Under the pieces are notes generated by a model. The model did not search any database and was not told the DNA's origin. It saw nothing but the letters and a program-made list of their open reading frames with translations. A stretch of 64,000 nt of DNA from Gari tellinella (Eukaryota; Mollusca; Bivalvia; Cardiida; Psammobiidae), in the NCBI GenBank assembly GCA_922989275.2, contig OV277869.1, forward strand, positions 682,001 through 746,000, in the 5' to 3' direction. Both the position numbers and the translations under genes were made by a program. This document shows positions 1 to 64,000 of the stretch, piece by piece. Position 1 is the stretch's first letter, and each line of letters opens with the position of its first letter.

Positions 1-1758
1 TTTTTTCTGACAGGACTTTTTGTCGTGAAAAGCTCCTTTTTTAATAAACAGGAATATTTTCTTTTTAAAATGATATAAACATTAACTCAATAATTTCTGT
101 ACATTCAAGTAAACTGTACATATACTATAAGATATTGGGCAAACAAAAGTATTTCATGACATTTTTTCTGGAAATATCAATATTTTAAAAAAGTCAAATT
201 CTGAAAAAGTCTCTTAATCTCAAATTACAAAAAAATCTAGCTGTTTAACATACACTAACAGAGTTCCCATTCACGTACAGATGTACGTGATTCACGTATA
301 ATTTCAAAAAATCACGCATAAAATCAACGCCCTGAACGTGCATGCACGTACAGATTTATGTTGCAGATAATGCCGAAATCGGATGTAAGAAGACCAGTTT
401 TATTAACAAACAGCAAAATACAAGTTAAACGTCAAAGTCTGGCGTGTCATTCATTTTCCTTATAGTGTCTGTCGGGCGCTTGACAATTCTTATCATTTCT
501 TATTACGTAAAGCGCCTGGTTCACCCGCATTGCGAATATGATGATTAAGGGGTTTAAAATAGATTGTGGGATTTCCCGTCTCTGTGCTTAATAAAGTTGC
601 TATTTTTTCTATCAATTTTTGTTTTTATAAGAGTTCAATACTTATTTAGAGGAATACGTGTTTGAAAAATGCTGACAAATTATTAAAACAAAAAGTCCGG
701 TCATGGGTCTAATTCTGGTCACTTTCGATTTCAAAACAGCGACGCCATTTTTTATGCGAAATCCAAACAACACAGTTGAAAACTGGACGGGTTATCAGAT
801 ATATTTTATCCCGTCTATTAACAATGTTGAGGAAAATGCCTGATTTAGTGAGACACAGTCTTAGCATAGGCCTACGCATTCGTGTAGTCTGCAAATATGT
901 CGGCTAAGTCCCAATTGACGGCCTGGTTAAGAAATAATGTGAGAGATACGAACAGTACACATCCAAACAAAATGATATAAAAATTTAGCGGTGGAACCAC
1001 AAATTTCCAAAGATCATCCCTGGTGCGTATCCATTGTTTGAATACAGATTGCTACTTTGTTATGGGACCACTCGTCGTAGATACCTCATAAGCCTTTCGG
1101 CCCCGGCCTCATCGTACTTTGTCCCTGGCGTCCTCGCATCAGAAGAAACAGAAACACGTTTCATATGCACCCTCTGAAATTTGTCTGCACCCCCAAAAAA
1201 TAGCCCTAGAGGGTGCATGCACCCTCAAAATTAAAAGCCTGTGGGAACCCTGCACTAATTTTACTCTTATAAGATAGATATAACTTAATTCTACTAGTCA
1301 CAAAAATTTAATGAAAATCTACAGTAGAATTTACATTTTATACATGATTTCCTGAAATTCTGACAAAATGTTAACACAAAACGAGTAACCTCCCTTGAGT
1401 TCAACTTTAAAATGCCATCAGCTCTAAATAATACCACAAGTCAAACCTGTAATAAGGGACCATTGAATACGGTAGCCTGTAGATCTTTAAAGGCATGTGA
1501 CTGATTAATGCATAACAAAAGTAATGCATAAAGCTCCTTTAGGATCTATCTTTTAGCATTACTTTTGTCCTGTGTTAAGCTGCCATCTGTCATATAGGCT
1601 ATTAATCCTCACAAAATTTAGCTGTCACTTGACTATACTTGCATCTGATATTATTCATTAGTACACTACGTGACTAAACATAGCCTGTCCTTTGATCACT
1701 GCGTTATGAAATGACTAGTCACTAAAATCGGACAATTTATTTAAAAAAAAAGTTTTGA
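1..1758. other. Upstream AT-rich sequence, no gene recognised
   Basis: No exon with coding character or similarity to the 57395 exon was found on either strand. A short block near 255-355 repeats ACGTAC/CACGTA palindromic words, and 1165-1250 repeats the word TGCACCCTC. Otherwise featureless. Confidence 0.5.
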
Positions 1759-1830
1759 AGCGAGTGGGAATCGAACCTAGAAGTTTTGGATTGCAAGTCA
1801 ATCACCATACCAACTGCGCTAACAGAGAAG
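1759..1830 (-). other. Decayed tRNA-like sequence (tRNA pseudogene or SINE head)
   Basis: On the minus strand TAGCGCAGTTGG (A box) and GGTTCGATTCC (B box) are spaced as in a tRNA. The T stem and anticodon stem pair poorly, so a functional tRNA is unlikely. Confidence 0.5.
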
Positions 1831-2066
1831 ACACTGAAGCAGATCAAACTTTTCTTTATCTAAATGTTCTCCTATAATCACGTGCCGCAAAGATCAGGTG
1901 AAAGTCATCAGCATTTCCGGAACTCGAGTTGCGGGTCGCCCACTGTCGAACCACCTTAAAAAGGAGGAAGAAAGAGAGTTGACCAACTACTACAAAGTAC
2001 ACCTCACAAGAGAGACCACTCTGACTGACTCCTGTTTGCGTGGCGCTACCAGGACACAGTCCCACC

Positions 2067-2412
2067 CAACAACAACTCCCTCCTTACAACAACGCTTGCT
2101 GCTGTTTCCAAAACAAGACAATCTTGTCAAACCATTTCACTACTGCAATATCATCTGCTTAAAATGGCCATCCGCTGTTTAAAAGCCTGTTTTTCTCAAA
2201 CTTACATGTAACCAATAATGTTTGACAAAAAAACTTGACGAGTGACAAACAGCTTGAATCCAGATCAGACGCCGTGTTACGCGGCGTCTGATCTGGATTC
2301 AAGCAGTTTGCAAATGTAAGCCAATTTCCCTTCCTATAACAACTCCCTCCGAACAACGCTCACAATTTTTGTCTTCCAATGGGTGTCGTTGTAGAGAGGG
2401 AGCGCTGTAACT
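2067..2412. mobile_element. Palindromic MITE, family G (ACTCCCTCC / GGGAGCGCTGTA ends)
   Basis: Outer arms read ACAACTCCCTCCTTACAAC and GTTGTAGAGAGGGAGCGC. The core is a hairpin of AGCTTGAATCCAGATCAGACG type at about 2247-2315. Related copies lie at 22932-23160, 30950-31289, about 32066-32220 and 45872-46212. Confidence 0.6.
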
Positions 2413-2752
2413 TTTCCACCATTAGCAAGAGAGATACATGTGATAGGAAGTCCGTGTATCAAGGTGTTCATCTGATCTTCAAAACATTTTCAGAAAACAT
2501 TTGTAAGTGATGATAATCCTACACAAGTTACACAATCAGCTCAATGGCATAGGGCAGACTGCCCATGACATGCCAGGATTATGGCCCATCAGGCTTGGAA
2601 TTACTCAAAGTTGGCTGTTTTAGCCTTGTTCACTCCCTACCTCAAGCAGTTTTCATCAGACCTTTACACACTTCCTTTAAATAAATAAATTGTTCTGTTT
2701 GTATTTAAATAAATGGTTCTATTTGTATTTAACTATCTTGTTTCTTTTTCAG

Positions 2753-2848
2753 GTGTTTCGTCATGGCGACAGAAGCCCAATTGGCATTTTCCCCACGGAT
2801 GAAAACAAGATAGACAAATGGCCCCAGGGCTTGGGATGGCTATCAACA
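2753..2848 (+). CDS. Acid phosphatase copy 1, exon 1 in window (RHGDR active-site exon)
   Basis: The sequence reads VFRHGDRSPIG, continues through IFPTDEN and WPQG, and ends LST. The nucleophilic His and the phosphate-binding Arg residues lie in RHGDR. The acceptor is TTTCTTTTTCAG and the donor GTAAGT. It holds 32 whole codons (phase 0/0). No upstream partner exon was found in this window. Confidence 0.95.
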
Positions 2849-5800
2849 GTAAGTCGCCCAGTAGAACAGTGTTGACATCACAAACAATATCTGGCTGCTA
2901 CTCTTTCAACACCATGGCCCTGTTTAAAATATTCTCGTTACATTTGCAAACAGTGTAGTCCCAGACCAGATTAAAACCAGCTAAATGGGTATGGATTAAC
3001 TCTTTCAACTTTAAGTTTACTCCTGTGGGTTATTAGATTCCCTTGTGGATCATTTTAATTACCAAAACATAAAGCAGTCTGCTTGGAATTCTGAGGAGTT
3101 TAATAAATACTAGTCAACTTAGCAAACAGTGTAGTCCCAGATCAAAGGGCTCCTATAGGAGCCCTTTGATCAGGGTCTACATTGTTTGCAAATGTTATGG
3201 ATATTATTAAACAGGTCTATGGCGTTGAAAGAGTTTGAATATTTTTGTCACTAGGTACGTCAAACTTATCACCCCTTGTTATACTTACATACCTGATGTA
3301 CTACGAACAGTATCCTAGTAAAGAGTACAGAAAAAGTCTGTTGTGACAGGTAACACAGTTGATTATTGGCTGCATAAGACAGGTGACTGCTTAAAGCAAG
3401 GTGAAAGTAAAACAGAAAGCTTTTAAGAAGCTTTTTGTTTTTCGTTCACCTTGCTTCAAGCTTTTATCTTTATTTTATACAATCAATTAGCCTTATATTT
3501 AGCAGTCATAATACAGAGGTTTTACTGTATACTTCAGCTGCAGGGCTCCAGATAAGAGGGAGTAGTATTATTATTATACCAGATGTATATACAGGGCTGC
3601 CATTTCTCCGTTTTTTTCCTAAATTTTCGGATATTTGTCTAGTACATGGTAGCTTAAAGCAGGCTGAAAGTAAAGCAGAATGCGTCGTAAGGCGCATTCT
3701 GCTTTACTTCAAGTCTGCTTTAAGTAGTCATGTGTCAGCAAAACTAGAAACAGGCTATGGGGTAAATGTACAATTCCTAAATTCGCACTTGAAAAATTCA
3801 AATTTGGAAATCTTAGGATTTTTCACATCAACTTATGGTAGCCCTGTATATAGCACTCTTTTCACACAGGTGTTGTGCTTTCAAAAGCACTTCACATGAA
3901 ATCATATACACAAGTAAATGTAAAAGTTTACAAAGTGAGAAAAGACAAATAACTACATTTACAATAAAGTAAAGAGGTCCTACTTGTAATTCTTTCAATA
4001 TAATTACTAAGATTATAAGATTTATTAATATTATCAATTTTAAAATAAGTTAAATCAAGACTTCAAACAAATCCAACGTTTTCACCTTCACGTCAGTACC
4101 AAATCCTAGGGTGTAACTAACTACTCATTAGAATCGTCTTTGACATGATTCTAATGAGTAGTAACACCAACGTGTTTTAATGTAGACATACAGATTTAGG
4201 TTTTAAAACACTCGCCCTATCTTGAGTCCTGTTTAAAAGCCTGATCCTATGCATATAGTGTAAACCTGCAGAAGCCTAGAGTCTGATCAGGACCTCTCTT
4301 GATTGATTGTCATTTAGCAATTTACAGTAGAAACTTGATACTCTGAACTCACTTAACCCATTACCCCTTAAAAACGCCTTTTTACGCCTCTTACTTATTC
4401 CTCCACTGAAGAAAAAAGTTCCAGTTTATACAGCAAAGAATATGTACCAAAAGAAATATTTTCCATATCCTAGAAGATGGTAGCTTAAAGCAGGCTGAAA
4501 GTAAAGCAGAATGTGCCTTAAGGCACATTCTGCTTTACTTTCAACCTGCTTTAAGTGGTCACCTGTTTTCGAAGCAAGAAATAGGCTAAGAGGTAATGGG
4601 TTAAATTGACCGTACTGGTATTTCATTGGTATAATTTTGATAAATCCATCTTGCTTAAGTCGAACATACCGGTATTTTAACTTTGAAATATATGGGTATG
4701 TTCGAATTAAAGCGAGTTTGAATTATTAATTTTCGACTACAAGTACTGTACGGTGTATATTATTAAAATCACCTCTAAATTGAAAAATAGACGAGACATA
4801 ATTGGGAATGTCAATTTGGTGTTTCAGGGATGAAGGCGTTTAAAGAAATGTACATGTACATAATTATAGTACATTTGTATTAATCTCTTCCTCTACAGAT
4901 CGGAATGAACCAGCACTACGCACTGGGGAAATATCTGCGAGAGAGGTACATCACATCGGGTTTCCTGAACTCCTCGTACAAGCATGCAGAGGTAAAGAAC
5001 AGTCAATTGTACAGTCAAAACTATGTGAAGTCATTTATTGGCAGTTAGTCAACCATTACATCATAGATAGGCATTTTAATGACTTTCATTTATTCCTGCA
5101 CTTAAGAAATCAGTTCCATTTTTAGCTCACCTGAGCCAAAGGCTCAAGGTGAGCTAGTGGGATGGCCCTGTGTGCGTTGTCCGTCGTCCTATACCGCTTG
5201 ACAGATTTCAACCAAACTTTATAAATGAATGAATATTTATTGTAAGAAATAAGCTCAAAATCCTAGCTGATGTTAGCTTAACCCATTACCCCATAAATGC
5301 ACCTTTTTACCCCTCTAATTTATTCCTCCATTCATGTAAATAGCTCCAATTTAGACAGTCATGAAAGCAGGCTGAAAGTATGGCTTAACCCTTTACCCTA
5401 TAAATACGCCTTTTACTTATTCTTCCACTGAGGAAAATAGTTCCAATTTAAACAGTTGTGAATTTTTAAAATCAGAAATAATTTCTATATTCTAGCAGCT
5501 AGTAGTTTAAAGCAGGATGAAAGTAAAGCAGAATGCGCCCTAGGTGAATTTTTAAAATCAGAAATAATTTCTATATTCTAGCAGCTAGTAGTTTAAAGCA
5601 GGATGAAAGTAAAGCAGAATGCGCCCTAGGGCGCATTCTGCTTTACTTTCAACCTGCTTTAAGTGGTCACCTATCTTGAATAATAGAAACAGGCTATGGG
5701 GTAATAGGTTAAGGAGCATTCTGCTTTACTTTCAACCTGCTTTAAGTGGTCACCTATCTTGAATAATAGAAACAGGCTATGGGGTAATAGGTTAAGGAGC

Positions 5801-8800
5801 ATTCTGCTTTACTTTCAACCTGCTTTAAGTGGTCACCTATCTTGAATAATAGAAACAGGCTATGGGGTAATAGGTTAAGGAGCATTCTGCTTTACTTTCA
5901 ACCTGCTTTAAGTGGTCTTCAAAAATTGAAACAGGCTATAATAGGAATGGGTTAAAACAGACTGATATTATAGCAGAATGTGCCTGAAGGTGAGTGATTC
6001 AGTGCCATCATGGTCTTCATTTTATTTCAGATTAGAGTCGAGAGCTCTGATGAGATGAGATGCTTGATGAGTGCCTACTGTAACCTGGCCGGGCTTTACC
6101 CGCCCAGCAAGGGCGTCGGTCAGATGTGGAACCCAGACTTGGATTGGCAGCCCGTCCCAGTCCACACCCGACCCAGGGTGGAAGATAATGTAAGTCAAAT
6201 CTTGTCTTAACCTGGGGCCCATTTCATAAGTCAGATTATTTTCTATATCCTAGCAACATGAAGCTTAAAGCAGACTGAAAGTAAAGCAGAAGGCACATTT
6301 GAACACATTCTGCTCTACTTTCAACCTGTGCTAAGTGGTCCATGTCTTGAAAGCTAGAAACAGGCTATTTGGTTAACTCTTTGAACCCTAGTCACGTATA
6401 TATGCGTCATTTGCAAACAGCCTACCTGTGACAGAGGAGCACACAAAGTCTTGTTCTATGCAAACAGTGTAGACCCTGATCAGAGGGCTCCTTAAGGAGT
6501 ACTCTTATCAGGGTCTACACTGTTTGTCATTTTGACATATGTTGTAAAAGTCAACCCTAAAAAGACAAAAATGGACTAGACTAAATTGTAAACAAGAATT
6601 GTCCATTTGAGGTTTCAGGGAGGAAAGGGTTAAGGTGCCATTCTTTGAAAGAGCCATGAAAATGGGGTCCGTCTAAAGACCCCAAACTTCCCCAAACCAC
6701 TCCAAACCTGCCTAAAGCACTTGAAAACAATCCAAACCACTTAAATTCCTTAATATCTAATAAAAAAAAGAGCTTATAAATGGCAAATTTAAGCTAAAAC
6801 AATGAAAAAATGTTAATTTAAAAGTAAATATTCGATGTTTTTCTTTTCAAGGGGAACAAATCGAACAAAACTTAAGATCACTTTACACAGTTACCTCTAA
6901 ATATTAACTCACTGTCTTAATTAAGCCTGTTCCTGGTTTTGAAGACAAGTATTCTCTTAAAGCAGGTTGAAAGTAAAGCAGAATGCGCCTTAAGGCGCAT
7001 TCTGCTTTACTTTCAGCCTGCTTTAAGCTACAATCTGCGAGAATTATAAAAACTTGCTTTTAAAAGTGGTTTTGGGAGGTTTGGATAAGTTTGGGGAGGT
7101 TTGGGGTCTTTAGACGGACCGATGAAAATGTGAAGTCTCTAAAGAGAGAGACCAGACTGGTTTACTCAGTGGGTAAAGGAGCTTTCGGTTTCACTCTCAC
7201 CTTGCTTTAAGCAGTCACCTATCCCTAATAATTAACACAATTTAGTAGGTGTAATAGATAGGTTTTAGTGTATCATTATTTGTTTCTAGTACCTGAATAT
7301 GGGAGAAAACTGTCCACGGTACCAACAGCTGATGGCGGAGACGATGCGCTCTAAAAGTATTGCAGAGGAAGAGAAACAGAACAAGGTAAGATAGACACAG
7401 CATAAAATAATTGAACAGAACAAAAAATAAAACTTTTATTATTTCACCGGTTTACACCTTGTAACAACAGGACTCTATATAGCTCAGTATTAAACAACAT
7501 TATTTTGGTATTAACAGTATGCAGTGTTTTTAGGTAATCGATACTTGATATTATGTACTTGCTTAAGTGTTAAGTGGAACTTATTTGTTTTTAGCTCGCC
7601 TGTACGAAGTACATGACGAGCTATTGCAATACCCCCGGTGTAGTCGTCGTGAACGGCGTAAACAATTTTAAAAAATGTCTATAACTTCTATGTCCCTTGA
7701 GGTATTGCTTTCATACTTGGTATGTGTGTGTATATGGACAAGACCTTTCCATGCACAGAAAAATTTTGACCCCTGTGACCTTGACCTTACTTAGGGCCCG
7801 CGTTTAGGTTTCGAAATCTGTGTTTAGGTTTCGAAAAATGTCTTTAACTTCTATGTCCCTTCAGGTATTGCTTTCATAGTTGGTATGTGTGTGTATATAG
7901 ACAAGACCTTTCCATGCACAGAAAAATTTGGACCCCTGTGACCTTGACCTTGACGTCAGGGCCCACGTTTAGGTTTCGAAATCTGTGTTTAGGTTTCGAA
8001 AAATGCCTTTAACTTCTATGTCCCTTCAGGTATTGCTTTCATAGTTGGTATGTGTGTGTATATAGACAAGATCTTTCCATGCACAGAAAAATTTGGACCC
8101 CTGTGACCTTGACCTTGAACTTAAGGCCCGCGTTTAGGTTTCGAAATCTGTGTTTAGGTTTCGAAAACTGCCTATAACTTCTATGTCTCTTGTGGTATTG
8201 CTTTCATAATTGATATGTGTGTGTATATGGACAAGACCTTTCAATGCACAGAAAAATTTGGACCCTTTTGACCTTGACCTTGAACTTAGGGCTCATGTTT
8301 AGGTTTCAAAATCTGTGTTTAGGTTTCGAAAAATGCCTATAACTTCTATGTCCCTTCAGGTATTGCTTTCATACTTGGTATGTGTGTGTATATGGACAAG
8401 ACCTTTCCATGCACAGAAAAATTTGGACCCCTATGACCTTGACCTTGAACTTAGGGCCCACGTTTAGGTTTCGAAATCTGTGTTTAGGTTTCGAAAAATG
8501 CCTTTAACTTCTATGTCCCTTCAGGTATTGCTTTCATAAGAAGTATGTGTGTGTATATGGACAAGACCTTTCCATGCACAGAAAAATTTGGACCCCTATG
8601 ACCTTGACCTTGAACTTAGGGCCCTCGTTTAAGTTTCGAAATCTGTGTTTAGGTTTCGAAAAATGCCTTTAACTTCTATGTCCCTTCAGGTATTGCTTTC
8701 ATAAGAAGTATGTGTGTGTATATAGACAAGACCTTTCCATGCACAGAAAAATTTGGACCCCTGTGACCATGACCTTGAACTTAGGGCTCGCGTTTAGGTT

Positions 8801-11800
8801 TCGAAATCTGTGTTTAGGTTTCGAAAACTGCCTATAACTTCTATGTCTCTTGAGGTATTGCTTTCATAGTTGGTATATGTGTGTATATGGACAACACCTT
8901 TCCATGCACAGAAAAATTTGAACCCTTTTGACCTTGAACTTAGGGCTCACGTTTAGGTTTCGAAATCTGTGTTTAGGTTTCGAAAAATGCCTACATGGGT
9001 GAAAGTTTTCCGTATTGTGACGGAATTCCGTATTTTCGAAATTGACGGGGGTCATTTTCCCAGAACGTGTGTGGGGGGTAGAGGTCGTCGTTGTCAATTA
9101 TGATTCTAAAATCAAACTCGAAGGTTGTTTCGAGAGCTGTCAAATTGATCACGGTGCCAGTTTTATCGTTCGTCGTACATAACGGTGTCGACAAAATCCG
9201 AGTGATCCAAATCAATTGTACTGGTTTCCGAATTTTGTCGCTACACGCACGCGTACAGCGTTGGAAACACGGAAACCAGTCTCTCCTTTTTACGACAATT
9301 TTTCCGGACACAAATATTTCCTTGTATTTTGTGTTTGAAGGATTTCAATAAAATGACAAGCTTCCTAAAATTACAAGGTTAGCAGATTTAACGGGGTTAT
9401 TTGTGATTTTGATATTGTTGCCGATAATTTTCCGTAACGGTACGAAAGACTTCATTTATCTCCGCGACATTCGATGGTTGTTTTCGTCGGAGTCTTACTG
9501 GGCGCTCATTGTTTTATGAATCATGCCGATAACCAGCAGCTAAATATATCACGCGGAACGCATCGTGTTTTATCGTTGGTGCACCAAACTGCAATTAGTT
9601 CATTTTGTCACTAGTTTTCGCGAATTTTATATACCGGCGTATCTGTCAAATGCAGCTTACAAGTTAACTTTTATTTAACGCAAACTAAATAAAATGAAAA
9701 GATTGAACAGGAAATTCGGTTTAAATCCGATTTAATGATAAAACAAGTAGCTTACTGAAGTATTTATGTCACCTTTTTACACACAGCATCATGGAGAAAT
9801 CACATTCTCCATGACAGCATACTGTATTGGGCTATAGAAGTTTGTCTCCATGGCTATAAAGTATGGAAAATATATTTTAATAGCATTCTTTCCTTTAAAA
9901 TAATTCATAGAAGTCATTAAATTCATTAAAAAGAAATATTTATCTTATTTGGATAAACTAATAAATTTTAGTCTAGCATCACAGCTTTCGAAACAGCTTA
10001 GAAATACATCAAAATGCATGAAATTGAATCATTAAAATCTTTTTTTTTCTTCAGGGAGGCCTCCTGTACCACCAGCTATGGGAGGGCTTCCTTCTCCCAT
10101 CCATCCCAATCATAGTCTACTGCTTTGAATTAATAAATTTTGTACATTTAAATCTCTGAAAGCAAGTTGAACATGAAACCCACACATGTACATGTATCAT
10201 GTTTAGAAATTGTTTTTCAATCAAATAGAATAGACATGGCACAGAGGTAAGTTCTTTACTTTATGAGTAAATCTATCGAGCAGAGAGGGGGAGGTATTTT
10301 CATTAGGATAAGTGAAATGCCTATCCCCACCCCTCTCAAACTTCATGCCTTTAAATTTTATGTACAACATTTTAGAATGGCCTGTACACATAATAATAAA
10401 AAGATATTTCCTAAATATATGTATAGGGTAAACCATGCCTTTTTGTGAAGCTGGAGTATGGGGTCAGCCTCTTTCTCTTCACATATATAATCCTGCACCT
10501 AGGCTATGCACTGGTCTTTATATGTGAAATATTCAGGATCGGACAGGACATGGTGTTTGCTGTGAAAATGGCTTTTAGTATATGTACCATTGTTCAATTA
10601 CAGTGATAATTGTTAAAGCAGAGGGCTTATCATTTACTAAAAAAGTAAAAAAAAAAAAGTTTGCTGAATGCCTACTCCAACTTTTGTTTAAAAAAAAAAT
10701 CAAAATTCAGATCTTGGCTCTGATTTTTGTTAATCCTTGGAAAACATTAATGATTATGACCAAGAAAATTATTTTTATATTTTTCCATTGCTTGTCAATT
10801 TCAAACAATTTTCCAACAGTTTCAGACCTTCAAAATGCTTAAAACCCAGGAGCTTTCGGGGGCCTCAGGCCCCCTGATCCCCCCGCCAGGGCCTTGCCCT
10901 GGACCCACTGGGGGCCCTTGCGGCCCCCTAGCCCCCAGCATAGTTTTCAGTATTTTCAGTTTTGCCAACTTTCACCCATGTGCCTATAACTTATATGTCC
11001 CTTGAGGTATTGCTTTCATACTTGGTATGTGTGTGTATATGGACAAGACCTTTCCATGCACAGAAAATTTGGGACCCCTGTGACCTTGACCTTGAACTTA
11101 GGGCCAGCGTTTAGGTTTCGAAAAATGCCTTTAACTTCTATGTCCCTTCAGTTATTGCTTTCATAGTTGGTATATGTGTGTATATAGACAAGACCTTTCC
11201 ATGCACAGAAAATTTGGACCCCCTTGACCTTGAACTTAGGGCCCGCGTTTAGGTTTCGAAATCTGTGTTTAGGTTTTGAAAACTGCCTTTAACTTCTATG
11301 TCTCTTGGGGTATTGCTTTTATAGTTGGTATGTGTGTGTATATGGACAAGACCTTTCCATGCACAGAAAAATTTGGACCCCTGTGACCTTGACCTTGAAC
11401 TTAGGGCCCACGTTTAGGTTTCTAAATCTGTGTTTAGGTTTCGAAAAATGCCTATAACTTCTATGTCCCTTGAGGTATTGCTTTCATAGTTGGTATGTGT
11501 GTGTATATGGACAAGACCTTTCCATGCATAGAAAAATTTGGACCACTGTGACCTTGACCTTGAACTTAGGGTTCACGTTTAGGTTTCGAAATTTGTGTTT
11601 AGGTTTCGAAAACTGCCTATAACTTCTATGCCTCTTGAGGTATTGCTTTCATAATTTGTATGTGTGTGTATATGGACAAGACCTCCCCATGCACAGAAAA
11701 ATTTGGACCCCTGTGACCTTGACCTTGAACTAAGGGCCCGCGTTTAGGTTTCGAAATCTGTGTTTAGGTTTTGAAAAATGCCTTTTACTTCTATGTCCCT

Positions 11801-14800
11801 TCAGGTATTGCTTTCATAGTTGGTATATGTGTGTATATGGACAAGACCTTTCCATGCACAGAAAAATTTGGACCCCTGTGACCTTGACCTTGAACTTAGG
11901 GTTCGCGTTTAGATTTTGAAATCTGTGTTTAGGTTTCGAAAAATGCCTATAACTTCTATGTCCCTTCAGGTATTGCTTTCATAGTTGGTATGTGTGTGTA
12001 TATGGACAAGACCTGTTCCATGCACAGAAAAATTTGGACCCCCTGTGACCTTGACCTTGAACTTAGATCCAGGGTTTAAGGATTCAAAATCTATGTTTAG
12101 GTTTCGAAAAACGTTTATATTTCCTATGTCCCTTGAGGTGTAACTTCATATTTAATTTTCATGTGTATATCGGCAAGACCTTTCCATGCAGGCAAAAAGC
12201 TTGACCTCCGTGACCTTGAGTGTGCTTTTAAGTTTCTAAATGTGCCGATGGCGAGCTTTGTTGTCTCTCTGACAACTCTTGTTCAAAATTAAAACGTGGC
12301 TTAGCCAGATTTTAACTTTGAAATACGGGTATGTAAAACTTAAAACGAGATTGAGTTATTGAAATTTAATTTATTAAATACTGATTAGCTAGACTTAAGC
12401 AAATTCAAAGTATCTAGTTTTTACTGTGTGTATTTTCAGGAATTTTACCAGTTTGTAGGCAAGATGTCTGGCTGGAGTCATGAGAATATTTCCAACATCT
12501 GGCGTGTAGCAGACACAGTCATATGTGAGGTAGGTCATAGTCAGTTAGTGCTCCAAATAAGGGGAGGTTTTGAAAATACTAAATCTTTATTTCTGCATGA
12601 AATCCTATGGTGTCACTACTCTTTGGAATCGTCAGACCAAGACGATTCCAATGAGTAGTAACCCAATAGGATTTGGTGCTGAAATGGATTTGTTTAGTTT
12701 ACTCCCGCTTATCTGAAGCACTGGTCCCAGTGGGGAAGACATTATTTTTTCATACAAAAACTTTGCAAACAGTTTAGAGCCTGATACAGTGGAGAAAAGG
12801 TTATTCTTTCCCAATAAACGCGTTTCCGCTATAACTATTATTTGCAGTGTAAACAGTTTGGAGCCAGATCAGACGCTGGGTAACCCGGCGTCTGATCAGG
12901 CTCCAAACTATTTGCCACTAAGATTAAAATAAATGGTCAGGATTGTCAATAAGTTGTCTTTTTTCTTCGCTTTAGTGTAATGCGTTTGCGTACGTTTGCG
13001 TTTAAACGGGAAAGAATAACGTTTTCTCCACTGTAAGATGCGTAACTAAAACAGGCAGGGAGGCAGGGTGCTTGATGCAGGACAAAAGTGATGCTGAAAG
13101 TTCCAATTAGAGCTTGTTTTTAGGTTAGGCAGTGAACGAAGGACATAAGATACAGGGGGAGGGATATAAGAAACACACATTACCAGTTGACAGTGTGATA
13201 CGGAGTGATGTATTCAGCTGGAGACGTAAACAGCTGATCTGACAAGCCTTGGCACGAGTCTGATCGGTTGTTTCTCCAACAAAAACGTCTTTAGCTGAAT
13301 GCAACACACTGCAGCGCACTTTCAACTGGTGATTTGTTTATTATATGCCTTGAATACAAATCAAAAACAACTAAATTAATAGTTGTTTACATCATTTACG
13401 TACATGTACGAGTGCCGCGTTATTCTTTGTGGCATACACAACTTCTCGTTCTGCTTCAAATAACTAATAAATTTTTTATGTAAAATGATTTAAACAACTA
13501 TTTAGTTGTTTCTGGTTTGTATTCAAGGCATATAATAAACACATTACCAGTTGGCAGTGCGCAACAGAGTGTTGCATTTAGCTCTCGACGTTTTTTGCGG
13601 AAACAACCGATCAGACTCGCGCCAAGGCACTAGTCAGATCGGCTGTTTCCGCCAAAAACGTCTCGAGCTAAATACATCACTCTGTATCGCACTGTCAACT
13701 GGTAATGTGTATGTATTTTACTGTGCAGAAACGCGTGGAAACGCTCAATATCATACAAAGGCATATAATAAACATAAAATGTCTGACACCAAACTGTAAT
13801 TACAGACTCTCTCAGTCTACACTTATCACCTTAAATCATTTCATTACTCCTTAACTCTTTCCTCCCTGAAACTTTAAATGGAAAATTCCAGTTTCCATTT
13901 TAGTCTAGTCCATTTCTAACTTTTAAGGTATGTTTTTGTCAATGATAGGCATTATAACAAACAGTGAAGACCCTGATCAGAGGGCTCCTTTCGGAGCCCT
14001 CTGATCTTGGTCTTCACTGTTTGCATAGGACAAGAGTACGATTCACATGTTCACTGTTTGAAAAGGACGCATATATGCGGGATTAGGGTTCAAAGGGTTA
14101 AATGTGCATTTTTGCACCTTTAGTTTATCCCTCCACTGAAGAAAATAGTTCCATTTTATACAGGCCTTAATATGTAACATACAAAATGTTTCCTATATTC
14201 TAGCAGATGGTAGCTTAAAACAGGTTGACAGTGAAAGAGAATGCACCATGCATTCAGGTGCATTCTGCTTTATTTTCAATCAGCTTTAAGTGGTCACCTG
14301 TCTTGACTATACGGTAATGGGTAAACAGCACAATCTTCGAGAAGCTAGTGGAATTACTATATACTGTTAAATCTGTTTCAGAAACATCATAACCTGAATC
14401 TATCTAGCTGGATTAATAGCACAGTCTTCGACAAGCTAATGGAGTTAGAATCTTACCAGTTTGCTCTGATGTATAACAGTGTAGACAAGTCAAGGTTAAA
14501 GGGAGGTAAGTTGATTTAATCCATTAATCCACAGCCCGTTTCTAGTTTTGCTTTAACTCTTTGCATGCTGGGTAATTTTTTCGTCTGCAACAATTGTCGT
14601 CTGCTTTTGTTCTAAATTAGAATTTTTCAAAATTTCTTTTAAATTCAGGGTCAGAATGGCAAACAGTTTGGATCCTGATGAGACGCCACGTTGCGCGGCG
14701 TCTCATCTGGATCCAAGCTGTTTGCAAAGGTTATGACTGTGGCAGCGACATCCGCCACTACTGTGCAAAGAGTTAAGCTACCATCTGCTAGAGTATAGAA

Positions 14801-17800
14801 AATATTTCTTACAGTACATATTCATGAATGTATAAAAAAGAATGTTTTTCTTTAGTTGAGGAATAAACTAAAGGTGTAAAAAGACATATTTTTTGGGGTT
14901 AAGGGTTGAGCAGTCATATTTCTTGTGTACTTTAACCCCTAGCCCGCCAAATAAATTGTCGTCTGCTATATTTCTCGTCTGCTTCAAAAGTTTCAAAGTG
15001 CTTCAAAATTGCTCAAAATGTTGTCCGAGTGTCAAACAGCTTGGATTCGGATGAGACGCCGAGTTACTCGGCGTCTCATCCGGATCCAAGCTGTTTGCAT
15101 ATGGAGCTATAGTCGTGAGTGGCAGGCTAAGGGTTAAACAAGCTACGTATAAAGAAATGGTTCACCTATTACCCCCCATACCCTGTTTCTAGTTTTGAAG
15201 ATAGGTTGCCACTTAAAGCAAGTTTAAAGTAAAGCAGAAAGTTCCTTAACCTATTACCGCATGAATATGCATTGTTACGCCACTAGCAACAGTACTAACA
15301 CCATAGGGTTTAATGCAGAAATAAAAGATTTTAAATTTTGAAATACCCCCCTTATCTGGAGCTCTGAATATATATATTACCTGTAAAGTAGGAATGAGTA
15401 AAGTAAGTACTTTTGATGATCATGTGATATATGTCAGTACTTGCAGTCTAGCTTTGATGACAATGTGATTTAATTTATTTTTTTTCCAGGACCTCTACTG
15501 AAGGACTTCATCATAAACATGCAGGCCAGTATAAATGGCTCTGACACTCTCAAGTTTCATATGTACTCTGGGGTAAGTACTGCAACATATTGTTACACTA
15601 ACAAGGGCCTTACATCCAAAGAGGTTTATCTACTCTGGATTAGGCATGAGTATTTAGGTTCTTTTACTAAGATCACAAAGATTTCTATACCTAGGAATTG
15701 TCGGAGATGTGACATCCCTTTCATTGGCAAGACTGCAGTCTTGCCGATGAAGGGGATGTGACATCTCTGAAGATTCCTAGGTAAAGGAAAAAATCTTTGT
15801 GCTCTGAGTAAAAGAACCTAAATACTCAACAAGGCCCTTAGTTACTACAATAGATCAGGTTATGCCACCAAAAACAGCTGATGATGTAGACATATTATGC
15901 GCTAACATGCATAATTTGTCACTGGAAATTGTGTAAACAAGACTTATTGTCAAATCCATAAAAATAGAAATCACGTGATGTCAGTATAGATGACTCTGAC
16001 AGTCTCAAAGTTCATATGTATTCTGGGATAAGTATTGTAATACCAGGGCTTCAGATATGGGGAGTATTTCAAAACCTTAAATCTTTATGTCTGCATTAAA
16101 CCCTATGGTGTCACTACTCATTAGAATCGTCTCTTCGAGACGATTCTAATGAGTAGTAAAATTATAGGATTTGGTGCTGGATTGAGTGAGAAAATGTTGG
16201 ATTTGTTCAGTTTACTCCCTCTTATCTTGAGCCCAGTAATACTAGTCATTACAGACATAGGGCCAGATAAGTGTTGGTAAACTCAACCCCTTCTCTGCCT
16301 AATCCCGAGTACAATAGTTACTTGTAAACACTTTGAATCCTGGTCAGACGTTGGGTAATGTGGTGTCTGATCAAGATCCAATTTGTATGATACTCATTTC
16401 AAGATTTCAAAATAACTAAAGTTTAAATTTGAGAAATAAAAGCAGAGAACATTTTTTTGTGGAAACAATATCTGGAGCTCTGGACAGATTTAACCTGCTC
16501 ACTATGAACACTAAACTATTATACAGTGGCAACTGACTTAAGGGTGATCATTAAAGAGATGTGACCACTAAATGTACCTGGCAAAAATAATGCAGAAGAC
16601 TGCTATAGGAGCCTTTAAAATAGTGTCTTATTGTCTTTAAAGCAACAACAAGTCAAATCCCTTATGTTGAACAAAACTGTACAGCGCTCCAGATAAGGGG
16701 AGTATTTCAAAACATAAAATCTTTATTTCTGCATTAAACCCTATGGTGTCACTACTCATTAGAATCGTCTCGAAGAGACGATTCTAATGTGTAGTAACAC
16801 AATAGGATTTGGTGCTGAATTGATTGAGAAAATGTTGGATTTGTTGAGTAAATGTTAAGTTTACTCCTTCTTATCTGGAGTATTTCAAAACATAAAATCT
16901 TTATGTCTGCATTAATTCTTATGGTGTCACTACTCATTAGAATTGTCTCTTTGAAGCGATTCTAATGAGTGGTATCACCATAGGATTTGGTGCTGAATTG
17001 ATTTAGAAAATGTTGAATTTGTTCAGTTAACTCCTTATCTGGAGCCCTGATGTATTTCCCTGGAATCTCTTTCAGCATGATACAACTGTGGCCGCCTTTC
17101 TCAGTGCCTTGGGTTTGTTTAACGGTCACAGTCCACCATACGCCTCGGCTGTGATTATAGAATTCCGTAGCAGCCCTGATGTAAACTTTGTCAACATTTT
17201 CTACAAGAATCAAACAGACCAAGATGCCGTAGTTCCACTAACTCTTCCAGGTAAATAACTCTGAACAATTCCAACATTACATCACTAAATCCTATGGTGT
17301 CAGTACTCATTAGAATCGTCTCAGAGACAATTCTAATGAGTAGTGACACCATAGGGTTGAACGCAGATATAAAGACTTTTAACATTTTCTACAAGAATGA
17401 AACCAGAGAAGCAGTAGATTCCCTAACTGTGGCAGGTAAATGACATTCCTTGTGTTCAAATTCCTTGCTTTTAACTGATCTTCAAAAAATGGACTAGCTT
17501 AGCACCTGGTTAACTATTTAGGGTTGTTTGGTGTAGGGTTGTTTGGTGTCCTATATCGCAGAATGACAAACAGTGCAGACCATGATCAGAGGGCTTCTTT
17601 AGGAACCCTCTAATCTGGGTCTACACTGTTTGTAAATTATTAGTAAACTCATTTCTAGCAATAAAGACGTTAGATAATTGTCTTGTTTTGGAAACTGCGG
17701 AAAGAATTGTTGTAAAGAGGGGTGTTGTTGGGAGGGCCCCTGTAGGGAGGGAGCACTGTACCTGCTAATTCATGGGGTTTACGCTTAAAGATGACACTTT

Positions 17801-20800
17801 CTCTTCTTTTAATAATAGGACTAAACCTTTTCCCACCATAACTCCACACTGAAGAGCTCCAGTGAGATATTATCTCCCTTAGTACCTCACTGCAGTTAAA
17901 CAGTTAAACAGGGAGGAGTTACTTCCCTTACACTATATAACTACATGTAACAGTACCTGCTAATTGAACCTTTCCACATATCATTCATCGCTTTTTTCAG
18001 GATGTGAGTTTAACTGTCCATTTGAACTGTTTGTTAAGCTGACCAAACCTGTGATCCCAATAGACTGGAATTTTGAGTGTGGGAACGAGCCAACGACTGA
18101 AGAAGGCAACAAGCATTTATCTACAGGTAAGAATTGTAGAGAGTTAGAATAGAAATAATCTCTGATCTCTAGAGCTCCAGTATTTCAAAAACTAAAATCT
18201 TTATTATGCCCCCAGAATCTACGATTCGGGGGCCAAAAACCTTAACCTTGGGTATAACTCTCGCATTTTTTAACCTAGGCCTTTTATACTTGGCATGTGT
18301 CTTCCCTGTATCAAGACCTTTCCAATCATACAAAACATTGTGACCTTGACCTTGGCATTTGACCATTAAATGGCTATAACATTTGCACCAGTTGGCCCAG
18401 GGCTTTCATATTTTGTATGTATATTTCTTGTGTCAAGACCTTTCCAACCATACCAACATCTTTGACCATGTGAAATCGACCTCGACCTTTGACCTATTTA
18501 ATCAAATTTAACCAAAAACCTTCACCTTGGCTATAACTTTTGCATTTATGCACCTGGGCCTTTTATACTTGGCATGTGTTTTCCCTGTGGCTAGACCTTT
18601 CTAACCATACAAAACATTTTGACCTTGTGACCTTGACATTTGACCTATTTTTGTTGAAATCTTTAAATGGCTATAACATTTGCACCAGTAGGCCTACCAC
18701 TTTCATATTTTGTTTATATGTTTCTTGTGTCAAGACCTTTTTTTGCGCTTGTGACCTTGACCTTTGACCTTCTTTTGTATAAATCTTTATACGCCTATAA
18801 CATTTGAACCAGTAGGCCTAGACCTTCCATACTTTGTATGGTTCTTGTGTTAAGACTTCTCCAACCATGGCAATGCTTCATTTACCCTACGACCATGACT
18901 TTTGACATACTTTTGCAAATAAGCATTACATTACAGAACATGACGCCGCTGGGGGCATTTGTGTTTCACAAACACATTGCTTTTCATCTAATCTTCACCA
19001 AACTTTCTGAAAATGTTTGTTGACATAAAATGGAGACAAATTTGGATAATCAGCGGCACCAATTTATGCTAGGCCCTTTGGAGTAATGGCCCTTGAATTC
19101 CTCAAAATGGAGCTCCACAACAGTTTCAGCTCTTTACCTCTTACATTATACATTTGACAGTCTGGATTCCCCTCCCTGTATCATCCGGGGCATTCGTGTA
19201 ACTGGGACACGCTCTTGTTTTTGCATTATACCCTATGGTGTCATTACTCATTAGAATCGTCTCGAAGAGACGATTCTAATGAGTAGTAACACCATAGGAT
19301 TTGGTGCTCAAATGAGTGAGAAAATGTTAGATTTGTTCAGTTTACTCCCCCTAATCTGGAGTCCTGATCTTTACAAAGCATGTAATTCCTGTGGAATTTC
19401 AAATGTGGGAATGAGCCAAAGACTGAAGAAAGCAACAAGCCTTTATCTACAGGTAAGAACGGTAGAGAGTTAGAATAGAAATAATCTCTGATCTTTACCA
19501 AGCCTGGAGAGTGTGCAGACTCATGTTGGACAGATCCTATAAGAAAACAGTGTAGACTCTGATCAGTGTAGACTCCTGAAGGAGATGTCTCCTCTGAATT
19601 TTTGATGTTTTCAGAAAACATCAATGTATGCTTAACCCATAACCCCATAAATATGCCTTTTTGATGCCTATAATTTATTCCTACACTATAGAAAATAGTT
19701 TCAATTTATACAGTCAGGGTTATATATCATAAGAAATACTTTCTATATTCTAGTAGAGGGTAGCTTAAAGCAGGCTGAAAGTAAAGCAGAATGCGCCTTA
19801 AGCGCATTCTGCTTTACTTTCAACCTGCTTTGAGTGATCACCTATCTTCAATACAAGAAATGGACTGTGGGATAATGAGTTAAAGCAGGAGAGGGCTTAA
19901 TATTGTGAAACTGTTCTATAATGGTTGTTGTATAATTAAGTAAAAATACAGGGCTCCAGATAAGACTGAGTAAACTGAACTAATAAAAAAGAAGTTCGCT
20001 TATTACAGCACCAAATTCTATGATGTTACTACTCATTAGAATCGTCTGGAAGAGACGATTCTAATGAGTAGTAATACCATATGGTTTAATGCAGAAATAA
20101 AGATTTTTTGTGTGTGAAATACTTCCCTTATCTAGAGCTGTGGAAATGTTCTCATTTTCAGGGAGAAGTTCTTTGCATGATGAGTTTCGATAAGGTGATG
20201 GTTTGAAATATGTTTGTTCGATTTATATTTATTATTATTATACAATATTTACATTCAACCTGTAAAGTCCTTATGTAATCCTATTAAAAAATATGCAGTC
20301 ATCTGCCGATGAACCTACACTTCCTATCTGGATTTAACCAGTTCGGATTTCCCCCTTGCTATCCGTGGACTTCTTCAAATAGACTACATCGGGCACTTAA
20401 CACTAAGCTCCCATTGGTCGACGGTAATATGACACTAGCGGAGTGATACAGACCCATAGGTCGTTGCCATCGCGTTGCTATGTGTGTAAATGGGTTAAGA
20501 AAACAACCGCGACATGTAATTTTAGAATGTGCTTTGGCAATAGATATTCAAGTTGCACTGTTATTTGTTTGCCTTGTAAGTCATTTCCATTCACAGAGAG
20601 AAAGTTTACTGGAAAAAATCCTGAATTTTTAATACAGTTACAGTACATGTTGTTGGGACTCCTTTCTCACCATATTTAGAAACTGGAATGGCTATTACAT
20701 CGACATTACATCTATCAAACCTCTTTGACCGGTATATGATAAATTCTTATACAGAAAAACAAATCTGGCCAATAAACACATTAAATTGACAAGACAGAAA

Positions 20801-23761
20801 ATATAAATATAAATATAAGGAATAAACAACATCTCTTTGCCGCTCATGACGGTATGACTACATTAGCTTCGGGGGGTAAATTTATCGAAAACGCCCTTCG
20901 GGCGTTCACGGAATTTACCCCCTGCGAAGCTAATGTAGTCATACCGTCATGAACGTCAAAAATATTTTGTTTATTCCTATAGTGGAGAATGTGTTATTCT
21001 TTCCCAACAAACGCGTTTACGCTAAAACTATTATTTGTAGTGCAAACAGTTTGGAGCCAGATCAGACGCCGGGTAACCCGGCGTCTGATCAGGCTCCAAA
21101 CGGTTTGCCACCAAGATAAACATGAAATATCAGAATTGTTCAAAAGTTGTTCTTTTCTGCGTTTTAGTGCTTTGCGTTTGCGTACGTTTGCTTTTAAACG
21201 GGAAAGAATAACAGATTCTCCACTGTATGCTAAAATTTAACCCAATACCTCATAGACTGTTTCTTTGTTTTGAAAACAGGTGATCACTTAGAGCAGGTTG
21301 ATGGTAAAGCAGAATGCACCTGCTTTAAGCTACCATCTGCATGTATATAGGAAATATTTCTGATATTGCACATACAATACTATATAGTATGGAAGTATTT
21401 TTATTTGAGGAATTAATTAAATGCATAAAATGCCTATCAATTGAGTTAAGGGTTGAATTAGCTTTTACCAACATTATTGTTGTTCTGACATTTGTTTAAG
21501 TTGCTTTTGAAAGAATTTCATTTGTTGTCCAGTTTTAGTTTTTCATGAAACTTGTGATGTTTATGCATCATTTTTAAACAGCGTACAGTAGGTCAACTCA
21601 TAAAATCATAGTAAAGGCTTCTGAACACTTAACAGTGGAGAAAACGTTATTCTTTCCCGTTTAAACGCAAACGAAACGTAAATGCATTGCAAAAAATGAA
21701 GAAAATGACAACTTTTTGACAATTCTGAATGTTGATTTTAACTTGGACAGCAAACAGTTTGGAGCCTGATCAGACGGCGGGTTACCCGGCGTCTGAACGG
21801 GCTCCAAACTGTTTGCATTGGAAATAATATATTTAGCGTAAGTGCGTTTATTGGGAAAGAATAACATTTTCTCCACTGTATGGGCCACATTTTTAGCCCC
21901 AAATTCATAAAATATTTGCTCAGAATGCTCTCCAGGACAAAAGGCTAGGTTACGTATAAATATGAGTTATGTCAGGTCAAAAGTAGGTCAGTAGATCAAA
22001 TCATTTGAAAAGCTTTTGAACACACTTGGGGACATATAGGATCTGTCATGAGTCTATGTTTAAGACAAGCTGATCTCAAACGAGTCTAGAATTGAAATGT
22101 TATTAAGCGAGCCTTGGCGATATCAACTTGTCTCAAACATCGACGAGTGACAGATTCTTTTTCTCACATTACCAACGATTTAAGCTATTCTTAAAGCAAT
22201 ATGCATTTTTTTGGAACCTCGGTGACATCAAAACGCCGTTATAAAATATAAATAGTGAGGCTATGGTGACGTCATCAAATTGATCTCTCACATGTTGGAG
22301 ATAAGGATATTAGTCACCATTGTTCGCTAAAGAAAACAGGGGTAGTTATGTGAGAAATGTTTCAACCTAACCTTCATGAATCTTACTCAGTCAGGCATAA
22401 ATATTGGTCATATCATAAAGCAGGTCCGTTTGTCAAATAGCAGAAAAAACTTTTGGATACAACAATCATGCGGGGAAGCCTTCCAGCTGGCTTGTGGAAG
22501 GTCGGTGGTTCTACCCAGTTGCAGATTCAGTCCTGAAACAGTGCATAAAGGGCTTCTAGGGTCTTCCTCCACCTGTAAGGGTCTTCCTCCACCTGTAATT
22601 AAAGGGCTTCTAGGGTCTTCCTCCACCTGTAATTAGTTGGGTGTCGTGATATGACTGCAACAGGGTTTAAAGCGACATAACATCATAACAAATCAATTTG
22701 GATGCAAGCATTTGTTCAGTTTTATTTTCTCATCTCTCGTGTGAGAGCTACATTGCCTCAAATTTGTCTTGTTTGTACACATGATATAATCAGGTAATGA
22801 AACTTTTGAGTTGAGTTTGAGATTGGTCCCAAGTATTTTATTGGTCAGATTTAAGCCTTTTGCTAGCAAAAGCTCAATCTGACCTATTGAATGCTTGAGA
22901 ATGATCTCAGACTCAACTCAAAAGCTATATACAGCGCTCCCTCTCTACAAAGACACACAATGGGAGACAAAAATTGTGAATGTTGTTTGGAGGAATTCGT
23001 TATAGGGAGGTTAATTGGTTTGCTTTTGCAAACAGCTTGAATCAATTTTAAGTAGACTATATTGCAGCAGTTAAAGCGTTAGACATAATTGTCCAGTTTA
23101 GAGAACTGCAGCAAGCGTTGTTGTAAGGAGGGAGTTGTTGTTTGGATGGAGCACTGTAACCTTAGACCCAGGTGTCGTTCACATGACACTGTTAAAACAA
23201 GAAATTTTAGCGTGTTCTTTACCTTCATTTGTTATATTCATATTCATATAGTCATATTCATGCTGTTAACCCTTTCCCCAATAGAAGCGCCTTTAAGCGG
23301 ATATAATGTATTCATCCGCTGAAGAAAGTAGTTCCAATTTAATCAGTAATGAATATGTATTATGGGGAATGTTTTCTATATTATAGCACATGATAGCTTA
23401 AAGCAGGCTGAAAGTAAAGCAGAATGCGCCCTAAGACGCATTCTGCTTTAATTTCAACCTGCTTTAAGTAGTCACCTATCTTAAGTACTAGAAACAGGCT
23501 ATCAGGTAAAGGGTTAATAAAGATGTTATTTAATATCCAAATACTCAACCAAATATGCAGATAGATTAAACAATATTAACCCTTTACCTCATAGCCTGTT
23601 TTAAGTTTTCAATAATTTTTGTTTTTCTTTCAGCATGGATAGTTGCCATAGCGCTGAGCGGCCTATTGCTTCTAAATATCATTGTATGTGTGGTGTGCTT
23701 TATAAAGAAAAGGAAGAGCGATAACCAGACGATATATGGTCGATTCAACGTTTCCACCTAG
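2753..23761 (+). CDS. Histidine acid phosphatase copy 1 (lysosomal/prostatic type, membrane-anchored), 10 exons, N-terminus missing
   Basis: Exons: 2753-2848, 4899-4991, 6031-6189, 7290-7385, 12440-12529, 14382-14505, 15490-15572, 17076-17250, 18001-18126, 23634-23761. All have AG/GT borders and compatible phases and join into 389 residues ending in TAG. The product should hydrolyse phosphomonoesters in lysosomes or at the cell surface. Catalytic residues of the family are present: the RHGDR loop (exon 1), Arg in YLRERY (exon 2), Arg in DEMRCL (exon 3) and the HD pair opening exon 8. Possible N-glycosylation sites include NSS, NIS, NLS, NST and NQT. The last exon encodes one transmembrane helix and a basic tail with YGRF, a YxxPhi-type sorting motif as in lysosomal acid phosphatase. 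One usual disulfide partner is replaced (Ala in PPYASA where vertebrate enzymes have Cys). The signal-peptide exon was not found in 1-2752 and probably lies upstream of the window. Family call secure; ACP2 versus ACPP orthology cannot be decided. Confidence 0.95.
2909..3235. mobile_element. MITE with CTCTTTCAAC terminal inverted repeats
   Basis: Starts CTCTTTCAACACCATGG and ends GGCGTTGAAAGAG, with a GTGTAGTCCCAGATC-type hairpin at 3125-3190. The left end is also present after the RHGDR exon of copy 2 (58289 on), so it predates the gene duplication. Confidence 0.65.
3592..3846. mobile_element. Composite MITE with CAGGGCTGCCAT ends, TA target
   Basis: TA-flanked. Left end CAGGGCTGCCATTTCTCCG, right end ATGGTAGCCCTG, enclosing a family B hairpin (AAAGCAGGCTGAAAGTAAAG). 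Other copies: 43180-43434, 44932-45184, 57855-58110. Confidence 0.7.
4353..4604. mobile_element. Family B MITE (TTAA target, AAAGCAGG hairpin)
   Basis: Bounded by TTAA; ends ACCCATTACCCC and AGGTAATGGGT. The centre is a long hairpin GCTTAAAGCAGGCTGAAAGT with complement ending CTTTAAG. The TTAA target is the piggyBac/Kolobok type; no transposase is present. Confidence 0.75.
4899..4991 (+). CDS. Acid phosphatase copy 1, exon 2
   Basis: 31 codons beginning IGMNQHYALGKYLRERY, the family's helix after the active-site loop, with the conserved Arg in YLRERY and an NSS glycosylation site. Acceptor CTCTACAG, donor GTAAAG, phase 0/0. Confidence 0.95.
5124..5270 (+). mobile_element. 5' fragment of Helitron/Pearl-like element
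   Basis: Begins TTTTTAGCTCACCTGAGCC and folds into the same terminal hairpin (AGCTCACCTGAGCC / GGCTCAAGGTGAGCT) as the elements at 26672 and 33381. Truncated after about 140 bases. Confidence 0.6.
5274..5955. repeat. Rearranged family B MITE with stepwise tandem duplication of both arms
   Basis: The left arm around AGTAGTTTAAAGCAGGATG occurs twice about 84 bases apart. The right arm from GGAGCATTCTGC through GGGGTAATAGGTT recurs at about 83-base steps (near 5711, 5793, 5877) after the complete hairpin. Confidence 0.7.
6031..6189 (+). CDS. Acid phosphatase copy 1, exon 3
   Basis: 53 codons with SSDEMRCLMSAYCNLAGLYPP and WQPVPVHT, both hallmark blocks of the family. The Arg in DEMRCL aligns with the catalytic Arg79 of prostatic acid phosphatase. 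Acceptor TTTATTTCAG, donor GTAAGT, phase 0/0. Confidence 0.95.
6373..6633. mobile_element. Family D MITE (TTAA target, GTGTAGACCCTGATC hairpin)
   Basis: TTAA-bounded, ends CTCTTTGAACCCTAGTC and CAGGGAGGAAAGGG; inverted relative to the copies at 13851 and 32237. Hairpin at 6465-6527. Confidence 0.7.
6667..7120. mobile_element. TIR element GGTCCGTCTAAAGACC with nested family B hairpin
   Basis: Terminal inverted repeats GGTCCGTCTAAAGACCCC at 6667 and GGGGTCTTTAGACGGACC ending 7120 enclose a family B MITE (6950-7035). Confidence 0.7.
7290..7385 (+). CDS. Acid phosphatase copy 1, exon 4
   Basis: 32 codons, YLNMGENCPRYQQLMAE then a charged stretch ending EEEKQNK. The NCP cysteine is a conserved disulfide position. 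Acceptor TTTGTTTCTAG, donor GTAAGA. This acceptor is the undisturbed counterpart of the MITE-bearing acceptor in copy 2. Confidence 0.95.
7620..8990 (+). repeat. Minisatellite array, first part, about 8 units of about 165 bp
   Basis: Each unit contains the words TTTAGGTTTCGAAA (usually twice), CAGGTATTGCTTTCATA and GTGTGTATATGGACAAGACC. It is non-coding, with stops in all frames. Confidence 0.9.
8993..10981. mobile_element. 1,989-bp DNA transposon-like insertion with GCCT target duplication
   Basis: Terminal inverted repeats ACATGGGTGAAAGTT and AACTTTCACCCATGT, flanked by GCCT (8989-8992, 10982-10985), and it splits one minisatellite unit cleanly. The right end is very GC-rich (10855-10935, repeated CCCCC/GGGGG). 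No transposase was recognised. A 106-codon minus-strand frame (9311 to 8991) runs into the left terminus. Superfamily unassigned. Confidence 0.8.
10986..12240 (+). repeat. Minisatellite array, second part, about 8 units of about 165 bp
   Basis: Continues the array of 7620-8990 after the insertion with the same unit; the last unit (12060-12180) is the most diverged. Confidence 0.9.
12440..12529 (+). CDS. Acid phosphatase copy 1, exon 5
   Basis: 30 codons, EFYQFVGKMSGW then NISNIWRVADTVICE, matching the family's KLSG...IW...YCE block. Acceptor TATTTTCAG, donor GTAGGT, phase 0/0. The preceding intron is 5 kb because of a large tandem-repeat transposon. Confidence 0.95.
12552..12720. mobile_element. 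Family E palindromic MITE
   Basis: Left end GCTCCAAATAAGGGGAGG, core CCTATGGTGTCACTACTC followed by a GAATCGTC hairpin, then AGTAGTAACCCAATAGG. The same element follows the fifth common exon in copy 2 (63922 on), so it predates the gene duplication. Confidence 0.7.
12787..13033. mobile_element. Family A MITE (CAGTGGAGAA ends, TA target)
   Basis: TA-flanked, ends CAGTGGAGAAAAGGTTATTC and GAATAACGTTTTCTCCACTG. The core hairpin AAACAGTTTGGAGCC...GGCTCCAAACTATTT is at 12852-12916. Confidence 0.85.
13170..13715. repeat. Compound inverted repeat (palindrome within palindrome)
   Basis: Two palindromic blocks (about 13176-13336 and 13540-13715) are inverted copies of each other around an inner pair of ATATGCCTTGAATACAAA / TTTGTATTCAAGGCATAT (13346 and 13516). 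Each block folds on itself with ACATTACCAGTTG / CAACTGGTAATGT-type ends. Confidence 0.75.
13851..14101. mobile_element. Family D MITE
   Basis: TTAA-bounded, ends CTCTTTCCTCCCTGAAAC and GGGTTCAAAGGG, hairpin GTGAAGACCCTGATCAGAGG at 13965-14027. A family B MITE follows directly at its right TTAA. Confidence 0.8.
14098..14326. mobile_element. Family B MITE abutting family D
   Basis: Shares the TTAA at 14098 with the previous element; hairpin with AGCTTAAAACAGGTTGACAG. Confidence 0.6.
14382..14505 (+). CDS. Acid phosphatase copy 1, exon 6
   Basis: 41 codons plus one base: KHHNLNLSSWINST, then DKLMELES and SRLKG, corresponding to the HNFTLPSW...SRLQGG part of the family. It contains NLS and NST glycosylation sites. 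Acceptor ATCTGTTTCAG, donor GTAAGT; the split Gly codon joins in frame to the next exon. Confidence 0.94.
14562..14777. mobile_element. TTAA MITE with CTCTTTGCATGCTGG end and GGATCCTGATGAGACG hairpin
   Basis: Bounded by TTAA, ends CTCTTTGCATG and GTGCAAAGAG; hairpin at 14660-14727. Confidence 0.65.
14932..15137. mobile_element. Family C MITE (TTAA target, GGATCCGGATGAGACG hairpin)
   Basis: TTAA-bounded, ends CCCTAGCCCGCCAAATAAAT and GAGTGGCAGGCTAAGGG. Hairpin 15034-15098. Confidence 0.8.
15490..15572 (+). CDS. Acid phosphatase copy 1, exon 7
   Basis: Two bases complete the Gly codon, then 27 codons PLLKDFIINMQASINGS to KFHMYSG, ending just before the catalytic HD pair. Acceptor TTTTTTCCAG, donor GTAAGT. 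Confidence 0.94.
15603..15839. repeat. Long hairpin in copy 1 intron 7
   Basis: Arms AAGGGCCTT and GAGTATTTAGGTTCTTTTA at left are complementary to TAAAAGAACCTAAATACTC and AAGGCCCTT at right; the inner arms (GAGATGTGACATCCC and its complement) continue to the centre near 15738. The left arm has a 34-base extra segment. Confidence 0.8.
16043..16245. mobile_element. Family E palindromic MITE
   Basis: Ends AGGGCTTCAGATATGGGGAG and CTCCCTCTTATCTTGAGCCC; centre ATTAGAATCGTCTCTTCGAG / complement. Confidence 0.75.
16683..17050. mobile_element. Two overlapping family E MITEs before exon 8
   Basis: The full palindrome at 16686-16870 is followed by a second half-to-full copy ending AACTCCTTATCTGGAGCCCTG at 17050, 26 bases before exon 8. 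Confidence 0.7.
17076..17250 (+). CDS. Acid phosphatase copy 1, exon 8 (catalytic His-Asp)
   Basis: Begins HDTTVAAFLSALGLFNG; the His-Asp pair is the proton-donor site of the family. PPYASA follows, where vertebrate enzymes have a Cys, so one usual disulfide is lost. It ends PLTLP with one base of a Gly codon. Acceptor TCTCTTTCAG, donor GTAAAT. Confidence 0.95.
17276..17358. repeat. Family E core hairpin after exon 8
   Basis: CCTATGGTGTCAGTACTCATT, GAATCGTCTCAGAGACAATTC and AATGAGTAGTGACACCATAGG form the core hairpin without the outer arms. Confidence 0.7.
18001..18126 (+). CDS. Acid phosphatase copy 1, exon 9
   Basis: Two bases, 41 codons and one base. Reads GCEFNCPFELFVKLTKPVIP then DWNFECGNEP. 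The GC...C pair and the FEC cysteine are conserved family disulfide positions. Acceptor CTTTTTTCAG, donor GTAAGA. A decayed partial duplicate lies at 19379-19455. Confidence 0.94.
18172..19365. mobile_element. Family E MITE split by a Helitron/Pearl-like element
   Basis: The left part GAGCTCCAGTATTTCAAAA (18172) breaks off at 18205 and resumes with TTGCATTATACCCTATGG at 19220, ending CCTAATCTGGAGTCCTG at 19365. Confidence 0.7.
18205..19218 (+). mobile_element. Helitron/Pearl-like element with about 140-bp repeats, in copy 1 intron 9
   Basis: Starts with hairpin GCCCCCAGAATC / GATTCGGGGGC, carries about four repeats with GGCTATAACATTTGCACC, TCAAGACCTTTCCAA and TGACCTTGACCTTTGACC, and ends CGTGT-loop-ACACG followed by CTCTTGTT. 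Class inferred from the terminal hairpin plus the shared 3' word. Confidence 0.65.
19379..19455 (+). pseudogene. Decayed partial duplicate of acid phosphatase exon 9
   Basis: From about 19392 the sequence matches the second half of exon 9 (WNF, CGNEP, TEE, NK, LST) and continues into the start of its intron (to about 19495), with the GTAAGA donor intact. The first half is missing or scrambled, the corresponding frame has a TAA, and a MITE abuts it upstream. This is a local tandem duplication, probably not spliced. Confidence 0.75.
19632..19883. mobile_element. Family B MITE
   Basis: TTAA-bounded; hairpin 19765-19830 with GAATGCGCCTTAAGCGCATTC at the apex. Confidence 0.8.
19950..20140. mobile_element. 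Family E palindromic MITE
   Basis: Ends CAGGGCTCCAGATAAGACTG and CTTCCCTTATCTAGAGCTGTG; core at 20020-20085. Confidence 0.75.
20818..20977. repeat. Long hairpin, arms about 70 bases
   Basis: Outer arms AGGAATAAACAA / TTGTTTATTCCT; inner arms TCATGACGGTATGACTACAT with its exact complement ending at 20952; apex near AACGCCCTTCGGGCGTT. A family A MITE begins two bases after it. Confidence 0.85.
20980..21225. mobile_element. Family A MITE
   Basis: TA-flanked, CAGTGG-type left end mutated to TAGTGG; hairpin 21045-21110 with GCCGGGTAACCCGGC apex. Confidence 0.85.
21237..21449. mobile_element. Family B MITE, hairpin partly lost
   Basis: TTAA-bounded; one hairpin arm deleted around 21310-21330. 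Confidence 0.6.
21632..21878. mobile_element. Family A MITE
   Basis: Ends CAGTGGAGAAAACGTTATTC and GAATAACATTTTCTCCACTG; hairpin 21750-21817. Confidence 0.8.
22042..22349. mobile_element. MITE with TGACGTCA-type motifs (family I)
   Basis: Begins near GGATCTGTCATGAGTC and ends GTAGTTATGTGAGAAA, inverted relative to 25397-25739. It contains GGTGACGTCATCA-like motifs. Confidence 0.65.
22445..22680 (+). mobile_element. Mollusc-type SINE remnant
   Basis: Contains GCCTTCCAGCTGGCTTGTGG, GGTCGGTGGTTCTACCCAG, TAGGGTCTTCCTCCACC (three times) and a tail GTTTAAAGCGACATAACA, the order seen in a widespread mollusc SINE. The internal CTTCCTCCACCTGTAA unit is locally triplicated. Confidence 0.65.
22801..22925. 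repeat. Palindromic MITE, family J (TTTGAGTTGAGTTTGAG ends)
   Basis: Arms ACTTTTGAGTTGAG and CTCAACTCAAAAG, inner words AAGCTCAATCTGACC. Relatives: 28723-28828, 49705-49795, 59532-59679. Confidence 0.7.
22932..23160. mobile_element. Family G MITE
   Basis: TACAGCGCTCCCTCTCTAC left end and GGATGGAGCACTGTAA right end; the hairpin is reduced to AAACAGCTTGAATC. Confidence 0.6.
23266..23517. mobile_element. Family B MITE just upstream of the last exon of copy 1
   Basis: TTAA-bounded, CCCTTTCCCCAATAGAAGCG end (a variant subfamily); hairpin 23397-23465. Confidence 0.8.
23634..23761 (+). CDS. Acid phosphatase copy 1, last exon: transmembrane helix and sorting tail
   Basis: It completes an Ala codon, then WIVAIALSGLLLLNIIV continues into a hydrophobic helix ending before KKRKS. 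The tail has YGRF (YxxPhi type), then FNVST and TAG. The layout (luminal enzyme, one helix, short tyrosine-motif tail) matches lysosomal acid phosphatase and the membrane isoform of prostatic acid phosphatase. An ATTAAA hexamer lies shortly after the stop, but the 3' end is not defined. Confidence 0.93.
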
Positions 23762-23887
23762 GACAATGGGGACTGATTAAACTGTGGAGGGCCGAAGAGC
23801 TGTTGTCAGCTTACGTCTGCAAAAACCATGACCTTTTATGACTGTGAGACAAAATGATGGGAGCAATATAAACCTGTCCTTCAATCT

Positions 23888-24077
23888 TTAACCCTTAACC
23901 ATAGATACATGTATATCTTTTAACGCCTTTATTTTTTTTTCCTCTGGAGATGGTAGCTTAAAGTAGGCTGAAAGTAAAGCAGAATGCGCCTTAAGGCGCA
24001 TTCTGGTTTACTTTTAACCTGCTTTAATTGGTCATTTATCTTCAAAACTAGATACAGGCTATGGAGTAAAGGGTTAA
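23888..24077. mobile_element. Family B MITE, about 130 bases after the acid phosphatase stop
   Basis: TTAA-bounded, left arm shortened; hairpin 23957-24025. It may lie in the 3' untranslated region. Confidence 0.7.
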
Positions 24078-24253
24078 GTTTGTTCATTTGTTTCTCGGTC
24101 CATCCATTTGTTTTGTTGTCTGTTTGTTTGTTTTTACATATACCCCAGATAAACACATTGTCATTTCGATATTGTCATTTTGATATGGTCAATTCTTCAA
24201 CGATTTATGGATGGGTGAACTGGGCATGGTACCTTTTTTCCCATCCAGATATA

Positions 24254-24499
24254 CAGTGGAGAATCTGTTATTCTTTCCCGTTTAAACGCAAACGTATGCA
24301 AACGCAAAGCACTAAAACGTAGAAAAGAACAACTTTTGGACAATTCTGATAATTCTTGTTTATCTTGGTGGCAAACAGTTTGGAGCCTGATCAGACGCCG
24401 GGTTACACGGCGTCTGATCTGGCTCCAAACTGTATGTAATGGAAAACATAGTTTTAGCGTAAACGCGTTTATTGGGAAAGAATAACAGATTCTCCACTG
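24254..24499. mobile_element. Family A MITE
   Basis: TA-flanked; ends CAGTGGAGAATCTGTTATTC and GAATAACAGATTCTCCACTG; hairpin 24373-24438 with GCCGGGTTACACGGC apex. Confidence 0.85.
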
Positions 24500-24525
24500 T
24501 ACTTACATACAACTCAAGGACATCT

Positions 24526-24781
24526 TTAACCCATTTACCCCATAGCCTGTTTCTAGTTTTGAAGACAGGTGGCCACTTTAAGCAGTATGAAAGTAAAGCA
24601 GAATGTCCCTTATGGCATATTCTGTTTAACCTTCAGCCTGCTTTAAGTTACCATCTGCCAGAATTTCTTAGAATTTTTTCGTATGGTACCATATTCATGG
24701 ATGTATAAATTGGAACTGTTTTCTTCAGTGGAGGAAGAAATTAAATTTGTAAAGATGCATAACTATGGAGTAAGGGGTTAA
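24526..24781. mobile_element. Family B MITE
   Basis: TTAA-bounded, inverted orientation; hairpin 24578-24650 somewhat diverged. Confidence 0.75.
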
Positions 24782-24794
24782 GACAGGTGACTGC

Positions 24795-25045
24795 TTAACC
24801 CTTTACTTCATAGCCTGTTTCTAATTTTGAAGTCATGTGACCTCTTAAAGCAGGTTGAAAGTAAAGCAGAATGTGCCTAAGGCACATTCTGCTTTACTTT
24901 CAGCCTGCTTTAAGCTTAAATCTGCTAGGCTATATAAAATATTTGTAATTGTAATTGTTCATGAGGGTATGAACTGGAACTATTTGCTTCAGAGGAGGAA
25001 TAAATTAAATACGCGAAAAGTCGCTTCTATTGGGGAAAGGGTTAA
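24795..25045. mobile_element. Family B MITE, first of an abutting pair
   Basis: Right TTAA (25042-25045) is also the left TTAA of the next copy. Confidence 0.8.
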
Positions 25046-25291
25046 CCCTTTCCCCCATAGAAGCGCCTTTTAGCGCATTTAGTTTATTCTTGCCCTGAAG
25101 AAAATAGTTCCAATTTATACATTCATAAATATGTATAATACAAAATATTTGCTATATTCTAGCAGATGATAGCTTAAATCAGGCTGAAAGTAAAGCAGAA
25201 TGCGCTTAAAGCGCATTCTGCTTTACTTTCAACCTGCTTTAAGTGGACACCTATATTCAATACTAGAGATATGCTATGTGGGAAAGGGTTA
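25042..25291. mobile_element. Family B MITE, second of an abutting pair
   Basis: Head-to-head with the previous copy across one TTAA; hairpin 25180-25243. Confidence 0.75.
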
Positions 25292-25396
25292 CGACAGATG
25301 ACTGCTTAGAGCATGCAGAAAGTAAATCAGAAAGCTTCTCAAGGATCTTGTACATTCCAGTAGTTACATGTATAGCCATACTTGAATTTAATTTTC

Positions 25397-25739
25397 TCAC
25401 ATAACTACCCTTGTTTTCTATAGCGAACAACGATAACGAATATCCTTATCTCCAACATGTGTGAGATCACTTTGATGACGTCACTATAACGTCACTATTT
25501 ATAACGCGTTTTGACGTCACCGGGGTTCCAAAAACGCCTATTGCTTTGGAAAATAGCTTAAATCGTTGGATATGTGAGAAAAAGAATCTGTCACTCGTCG
25601 ATGTTTAAGACAAGTTGATCTCAAACTCGTCTAGAATAGAAAAGTTATTAAGCTCGCCAAGGCTCGCTTAATAACGTTTCAATTCTAGACTCGTTTGAGA
25701 TCAGCTTGTCTTAAACATCGACTCATGACAGATCCTATA
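25397..25739. mobile_element. Family I MITE with CRE-like TGACGTCA motifs
   Basis: From TCTCACATAACTACCC to CATGACAGATCC. Contains GATGACGTCACTATAACGTC and TTTTGACGTCACC, plus a long hairpin of GTTTGAGATCAGCTTGTC and its complement. Confidence 0.7.
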
Positions 25740-26008
25740 TATTACAAGTCATATGCAAATGTTTCTAATTTGTAAAATGTTCTATTGAATTTTGCCTAAT
25801 GTTTACAATCAGTATGCAAGTTTACCGATATATGATAATGTTATATGACTGTCACTTACTTCGGAACAAGAACGAATATGAATTCTATGTATATATGCAA
25901 ATTTTGTTTGCTGCTAATCAGATTTCTTGTAGTTAGTTCATTGTATTTTTGTCAGGTAAAGTTCATACATGTATGTTATTCAATTTTTCCATTGACTATA
26001 TTAATCTT

Positions 26009-26508
26009 TTAACCCATTACCCCTTAAATACGCCTATTAACACCTTTAATTTATCCCTCCACTGAAGAAAATAGTTCCTATTTATACAGTCATGAAGATG
26101 AACAAGAAGAAATATTTCCTATATGTTGGCAGCTGGTAGCGTTATGCAGGCTGAAAGTAAAGGAGAATGCGCCTTAACCCTTTCCTCCATAGAAGTGCCT
26201 TTTAGCGGATATGATTTATTCTTCCGCTGAAGAAAATAGTTCCAATTTAATCAGCCATGAATATATAGTATAGGGAATATTTCTACATTTTAGCACATGG
26301 AAGCTTAAAGCTGGCTGAAAGTAAAGCAGAATGCGCCTTTGGGCGCATTCTGCTTTACTTTCAACCTGCTTTAAGTAGTCACATATCTTCAATACTGGAA
26401 ACAATGCTATCAGGTAAAGGGTTAAGGCGCATTCTGGTTTACTTTTAACCTGCTTTAAGTTGTCACTTGACTTGAAATCTAGAAACAGGCTATGGGGTAA
26501 TGAGTTAA
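26009..26508. mobile_element. Family B MITE interrupted by another family B MITE
   Basis: The outer copy 26009-26508 is split inside its hairpin at GCGCC|TTAA by a second copy at 26174-26425; both keep TTAA borders. Confidence 0.8.
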
Positions 26509-26518
26509 AGAAACATAC

Positions 26519-26600
26519 CTGCTTAGACCCAGGAATGAACTTAGGTCACAAAGTTTGGAGTCAAGCACTCTACCACATCGCCATTAAACTGTGTTTGTAT
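26519..26600 (-). other. Decayed tRNA-derived SINE head
   Basis: On the minus strand GGCGATGTGGTAGAGTGCTT (A box region) and a weak B box (GTTCATTCC) follow in tRNA spacing; similar to 61210-61303. Confidence 0.4.
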
Positions 26601-26726
26601 AGCAAGGCCAGATCAAACATGAAAATCCACTACACACATAGTATTATGTCATTTTATTTTTGTGCATTTTATTAGCTCACCTGAGCCAAAGGCTCAAGGT
26701 GAGCTATTGTGACCGCTCACCGTCCG

Positions 26727-26798
26727 TAGTACGTCTGTCCGTCTGTCCGTCTGTCCGTCTGTCCGTCTGTCTGTCTGTCCGTCTGTCCGTCTGTCCGT
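26727..26798 (+). repeat. CTGTCCGT microsatellite
   Basis: About 72 bases of alternating GTCC and GTCT tetramers inside the Helitron-like element. Confidence 0.9.
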
Positions 26799-27109
26799 TC
26801 ACTTTTACTTCAAACGACATCTCCTCTGAAACCCGCCGATTGTAGGGAGAGTTCAAACTGCTTATGATGTTCCTTGGATGCTTCTCTACAGAAGTTGTTC
26901 AAAAAAAAGGAAAAAAAGCACAAACTCTGCTTGAAAAAGCAAAAAAGCAAAAATCTTTAAAAAATCTTCTTGCCCAAAACTACTAGGCCCTAAGCTTTGA
27001 TATTTGTACAGTAGAATCTCCTGGTGGATCTATCTATAGTTTGTTAAAATGAAATCCCTAGGGTCACATTTGACACCACCCTGCACAGTTTAAGTGCTGC
27101 TCTAGGCAG

Positions 27110-27345
27110 GTTTTACAGTATTTTTGATTTAGGCAGAACTGTATTTACCTGAGTTACCCTTAATATACTATGGGCAAATAGCCAATATTTGCAAACATTT
27201 TGGATCCAGATCAGATGCAACATAATCATAATGCTACATCTAATCTGGATCCAACCTATTTGCCACTCATTTACCAACTTAACATTTTCTAAATTGTTTT
27301 TTTGTACACTTTTCACATACAGTAGGTTTTAAGCAGACATCATTT
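27110..27345. mobile_element. Degenerate MITE nested in the Helitron-like element
   Basis: Hairpin CAAACATTTTGGATCCAG...CTGGATCCAACCTATTTG at 27190-27264. Confidence 0.5.
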
Positions 27346-27666
27346 CAGTCTGGTAAGGGTAAGCCCAAGCGTTCTAGCCACTGAGGTCAAATATTATGCA
27401 ACTCTGAACTGGTAGTGGGTATCACAGAACTGGTCATGATCAGCTGAACATGTTGTCTGCTAAAGTTTAGATATGGTTCAGTCTGATTCATACTTAGAGA
27501 AACAGGATCTGGAAGTGATCCACTGACAGTTATGTAATTATGTCTTATGCCATATTTATACATATGTTTAATATTGGTTTTGTCAGAGTTATCTGTATGT
27601 CTTTTCAATAATTCCACTTTAAACAGTCATGAAAATGTAAGATGCAAAAGTAAAGCAAAGTGTGCA

Positions 27667-27880
27667 TTAACCCTTAGCCCGCCAAATAAATTGTCGTCTG
27701 CTATATTTCTCGTCTGCTTCAAGTTTCAAAGTGCTTCAAAGTTGCTCAAAATTGCTGAAAATGTTGTCCGAGTGTCAAACAGCTTGGATCCGGATGAGAC
27801 GCCGAGTTACTCGGCGTCTAATCCGGATCCAAGCTGTTTGCATATAAAGCTATAGTCGTGAGTGGCAGGCTAAGGGTTAA
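27667..27880. mobile_element. Family C MITE inserted at TTAA in a family B hairpin arm
   Basis: Flanking sequence GTGCATTAA...TTAAGACACATTCTGC is a family B hairpin interrupted by this copy. Confidence 0.8.
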
Positions 27881-28454
27881 GACACATTCTGCTTTACTTT
27901 CAACCTGCTTTAGGTGGCCACCTATTTTCAAAATTAGAAACATGCTATGGGGTAATGGGTAAAATGAAATTGCCTATTTGGAAAGAGCCTGATGAGAGGA
28001 AGTGCCATTTGCAAAGGCCATAACTCTGACATCATTGTTTTTTGAGTTATTTCCCTTTGTGATATTTTCTTGTCAAGAAGACAACTTCAGTTCTACTGAT
28101 GCTATTGTAATGAAATTTTATGTATGGAAAGAAACTGATGAGAGAAAATGCCATGCACAAGGGCAGCAATATTTAGTTCTTCCCCTTTGTCATATTTTAT
28201 TGTCAGGAAAATAATTCCAGTTCTGTTGACGCTAGTGAAATAATTATCATTTATTGGAAATGGAAATAGCTTGATAAGAGGATGTGTCATGGATAAGGGT
28301 CATAAGCTTGGCAACAAAATTCACTTTTGTCATGTTTTCTTGTCTGGAAGATAACTCCATTTATAGTTATATTAAAATGTTGTCTTGCCCAGTCAACTTA
28401 GGTACAAACTTCAATGTCCTCAGGTGAGCGAATTAAGGGCCATGGCCCTCTTGT

Positions 28455-28720
28455 TTTATTAACCCAGGGTCCCCTTGTGTTTACATCTGTATAGATTTAA
28501 TAAATTTAGGAGCCTCTCTTTCTTTCTACCACATGACAATACACTAAATGCAATCCCAAAAGATAATATATTTTTATGTCTTTGCACGGCATTGTTTAGG
28601 GCATAAGTATTGTTTTTGTCTGTCTGTCCACAACTTTAACATTGGCCATAGCTTTGGAACTACATTTAATAGATACTTCATATTTGTCGAGTGTAAGAGA
28701 GTTTCATGACATGTCTTTGG
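28455..28720. other. Spacer, no gene recognised
   Basis: AT-rich; the 28580-28690 part resembles the repeat style of the Helitron-like elements (GCATAAGTATTGTTTTTGTC...) without clear ends. Confidence 0.3.
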
Positions 28721-28722
28721 GA

Positions 28723-28828
28723 ATGAGTTGAGTCTTAGATCCTTCTCAAGCATTTGATTGATCAGATTTGAGCAATATCTTAATTTGACCAATCAAATAC
28801 TTGGGAACAATCAGACTCGACTCAAACT
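28723..28828. repeat. Palindromic MITE, family J
   Basis: Arms GAGTTGAGTCTTAGATC and GATTGTTCCC-type complement; centre AGATTTGAGCAATATCTTAA. Confidence 0.65.
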
Positions 28829-29028
28829 GTTTAAAACCTTCGATCCATGTCATTGAAGATGAATGACAGCAGAATTTTGCATGCAGTCTTTCATATAAAA
28901 CTATGTTGTTTACTTTTTACCATTTTATGAATGCATGATATTAATTGAATAAATTATGTGATAGAATTTTTGGTCAGTTTTGTGTATTGCAATTCATGAC
29001 ATGAGGATATGGTTGTTTTGCAGGGTTA

Positions 29029-29242
29029 TTAACCCTTAGCCTGCCACTCACGACTATAGCTCCATATGCAAACAGCTTGGATCCGGATGAGACGCCGAGA
29101 AACTCGGCGTCTCATCCGGATCCAAGCTGTTTGACACTCGGACAACATTTTCAGCAATTTTGAGCAACTTTGAAGCACTTTGAAACTTGAAGCAGACGAG
29201 AAATATAGCAGACGGCAATTTATTTGGCGGGCTAAGGGTTAA
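29029..29242. mobile_element. Family C MITE
   Basis: TTAA-bounded, inverted relative to 14932; hairpin 29069-29134 nearly perfect. Confidence 0.85.
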
Positions 29243-29379
29243 TTATATTGTCAATATACCGGTAGGTATAAACATAGAGAATTATACATGATGCTCATTA
29301 TTTATCATATTTAATAAATGAGTTTACTAAAATAACATGACACAAGCAAGTGTCATATTTATGTAAGTAAACAGGTTTA

Positions 29380-29631
29380 TTAACCCATTACCCAATAGTC
29401 TGTTTCTAGTTTTGAAGACATGTAATCAATTAAAGCAGGTTGAAAGTAAAGCAGAATGCGCCTTAGGGCGCATTCTGCTTTACTTTCAGCCTGCTTTAAG
29501 CTACCCTCTGCTAGGAATTATAAGATATTTCTTACCGAAAATGTTCATGACTGTACAAATTGGAACTATTTTCTTCAGTTGAGTAATAAATAAAACGCGC
29601 TAAAAGTCGCTCCTATTGGGGAAAGGGTTAA
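29380..29631. mobile_element. Family B MITE
   Basis: TTAA-bounded; hairpin 29433-29503, arms nearly perfect. Confidence 0.8.
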
Positions 29632-29918
29632 AAATAATAAGTAATGAGTATGAATATTAGATTTTGTTTATAACATAAACATGTTCAACACCTATTTAGG
29701 TACTTGAATCCGTAGTTTTTGTAGTATCTCCACCAAATATATTTTCTGCCAAAACGTGATGTTTATGGTAACATTATCACAAATGTTGTCATTTGGTGCC
29801 CGCTTTATGCAGCTTTATGTCCAGGTTGGGCTGGAGAACAAAAAACAATATTACTCTTGTGTAATACCAAAAATATTGCACAGGTTAATGCAACAGAAAT
29901 GTTTATACATGCATTATA

Positions 29919-30302
29919 CAGTTGAACCCCTCCAAACTGGGACCTCTAAATACCGGAATTCTCTCTAAACAGGACAAAAACGTTGGTCCCATTTCCAACG
30001 TTTCTTTATTTTAACCCATTACACCATAAATATGCCTTTGATTTATTCTTACAATTTGATTTATTCCTTCATGAACATGTATTATCAGAAATATTTTTTA
30101 TATTTTAACAGATGATAGCTTAAAGCAGGTTGAACGTAAAGCAGAATGCTCCGTAAGGCGCATTCTGCTTTACTTTCAACCTGCTTTAAGTGGTCAGCTA
30201 TATTTCATTCTAGAAACAAGCTATGGAGTAATGGGTTAAAACCCCTCTAAACCGGAATTTTATATTGTCCCCACACATGTCCGGTTTAGAGGGGTTTCAC
30301 TG
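29919..30302. mobile_element. Composite MITE: CCCCTCTAAACCGG element carrying a family B copy
   Basis: TA-flanked outer ends CAGTTGAACCCCTCCAAAC and GGTTTAGAGGGGTTTCACTG. The family B insert occupies 30011-30239 at TTAA. Confidence 0.8.
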
Positions 30303-30387
30303 TATATCTTACAGGTACATGTAAGTGATACCGAATTTCTAGTGCTAATAATGTGCCATGACAGTATTTGCATGTCTGTTTATCACC

Positions 30388-30631
30388 TTAACCCATTACT
30401 CCATAACCTGTTTCTAGTTTTGAAGACAGGTGACCACTTAAAGCAGTCTGAATGTAAAGCAGAATATGCCTTAAGGCATGTTTTACTTTACTTTCAGGCT
30501 GTTTACAGCTTCCATCTTGTAGGATAAAGAAATTATTTCTTAAAGTGTATATTTATGCCTGTTTAAAAATAGAAAATATTTTCTTCGGTGGAGGAATATA
30601 TTCTAGGTGTATGTATGGAGTAATGGGTTAA
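30388..30631. mobile_element. Family B MITE
   Basis: TTAA-bounded; hairpin diverged at 30440-30510. Confidence 0.75.
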
Positions 30632-30680
30632 TAATTACACTTTTCATGCTTCAAGATTAGTGCCTTAACCCCTGTAGCTA

Positions 30681-30926
30681 CAGTGGAGAAACTGTTATTC
30701 TTTCCCAATAAACGCGTTTACGCTAAAACTATTATTTGCAGTGCAAACAGTTTGGAGCCAGATCAGACGCCGGGTAACCCGGCATCTGATCAGGCTCCAA
30801 ACTGTTTGCCACCAAGATAAATATGAAATATCAGAATTGTCCAAAAGTTGTTCTTTTCTACGTTTTAGCGCTTTGCGTTTGCGTACGTTTGCGTTTAAAC
30901 GGGAAAGAATAACAGATTCTCCACTG
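30681..30926. mobile_element. Family A MITE
   Basis: TA-flanked, hairpin 30746-30812 with GCCGGGTAACCCGGC apex. Confidence 0.85.
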
Positions 30927-30949
30927 TATTTGGAGATTACAGTACTCCC

Positions 30950-31289
30950 TCTCTACAACGGCTCCGATCAACGATTCACTCTTTACAACAGCACTTGCTG
31001 CTGTTCTCCAAATAAGACAATTAAGTCCAACCGTTTCATGGATGCAAGGTGTTCTGTCGTTTGCTGTTTTTCTCAAATTTACATAATTGGACTTTTTGAC
31101 AGAAAAAAAACCTACAAGTGATAAACAACTTGAATCCAGATCAGATGCCGCATTATGCGGCCTCTGATCTGGATTCAAGCTGTTTGCAAATGTAAGCCAA
31201 TTACCCTCCCTATAACGACTCCCTCGGAACAAATCCACACAATCTTTGTCCCCCATTGGCGTTGCGTGTCATTGTAGAGAGGGAGGGAT
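30950..31289. mobile_element. Family G MITE
   Basis: Left CTCCCTCTCTACAACGGCTCC and right TTGTAGAGAGGGAGGGATGTA; hairpin 31127-31192. It abuts the family A copy. Confidence 0.7.
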
Positions 31290-31413
31290 GTATCTCATGA
31301 TGTTAAGTTTTTGATAAAATAAAATATACATTACACTACAATAAAGAGTATAATCTATGTGTGTCTAACTTTTATTTATTTCAATCCATCTACACTAATA
31401 ACATAAAATTTCT

Positions 31414-31630
31414 TTAACCCTTTCCCTTATAGAGGCGACTTTTAGCTCATGAATTTTATTCATCCGCTGAAGAAAATAGTTCCAATATATACCGTAATGA
31501 ATATGTGTCATATTTAATACTTTCCTTATTCTAGCAGGTAATGGCTTAAAGCATTCTGCTTTATTTTCAACCTGCTTTATGTAGTCACCTATTTTCAAAA
31601 CTAGAAACAGGCTATCTGGTAAAGGGTTAA
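31414..31630. mobile_element. Family B MITE, one hairpin arm deleted
   Basis: TTAA-bounded, ends CCCTTTCCCTTATAGAGGCG and GGTAAAGGG. Confidence 0.7.
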
Positions 31631-31633
31631 GTC

Positions 31634-31947
31634 TAACCTATTACCCCATAACCACCTTTTTATGCCTCTGATTTATTCCTCCTGAAAAAAGTCCCAATTG
31701 ATACAGTCATGAATATGTATTATGTGAAATATTTTCTGTAATTATTCTAACAGATTAAAGTAGGTTGAAAGTAAAGCAGAATGTGCCTTAAGGTGCATTC
31801 TGCTCTACTTTCAGCCTGCTTTAAGCTTCCATCTCCTAGAAAATAGAAAATATTTCTTGTAATACATGTTCATGACATTACAAATTGGAACTACATGTAT
31901 TTTCTTCAGTGGAGGAATAAAGGTGTATTTATGGGGTAATGGGTTAA
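31634..31947. mobile_element. Family B MITE
   Basis: Hairpin 31755-31825; right TTAA at 31944, followed by a stray half hairpin (31950-31982). Confidence 0.7.
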
Positions 31948-32065
31948 GACACATTCTGCTTTACTTTCAACCTGCTTTAAGTGGAAACCTGTATTAAACA
32001 CAAGAGGCATGCTATGGAATATATGGTTAACTCGCCCGGAAAGCTATTGAACTCTTCCGACACCT

Positions 32066-32220
32066 GTACAGTGTTCCATCTCTACAACAACACGAAGATT
32101 GTGTGTGTTGGTCAGAGGGAGTTGTTATAGGGATGTTATTGGCTTACATTTGCAAACAGCTTGAATCCACATCAGATGCCGTGTAACGCGGCTTCTGGTC
32201 TAGATTCAAGCTGTTTGGCA
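32066..32220. mobile_element. Family G MITE, truncated
   Basis: TACAGTGTTCCATCTCTACAA left end; hairpin 32154-32218; the right half is missing where a family D MITE begins. Confidence 0.55.
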
Positions 32221-32236
32221 CTGGCCAGGTGACAGC

Positions 32237-32487
32237 TTAACTCTTTCCTCCCTGAAACTTTAAATAGAAAATTCCAGTTTCCATTTTAGTCTGGTCCATT
32301 TCTGACTTTTAAGGGTTGTTTTTGTCAATGTTTGGAATTATGACAAACAGTGAAGACCCTGATCAGAGGGCTCCTTTCGGAGCCCTCTGATCTGGGTCTT
32401 CACTGTTTGCATAGGACAAGTGTACTTTTCACACGTACACTGTTTGAAAACAACGCCAATATGCGGGACTAGGGTTCAAAGGGTTAA
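32237..32487. mobile_element. Family D MITE
   Basis: TTAA-bounded; hairpin 32344-32408 perfect over about 30 pairs, close to 13851-14101. Confidence 0.85.
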
Positions 32488-32542
32488 AGCAAGGTGACCG
32501 TAAAACAGAAAGTTCCCAAAGGATAATCAGTATTCTACTGCC

Positions 32543-32756
32543 TTAACCCTTAGCCCGCCAAATAAATTGTCGTCTGCTTTATTTCTCGTCTGCTTCAAGT
32601 TTCAAAGTGCTTCAAAGTTGCTCAAAATTGCTGAAAATGTTGTCCGAGTGTCAAACAGCTTGGATCCGGATGAGACGCCGAGTTACTCGGCGTCTCATCC
32701 GGATCCAAGCTGTTTGCATATGGAGCTATAGTCGTGAGTGGCAGGCTAAGGGTTAA
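32543..32756. mobile_element. Family C MITE
   Basis: TTAA-bounded; hairpin 32655-32720. Almost identical to 29029-29242 in reverse, suggesting recent activity. Confidence 0.85.
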
Positions 32757-33380
32757 TCGTCAAATAATTTAAAAAATAGTAGTCGCAGTAGAGAGGTTTT
32801 ACTGTAACCCATTCACTGCCTTTCACCCCCAGTAAAACAGTTTGGATCATAATTAGACGCCGTGTACATGTAACGCGATTTCTGATCAGGATCCTAACTG
32901 TTTTCCACGGATTTCAATATTTCTTAAGTCAAAAAACCTAGATTTAAATTACATAAATGAAAGCAGACGACACTTGTTCGAAGCAGATGATGTCATGACA
33001 GTTTTCAAAGGGTTGAACCAGTATGAGTTGTCTCCCCTCTATTATAACCAGTGGCAGCGTGCAAAAGGTATTGGGCCATCAAATAGACCGGATGTAAAGA
33101 AGTCCGGCAAAGAAATAGTGCCAAACGTTTTGCCTCAGAATAGCTTTTTGTCTAGAAATATTTACTGTTTTGAGCCTTTTATGTAATACATGGATACTAG
33201 AGAATAGATACACATACTTTCTGTCATGATAGATGGGTTTTTGGAGAAATTATGTGAGCTGAAGTGATATGTCCCTGTTTTAGCCGGTGCCTATTTCAAA
33301 ATGTAGCAAAACACCAGTCATGTCACTGAAGCCAAGAGATTTTTCTTATATGCCACATGACCCCCTGTTTTCTCTGCATT
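32757..33380. other. MITE remnant and unassigned sequence
   Basis: 32808-33017 resembles the family H MITE (CATTCACTGCC start, hairpin 32838-32907, AGCAGACGACA word, AAAGGGTT end). A 70-codon frame at 32974-33186 has no recognisable family. Nothing else seen. Confidence 0.4.
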
Positions 33381-34676
33381 TTTAGCTCACCTGAGCACAA
33401 AGTGCTCAAGATGAGCTATTGTAATCGGTCGCCGTACGTCGGTGTCGTCTGTTCACAATTTGTTTCAAATAACTTCTTCTCTGAAACCAATGGCCCAATT
33501 TTAACAAAACTTGGTCAGATACAAACTGTAGTTGTGAGCTTCAAAAATTGTTGAAAAAAGTAGGTGGGGCTATCGGTCTTGTTGCTTTGGCAACCATGCA
33601 CAATATCTAAAAAAAATCTTCTCAAAAACTACTGGTCCGATTTCAATTTGGTTTTCACCAAAAATTTGTCAATTAATATACTTTCAAAACTGTTCAAAGA
33701 ATTTTGATCCGTCAAAAAACATGGCCGCCAGAGGGCGTGGTCATTTTCCGTATTTACGTAATATTGACAACCAAAGTGAAAACTTTAAAAATCTTTTTGT
33801 CAAAAACCATAAGTCCTAGGACAACCAAATTTCATATGTAGCATCATGTTGTGAACCTTTACCAAGATTGTTCAAATAATGACCCCGGGTCAAAAATGGC
33901 CCGCCCCGGGGCTTATCAGTTTTCATAGGGAAACCTTTAAAACTCTAATTCTCTGAAACTGTATGGCCTAGACCTTTTATATTTGGCATGTAGTTTTGCC
34001 TCATTGTCCTCTACCAAGATTGTTCAAATCAAGACCCCCAGGTCAAAAATGGCCCCGCCCCGGGGCTTATCAGTTTTACATAGAGTTATATAGGAAACCT
34101 TTAAAAATCTACTACTCTGAAACTGTATGGCCTAGACCTTTTAGATTTTGCATGTAGCTTTGCCTTATGGTCCTCTACCAAGATTATTCAAATCATGACC
34201 CCGGGTCGAAAATGGCCCCGCCCCGGGGCTTATCAGTTTTACATAGAGTTATATAGGACAACCTTTAAAACTCTTCTTCTCTGATACTGTATGGCCTAGA
34301 CCTTTTATATTTTGCATGTAGCTTTGCCTTATGGTCCTCTACCAAGATTGTTCAAATCATGACCCCCGGGTCAAAAATGGCCCCGCCCCGGGGCTTATCA
34401 GTTTTACATAGAGTTATATAGGAAAACCTTTAAAACTCTTCTTCTCTGATACTGTATGGCCTAGACCTTTTATATTTGGCATGTAGCTTTGCCTTAGGAC
34501 TTTTTATATAGTTTCCATATTTTTCCTTTTTGCTCAAACAGTAATAATGTCAAACGGATTCTGAGTTACTTCTTCATGCAACAGTCCACATACATGCAAT
34601 GACAAACTTAATTTTGCATTGAGTATTACACAATAGTTCCTCAGGTGAGCGATTTAGGACCGCATGCGGCTCTTGT
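33381..34676 (+). mobile_element. Helitron/Pearl-like element with about 170-bp repeats
   Basis: Left hairpin AGCTCACCTGAGCACAAAG / AGATGAGCTA. About four repeats contain GGCCCCGCCCCGGGGCTTATC and TGTATGGCCTAGACC (33880-34500). Right end CCTCAGGTGAGCG, CCGCATGCGG hairpin, CTCTTGTT. Confidence 0.75.
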
Positions 34677-35412
34677 TCACTTGTGCAAGGGTGTATCTTT
34701 GTTGGAAATATAGGGTAGCAGCTGTGGTTGGAATAAAAATTGTATATTTTCGACCTTGGAAATGACGCATTTTATATAAGTTATATAGGAGAGCCGTTTT
34801 GGTGTACCATGCCCGAAAGAGTTCGGCCTAACTCGGTTTGTGGACCTGCCCAGAACTCATTTCTCTAGCTTTAAATTAATATTGAAAGGACAGCTCCCCT
34901 AAACTACTCCCAAATCAGCTGTAAATTCTCTTGGAGTGGAGTGATTTTTTCGAGAAGAAGACAAAGTTAAGTTTCGATGGTGCTTTTTCAATAACTAACT
35001 TTTCTAACTAATACTTATTCTATTGGAAAAAACATGTGAATTTTCTGCAGAGCAGAACGAGAGCACCGCTAACGGTACATATTACGCCCGCTTTCAAACA
35101 AATACAAATGTATATAGTATTGAGTACATCAAGGGCAGATAAAGCGACAAATCGAATGAACCTAAAAAGTGACTCAGATTCAGATTTTGATGCATATAAC
35201 ATTTATATGTGAAGTTTTATTAATAACCTAACAGTTTTGCGGAAAAACTCCGGACAAGTTAATGTTGACGGACGAACTAACGGGGCGGACGAATGAAAGG
35301 ACGGACAGGGCAACGCCAATATACGAACATATTTAGAGGTGGGCGGATTAAAAAGCTTGGTATAGAATACAACAGATACCACGTAATTTTTTCCTAATAA
35401 ACACGTTTGTGC
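34677..35412. other. Spacer, no gene recognised
   Basis: No exon-like block or known repeat recognised; a GACGGACGAACTAACGGGGC-type stretch near 35265-35315 is locally repetitive. Confidence 0.3.
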
Positions 35413-35670
35413 TTAACCCTTTACCTGATAGGCTATTTCTAGTATTGAAGATAGTTGACCACTTAAAGCAGGTTGAAAGTAAAGCAGAATGCGCCTTAAG
35501 GCACATTTTGCTTTAAAATACTTTCAGCCAGCTTTAAGCTTCCATATGTTAAAATATAGAAAATATTCCTTATACTATTATATTCATGGCTGATTAAATT
35601 GGAACTATTGTCTTCAGCGGAGGAATAAATAATATTCGCTAAAAGGCGCTTCTATGGGGGAAAGGGTTAA
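35413..35670. mobile_element. Family B MITE
   Basis: TTAA-bounded; hairpin 35462-35540 with a short insertion in one arm. Confidence 0.8.
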
Positions 35671-35704
35671 ACCCTTATGACCTTTGCAAACAGTTTGAAC
35701 CCAG

Positions 35705-35946
35705 GGGCCCGTTTCATAAAACTTCGTAAGACAAATGTTGTCGTAAGTCAGATTATAAAAGTCTCAATTATTATTTATTCCTCCATCTAATCCTATCTTG
35801 TGCAATCTTTTTGGAATCGTCTTGAAAAGACGATTCCAAAAAGATGTTACAAGACAGGATTAGATAGAGAAATCAGAGATTAAATGTATTTTAAAGTTTT
35901 GACTTACGACAACATTTGTCGTAAGATGTTTTATGAAACGGGTCCC
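35705..35946. mobile_element. Palindromic MITE, GGGCCCGTTTCATAAAAC ends (family K)
   Basis: Left GGGCCCGTTTCATAAAACTT, right GTTTTATGAAACGGGTCCC; inner arms AATCCTATCTTGTGCAATC and complement. It interrupts a degraded family A hairpin. Second copy at 52142-52383. Confidence 0.8.
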
Positions 35947-36140
35947 AGGTCAGACTCGGGTTACCCGGCGTCTGATCGGGTTTCCGAACTGTTTTAAGTG
36001 TACTGCGATTGGGGTTCGTTTGTGTTTATATGGGAAAACATAACGTCTTATCCATTGTGAATTCCTAGAATGTGGAGAGAACTCCTATAAAAAATCTCTC
36101 TCGGTACAGAAGGAGGAAATCTCTCTATATGAATGTGATA

Positions 36141-36321
36141 CAGTCGAACTTCGATATCTCGAACTCGGTTATTTCGAGCATACCCGTAGTACTCATAGTT
36201 AAAACGTTTGACTATGAACTACGGGTATGTTCGACTTAACCTAGCATGAAATAATGTAGCTCATGTGTCGAAATATCGGTTAGTTCGAGTTAAGCGAGTT
36301 TGAGATATCGAAGTTCGACTG
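36141..36321. mobile_element. Tc1/mariner-type MITE (CAGTCGAACTTCGATATC ends)
   Basis: TA-flanked with ends CAGTCGAACTTCGATATCTC and GAGATATCGAAGTTCGACTG; centre palindrome ACGGGTATG. The ends are of a widespread animal MITE type. Confidence 0.8.
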
Positions 36322-36386
36322 TATAAAAGAAGAAATACGGTGGTAGCGAGGAGAGAAATCGCATTTGTCTGGTGGAGATACATACA

Positions 36387-36576
36387 GTGGTGAAAACGTT
36401 ATTCTTTCCAGGTAAACGCGTTTACGCGAAAACTATTTTTTCCAGCGCAAACAGTAACCCGTCGTCTGATAAGGCTCCAAACTGTTTGCCACTCAGATAA
36501 CAATGAAAATTCAGAGTCGTCAAAAAGTTGTCTTTTTCTACATTTCAGTATTTTGCGTTTCGTTTGCGTTTAAACG
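36387..36576. mobile_element. Family A MITE, right end lost
   Basis: CAGTGGTGAAAACGTTATTC start; half hairpin; breaks into a purine-rich tract. Confidence 0.65.
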
Positions 36577-37060
36577 AGTAATAGAGGGGATAGAAATCAC
36601 TCAATATCGTGAGGAGAGAACCAGAGACATCTTGTCAGAGAGGAAAACATTTCTCGGGGGGAAAAGGAGAGACACAATCTCTGCAGAGACGAAGTTAGAC
36701 AGAAAAACACAGACAGAGAAGCAAATACGAAACGAGAGAGAGAGAGAGAGAGAGAGACAAACAAACATATAGATAGACAGAAAGACGAAGTAGACATAAA
36801 GAGAAGACAGGATATAAATATATCTTCAGAGAGGGAGCTATAGACAGAGAAATGCAGAAAGATTGAGAAGCAAAAACAAAGCAAGAAAGAGAGTGGGACA
36901 GATAGATAGAAAGACGGAGGAGACATAAAAAGAAGACAGGAGAGAAACATTCCTACAGAGAGGAAGCTAGACAGAGAAGCGAAGGCAAAACAAGATAGAG
37001 AGACAGACATATAGATAAACAGAAAGACGGAGGAAACATAGAGAGGGAAATAGAGTGAGA
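36577..37060. repeat. GA-rich low-complexity tract
   Basis: Purine-rich strand built of AGAGA, GACAGA, AAAGACGGAGGA-like words with a (GA)n run at 36734-36757. Frames open across it are artefacts. Confidence 0.9.
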
Positions 37061-37064
37061 TATA

Positions 37065-37457
37065 CAGTAAAACCCCTCTAAACCGGAACCTCTAAATACC
37101 GGAATTCTCTCTAAACCGGACAAAAATGTTGGTCCCGTTTACAACCATTCTTTACTTTAACCCATTACACCATAAATATGCCTTTTTACGCCTTTGATTT
37201 TGAACATGTATCATCAGAAATATTTTCTATACTCTAGCAGATGATATCTTAAAGCAGGTTGAAAGTAAAGCAGAATGCGCCTTAAGGCGCATTCTGCTAA
37301 TACATTCAACCTGCTTTAAGTAATCAGCTATTCCATACTAGAAACAAGCTATGGGTTAAAACCCCTCTAAACCGGAAACCCCTCTAAACCGGAAACCCCT
37401 CTAAACCGGACATTTATGTTGTCACCCACACATGTCCGGTTTAGAGGGGTTTCACTG
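37065..37457. mobile_element. Composite MITE: CCCCTCTAAACCGG element carrying a family B copy
   Basis: Ends CAGTAAAACCCCTCTAAACC and GGTTTAGAGGGGTTTCACTG. Family B insert near 37157-37356 at the same internal point as at 29919 and 48154. The word CCCCTCTAAACCGGAAA is locally triplicated. Confidence 0.8.
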
Positions 37458-37810
37458 TACAGACAGGAAAAGGTACGAGAGAGAGTGAGACATGGCGGCG
37501 AGAAGCCACAGAGAGCTTATTAGAGGAGAGTTAAGATCATCGAAATATCTCCGTTAAGAACTTAAAAAGTTCTAAGGCACTGGGTCGTATTTTGTTCCAT
37601 ATATTGGAAAGCTCCTGCTAGAGAGAAATGCACTAAAACGACAAGGACATAAATGTCATCATCATGCCGCTTCTCTTCCAGTTTTCACAAACTGATTTGC
37701 ATAAAATCCGATATAACATAAAATTCCCATCGTTTCATTTAATTCTGTTTTTTAGTTCAGACCTAAAAGTGTCCAAATGTCTTCACGTGCACTTTAAGAT
37801 TAGTGTTCCA

Positions 37811-38024
37811 TAACCCCTTCACTGCCGTGACGTCATCATTTTTTAAAGAATTGTCGTCTGCTTTTATTTTTCAACTTTAAATTTGAATTATTTTGACTTC
37901 AAAAATATTGAAATGAATGTCGAACAGTATGGATCCTAGCCAGACGCCGCGTTACGCGGCGTCTGATCTGGATCCAAACTGTTTGCAAAATCAGTAAAGT
38001 CGCGATCAGCAGGCAAAGGGTTAA
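37811..38024. mobile_element. Family H MITE (CTTCACTGCCGTGACGTCATC end)
   Basis: Ends CCCCTTCACTGCCGTGACG and CAGGCAAAGGGGTT-like; hairpin 37921-37987 with GCCGCGTTACGCGGC apex. TGACGTCA in the terminus. Confidence 0.7.
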
Positions 38025-38143
38025 ATCTTTCAACACCTTGGACCTGTTTAAAATATACTCATGGCATTTGCTAACAGTGTAGACCTAGTACTTATTTAAT
38101 TACTTAAAATTCCAAGTAGACTGGTTCGCATGTTGGTAACTTA

Positions 38144-38389
38144 CAGTGGAGAATCTGTTATTCTTTCCCAATAAACGCGTTTACGCTAAAACTATTATTT
38201 GCAGTGCAAACAGTTTGGAGCCAGATCAGACGCCGGGTAACCCGGCGTCTGATCAGGCTCCAAACTGTTTGCCACCAAGATAAACAAGAATTATCAGAAT
38301 TGTCCAAAAGTTGTTCTTTTTTACGTTTTAGTGCTTTGCGTTTGCGTACGTTTGCGTTTAAACGGGAAAGAATAACAGATTCTCCACTG
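38144..38389. mobile_element. Family A MITE
   Basis: TA-flanked, near identical to 30681-30926; hairpin 38209-38274. Confidence 0.85.
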
Positions 38390-38399
38390 TAAATGATCC

Positions 38400-40690
38400 A
38401 CAATGGAGCCTTATAACCCGCAAGAGTTTAAACTTTTTTGCAAACAACCATTGTATTCGGGGTAAGACGGTGACGGGATTAATGGATGTAAAATGTAAAC
38501 CTCTCTATAACTGACACTCATACAAATACTTTTTGACTGTGTTAAAGGAGGGGGTGTCTTAAAGCTTGTTTCTGCTGCTTTACTTTCATATTGCTTTACG
38601 CAGCCAGAATGTTTAAAACATTGAGAAGAACATCTTTTCAAGCGGTCGTAGAAACTCAACTTTACTGTCGAATGAAATAAAATGCTCAGCACCCCTGCTT
38701 AATGCTTATCACGTACAATCTCGCGAGAAATGTGATTCCCGGATAATTGATTCAATTACATGATCGGAACAGTAACTGAAAATCCTCTGTGAAACTAGAA
38801 AATGCATTACGGTTCTGTTGTTATGGAAACGTAACACACATCACACAAACAATATCATGGTTTCTTGTCTCTGGTACCTGTCGGGAATGTCCCAGAGATA
38901 CTGGTCATTATCAACTAAACCCCGTCACTGCCGTGACGTCATCAGTTTTAAACAATTGTAGTCTGCTTTTATTTCTTAAATTTAGAATTCATGCATTTTG
39001 ACTGCAGAAACAAGGATTTCGAGTGCCAAACGGTCTGGATCAAAACTGTTTTGAATCCTGATCTGACGTCGCTTAACGCGGCATCTGATCAGGATCCAAA
39101 CTGTTTTGAATCCATGTTTCCTAAGTAAAAAATGCATAGAATTCAAATTTTAAAAGTAAGAGTAAAAATCCGAAGATTTAGGGGAAATTTCGTAGGCCTG
39201 GTGAAATTAAGAAAAATCTGAAGATTTCGGAAAAATCCGGAGAAATGGCAGCCCTTATATCTCTATCTTCTTGTTTTTAGAGTTGTCAGCCTGAAGGAGA
39301 GGGAAAAATGTACATAGTAAAACTTCCCTTAGTATTTATAATGGAATAGTGAATAGCATACCTATACGTCTGTTTTTAAAAAAAATGGCTGTTTTCTTCT
39401 TCCAGTTATGAAACGTATTAAATTGTCGTCTGTTTCAAACCAAACTGACGGCTGTTTATTTGGTTTTGAGGTGCTTGATTGGGTTTAAAAATATATGGTT
39501 CATAAGGGCTGTATTTTCTACGGAGACGCGTGTGAATAGGACAAACGCAGTCTTAATATGTACTCTGTATGTGGAGGACGAATATAATCGGCGCTAGGGT
39601 TAAATGTGTTAACTACCTTCACTGCATTACCCCGAATACACTAGTAATTTGTAAATAGTTTGTAACATGATCAGACTCCGCGTAACGCGTATACGAATAG
39701 GACAATTGCACTCCTTACGAGTACACTGTATTTGAAGAACAATCTGTTTGCAAACGCGCTATTAAGCGTCATTGATAGGGAAAGGGTTAAACAACGAAAG
39801 AGGCCTTATTATTTACCGTTTAAACGGATTTCTGACGTTGACATTCACGCATTTAATAAGTTTATCATTGTCCGACATGCATAGCCCTGCCACTCTCAAT
39901 AACGTCATAAACAGTATTTGCAAACAGTTTTGAAGCAGACGACAATTTGCCGATAAAGGGGTTAAAAACCTCACGATAAATTTGATCATGAAAGGGAGAA
40001 ATAGTGTGGATACTGATCAGACACCGTGATTCTGAGAATAGCCATTCCACTCACAATAACGTCATAAAGCACATTTGCAAACAGTTTTGATTCTGTTAAA
40101 AGAATTTAAGTTATCGAAATCGAACTGTAGAAATCCAATTTATAAGAATCCCACACCACGGTTATATAGGTCATGTTTAAATTAAGTAGGACAAAAATCT
40201 CTCGAAAATCAGGTTTTACAAATGTAATCTTGTTTTCTCTTCGCCTAATGCAATAAAACCCAGTGTATGCCTAATTGCATCAATTACATATACAGAACCG
40301 ACACAGAACTGTCTGAGAGATACTGGTCTAATATACTGCTATCAGAATGCTTGTGGACTTGTCTGAGAGAGACTGCTTAAAGACATTTCCTCAGTTCTTT
40401 GATGGACTACCCCCATTGTTCTCGATAGGCGTGAAAGTAACTGTTAAACATGGGCAAAGTGTGCCCAGCCAATGTCACCAATCTCAAATTGTCTAGAGAG
40501 GCACTGCATACTCACACTCACGGTTTTTTTCCAATGGATTTTACTAACCAAACTATCAAATATAAGATGCGGGCCTTACATGAGACGCCTTAATGATTCA
40601 CAGTATCACAGGTACATGTATGCATGAAATCATGGTTTTTACAAGGGAATAGCCTGTAATGGGATTATCACCGAAAGTAGGTCAGGAAAT
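38400..40690. other. Diverged MITE remnants (family H), no gene recognised
   Basis: Fragments with TGACGTCATCA and GTCGTCTGCTT at 38918-39110 (hairpin 39040-39107), 39600-39790 and 39895-40085. The remainder is AT-rich without exon-like blocks. Confidence 0.4.
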
Positions 40691-40694
40691 GTCT

Positions 40695-40946
40695 TTAACC
40701 CTTTACCCAATAACCCGTTTATAACATTAAATATAGGTGATCACTTAAAGCAGGTTGAAAGTAAAGTAGAATGTGCCTTAAGGCACATTCTGCTTTACTT
40801 TCAGCCTGCTTTAAACTATCATCTGCTAGGCTATATAGAAATATTTGTTATGGTAATTGTTTATAAGGTTATAAACTGGAACTAATTTCTTCAGCGGAGG
40901 AATAAATTAAATACGCTAAAAGTCGCTTCTATGGGGGAAAGGGTAA
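40695..40946. mobile_element. Family B MITE
   Basis: Ends CCCTTTACCCAATAACCCG and GGGGGAAAGGG; hairpin 40745-40813. Confidence 0.75.
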
Positions 40947-40959
40947 AGACACTGCTTAC

Positions 40960-41605
40960 AGAATACTCGTAGACCTGTCTGGGAGATACTGGCCTCTCTC
41001 CTTCCCCCTGTCTCTCTCGGCTGTATATGTAGCTGCTAGAGTATAAACATTGTCAAATATGGCAATTCCAACACACCAAGGGCAGACAATTCTTGACCAA
41101 TTCCGACAATAATTGAACTAATGAAGTTATGACCATACATGTATATAATTTTACAAAGTTTTATCAACATCCAGTCAATTTTATAGACATTGAAGCATAA
41201 ACTATACTAAAATACTACATTTTCCATCATATCTAAATACACCAAGGACAGATAACCCTTGACAAAATTATCAGATTTCAACAATAATTGCACTCCACCA
41301 AGTATTTATACTTATATAATTATATTAAGTGCACGTTTAATTCAAATTCCATTCAAAACTGTGGTTACTAGAGTGTAAACACTGTAACATAAGATATTTT
41401 CAACACCAACAGGGCAGACAACTCATATTGGCCCGACTCCAACCTTAATCCAGATAACTTATAGCCATAGTTAATCGGAGAAGTTTGAGAAAGATTAGGC
41501 AAAAAGCGTATTCTCTAGAGTGTAGACACTAATTATTTACGCACGACCAACGCCTGACATTACAGTATCACAAAAGCTCACCGAACTTTGCTCAGGTGAG
41601 CTAAC
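40960..41605 (-). mobile_element. Helitron/Pearl-like element fragment, minus strand
   Basis: On the minus strand it begins TTAGCTCACCTGAGCAAAG with the terminal hairpin (GGTGAGCTTT). Two or three diverged repeats contain ACACCAAGGGCAGACAA-like words (plus strand). No clear 3' end. Confidence 0.5.
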
Positions 41606-41843
41606 AAACGTGAAGCTATCTTGTAAAATCAAGTTTGGACCTTTGAGACCTATCCAATTAGTACATAAAAGCAGTTAAAATTGCCACATAAATAATTAAT
41701 CACCTATCCCTATCAAGGCCATAGGCAGCTACTGTTGTATTGCAAACAGTGTTGACCCAGACCACTTACCGAGTGACTCTTCGCTTGATCTGGATCCAAA
41801 TTGTTGGACAAATTGAAACAATACCATAGAGAAGAGTTTGAAA

Positions 41844-42296
41844 AGCAATTACAGTGATAGAATACTATATTACAGTGATAGAATACTATATTACAGTGAT
41901 AGAATACTATATTACAGTGATAGAATACTATATTACAGTGATAGAATACTATATTACATATTACAGTGATAGAATACTATATTACAGTAATAGAATACTA
42001 TATTACAGTGATAGAATACTATATTACAGTGATAGAATACTATATTACAGTGATAGAATACTATATTACAGTGATAGAATACTATATTACAGTGATAGAA
42101 TACTATATTACAGTGATAGAATACTATATTACAGTGATAGAATACTATATTACAGTGATAGAATACTATATTACAGTGATAGAATACTATATTACAGTGA
42201 TAGAATACTATATTACAGTGATAGAATACTATATTACAGTGATAGAATACTATATTACAGTGATAGAATACTATATTACAGTGATAGAATACTATA
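41844..42296. repeat. 21-bp minisatellite, about 21 units
   Basis: Unit ACAGTGATAGAATACTATATT, nearly homogeneous. One unit is disrupted by an extra ACATATT at about 41953-41960 and one has TAATAG for TGATAG. The 21-bp length keeps two frames open (IEYYITV and YYSDRIL repeats), but these are not credible proteins. Confidence 0.95.
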
Positions 42297-42390
42297 TGTT
42301 AGCAACGAAAGGCTTGAAAAAGAACCTATTGTATGTCAAAATCAATGTCAGATAATGAATCACGATTTCCTTTCTGTGAAATGTTGACAC

Positions 42391-42480
42391 AGTGGAGAAA
42401 ACGCTATTCTTTCCCGTTTTTCAAACACGCATACGAAACACAAACCCATTGCACTTAAAAGAAAATTGCAGTTTTTATTT
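42391..42480. mobile_element. Family A MITE, left end only
   Basis: CAGTGGAGAAAACGCTATTC followed by 60 bases, then unrelated sequence (part of a family B right arm at 42495-42565). Confidence 0.5.
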
Positions 42481-42904
42481 TAATTACTCAGTTTTTTCAA
42501 CATGCTTTAAGTGGACACCTATCTTCAAATCAAGAGAAACGTGATGGTATGCTATGGGATAATGGTGTAATGTGCGAATCGAGAGACCCAGCAACAAAAA
42601 ACGCCGTCGATGCAAAGAGATGTTTGTTGCACTATATTATTGAATCACTTTCCTACATACAACGGTTTGGGAAGCCTCGTTTGCATATACCAACGTGCCA
42701 CGTACGTTACATAACTCTTCCCTCCGAGAAGTTTCGTCCCGAGACTTGGACAAGGCAACTTCGGTCTGGCAGTTGTCATTATCCCACCGCTGCCACCATT
42801 TGTAGCGTGCAAATCGAGAGACCCAGCAACAACAAACATATATACTAACATACTACGTACGTTACAATGGGTTAAATGGTTAAGAATAAAGAGCAAAATG
42901 ACGT

Positions 42905-43110
42905 GAGACTATAGTCCGATCTATAATCGTCTATAGTGACTATAGCTCCTACAGAACACCGTTGTTTCGACTATACAGTGACGTCATTTGACCAGTGAAC
43001 CTCATTTTCACTGGTTCGACAAACGGTGTTCCTTTTGTGGCCTTAATGCGCATGGGTCGACCGACATTTTGTCTGCCTAAAGGTCCGGACTATAGTTGAC
43101 TATAGTTCCT
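42905..43110. mobile_element. MITE with GACTATAGTCC repeats (family L)
   Basis: Subterminal GACTATAGTCCG / CGGACTATAGTT and inner CACTGGTTCGACAAACGGTG, GCGCATG. Second copy at 57545-57750. Confidence 0.65.
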
Positions 43111-43179
43111 CGTGAGGTTGCTCAAAGTCTCTGCAGCTGTGAACACTGTAGAATCGTACCAAAAACGTTTATCACATAA

Positions 43180-43434
43180 CAGGGCTTCCATAAGTTTACA
43201 TGAAAAATCCTAAGATTTCCAAATTTGCATTTTTCAAGTGCGATCATAAGAATCGTACCTTTATCCCATAGCCTTTTTCTTGTTTTGTTGACATGCGACT
43301 ACTTAAAATAGGCTGTACGTAAAGCAGAATGTGCCTTAGGGCGCATTCTGCTTTACTTTCAGCCTGCTTTAAGTTACCATGAACTGGGAATAAATCCGGA
43401 TATTTAGGAAAAATCCGGAGAAATGGCAGCCCTG
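43180..43434. mobile_element. Composite MITE, CAGGGCTGCCAT family
   Basis: Ends CAGGGCTTCCAT and ATGGCAGCCCTG with the family B hairpin inside. Confidence 0.65.
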
Positions 43435-43507
43435 ACATAACCGCCATTTAAAATACATAATGATTTTTGTGCAGCCAGACCTTGAAAGCATTTTATTGAT
43501 TACAGAG

Positions 43508-43745
43508 TACTGTCGAGAAAACGTTATTACATCCCAATAAACGCATTTACGCTAAAACTTATTATTTTCATTGCAAAAAATTTAGAGCCAGAGGGTAACT
43601 CGGCGTCTGATTAGTCTCCAAACTGTTTGCCATTAAGATAGAAATAGATAGTCAGAATTTAAAAAAAATAAATCTTTACACATTAATTGTGATCGTTTAC
43701 GGTTAGCTTGCGTTTAAACGGGATAAAAATAATGTCTTTTTCATC
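43508..43745. mobile_element. Family A MITE, decayed
   Basis: TGTCGAGAAAACGTTATTAC start, partial hairpin at 43585-43632, weak right end. Confidence 0.55.
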
Positions 43746-43800
43746 AACACATTACATTAACTTTACCATCCGATGTTTCTTAAACCTTTCAACGCCAAAT

Positions 43801-44925
43801 TTAACCCATTCACTGCCATGACGTCATCAGATTTAAACATTTATCGTCTGCTTTTATTTCTCAAATTTAAATTTTAGGTATAAGGACTTAAGGGTGTATC
43901 AATGTCATGAATTTAAGAAATTTTCAAAGTAAATGAAAACACTTTATGATGGTTTTGTATTGAAGAGCTATTTAAGATGAATGAAAAAATAGAAAAAGTG
44001 TACATTTTGGTGAACAACATTTGGCTCCATGGCAATGTAAAATTTACCCCACCCATTTTCTCTTATTTTGTCCCTTTCAAACAGCCCGCTTCAATAACAT
44101 CCATTTTAAATGAAAACAAATATGATATTTCGGTTTTGTGTTATTTATATTTTCTATCTATGGCAGTATTTCTTCATACAAAAACTAATTTAAGAAAAAA
44201 ACAGGCACCAACTGTGAAATTTATAAAGCTCTAAATATCACCGATATGGTACTTTTTTGTAAATTTTGTAAGGGGAGATAACTCTTTTTACTTTAATAAC
44301 TCAACATTTTCAACACTGACCTTTCAATTTCTTTCCATATTTTGAACTGCCTTAGCATTGGCTTTCATTTGGTAGAATATAAGAAAAAGTTTAATACTAG
44401 AACTATTTCATTTTCAAACGTTTTTACTTTTTTTTCATAAAATAAAAAATCTAATTAAGTCATGCCCTATAAAAAGCATATTTTTGATATTCGAGGATCC
44501 ATATTGTTCAAACTGAATTTGGTTTCTATGTGTGAAAATACCACCATAGACATGAAATAAATAATGAAAACCCAAATTACCATGTTTGTTTTGTTTTGAA
44601 ATAGGTTTTACTGAAGCTTGTACTCTGAATGGGTAAATTTGAGAGAAAAGGTCCAAATTTGACATACCTTTTTCAAATCGCTGTAGCTCAAAAACAAGAA
44701 CACCACCATATATCGTTTTCTCCATTTTTTCATTCATCATAAATAGCTCTTCCAAAAAAAACAATGAGAGAAAAAAAGTTTGATACTTTGAAAAAACCGC
44801 ATATGGGTTGGATACACCCTTAAGAAATATTTAATTGAGTGTCAAATAGTAACGCGACGTCTGACCAGGATACAAACTGTTTGTAAATCACTTTTGTACT
44901 CGGGGTAAGGCAGTGAAGGGGTTAA
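43801..44925. mobile_element. Family H MITE split by a TTAA-flanked element
   Basis: TTAACCCATTCACTGCCATG start and GGCAGTGAAGGGGTTAA end; the inner 43888-44823 is a separate insertion. Confidence 0.65.
43888..44823. mobile_element. 936-bp TTAA element with GGGTGTATCC inverted ends
   Basis: Starts TTAAGGGTGTATCAA and ends TTGGATACACCCTTAA. The interior is AT-rich with inverted similarity (CATCCATTTTAAATG.../...). No transposase recognised; two frames of 85 and 109 codons have no recognisable family. Confidence 0.65.
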
Positions 44926-44931
44926 TTTTGT

Positions 44932-45184
44932 AGGGCTGCCATAAGTTGACATGAAAAATCATAAGATTTTCAAATTTGCATTTTTCAAGTGCTATTTTAC
45001 GAATCGTACCTTTACCCCATAGCCTTTTTCTTGTTTTGTTGACATGCGACTACTTAAAGCAGACTGTAAGTGAAGCAGAATGCGCATTAGGGCGCATTCT
45101 GCTTTACTTTCAGCCTGCTTTAATCTACCATGTACTGGGAAAAAATTCGGAGATTTAGTAAAAATCCGGAGAAATGGCAGCCCT
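44932..45184. mobile_element. Composite MITE, CAGGGCTGCCAT family
   Basis: Ends AGGGCTGCCAT and ATGGCAGCCCTG with the family B hairpin inside. Confidence 0.65.
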
Positions 45185-45299
45185 GACTTTGTGGTTTTAA
45201 CCTGTTCACCGTAACATCATCGTCTGCTTCATAAGTGTTGTCTGAACGGTAGCTTCTAAAGTTAGATTGAAGGCGGATAGCTGAAAATTAATATCGATA

Positions 45300-45546
45300 C
45301 AGTGGAGAAAACGTTATTCTTTCCCGTTTAAATGCAAACGAAACGCAAACGCATCGCATTAAAATTGAGAAATTGACGATTTTTTGACAATTCTAAAAAT
45401 TCATTTTTATCTGAGTGGCAAATAGTTTGGAGCCTGATCAGACGCCAGGTTACCCGGCGTCTGATTTGGCTCCAAACTGTTTGCATGGGAAATAATAGTT
45501 TTAGCGTTAACGCGTTTATTGGGAAAAAATAACGTTTTCTCCACTG
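45300..45546. mobile_element. Family A MITE
   Basis: TA-flanked; ends CAGTGGAGAAAACGTTATTC and complement; hairpin 45418-45484. Confidence 0.85.
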
Positions 45547-46741
45547 TACGAGTGTCAAACTGTTCTGACCCTGACCAGTGACCAGACACTACCTTATACA
45601 ACTGTTTGCAATTTCGAATTTATTTCCCCCATTTATGACGTTAAAAGGGTAAATAAAGCAGGTTGTTAGAACAATATGTTACATGTACAATGAACAACTG
45701 TTTGCAACTTCGAATTTATAGCATGCATAAATATATATTTATTTGAAAGGGTTATTAAAAAGCTTATTTTAAAGCAGGCTGTAAAATGTCGTTAATGGAG
45801 CAATATGTTACAGTGGAGAGGATCTTATTTTTTCCTGTTTCAAAAACGAAACTCAAACAGATTACAATATACAGCGCTCCCTCTCTACAACGACAACCAA
45901 TGGGAGACACTGATTGTGTGCGTTGTACGGAGGGAGTCGTTATAGAGAGGGAAACTTGGTTTAAATTTATAAACAGCTTGAATCCAGATCAGACGCCGCG
46001 GCTTCTGAACTAGATTCAAGCTGTTTGTCACTCATCATTAAGTATTTTTCTGTCAAAATGTTGAATATGTAATTTTGAGAAATACAGCAGACGACAATTT
46101 TAAGAAGACGATATTACAGCAGTAAAAGAGTTAGACATAATTATCCTGTTGGGGAACTGCGACAAATGTCGTTGTAAGGATGGAATCGATGTTGGGAGGG
46201 AACACTGTATTGTAAACAATCACAACTTGTTAAATATTCTTACTTTTCATGGCAAAACAATTGAAGCCTGGTCAGATATAGGGCAACTCGGCGTCTGCTC
46301 TGGCTCTAAACAGTTTGCAACGGAAATAATAATTTTTGCGTAGATTTTTCGTAAACGCGTTTATTGGGGAAAAACAACGTCTTTTCAACAGAACCAGCAA
46401 ACTAATTAAGGAATGAGTAACATCTGGTACGATGATGGAGAAAGTTTTGTTTAATCGAGTGTAGCTTTTACCTTAACATGTATACGGACCGGTATATTAC
46501 CGATAATAAACAACATACTTTTTATATAGATATATACTTTTTTAATTATGTATTCAATTTAGAATCAATATAAGATTGTTGTTGTCATTGTCTGATGTTG
46601 CCATATGAACACTTTTACTTGTAAAAACGACTTTTTATTTTTGGAAATCACCAGGCGAGCAGTAAGGACTGGACAGATTTCGAGATGGACTAGGAGGTAA
46701 GGAGTGTTTAAGTATTCCTTATCGTATGACGAATACGTTCT
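45547..46741. mobile_element. MITE fragments (A left end, family G 45872-46212, degraded A 46255-46390)
   Basis: 45814-45850 is a family A left end. Family G at 45872-46212 has CGCTCCCTCTCTACAACG and GGGAGGGAACACTGTA ends with hairpin 45973-46028. 46255-46390 is the right half of a family A copy. 46400-46740 holds nothing recognised. Confidence 0.5.
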
Positions 46742-47405
46742 CATGAGTCTATATGTTTAAGACAAGCTGATCTCAGACGAGTCTCGAATCGAAATGTTAT
46801 TAAGCGAGCCTTGGCGAGCTTAATAACGTTTCTAATCTAGACGAGAGTGTGATCAACTTGTCTTAAACATGGACGGGTGACAGATTATTTTTCTCACATA
46901 ATTTATTTCTTTTAAGCATTAGACTTTTTTAAATCTCTGTGACGTACTTCACGCTATTATAAATAGTGACTTTAGGAGCGTCATCAAAAGTGATCTCACA
47001 CATGTTGGAGATCTATAGGATCTGTCATTAGTCACTGTTTAAGACAGGCTGATCTCAAACGAATGTAGACTCGAAATGTTATTAAGCGAGCCTTTGCGAT
47101 CCTAATAACTTTTCTTTTCTATCAACTTGTTTTAATCATCGACGAGTGACAGATTCTTTTTCTCACATAACCAGCGATTTAAGTTATTTTTCAAGCAATA
47201 GGCATTTTTTGAACCACGGTGACGTCAACACGCCGTTATAAATAGTGACGTTATATAGTAACGTCATCAAATTGAACTCACACATGTTGGAGATAAGGAT
47301 ATTCGTCATCGATGTTCTCTATAGGAAATAAGGGTAGTTATGTGAGAAAAGGATATCCGTAATCGTTGTTCGCTATAGAAAACAGGGGTAGTTATGTGAG
47401 AAGAC
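46741..47405. mobile_element. Two or three overlapping family I MITEs
   Basis: The GAGTCTATATGTTTAAGACAAG start, GTGACAGATT and CTCACACATGTTGGAGAT words occur twice (46741-47015, 47025-47345), then a third right end at 47345-47402. Confidence 0.6.
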
Positions 47406-47509
47406 GTTATTCTATAGTGTAGGTTGCAGCTGATGTAAGCTGTACTTTTCGTTTAATATGGCTTTATATCAATATTCCTTAGATACATGTCTAACCATCG
47501 CACTCTTTG

Positions 47510-48150
47510 ACCCATTACCACATAGAAGCACCTTTTAAAGCATTTAATTTGTGCAGTCAAAAATATTTACAAAAAAGTATAATAAAAATAAATGATTGCT
47601 AAATCTATTTATTAGCAAATGGCAACTTAATGCTGGCTGAAAGTAGAGCTTAATTCATCTTAAGGCGCATTCTGCTTGACTTTCAACCTGCCTTAAGTGT
47701 TCACTTGTCTTCAAAACTAGAACTATGTCATGTGCGGTTAGTGGTTAATATTGCGATGGTTTCATGTAGGCTTTGCATTGGCTGCTGAGCCCCTGATCGG
47801 CTGTTGCATTATTAACCTTAAGCCAGCTAATTTTATCGATAGTAGATTTTGCTGACAGTGTAGACCCAGATGAGATACCTCCTTAAGGAGCTCTCTGATC
47901 TGAGAATACATTATAGTTAACATTCCACATTTTCAAATATTCTACTTTTAAGTTCATGATTTGATTAATATTCATAAAAGGAGGGGCTATTTTTGAATAT
48001 CCAATTAACTAAGGGTTAATGACTGCTTGTAAGGGCTTCTATGTGTTATGGAAGTAACGATTTAAATATGAATATTTGATCATTACCTGCATGTTGTTTG
48101 AACCCTTTACTCAATAGATATGTATCATAACAAATGTTTTCTGTTCTCTA
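47510..48150. other. Diverged family B MITE (47510-47745) and unassigned spacer
   Basis: The MITE has the GCTGGCTGAAAGTAGAG / CTTGACTTTCAACCTGC hairpin. 47860-47930 has a remnant GTGTAGACCCAGATGAG hairpin. No gene. Confidence 0.45.
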
Positions 48151-48153
48151 GTA

Positions 48154-48480
48154 CAGTGAAACCCCTCTAAACCGGAACCTCTAAATACCGGAATTCTCTC
48201 TAAACCGGACAAAACCTTTGGTCCCGTTTCCAACCCTTCTTTATTTTAACCCATTACACCATAAATACGCCTTTTCACGTCTTTGGTTTATTCTTACACT
48301 GAAGAAAAAAGCTTGTACATTCTAGCAGATGATAGCTTAAAGCAGGTTGAAAGTAAAGCAGAATGCGCCTTAAGGCGCATTCTGCTTTACGTTCAACCTG
48401 TTTTAAGTGGTCAGCTATCTTTCATACTAGAAACAAGTCAAAACCCCTCTAAACCAGAAACCCCTCTAAACCGGACATAA
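48154..48480. mobile_element. Composite MITE: CCCCTCTAAACCGG element carrying a family B copy, right end lost
   Basis: CAGTGAAACCCCTCTAAACC start; family B insert from 48246; ends at CCTCTAAACCGGACATAACC without the terminal repeat. Confidence 0.7.
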
Positions 48481-48706
48481 CCAAATCTGTAGCATTATCG
48501 TGCATCTGGCATTAGAAAAATATGATCAGTCTAAAAACTTCCATAAGAAAGGTCTTCAAATCTTAATCTTTGAGACATTTTCCATAATCCATGGCGTCGA
48601 AAGACGCTATAGAAATTGATCATGGGCTCAGACATAAACCCAAGCCGAATTATTCAATCTCAATCGCTACACGCTGAAGTACGTTAACTCGATCCCGAAG
48701 GTATGA

Positions 48707-48795
48707 ATAGGCCTGGGGTCGAGTGGTCTAAGGGGTTGCCTTATTTTTGCTATTCTGTCCCCGCATGCCGGGTTCGAATCCCACCAGAGCTCAAT
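48707..48795 (+). other. tRNA-like sequence, Leu/Ser-type (pseudogene or SINE head)
   Basis: GTCGAGTGGTCTAAGGGG (A box of long-variable-arm tRNAs) and CCGGGTTCGAATCCC (B box). The acceptor stem and middle do not pair well. Confidence 0.45.
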
Positions 48796-49102
48796 ATGTT
48801 TTTAAATGCATTTTTTAAACTGAATTTCTCATTATAAACTTATTCACACCCGCTCATATAAGCGTTTGACCTATATTTACAAATTGATATATATTTTTTT
48901 AATGCTAAATCTGGTTGCGAGTCTCTATATAGTAAAACCAAAAGCACATTTAGGCTCATTTTGCTTTACTTTCAACCTGCTTTAAGTGATCATCTCACTT
49001 CAATACTAGAAATATAGCATGGAGTATAGGGTTTCAAGTAGTTTTGGTATGTTCTTTCTTTTTATATGAAATTTCACTGGTCTAGATCTTTGCTATATGT
49101 TA

Positions 49103-49340
49103 CAGTGGAGAATCTGTTATTCTTTCCCGCAAACGTACGCAAACGCAAAGCACTAAAACGTAGAAAAGTACAACTTTTGGACAAGTCTGATATTTTTTGT
49201 TTATCTTGGTGGCAAACAGTTTGGAGCCTGATCAGACGCCGGGTTACCCGGCGTCTGATCTGGCTCCAAACTGTTTGCACTGTAAATAATAGTTTGAGCG
49301 TAAACGCGTTTATTGGGAAAGAATAACAGATTCTCCACTG
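49103..49340. mobile_element. Family A MITE
   Basis: TA-flanked; CAGTGGAGAATCTGTTATTC and complement; hairpin 49212-49278. Confidence 0.85.
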
Positions 49341-49532
49341 TATAACGTCGTTTTAGTTGGGCTTTATATTGCCTCTATTGTTCGACAATATTGACCTGAC
49401 GTTGGTGACCTCTATTAGCATAATTTCACACTTTGTTGCATTTCTAAATATAGCTTCGGAACACTTCGTTATCATTTATACGAGAACGCACATTGTAACC
49501 ACAGCGGTACCGAGAAGATATAAACGATATAT

Positions 49533-49677
49533 TACTATACTTTGCATATCTTATTAACCGGATCACTCGAGTTGTGTGTGTAAAGGCTATATCCAACGAG
49601 ACCGAAGGTCGAGTTGGATATAGCCTTTACACACACAACGAGAGTGATCCGGTACATAAGATATGCAAAGTATAGTA
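49533..49677. repeat. Long hairpin, arms about 65 bases
   Basis: TACTATACTTTGCATATCTT and its complement at the outer ends, then GTTGTGTGTGTAAAGGCTAT and complement. The apex near CCGAAGG leaves almost no loop. Confidence 0.9.
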
Positions 49678-49704
49678 CTGTTCCTTTTATTATATACCTC
49701 TTAT

Positions 49705-49795
49705 TTTTGCCTAGGCTCAAATCCGACCAATCAAATGCTTGGGAACGAGTTCAGACTCAAGACAAAATCTTTATAACCTCGGAGCCAGGTTCAAC
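49705..49795. repeat. Family J palindrome, right half
   Basis: CCTAGGCTCAAATCCGACC to TTATAACCTCGGAGCC, matching the right half of 59532-59679. Confidence 0.65.
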
Positions 49796-49822
49796 TAATG
49801 CAAGCAATGCTTAATTTTCAGA

Positions 49823-49904
49823 ATGGTTCCCAGGAAAGTGCGGATACTTGTCATGTTACTTATCGCCGTTTCTACCTTGTGGCTGATCAGCTCCCTGCCA
49901 GAAC
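49823..49904 (+). CDS. Possible first exon: signal peptide or signal anchor
   Basis: ATG opens MVPRKVRILVMLLIAVSTLW, then LISSLPE: basic residues followed by about 16 hydrophobic ones, then a strong donor (C|GTAAGA). It could be the first exon of acid phosphatase copy 2, 7.5 kb upstream of the 57395 exon with a LINE between them. The strong donor leaves one base, which does not fit the phase of that exon; a weaker GT at 49924 leaves two bases and would fit. It could equally be the start of a separate type II membrane protein, or chance. Confidence 0.3.
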
Positions 49905-50441
49905 GTAAGACTGCGACCTACATGTAGTTCTAATACTTCAGTTGAGTGGGCAGTTTTATTATTTACAGTTTAATCCTTTCGGCGCCGTATTAACCGCGAG
50001 GTGTTTACCCCTTCACCGCTATATCGACGTCATCGATAGTGTTGCCTGTCCCGCTTTCTCTTTCGCTAAACAGTATAAACAATACCAGGAAAAATCAATA
50101 TCTCTACAATGTATCTTCTTGTTTGACATGACGAGATGTCAGAGCTTGCAATAGCCAAAACGCCCATCCTTGTTCATTCCAACATTCACGGAGAGACGAG
50201 GGGTCAGTTCTCTACGCCACGCGAATACCAAGGGTTTTTTGTTTAGTCCTAGCCACTCAAACGGAAGTTCCGAAAGTAGAGTTTGTGAATAAAACATGGA
50301 CAAAACAGAGCTACTCCAAGACTCTTAATACAAAGACCCAAATGCACCTAGACCTCTCCCGCAAATGTCAAAAAATAAATACGAAAGAAGACTCAAGCAG
50401 GAAACGCAACACAAACAATACATCCATCTCTAAAGCAGAAC

Positions 50442-50512
50442 ACACACACACAGCCATACCATAACAAACACAACCACACACACACAACCACACACACGCA
50501 ATACCATTCCTT
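50442..50512 (+). repeat. CA-rich low-complexity tract
   Basis: ACACACACACAGCC and similar words within the LINE 5' region. Confidence 0.8.
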
Positions 50513-52141
50513 CATCTACACACTAAATAGAAAACAACACGCAAGACAAACATAAAGCTAAGTGAATATAGGAGCCCGCCTTGGTACGGTCAGTAGCAAT
50601 CAATAATCAATTATAAATTAATTAATTATTAACAACCACTGGGGGGTTAAACCTGGGTTTAGGGGCGCCCAACCTCACACTTATCTCCTATATTCACCTA
50701 TAAAGACGAACAGTGTACATAAAATATAAACCCTGTTCCACAACCTTACAATCAAAATGACCGCCAGCACAGTAAGTAAATACATGTAAAACATCTAACA
50801 AAATTCTCTGACAGGATTATTAGTAACACGGGAAAGAATTAAACATTCAAGCCCGTGTTAAAAATAACCCACTATGGCAACGGTCAAATTGTACTCAAGC
50901 GAATAGTCTGTAGTCACGAGTAACTGTAAGACATGGGAGGGTTTAGGGTACGACAGAGAGGGAGAGAAAAAACAAAGCACGAAAATCCGACATAACTCTC
51001 CCGGTTAAGGACGGCTTTAGAGATACATCATCATGTAGTGCTAAGCCCTGTCTGTCGTCGCACAACCAATGAGGAAAGCATAGTTATCAATTGTAGATTG
51101 ATCGATAACCCGGTCAGTGTACCAATTCCAACGAATATAGTAAACTCCGGGGCAGCGGGATCCCGTCATGTACCCGAGCAAAGCCAATCTATGATGTCAC
51201 CCAAGAAATCAACTGTTGACACAGCGATTGAAAAACACAGCTTACAACCATTAACTTAAACACACCAAGGGGAGGACATTAACATCCTCACAGACAACCC
51301 TAAGGGCAGCAGTGACTGTATCATCCTGGACGAACATGGTGCACAGGCCTCTGCAGTTGACAATAAAGAGACTGCAGCGCCTTGTGTCCATGGAAATGCT
51401 AAGGGATTTGGACAAACCATATGCGACGAGCCCATCGATTTGACCTTGAACAATAGCTGCTCAATTCCTACAAGTGATGACAAACCTGTAGAACAACACA
51501 CTACCCAGCATTTTTCAGGGAAAGGCCGAGCCTGAGAAAGACTGGATCGGAACCCTCGCAGCAACACCCCTCTGAATATGTAAACGCCGACTAAGGCCAA
51601 ACCACTAAGAATATGTACTTTAAATGTTCAAAATGTTAAAGGAAACCTAGCATATGTACAAGAATTATTAAAATCACATGATATCCTGTACTGCCAAGAG
51701 CACTGGTTACTTAACTACGACAATAATCTACTATTTTCCATCAGTGAATACTTTGAAGTAACTGCAAAATCTGCAGATTACATCAATCCCAGGCTCGACT
51801 ACAAGATGATACGGGGATATTGTGGCGTTTGTATATTTTGAAAAAAAGTTCTGGATCCATTCATCAAGGTAACAGACTAGGGAAGCGAGCGTATGATTAT
51901 CATGGAAATACAAACTGAGGAGAAACCTATCTGTCTCATAAATGTATACATGCTTTCCTCAGTCATAAACTCTGACAGTGAATATAAAGAAATACTTAGT
52001 GAAATTCAAGAAGTTCTAAACATCTACAGCCAATCCCACAACACCATACTGTGTGGTGATATGAATGCATCTCTAACACGTGTCACAACAAGAGACTTAC
52101 TCTTCAAAACCTCCATAAAAGAAGCTGATCTGTATATAACA

Positions 52142-52383
52142 GGGGCCCGTTTCATAAAACTTCTTACGACAAATGTTGTCGTAAGTCAAAACTTTAAAAT
52201 ACATTTTATCTGTGAATTCTCTATCTAATCCTGTCTTGTGACATCTTTTTGGAATCGTCTTTTCAAGACAATTCCAAAAATATGTCACAAGACAGGATTA
52301 GACGGAGAAATAAATAGAAATTAAGACTTTTATAATCTGACTTACGACAACATTTGTCGTAAGAAGTTTTATGAAACGGGCCC
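52142..52383. mobile_element. Family K palindromic MITE nested in the LINE endonuclease
   Basis: Ends GGGCCCGTTTCATAAAACTT and AAGTTTTATGAAACGGGCCC; same inner arms as 35705-35946. Confidence 0.85.
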
Positions 52384-52422
52384 AGACCTTGATGATGGCC
52401 AACACTTTCTTTCATCACAACG

Positions 52423-52510
52423 GTATATCGAGGGCTTGGTGCAAAACTATTGTAACTCCTTCACAATTGTGAAGGAGTTACAATGGTTTTGCACCAAGCC
52501 CTCGATATAC
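52423..52510. repeat. 88-bp loopless palindrome nested in the LINE
   Basis: Left arm starts GTATATCGAGGGCTTGGTG, right arm ends CACCAAGCCCTCGATATAC; one mismatch in 44 pairs and no spacer. Confidence 0.9.
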
Positions 52511-53289
52511 AAATCCAAAATTGATCACTTCCTATTCAGTAAGATCTGCATACCAAATATCATAGGAGTTAACATACATTAATTGCACCCTCTGAACTGT
52601 TCAGACCATACAACACTTACACTTGAACTAAAAACCAGGCTGAAAACCCATGCCACCAAATAAATCCTCAACCAGATCTAGAACAAAAATTAATTGGGGA
52701 AATTTTGATATATATACCTACAGGGAAGAAATCAAATCTAGTCTATACAAGCAAGACCAAGATCCTTACTGGCCACCAGAGACATAGATTAAAGAGATTG
52801 GAGTCTCGCGAAACCTCGCAAAATAACGTGTTACCCGAGATCTTACTCGTACGCGTGTAGCGGTTAAGCTTTTGTGTTGTATTTTATAACAGTAAAAACT
52901 TCTAATGATATACGTTCCTGTGGCCACTTGAGGCAAAAATCAAAGCACTAAATGACACTTTAATTGGACAGGAAAGATATATATCCCCAGCTACAGGAAA
53001 TTGAAATCCTTAAAAAAGGACTGGTAGCATCTGGAATTCTGAAATAAGTTGATCTTCAAAAGATGCCAAAGAACTCTTCAAAACTTGGAAAGACTCCGGC
53101 AAGTCGTCTGAACTCCTTTAAAAAAGCTCTCAATGAAAAGTAGAAAGAAATTCGGCGCAGTCAACGTCAAGCTTACGTCAGAGAGAAAAAACAACACAAT
53201 CAAGAAATCCTCACTGCCTGTGAATCTAATGATACATGTTAACCTTTTTACAAGCTAGTCAATAAACGAAGAAAAACGGTCAACGATCA

Positions 53290-55463
53290 TCAAAAAACCC
53301 TTTAGGTAAATGGAGAAAAAATCCAATGACAAGCAGAAATCTTGAATGCATGGACGGACCATTTTGGATCTCTTGCTGCACCAGACAATCAGGATTTTCC
53401 TGAAAATCATGCGTTTAGCTTAGCTAAAGAACATAATCTTATCATCGAAGAAAATATTCAAGAGAGCAAGTTTATATTGCAACCAGCGACACAAGATGAA
53501 GTTACTACATCCATAGCCTCATTTAACTCCGGTAAATCAGCAGACCAGAATGGAATTACAAGTGAACACTTTAAATCTGCCAAGGATGATGTAGCACCTC
53601 TTTTGACTGGAATCATTAATACAATATTTGAAAAGCTGGACGTCCCTGACTTCTTTTAGTGCGGGATCCTCAACCCTATTCATAAAAAAGGCAAAGACAA
53701 ACTCTTAACTGGAAACTATAGAGGTATTGTTATATCAGACACCTTATCAAAATTCTAGAAAGTAACTTCAAGACAAGGATAGACAAGATATTTGAAAGTC
53801 AACAGAATCCACTCAAATAAGGCTTTACTCCTAGGAGCTCCTAAATGAATGCTGCATATATTGTTACCGTAACAATCGACCACTACAAGCAAATAGGCAA
53901 ACCTCTTCTGTTTGCCACACTACCGGTAGATGCACAGAAAGCATTCGACACCGTGAACCACGAAGTTTTATACAACTAATTGTATCTCATTGGCATTGAT
54001 TGGCAACTATGGCTGCTTCTTCGAAATCTCTATCGGCTCTCAACTGTAAGGATAAAATGGGAAGGGGAGTTATCTCAATAGTTTGAACTGAAAGAAGGGA
54101 CAAAACAAGACGCCAAACTTTCTACAACTCTTTACAAGATCTACCACAATCACCTGCTGAGCTCATTATCTAACAGTTCTCTGGGAGCATATCTAGGCAA
54201 TATCAACGTATTTGTCGCAACCTGTGCGGATGATACAGCACTACTTGCCATCACAGCGGAAGAACTACAAGCAATGTTGGATGTTGCTGACTTCAACACA
54301 AAACGGGACTTGGTTAAAATTAATCAGGAGACATCAGAAATCTTAGCATTTAATTCAAAGAAGACTCCTGCTGTGACGATCGACAATCAATGTTTACCTG
54401 AAGTCTAAAAGCTGAAACACTAAGTCATCAACAGAAATGAGAAAAACAACGTAGACACCGAGGGAAGAATCAATATCGTGCAAAATACAGTACATTCGCT
54501 TCTAGGCCCCGGTCTTCACGCCAGGAGGGGAAATTCACCAATTGTTTCGTATAAAATGTGGGGTACGTATGTAACCCCTATATTTCTATATGGTATAGAA
54601 GTACAGCAGATTCCCAAGACTGCCCAATAGAAACTTGAAAACTACCAGAAGAAGATACTCAAGCACAAACAAGGCCTTCCTGAACGGACATCCACCGCAG
54701 CAGTCTACACTCTCATAGGTGGTGAACCTATTGAAACGTTGATCGACAAAGCATGCCTGTCACTATTTTTCACATCATACACCTTCCAAACTCAGTTGAA
54801 TACAAGCTTCTAGAAAGACAGCTTGCCATGTCTAACATTGATGGACCCAGTTTCACATCTAAAGTCAGACGAATACTTGAAAAGTACAACTTACCTACGC
54901 CTGAACAAATTATCAGAGATTTACCCTCAAAGCACAAATGGGACGGCAGCCAATAAGCACTGAACCAATGTTTGGATCGAAGACCTATCCAAGCAATTAA
55001 CAACAAAGTTCTTGCAGATGCAACCAAATCCAATTGGCATGCCCCATAATGTCTGGAAATCTGCCAAGTCAAACCTACATAAAGTTAGACGAGCTGAAAT
55101 AAAATCGAGGCATTTTACAGGGACTTACATTCTACAGTCAAATACGGCCAAGTATAACCAAAATGCAGTCCCTGCAATCGGCAAATTATGTGGACAGGAA
55201 GATGAAACACGAGAATACCTTGTAGCAAGTTGCTAAACTCCCAAATAAACTTCCCAATTTTCCAACAGAAACTTCAAGACACGTACAGGCTCGATAATGC
55301 AGACAGTAATCTCCTCACACATAAAGTGACTGACTGCACCCATAGAAATGTCAATGAAAACATGAAACTTAGTAGCCAGCAGGAAGTTGATGTTGGGAGA
55401 TGGTCACAGATTTACTGTGAGAGACTGTTAGCTGAGGGAACCAGGGTTCTTAGTGTTATGTAG
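53290..55463 (+). pseudogene. LINE reverse transcriptase and C-terminal domain, broken
   Basis: Motifs: SFNSGKSADQNGITSEHFK, NPIHKKGKDK then NYRGI, DAQKAFDTVNHEVL, and CADDTALL in place of the usual YADD. The C-terminus has KLCGQEDETREYLVASC, a cysteine-rich knuckle as in many LINEs, and ends at the TAG at 55461. At least ten stops or frameshifts. Confidence 0.88.
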
Positions 55464-55499
55464 GTTCGTTGGGTAGGGCTTTGTAAGTGGTCCTCTAGT

Positions 55500-56580
55500 A
55501 TAGTTATATGAACGATAACAGAGCTATTAAACCATATAAACTAAGTAAATTACTAATTGAATCAGTGACCTAGTTCTGAGTATCATATTTATAGCCATAC
55601 CGGCCGCTATTGATTAAAATTATCGTTCGTACATAGTAACTTTTATCTCGCGTAAAAAACGTACATGTATATATGCTGCCAAACGCGAGTGATTGGTTCC
55701 ATGGGAAGTACATGCTTGTGATAACGACTAGACAACTTACCACATCATCCTTATCGAGGAGTGCTCCGAAGAACAAGAAGAATCTACCAGAATACTACTA
55801 CTATGGTATATAACATATTAGTTACACACTGGAAATTTTGTATAACCACAAGAAGTCTAAATGTTGCGAAAAATGCGATTTTGTAATTTCAGAGGGTATA
55901 AAAGTTCTGAATAAGGGGAGGTCCTTTGAAAGCACAGAAAACAAAGCAAATACTGAAAATTGCAGACTCGGTTTAATTGAATCTGTTCATGAGCAATATT
56001 AAAATATGCAACAGTGCTCACGCCCCCTAGCACCAGCTTAAGCGGAATTCAACTTTCAACTGTAAATGCGCTGAAATCAATGATTCCAAAGGACCAGAAA
56101 GTATAACAACACTGAGAATGAAGTACGGGGCGACTTTTTACAGCCGCCACACAAGCACTTAACATCTGCTGTTGTGAATCTGCTGAATCATATAAGTTCT
56201 GCATAAGGGGAGATCCTTTGAAAGCACAGAAAACAAAGCAAATACTGAAAACTGCAGACTCGGTTTTATTTAGTCTGTTCATGAGCAATAGCCACTACCC
56301 CTCATAGTTCTGTTTTACCTGTTTTTCTCCCTAAAAACGGTTTTGTAAAATGTTATTTGATGATAAACTTTTATCAAACCGTGTTAAGTTTGTGCCATGT
56401 ATCAAAAAGAAAATATTTGGGGAAGTATAACTATTTGATTCACATTTGAAGTGATAATATATTATTAAACGCCGAATCGGAATATATCGGTCCTGTGTAA
56501 TATAAACAGTTCCGTAAGAGTTTAACTTTCTGTATATTCAGCCGTGTTTAAGATATGAAATGCAGTATGAACGAGATTGT
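55500..56580. other. Spacer with a direct repeat, no gene recognised
   Basis: A block of about 90 bp with AAGGGGAGGTCCTTTGAAAG and CTGTTCATGAGCAATA occurs at 55910-56005 and again at 56200-56290 in the same orientation. No coding signal. Confidence 0.6.
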
Positions 56581-56630
56581 GTTTGTCACGGTACCGAACC
56601 TAACACAGTTGGGGAGATCAACTTGTAGTC

Positions 56631-56703
56631 AGCCGGTTAGCTCAGTCGGTAGAGCGTCGGAACGGTAGTCCGAAGGTCCCGGGTTCGAGCCCCGGTCAGG
56701 CTG
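56631..56703 (+). other. tRNA-like segment in 5' LTR
   Basis: A D arm, a paired anticodon stem (TCGGA/TCCGA) with a 7-base loop, and a strong T arm (CCGGG TTCGAGC CCCGG) are visible. Position 33 is C instead of U and the acceptor stem has two mismatches, so it is unlikely to work as a tRNA. Confidence 0.7.
56638..56692 (+). promoter_or_regulatory. Pol III A and B boxes inside the TRIM LTR
   Basis: TAGCTCAGTCGG (56638-56649) matches the A box and GGTTCGAGCCC (56682-56692) the B box, at tRNA-gene spacing. The run TCTTTTTCT at 56706-56713 could act as a Pol III terminator within the LTR. Confidence 0.65.
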
Positions 56704-56728
56704 CATCTTTTTCTCCCCCTGTGACATT

Positions 56729-56746
56729 TGGCGCCCAACGTGGGGC
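56729..56746 (+). other. Primer-binding-site-like sequence of the TRIM
   Basis: TGGCGCCCAACGTGGGGC starts two bases after the LTR; TGGCGCCCA is complementary to a tRNA 3' end ...TGGGCGCCA. Confidence 0.75.
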
Positions 56747-56874
56747 CGTGACTGTTATTGTATGGTTAGTTAACAGCGCCTGCATTTATGACTATAGTCT
56801 AACTCACAAAATTGAACTACATGTACTTTCATGTACGGTAATTCGAGGACGAATTTAAATTTCGTGGGGAAGTA

Positions 56875-57017
56875 TGTCACGGTACCGAACCTAACACAGT
56901 TGGGGAGATTAACTTGTAGTCAGCCGGTTAGCTCAGTCGGTAGAGCGTCGGAACGGTAGTCCGAATGTCCCGGGTTCGAGCCCCGGTCAGGCTGCATCTT
57001 TTTCTCCCCCTGTGACA
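56875..57017 (+). repeat. TRIM 3' LTR
   Basis: 143 bp, same ends as the 5' LTR; followed by TGTT, the target duplication. Confidence 0.85.
56922..56994 (+). other. tRNA-like segment in 3' LTR
   Basis: Same as the 5' copy, with GAATGT for GAAGGT in the variable region. Confidence 0.7.
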
Positions 57018-57163
57018 TGTTCATCCATGGATTTGAATATTTGTTTGAGGTGAATTTGGTGGGCACTCTATTTTTGATCATTTGACTTACACATTTTTAA
57101 ACTCTATCAACATTGACTCAATATCTCTATATGCACTAGATAACATTCTTTCTGAATGGAGCT

Positions 57164-57353
57164 TAACCCCTTCGCTGCCTCAATGTTTTCTTTGCAAACA
57201 GTTTGGATCTTGACGCGGCGTCTGATCAGGATCTAAACTGTTTGACACTCATTTCAATTTTTCTTTAGTCAAAATACCTTAAATTTTATTCTGAGCAATG
57301 AAAGCAGACGACACTTGTTTAAATTTGATGACGTCATGGCAGTGAAGGGGTTA
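57164..57353. mobile_element. Family H MITE, just before the copy 2 upstream exon
   Basis: CCCCTTCGCTGCC left, GATGACGTCATGGCAGTGAAG right; hairpin with a truncated left arm at 57195-57245. It ends about 40 bases before the exon. Confidence 0.65.
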
Positions 57354-57394
57354 ATGTAATTTTTAATAGATTGGATGTCAGCCTTTTTCCCCAG

Positions 57395-57452
57395 GACAAT
57401 CTCTGTAGCGGCCCATGTTGTCACAGACTCACACCTGAAACAAGTCAACATA
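57395..57452 (+). CDS. Acid phosphatase copy 2, upstream exon (end of N-terminal region)
   Basis: One base plus 19 codons: TISVAAHVV, then TDSHLKQVNI, which leads directly into VFRHG as KFVTL does in vertebrate enzymes. Acceptor CTTTTTCCCCAG, donor GTGAGT. An in-frame ATG lies 21 bases upstream of the exon but would give no signal peptide, so an upstream exon ending with two bases of a codon is expected. Confidence 0.8.
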
Positions 57453-60400
57453 GTGAGTATACATTTCTCTAGAGCTTTACAAGCTCTCACGAAGACCAAA
57501 TGACTCCCATTGCCTGGGACGTCAAACACTTCTGAGCAAATTCACTTGGAACTATAGTCCGGACTATAGTCGTCTATAGTGACTATATAGCTCCAACACA
57601 ACACCTATAGTTCGACCCGTAGACGGCCCATTCTAAGTTTTCATTGGTTCGACAAACTGTGTTCTTCTGTCGACCTTAATGCGCATGCACCAGCCTCACT
57701 TTCGATTAACTATAGACCGGACTATAGTTCCACGTGAAATTGCTCTCTGACATTATTAAAGTGGACAGGGTAAAAATGTCTGCCCGAGGCAGGACTTAAA
57801 CCACTACAACTTGTACACACTTCCTACATATATAATATTTATGTTTATATCAACCAGGGCTGCCATTTCTCCGGATTTTTCCTAAATCCTCTGATTTTTT
57901 TTCTAGTACATGGTAGCTTAAAGCAGGCTGAAATTAAAGCAGAATGCGCCAGAAGGCGCATTCTGATTTACTTACAGCCTGTTTTAAGTAATTGCATGTC
58001 AACAAAACTAGAAACAGGCTATGTCGTAAAGGTACGATTCGTAAAATCGCACTTGAAAAAAGCAAATTTTGAAATCTTTGGATTTTTTATGTCAACTTAT
58101 GGCAGCCCTGTAAAACTGAACTATTTTGTGTTCTTTTCAGGTGTTTCGTCATGGAGACAGAAGCCCAATTGAAATTTTCCCCACCGATGTAAATCAGATA
58201 GACAAATGGCCCCACGGCTTAGGATTGCTGACAACAGTAAGTCACCAAGTAAAACAGGGTGGACGTCACGAACAATAGGTGGCTGCTACTCTTTCAACAC
58301 CATGGATGGACCTGTTTAACCCACTACCCCATTTTTACGCCTTTGATTAATTCCTTTACTGAAGAAAATAGTTCAAATTTATACTGTCACAAATAAAAAA
58401 TCATCAGAAATATTTCTATATTCTAGCAGATAAAAGCTTAAAGCAGACTAAAAATATGTATTTATGGGGAAATGAGTTAAGGAAATACAATTGAAGTAAA
58501 TTTGTATTAACTTTTTTCCTCTACAGATCGGAATGAACCAGCACTATGCATTGGGAAAATATCTGCGAGAGAGGTACATCACATCGGGTTTTCTGAACTC
58601 CTCGTACAAGCAAGCAGAGGTATAGAACAGTCAATTGTACAGTCAGGCCTCTTATTGACAGCTTTTTAACCCATTGCTCCATAGATATGCATTTTAATGA
58701 CTTTCATTTATTCCTGAACTAAAGAAACAGTTTGTGAATATTTTCTGTATTACAGTAAGAAATAAGTTATAAATCTTAGCTGATGTTAGCTTAAAGCGGA
58801 CTGAAAGTATAGCAGAATGTGCCTGAAGGCATATTCTGCTTTATTTCCAATCCGCTTTAACCCTATGAACCCTAGTCCCGCATATAGGCGTCCTTTTCAA
58901 ACAGTATACATGTGAAAAGTGCATTGTCCTATGCAAACAGTGAGCCCTCTGATCTAAGTCTTCACTGTTTGTCATAATGCAAAACATTGACAAAAACAAC
59001 CCTTAAAAGTCAGAAATGGACTAGACTTAAATGGAATCTGGGATTGAAATTGAGTAATGAGTACAATAATTGTAACCATGGACTACTAGGTGTGTGAATC
59101 AGTGCCATTAAATTCAGCGGCTTTTTTGGGGGGAACCGTTCCCAAATTAAAACAAGGTTGTTTTCTTTTCATAATAAGCATTTCGCGGCACAATTCTTTT
59201 TCTAAAATGAGACTTTTACGACTCACTTTTCCCCCAAAATCAAGTATTTTACGCCGTTCTTGGGCATATTTTTCCCAATTGAAGGGGTACCAACTCATTT
59301 CCAACTGGTAAAAAAACCCACTGCACATTGGTCCTCAAATTTATTCAGATTAGAGTCGAGAGCTCTGATGAGATGAGATGCTTGATGAGTGCCTACTGTA
59401 ACCTGGCAGGGCTTTACCCACCCAGCAAGGGCGTCGGTCAGATGTGGAACCCAGACTTGGATTGGCAGCCCGTCCCTGTCCACACCCGACCAAGGGAGGA
59501 AGATAATGTAAGTCAAATCTGGCCTTACCCAGGCTCCGAGGTTATAACGCGTTTTAGTTGAGTCTGAGCGTGTTCCCAAGCATTTGTTAGGTCAGATTTG
59601 AGCCTAGGCTCAAATCAGACTAATCAAATGCTTCGGAACGAGTTTAGACTCAAGTCAAAAGCTTTATAACCTCGGAGCCAGTGCTCCAGAAAAGGGGAGT
59701 ATTTCAAGAAATCTGTATGAATCTGTATATCTGCATTAAAACCTATGGTGTGATAACTCATTACAATTATCTCTTCTCTTAGTTCTGACACGAGGAAGAA
59801 ATTCTGGATTTCTTCCGTTTATTCCCTCTTTCTTGGAGCCCTGGTTAACCCATTACCCCATAGATAAATCCCTATTTACACGTTTGATATATTCCTCTAC
59901 CGAAGATAATAGTTTCACTTTATACAGTTATGAATATGCTGTATGTAAACTTTTTATATTTTACTAGCAGAGTGTAGCTTTAAAAGCAGGCTGAAAGAGA
60001 AGCAGAATGTACTTTAAAATATATTCTGCTTTACTTTCAACCTTCTTTAATTGGCCGTGTTGGCTTAGTGAGTAGAATACATCTGCTTTGGGTGTGGAAG
60101 GTTGTAGATTCAATCCCCAACTAGCAAAAATCATTCCAATTTGGAAATTGTATCTCCCATATTCATGTAAGGCATTAAAGGGTGTATTCTAGGAACTATG
60201 ATTGGTCAGCCCGATGTCAATTTATGCTGTGATTGGGTGTGATATAACATGTGTCTTTGGCATGCTTTTTCAGTGTGGCAGCACTTTATCTGTCTCTAGT
60301 TAGACACCACCTCCATAAAAGTTCAATGCTGTTAGTGGGATATGAGCACAATCACTCACAGTTGTGGCATCTCATCCGGGTCAGCACTGTTTGCTATTTC

Positions 60401-63400
60401 ATATGAAATGCTCTGTTGTATGGAAATACATTGCTGTGCCTTTAGATCACTATTGTTTCTGTAATGAAATTTTCCAGCAAGTACTGCGAGAGTTGATTAG
60501 ACTATTTAGGCATAAATGGAGTACTGTCTTTTGCCACGTATTGTGCGCATCCGTGTATAGTACGCACCCTAATTGTCAGGGTTATATGTCTGGAAAAAAA
60601 CTTTTTCCCAAGGTTTTGGTCAGTCCTCATACGCTGAACTTCTCCTGCTAACGAAGTTGTTGTAAAATCAACTTTGTGTTATAACAATTATACAATAAAA
60701 CCTCTCTATTACAACCACTAAAATCCGATTAATTGATTGTATGAAAGATAGATGGCAGCTTAAAGCAAAGGTGAAAGTAAAAAAACCAGAAAGCGTCTAA
60801 AGGAGCTTTCTGTTTTACTTCACCTTTCTTTAATCAGTCACCTGCCTCAAACACTTGATAGTATTTACATTCGCCCTATCTCTTTCCGTTGTAAAAATCG
60901 GTGTTCATTTCTTATAGACACTCCAACCTTAGGAGGCGGAGCTTAGGGTTAAGTCGCTGCGCATTAATTTTCACTACTCTAGAATTAGAAATCCACGTTG
61001 TATTTGACCTAGATTGAATCTAGTTTATTTCCCAATCTTTTTTTAAAACACTAAATACCAATATACGACTCGTATATAGATTTTATATTCAAATTTATAT
61101 AAATTATTTACACTCATTGTGAAAAAAATGCAGTAGGAAGCGCTCCGAAACTTTGTCCGTCTGGTACGAATTTTTATACCCCCCGCAAACAATTTCTTGG
61201 CGCCCAATGCAACCGGGTGTTCTTTATAAAGAAACACCCGCGCCGACCCGGGTTTGAACCCGGGTCGCAAGGTTCGCAGTCATGCACTCTACCACGTCGC
61301 CTCAAAAGCGCACTTGTACAGTAAGGCCGTTCAAGTCATGATAAACCTACACTGTGACATACTCCCCCGACAACTTTAAACTTGTGCACAGTGCGTCGAT
61401 GCTCCAGAGGGGACCTGCACTTAATGGGAAGAAGAGGAAGAGAAACTTTACAGAATAATCACTGAAATTACTGGTAAATAGCGCTAATGATAGAAAAAAA
61501 ATCACAAAACATTAGTAATCCTCAGCTCCTGTCCGGTTCTAACTTAGGCTCCGAGTATTGGCTCCAAAACCATTAATACCCCATATGGTGGCTCTCAGCT
61601 TCTGATTTCTATATGGTCCGTGCCCGTTAAGAATACGGTTTTAGCGTTCACACTTGACGATTGCTTGCACCGTTGCATGAATTAAAAACCTGATTGAGGA
61701 TAAGAAAAAGTACTTGGATGTACTTAAAAGTATTTTCCCTAGTAAAAACCTGAAGTGAATTTGAGAAATATATTATACGCGCAGTATAGATCTAGCTATG
61801 TTATTTGGTTACAGAGGGGGGGGGGGGGTTTACTTCGTTAAAGCTGTTCTTTCAAGTTTATTTCTTCGAAGTACTTTTCCCCTTTTCAATACCATTTCTC
61901 CTTTAAAAACTGAAAGTCTGAATTGTTTTCATAACAAATATAAAGATAACATAATGTAAATATAAGAAATGAACAGAATTTTTCGGTGTTCAAGCGAAAT
62001 GAACGAAAGAAAATTATCGACAAATTTACCATGAATCGCTGGTATTTGCCGACAATTTTCTGTCGTTCATTTCGCTTGAACACCGAAAAAAATCAATTCA
62101 TTTCTTAAATAAATTCAATTTAGTGGTTGTAATAGAGAGGTTTTACTGTATCATTATTTTGTTTCTACAGTGGAGAAAACGTTATTCTTTCCCAATAAAA
62201 TATTTTAAACGAAAACTATTATTTCCTTTGCAAACAGTTTGGAGCCAGAGAAGACACCGGGTAACCCGGCGTCTGATCAGGCTTCGAACTGTTTGACACT
62301 CAGATTAACATAAATAGTGTGAAGTCGAACAATTGTCGTATTTTCGTTTTATTGTGATGCGTTAAAACGGGAAAGAATAACGTTTTCTCTACTGTAGTAC
62401 TTGAATATGGGAGAAAACTGTCCACGGCACGAACAGCTTTTGGCAGAGACGATGAACTCTAAAACTTTTACAGAGGAAGAGAAACGGAATAAGGTAAGAA
62501 AGATACACAGCATAAAATAATTGAACAGAACAAAAATAAACAACTTTTTATGTTGCCCGGTTGCATCTTGTAACAACAGGGCTCTATATAGCCCAGTATC
62601 CCAGTATTAACAATGTAAGATAAACAGCAGAAAAGAATTGAACAGAACTTGAACAAACTTTTTATTATGTTGCCCGGTTACATCTTGAAACAACAGGACT
62701 CTATATAGTCCAGTATTAACAATGTAAGATAAACAGCAGAAAAGAATTGAACAGAACTTGAACAAACTTTTTATTATGTTGCCTGGTTACATCTTGAAAC
62801 AACAGGGGTCTATATAGCCCAGTATTAACAATGTAAGATAAACAGCAGAAAAATATTGAACAGAACATGACACACTTTTTATTATGTTGCCTGGTTACAT
62901 CTTGAAACAACAGGGGACTATATAGCCCAGTATTAACAATGTAAGATAAACAGCAGAAACTTATTGAACAGAACATGACACACTTTTTATTATGTTGCCT
63001 GTTTACATCTTGTAACAACAGGACTCTATATTGCCCAGTATGAACAATGTAAGATAAACAGCAGAAAAAGAACCAAAAGATCGTTTATTACCTTGCCTGG
63101 TTACAACCAGTATGCAGTGTTTTTACATAATCAAAACTTGATAATACATACTTGCTTAAGTGGAACTTATCCATATTTCAAAGTTAAAACGTGACTTAGC
63201 CATGTTTTAAATTTGAAATACGGGTATGTTAAACATTAACGAGATTGAGTTATTGAAATGCTATTTATAAAGTACTGATAAGTTTGACTGAACTCATTCA
63301 CCCCTGAAACTTTTAAAGGACCATTCCAATATCAATGTTAGTTAAGTATATTTTTGACTATTTAAGGTGGATTTTAACAACGTTTTACAAAATGTAAAAA

Positions 63401-63902
63401 ACATTGTAGACCCTGATCAGAGGGCTCCTTAAGGACCCCTCTGGTAAGGGTCTATACTGTTAAAATAGGACAAGTATAATCTTGACGGGGATACAGTGGA
63501 GAATGTGTTATTCTTTCCCAATAAACGCGTTTACGCTAAAACTATTATTTACAGTGCAAACAGTTTGGAGCCAGATCAGACGCCGGGTAACCCGGCGTCT
63601 GATCAGGTTCCAAACTGTTTGCCACCAAGATAAACATGAATTATCAGAATTGTCCAAAAGTTGTACTTTTCTACGTTTTAGTGCGTTGCGTTTGCGAACG
63701 TTTGCGTTTAAACGGGAAAGAATAACAGATTCTCCACTGTATGATATGTTAATGATAAGTATACTCGGCGCTATGGCTCACTGTCTTGAGGTTTTACTGT
63801 ATACATTTTCAGGATTTTTACCAGTTTGTATGCAAGATGTCTGGCTGGAGTAATGAAAATATTTCCACCATCTGGCGTGTAGCAGACACAGTCATATGTG
63901 AG
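57395..63902 (+). CDS. Histidine acid phosphatase copy 2 (tandem paralogue), 6 exons in window, 3' end off the edge
   Basis: Exons: 57395-57452, 58141-58236, 58527-58619, 59349-59507, 62398-62493, 63813-63902. All match copy 1 exons at near-identical length and phase, and there is one extra exon upstream (57395) that joins in frame to VFRHGDRSP. RHGDR, YLRERY and DEMRCL are intact, so nothing in the window suggests an inactive enzyme; the HD exon lies beyond 64000. Amino-acid differences from copy 1 cluster in the first, fourth and fifth common exons, while the second and third are nearly unchanged. The fourth common exon uses a splice acceptor that a MITE has reconstituted (62168-62394). Introns share older MITEs with copy 1 (for example just after the fifth common exon), so those predate the duplication. 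The start codon is not identified with confidence. Confidence 0.93.
57545..57750. mobile_element. MITE with GACTATAGTCC repeats (family L), in copy 2 intron
   Basis: Same order of words as 42905-43110: GGACTATAGTCGTCTATAG, ATTGGTTCGACAAACTGTG, TTAATGCGCATGC, GGACTATAGTTCC. Confidence 0.65.
57855..58110. mobile_element. Composite MITE, CAGGGCTGCCAT family, in intron before the copy 2 RHGDR exon
   Basis: Ends CAGGGCTGCCATTTCTCCG and ATGGCAGCCCTG. Its right end lies 30 bases before the exon and therefore close to the branch region. Confidence 0.7.
58141..58236 (+). CDS. Acid phosphatase copy 2, RHGDR exon
   Basis: 32 codons, VFRHGDRSPIEIFPTD to LGLLTT. Against copy 1 it has six amino-acid changes (among them G to E and W to L) while the catalytic loop is unchanged. 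Acceptor TTCTTTTCAG, donor GTAAGT. Confidence 0.95.
58316..58480. mobile_element. Family B MITE, internal deletion
   Basis: TTAA-bounded; hairpin reduced to TTAAAGCAGACTAAAA. It interrupts the CTCTTTCAAC MITE shared with copy 1. Confidence 0.7.
58527..58619 (+). CDS. Acid phosphatase copy 2, second common exon
   Basis: 31 codons, identical to copy 1 except His to Gln near the end (YKQAE). Acceptor CCTCTACAG, donor GTATAG, weaker than the copy 1 donor. Confidence 0.95.
58859..59040. mobile_element. Family D MITE, partly deleted
   Basis: CCCTATGAACCCTAGTCCCG left end; half hairpin (GAGCCCTCTGATC) at 58940-58973. Confidence 0.6.
59349..59507 (+). CDS. Acid phosphatase copy 2, third common exon
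   Basis: 53 codons with one amino-acid change from copy 1 (Val to Glu in the REED end). The catalytic Arg in DEMRCL is kept. Acceptor TTTATTCAG, donor GTAAGT. Confidence 0.95.
59532..59679. repeat. Palindromic MITE, family J, complete copy
   Basis: Arms GGCTCCGAGGTTATAACG and TTATAACCTCGGAGCC; centre TTTGAGCCTAGGCTCAAAT. Confidence 0.8.
59687..59845. mobile_element. Family E MITE, diverged
   Basis: GTGCTCCAGAAAAGGGGAG left and TTATTCCCTCTTTCTTGGAGCCC right; one hairpin arm lost. Confidence 0.6.
59846..60690. other. Family B remnant (59846-60050), degenerate tRNA-like segment (60053-60125), spacer
   Basis: TTAACCCATTACCCCATAG start and AAGCAGGCTGAAAGAGAAG hairpin; then TTGGCTTAGTGAG and GATTCAATCCC in tRNA spacing. 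No gene in 60130-60690. Confidence 0.45.
61210..61303 (-). mobile_element. tRNA-derived SINE-like segment
   Basis: On the minus strand GGCGACGTGGTAGAGTGC (A box) and GGGTTCAAACCCGGG (B box in a strong T arm), then a hairpin GGGTGTTTCTT/AAGAACACCC. Confidence 0.55.
61815..61828 (+). repeat. Poly-G run
   Basis: An uninterrupted G tract of 13-14 bases after GTTACAGAG. Confidence 0.9.
61964..62106. repeat. Long hairpin, arms about 60 bases
   Basis: TTTTTCGGTGTTCAAGCGAA at 61979 and its complement at 62072-62091, continuing through CGACAG-type inner arms to a short loop near 62030; outer AAGAAATGAA / TTCATTTCTT. Confidence 0.85.
62168..62394. mobile_element. Family A MITE at the 3' splice site of a copy 2 exon
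   Basis: CAGTGGAGAAAACGTTATTC to GAATAACGTTTTCTCTACTG, flanked by TA (62166-62167, 62395-62396). The A of the right TA and the following G form the AG acceptor of the exon starting at 62398. Hairpin 62230-62295. Confidence 0.92.
62398..62493 (+). CDS. Acid phosphatase copy 2, fourth common exon (MITE-derived acceptor)
   Basis: 32 codons, YLNMGENCPRHEQLLAE to EEEKRNK, eight changes from copy 1. The bases before the exon, CTCTACTGTAG, are the terminal repeat of a MITE plus its TA target duplication and the original G. Confidence 0.93.
62500..63065. repeat. About 109-bp tandem repeat, 5 units, in copy 2 intron
   Basis: Each unit has ATTGAACAGAAC, TTTTTATTATGTTGCC, GTTACATCTTG, AACAACAGG, CTATATAG and AACAATGTAAGATAAACAGC. 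Copy 1 has the matching sequence once (7400-7510). Confidence 0.9.
63297..63470. mobile_element. Family D-type MITE, degenerate
   Basis: CATTCACCCCTGAAACTTTT left end; hairpin 63398-63457 with GTAGACCCTGATCAGAGG. Confidence 0.6.
63494..63739. mobile_element. Family A MITE
   Basis: TA-flanked; CAGTGGAGAATGTGTTATTC to GAATAACAGATTCTCCACTG; hairpin 63557-63622. Confidence 0.85.
63813..63902 (+). CDS. Acid phosphatase copy 2, fifth common exon
   Basis: 30 codons, DFYQFVCKMSGW to RVADTVICE. Gly to Cys in QFVCK adds an unpaired cysteine relative to copy 1. Acceptor CATTTTCAG, donor GTAGGT. The gene continues past the window. Confidence 0.94.
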
Positions 63903-63921
63903 GTAGGTCGTAGTCAGTTGC

Positions 63922-64000
63922 TGCCCCAGATAAGGGGAGTATTTGAAAAGACTAAAATCTTTATTTCTGCATGAAACCCTATGGTGTCACTACTCTTTGG
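63922..64000. mobile_element. Family E MITE running off the window
   Basis: GCCCCAGATAAGGGGAGTAT then CCCTATGGTGTCACTACTC; same position relative to the exon as 12552 in copy 1. Confidence 0.7.

Follow-up and report, generated by a model that had tools for sequence, protein, structure and literature searches.

What kind of element occupies positions 56584-57017 of the window, the 64-kb stretch of DNA analysed here (G000:C14:682001-746000), and how is it copied? The original prediction was of a miniature LTR retrotransposon in whose LTRs a tRNA-like sequence supplies a Pol III promoter, a reading that the analysis supports. We hold with high confidence that the element is one copy of a multicopy Helenus-type TRIM, predicted to be transcribed by Pol III, with reverse transcriptase and integrase likely supplied by a Gypsy element, and that the forms of its primer site suggest rewriting by the primer. 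The name Helenus was given by Kojima in 2024 to TRIMs whose LTRs include a tRNA-like sequence (PMC10886601).

Anatomy of the element

The element of 434 bp (56584-57017) consists, on the plus strand of the window sequence, of a 5' LTR (56584-56726) and a 3' LTR (56875-57017), 143 bp each, enclosing an interior of 148 bp (56727-56874), and it is flanked on both sides by the duplicated target TGTT (56580-56583 and 57018-57021). The LTR termini form a 6-base inverted repeat, TGTCAC...GTGACA, and the LTRs differ from each other at two sites, 56619/56910 (C/T) and 56675/56966 (G/T). The predicted 434-bp structure with TG...CA LTRs, two LTR differences and a TGTT duplication was therefore confirmed to the base. 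Among 62 LTR copies including those of the window, T is the usual base at site 56619 (58 copies, against C and A in 2 each) and G at the site of 56966 (61 copies, against T in 1); as one side of each LTR difference carries the rarer base, both are likely changes that followed insertion.

The primer-site-like sequence and the purine tract that had been noticed were also located. The 18-base primer binding site TGGCGCCCAACGTGGGGC (56729-56746, plus strand) begins two bases past the 5' LTR and is the complement of the 3' end of a host tRNA-Lys(CUU) plus CCA, while the next-best matches in the window reach 12/18 letters on the plus and 13/18 on the minus strand; the same 18 letters are named PBS Lys1,2 in PMC1084362 and PMC8775094. 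The purine-rich tract GTGGGGAAGTA (56864-56874, plus strand) abuts the 3' LTR. The longest stop-to-stop frame in the element, among listed frames of at least 70 aa, has only 84 aa, in line with the claim that coding capacity is absent. No second copy of the element was found within the 64-kb window.

Other features were observed in the window. A truncated biv-TRIM lies at 55898-56290, ~290 bp upstream of the element, with a 101-bp direct repeat of 93% identity (55898-55998 and 56190-56290); on the plus strand, the published biv-TRIM primers match at 20/20 letters (56137-56156) and 19/20 letters (56026-56045), and the conserved interior motif matches at 13/14 letters (56081-56094) (PMC6934838). 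The presence of this biv-TRIM makes it very likely that the host is a bivalve. A MITE-like sequence at 57163-57354 has 17-base inverted ends, TTAACCCCTTCGCTGCC...GGCAGTGAAGGGGTTAA, with one mismatch by eye. Broken frames at 51584-54405 (plus strand) resemble by eye a LINE endonuclease and reverse transcriptase; protein similarity searches with two window frames, one of them a piece of this stretch, gave no match at E 0.001. A tandem repeat of 165 bp forms two arrays, at 7671-8993 and 11109-12219, whose units are similar. At ~1745-1821 on the minus strand an A/B box pair 44 nt apart precedes a T run; this may be a SINE of tRNA origin, and no tRNA was called there by Rfam. Finally, TTGGCGCCCAA near the palindrome GGGTTTGAACCCGGG, resembling a B box, at 61197-61270 is perhaps a decayed tRNA-derived element.

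Copies in the genome

We surveyed the genome (1.598 Gb, 80 contigs) with the LTR and with the interior as queries. The LTR gave at least 41 matches, 40 of them full or nearly full length at 98-100% identity and one of 47 bp, which is a lower bound because 40 of 1241 first-look candidates were scored; the interior gave at least 40 matches (40 of 223 first-look candidates scored). Contigs C1-C19 were all represented among the listed matches. A first set of 35 loci, from which L008, L028 and L029 were excluded beforehand as duplicates of the same elements, held 30 unbroken insertions, 28 of them with an exact 4-bp duplication. In the full set of 74 loci, places were merged by their flanks and hits less than 40 bases from a locus end were skipped, which left 52 distinct insertions, of which 41 are unbroken; the other 11 are broken or partial.

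Other copies carry paired LTRs and target duplications, so the first of the two refuting conditions named with the original prediction does not apply. The 41 unbroken insertions comprise 36 LTR-INT-LTR elements, three solo LTRs and two tandem arrays (L010 with three LTRs and L056 with five), and the 4-bp duplication is exact in 35 of them, each with a chance of ~1 in 256; of the remainder, L009, L043, L056 and L074 are off by one base and L012 and L055 by two. Copies with target duplications lie on many contigs, which contradicts the alternative of two tandem tRNA pseudogenes at one locus, the second of these conditions. We give this alternative, together with that of a functional tRNA-Thr gene discussed below, next to no probability.

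In 38 insertions the paired LTRs were compared and, leaving out indels, differ at 0-10 of their 143 sites; since the copies read are those most similar to the window's, identities and ages are skewed towards similar, young copies. Interiors are 135-148 bp long in 30 aligned copies, 141 bp in 19 of them, and all 30 terminate in the 11 letters of GTGGGGAAGTA. The loci L022 and L035 have common 8-base flanks and are ~2.4 kb apart, and therefore may be one insertion that was duplicated with its surroundings. A search of viral contigs for relatives gave a single 17-base match, with no more than 18 bases alike, which we attribute to chance; four further patterns for relatives or a partner gave none in viral contigs, and two patterns gave no relatives in public genome contigs. 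The 52 insertions in one genome constitute a test set for how Helenus elements copy themselves.

The tRNA-like domain and its predicted Pol III signals

A tRNA-like stretch with A and B boxes in each LTR, another part of the original prediction, was recovered: ARAGORN and Rfam both call a tRNA in both LTRs (Rfam scores 49.9 and 48.4 bits; gathering score 29), and with the stems they place the domains at 56631-56703 (ARAGORN 56631-56704, Rfam RF00005 56631-56703) and at 56922-56994, both on the plus strand. Within the 5' LTR, the A box TAGCTCAGTCGG (customary consensus; TRGCY and YGG in PMC10886601) spans 56638-56649 and the B box GGTTCGAGCCC (GGTTC in PMC10886601) 56682-56692, on the plus strand. 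The starts of the two boxes are 44 nt apart in both LTRs and a T5 run lies downstream, at 56708-56712 in the 5' LTR, where it is a predicted Pol III terminator, and at 56999-57003 in the 3' LTR, where it is the predicted end of the full-length RNA.

The domains could be taken for tRNA genes proper, since ARAGORN names both tRNA-Thr with the anticodon GGT. Of the seven acceptor pairs two do not form, and ACGGTAG, the anticodon loop, which is kept in 83 of 92 LTR copies, lacks the U33 that is usual in tRNA anticodon loops; because of these two features the tRNA-like RNA of the LTR is probably not a decoding tRNA, and a functional tRNA-Thr gene was rejected on the same grounds. The minimum-energy fold of the domain (-27.3 kcal/mol) is not a cloverleaf and is not below shuffled sequences (z -0.56), and the cloverleaf fold reaches -22.2 kcal/mol. 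In a comparison with 14 human tRNAs, Lys-TTT and Ile-AAT came closest to the domain, at 57 identities each, which is no more than a lead. Elements of this kind cause automatic tRNA finders to list tRNA-Thr genes whose products are probably not decoding tRNAs.

We propose that RNA synthesis, predicted to be by Pol III, would start near 56631 from the tRNA-like domain, pass the T5 run in the 5' LTR without stopping and terminate at that of the 3' LTR, yielding a transcript of ~373 nt. As such an RNA would extend from near 56631 to the 3' T5 run, the tRNA-like stretch would stand at both of its ends and could act as the repeated R region for first strand transfer. Transcripts stopping at the first T5 run would instead be 82-nt tRNA-like RNAs.

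The required read-through is also a point that counts against this model, given that the T5 run in the 5' LTR should halt Pol III, and it favours an ordinary Pol II TRIM, whose RNA would begin within the first 47 LTR positions and in which the tRNA-like stretch is a passenger, e.g. an old SINE insertion. The fold energy of the domain likewise lends the Pol III model no support. As a rule, known TRIMs are transcribed by Pol II (PMC10853983). Moreover, a comparison of 92 LTR copies revealed no conservation of the boxes or the T run above the LTR background, with change rates of 0.0155 for the A box, 0.0079 for the B box and 0.0109 for the T run against 0.0134 upstream. On the other hand, none of TATAWA, AATAAA and ATTAAA was found on the plus strand of the element, both boxes and the T5 run stand at the spacing of a tRNA gene, with a chance of ~3% in the window for a T5 run at so short a reach, and a second family with a different LTR, described below, keeps the same layout. 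On balance we consider Pol II transcription unlikely. The absence of TTTT from the interior is not significant (987/5000 shuffles; 30% of window segments).

Two forms of the primer site and two host tRNA-Lys genes

The host tRNA-Lys(CUU) gene gave at least 40 genome matches (40 of 156 first-look candidates scored), and ARAGORN reported tRNA-Lys ctt in L076, L096 and L097. The 73-nt gene is identical in all 20 loci read, which belong to one tandem array, and with CCA added it predicts the primer site of the window element at 18 of 18 letters. This array (L076-L095; G000:C2, 81.01-81.06 Mb) is long, with a unit of ~1478 bp that contains the tRNA-Lys(CUU) genes, and a tRNA-Gly(GCC) gene was also seen in it at L076.

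Among 51 interiors, the primer site occurs in two main forms that are distinguished at positions 13 and 17. After removal of L035, the likely duplicate of L022, and of three extra units of L056, 47 interiors were left, with T,G in 22, A,A in 19, T,A in 5 and A,G in 1, the last two being mixed forms (six copies). The two positions are tightly linked (Fisher p 1.2e-7, 47 copies), and the site is exact to the letter in 17 copies of the T,G form and 12 of the A,A form. For the A,A form, the tRNA end that would pair with it, TTCRANTCCCTCGTTGGGCG, had 26 matches in the genome and its backward control none. Of four matching places that were read, two (L098, L099) belong to a second element family and two (L100, L101, near 1500-1595) to a tRNA gene whose anticodon loop, CTTTTAA, is followed by an insert and which has a T run downstream. 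ARAGORN labels this gene tRNA-???, and its acceptor strands GCCCGGC and GTTGGGC form 7/7 pairs by eye, two of them G-U; we read it, from its sequence, as a putative intron-containing tRNA-Lys(UUU). A search with a tRNA-Lys(UUU) pattern allowing a gap of up to 30 had found no match, and the gene found later has the insert behind the loop. The fit of the A,A form to the 3' end of this tRNA was built into the search pattern, so what is new here is the existence of such genes.

The primer-site forms show almost no linkage with the remainder of the interior. The mean interior distance is 7.25 within forms and 7.24 between forms, and the interior of L017 is identical to those of L019, L031 and L060, yet its primer site is of the opposite form. 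In retroviruses, the plus strand copies the last 18 bases of the primer in each round, and forms that match host lysine tRNAs and are shuffled over the interiors are what would be expected if this also took place here. The occurrence of two forms that each match a host tRNA-Lys gene and show almost no linkage with the interior thus suggests that the primer rewrites its own site and that both tRNA-Lys isoacceptors serve as primers.

Alternatively, the forms might represent inherited lineages or products of recombination between RNAs, with no rewriting by two primers. A nearest-neighbour test leans weakly towards inheritance (55/1000 shuffles reach the observed value, 117/500 in a smaller set), one of eight interior sites is tied to the primer form at an uncorrected p of 0.009, and template switching between RNAs would likewise unlink the primer site. 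Against this alternative stand the equal interior distances within and between forms, the interior that L017 shares with copies of the other form, and the exact complementarity of each form to a host tRNA-Lys gene. Template switching could nevertheless produce a similar picture, and we judge this alternative rather improbable, though less so than Pol II transcription. Returning to rewriting by the primer, first-strand synthesis would likely be primed by tRNA-Lys, and the site would be renewed from whichever tRNA-Lys had primed. Reverse transcriptase and integrase would act in trans, likely from a Gypsy element, to judge by the results of Kojima for animals (PMC10886601). As the two forms are tied to two tRNA-Lys genes, primer choice and rewriting can be checked by counting.

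A second tRNA-LTR family

The loci L098 and L099 (near 1200-1750, minus strand) contain a second family of tRNA-LTR elements. Its LTR, 145 bp in L098, reads TGTGTAGC...ATGTTACA; over 79 bp its tRNA-like stretch shares 76% identity with the LTR of the window element, and both a T5 run and an A,A primer site are present. Past the primer site stands TCGAACCC, followed by sequence complementary to the tRNA-like part of the same LTR, which in L099 is present as an inverted LTR. TCGAACCC is also the product expected from copying past the 18th base of a tRNA-Lys primer, and our guess is that the fusions, from two loci, arose by a jump from the primer to the LTR during copying.

Taken together, a tentative scheme can be drawn that we hold possible without favouring it: the family would be driven by Pol III with the tRNA-like stretch as R, the primer site would be overwritten in each round by either lysine tRNA, and in the sister family copying would have overrun the site and jumped, leaving inverted fusions. 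If the site is overwritten in each round, the genomic copies would form a readable record of primer choice.

Comparison with known elements

Like the window element, tRNA-derived SINEs are short and non-coding and have a tRNA-derived Pol III promoter. Unlike LTR elements, SINEs have no LTRs, primer binding site or polypurine tract and are moved by LINE machinery. The biv-TRIM is likewise a miniature LTR element of bivalves, but it is described with TDRs of 202-218 bp, an interior of 77-80 bp and no clear tRNA primer site, and its primers (up to 5 mismatches) and interior motif (up to 2) were absent from 56584-57017 (PMC6934838). Ajax of nemerteans also combines an animal TRIM with an LTR promoter derived from a small RNA, but differs in its 5S fragment, 5-bp duplications and tRNA-Leu primer (PMC10886601).

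The original prediction named Cassandra as the precedent, and this is the right analogue, being a TRIM whose LTR harbours a promoter and a terminator for Pol III and which also occurs in tandem arrays (PMC7215508, PMC10853983). Cassandra is found in plants and carries 5S rRNA, whereas the window element has a tRNA-like stretch; Rfam at gathering score called only tRNA, and no 5S rRNA, in the window. The suggested tRNA counterpart in an animal does exist, but it is not new: it has been published as Helenus, bivalves included (PMC10886601), and the expected novelty is therefore mostly gone.

According to that account, bivalve Helenus comprises 51 families, spread over five pteriomorph orders and including seven with the potential to encode tRNA-Thr, with tRNA-Lys and others as primers in bivalves and Gypsy partners in animals, and transcription by Pol III was left open (PMC10886601). 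The literature on Helenus located since 2023 consists of Kojima 2024 and a meeting report citing Kojima. The window element matches Helenus in each structural feature tested and is assigned to it by structure, not by a published family sequence. At 434 bp it falls within the Helenus range of 311-1263 bp, with two LTRs and no coding capacity, and its LTRs hold a tRNA-like stretch with the box motifs TRGCY, YGG and GGTTC. In the same way as in Helenus, a primer site stands beside the 5' LTR, here with 18/18 letters to host tRNA-Lys(CUU) plus CCA, and a polypurine tract, here GTGGGGAAGTA, precedes the 3' LTR. As in animal Helenus, target duplications are of 4 bp (35/41 exact, four of the other six off by one base), and solo LTRs occur, as do tandem arrays, the latter known from one Helenus family (PMC10886601). 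The kind of element is thus already known, and what the analysis adds is a clean count of the family together with a two-primer pattern: for Helenus, primer changes are reported between families, whereas here two primer-site forms stand inside one family.
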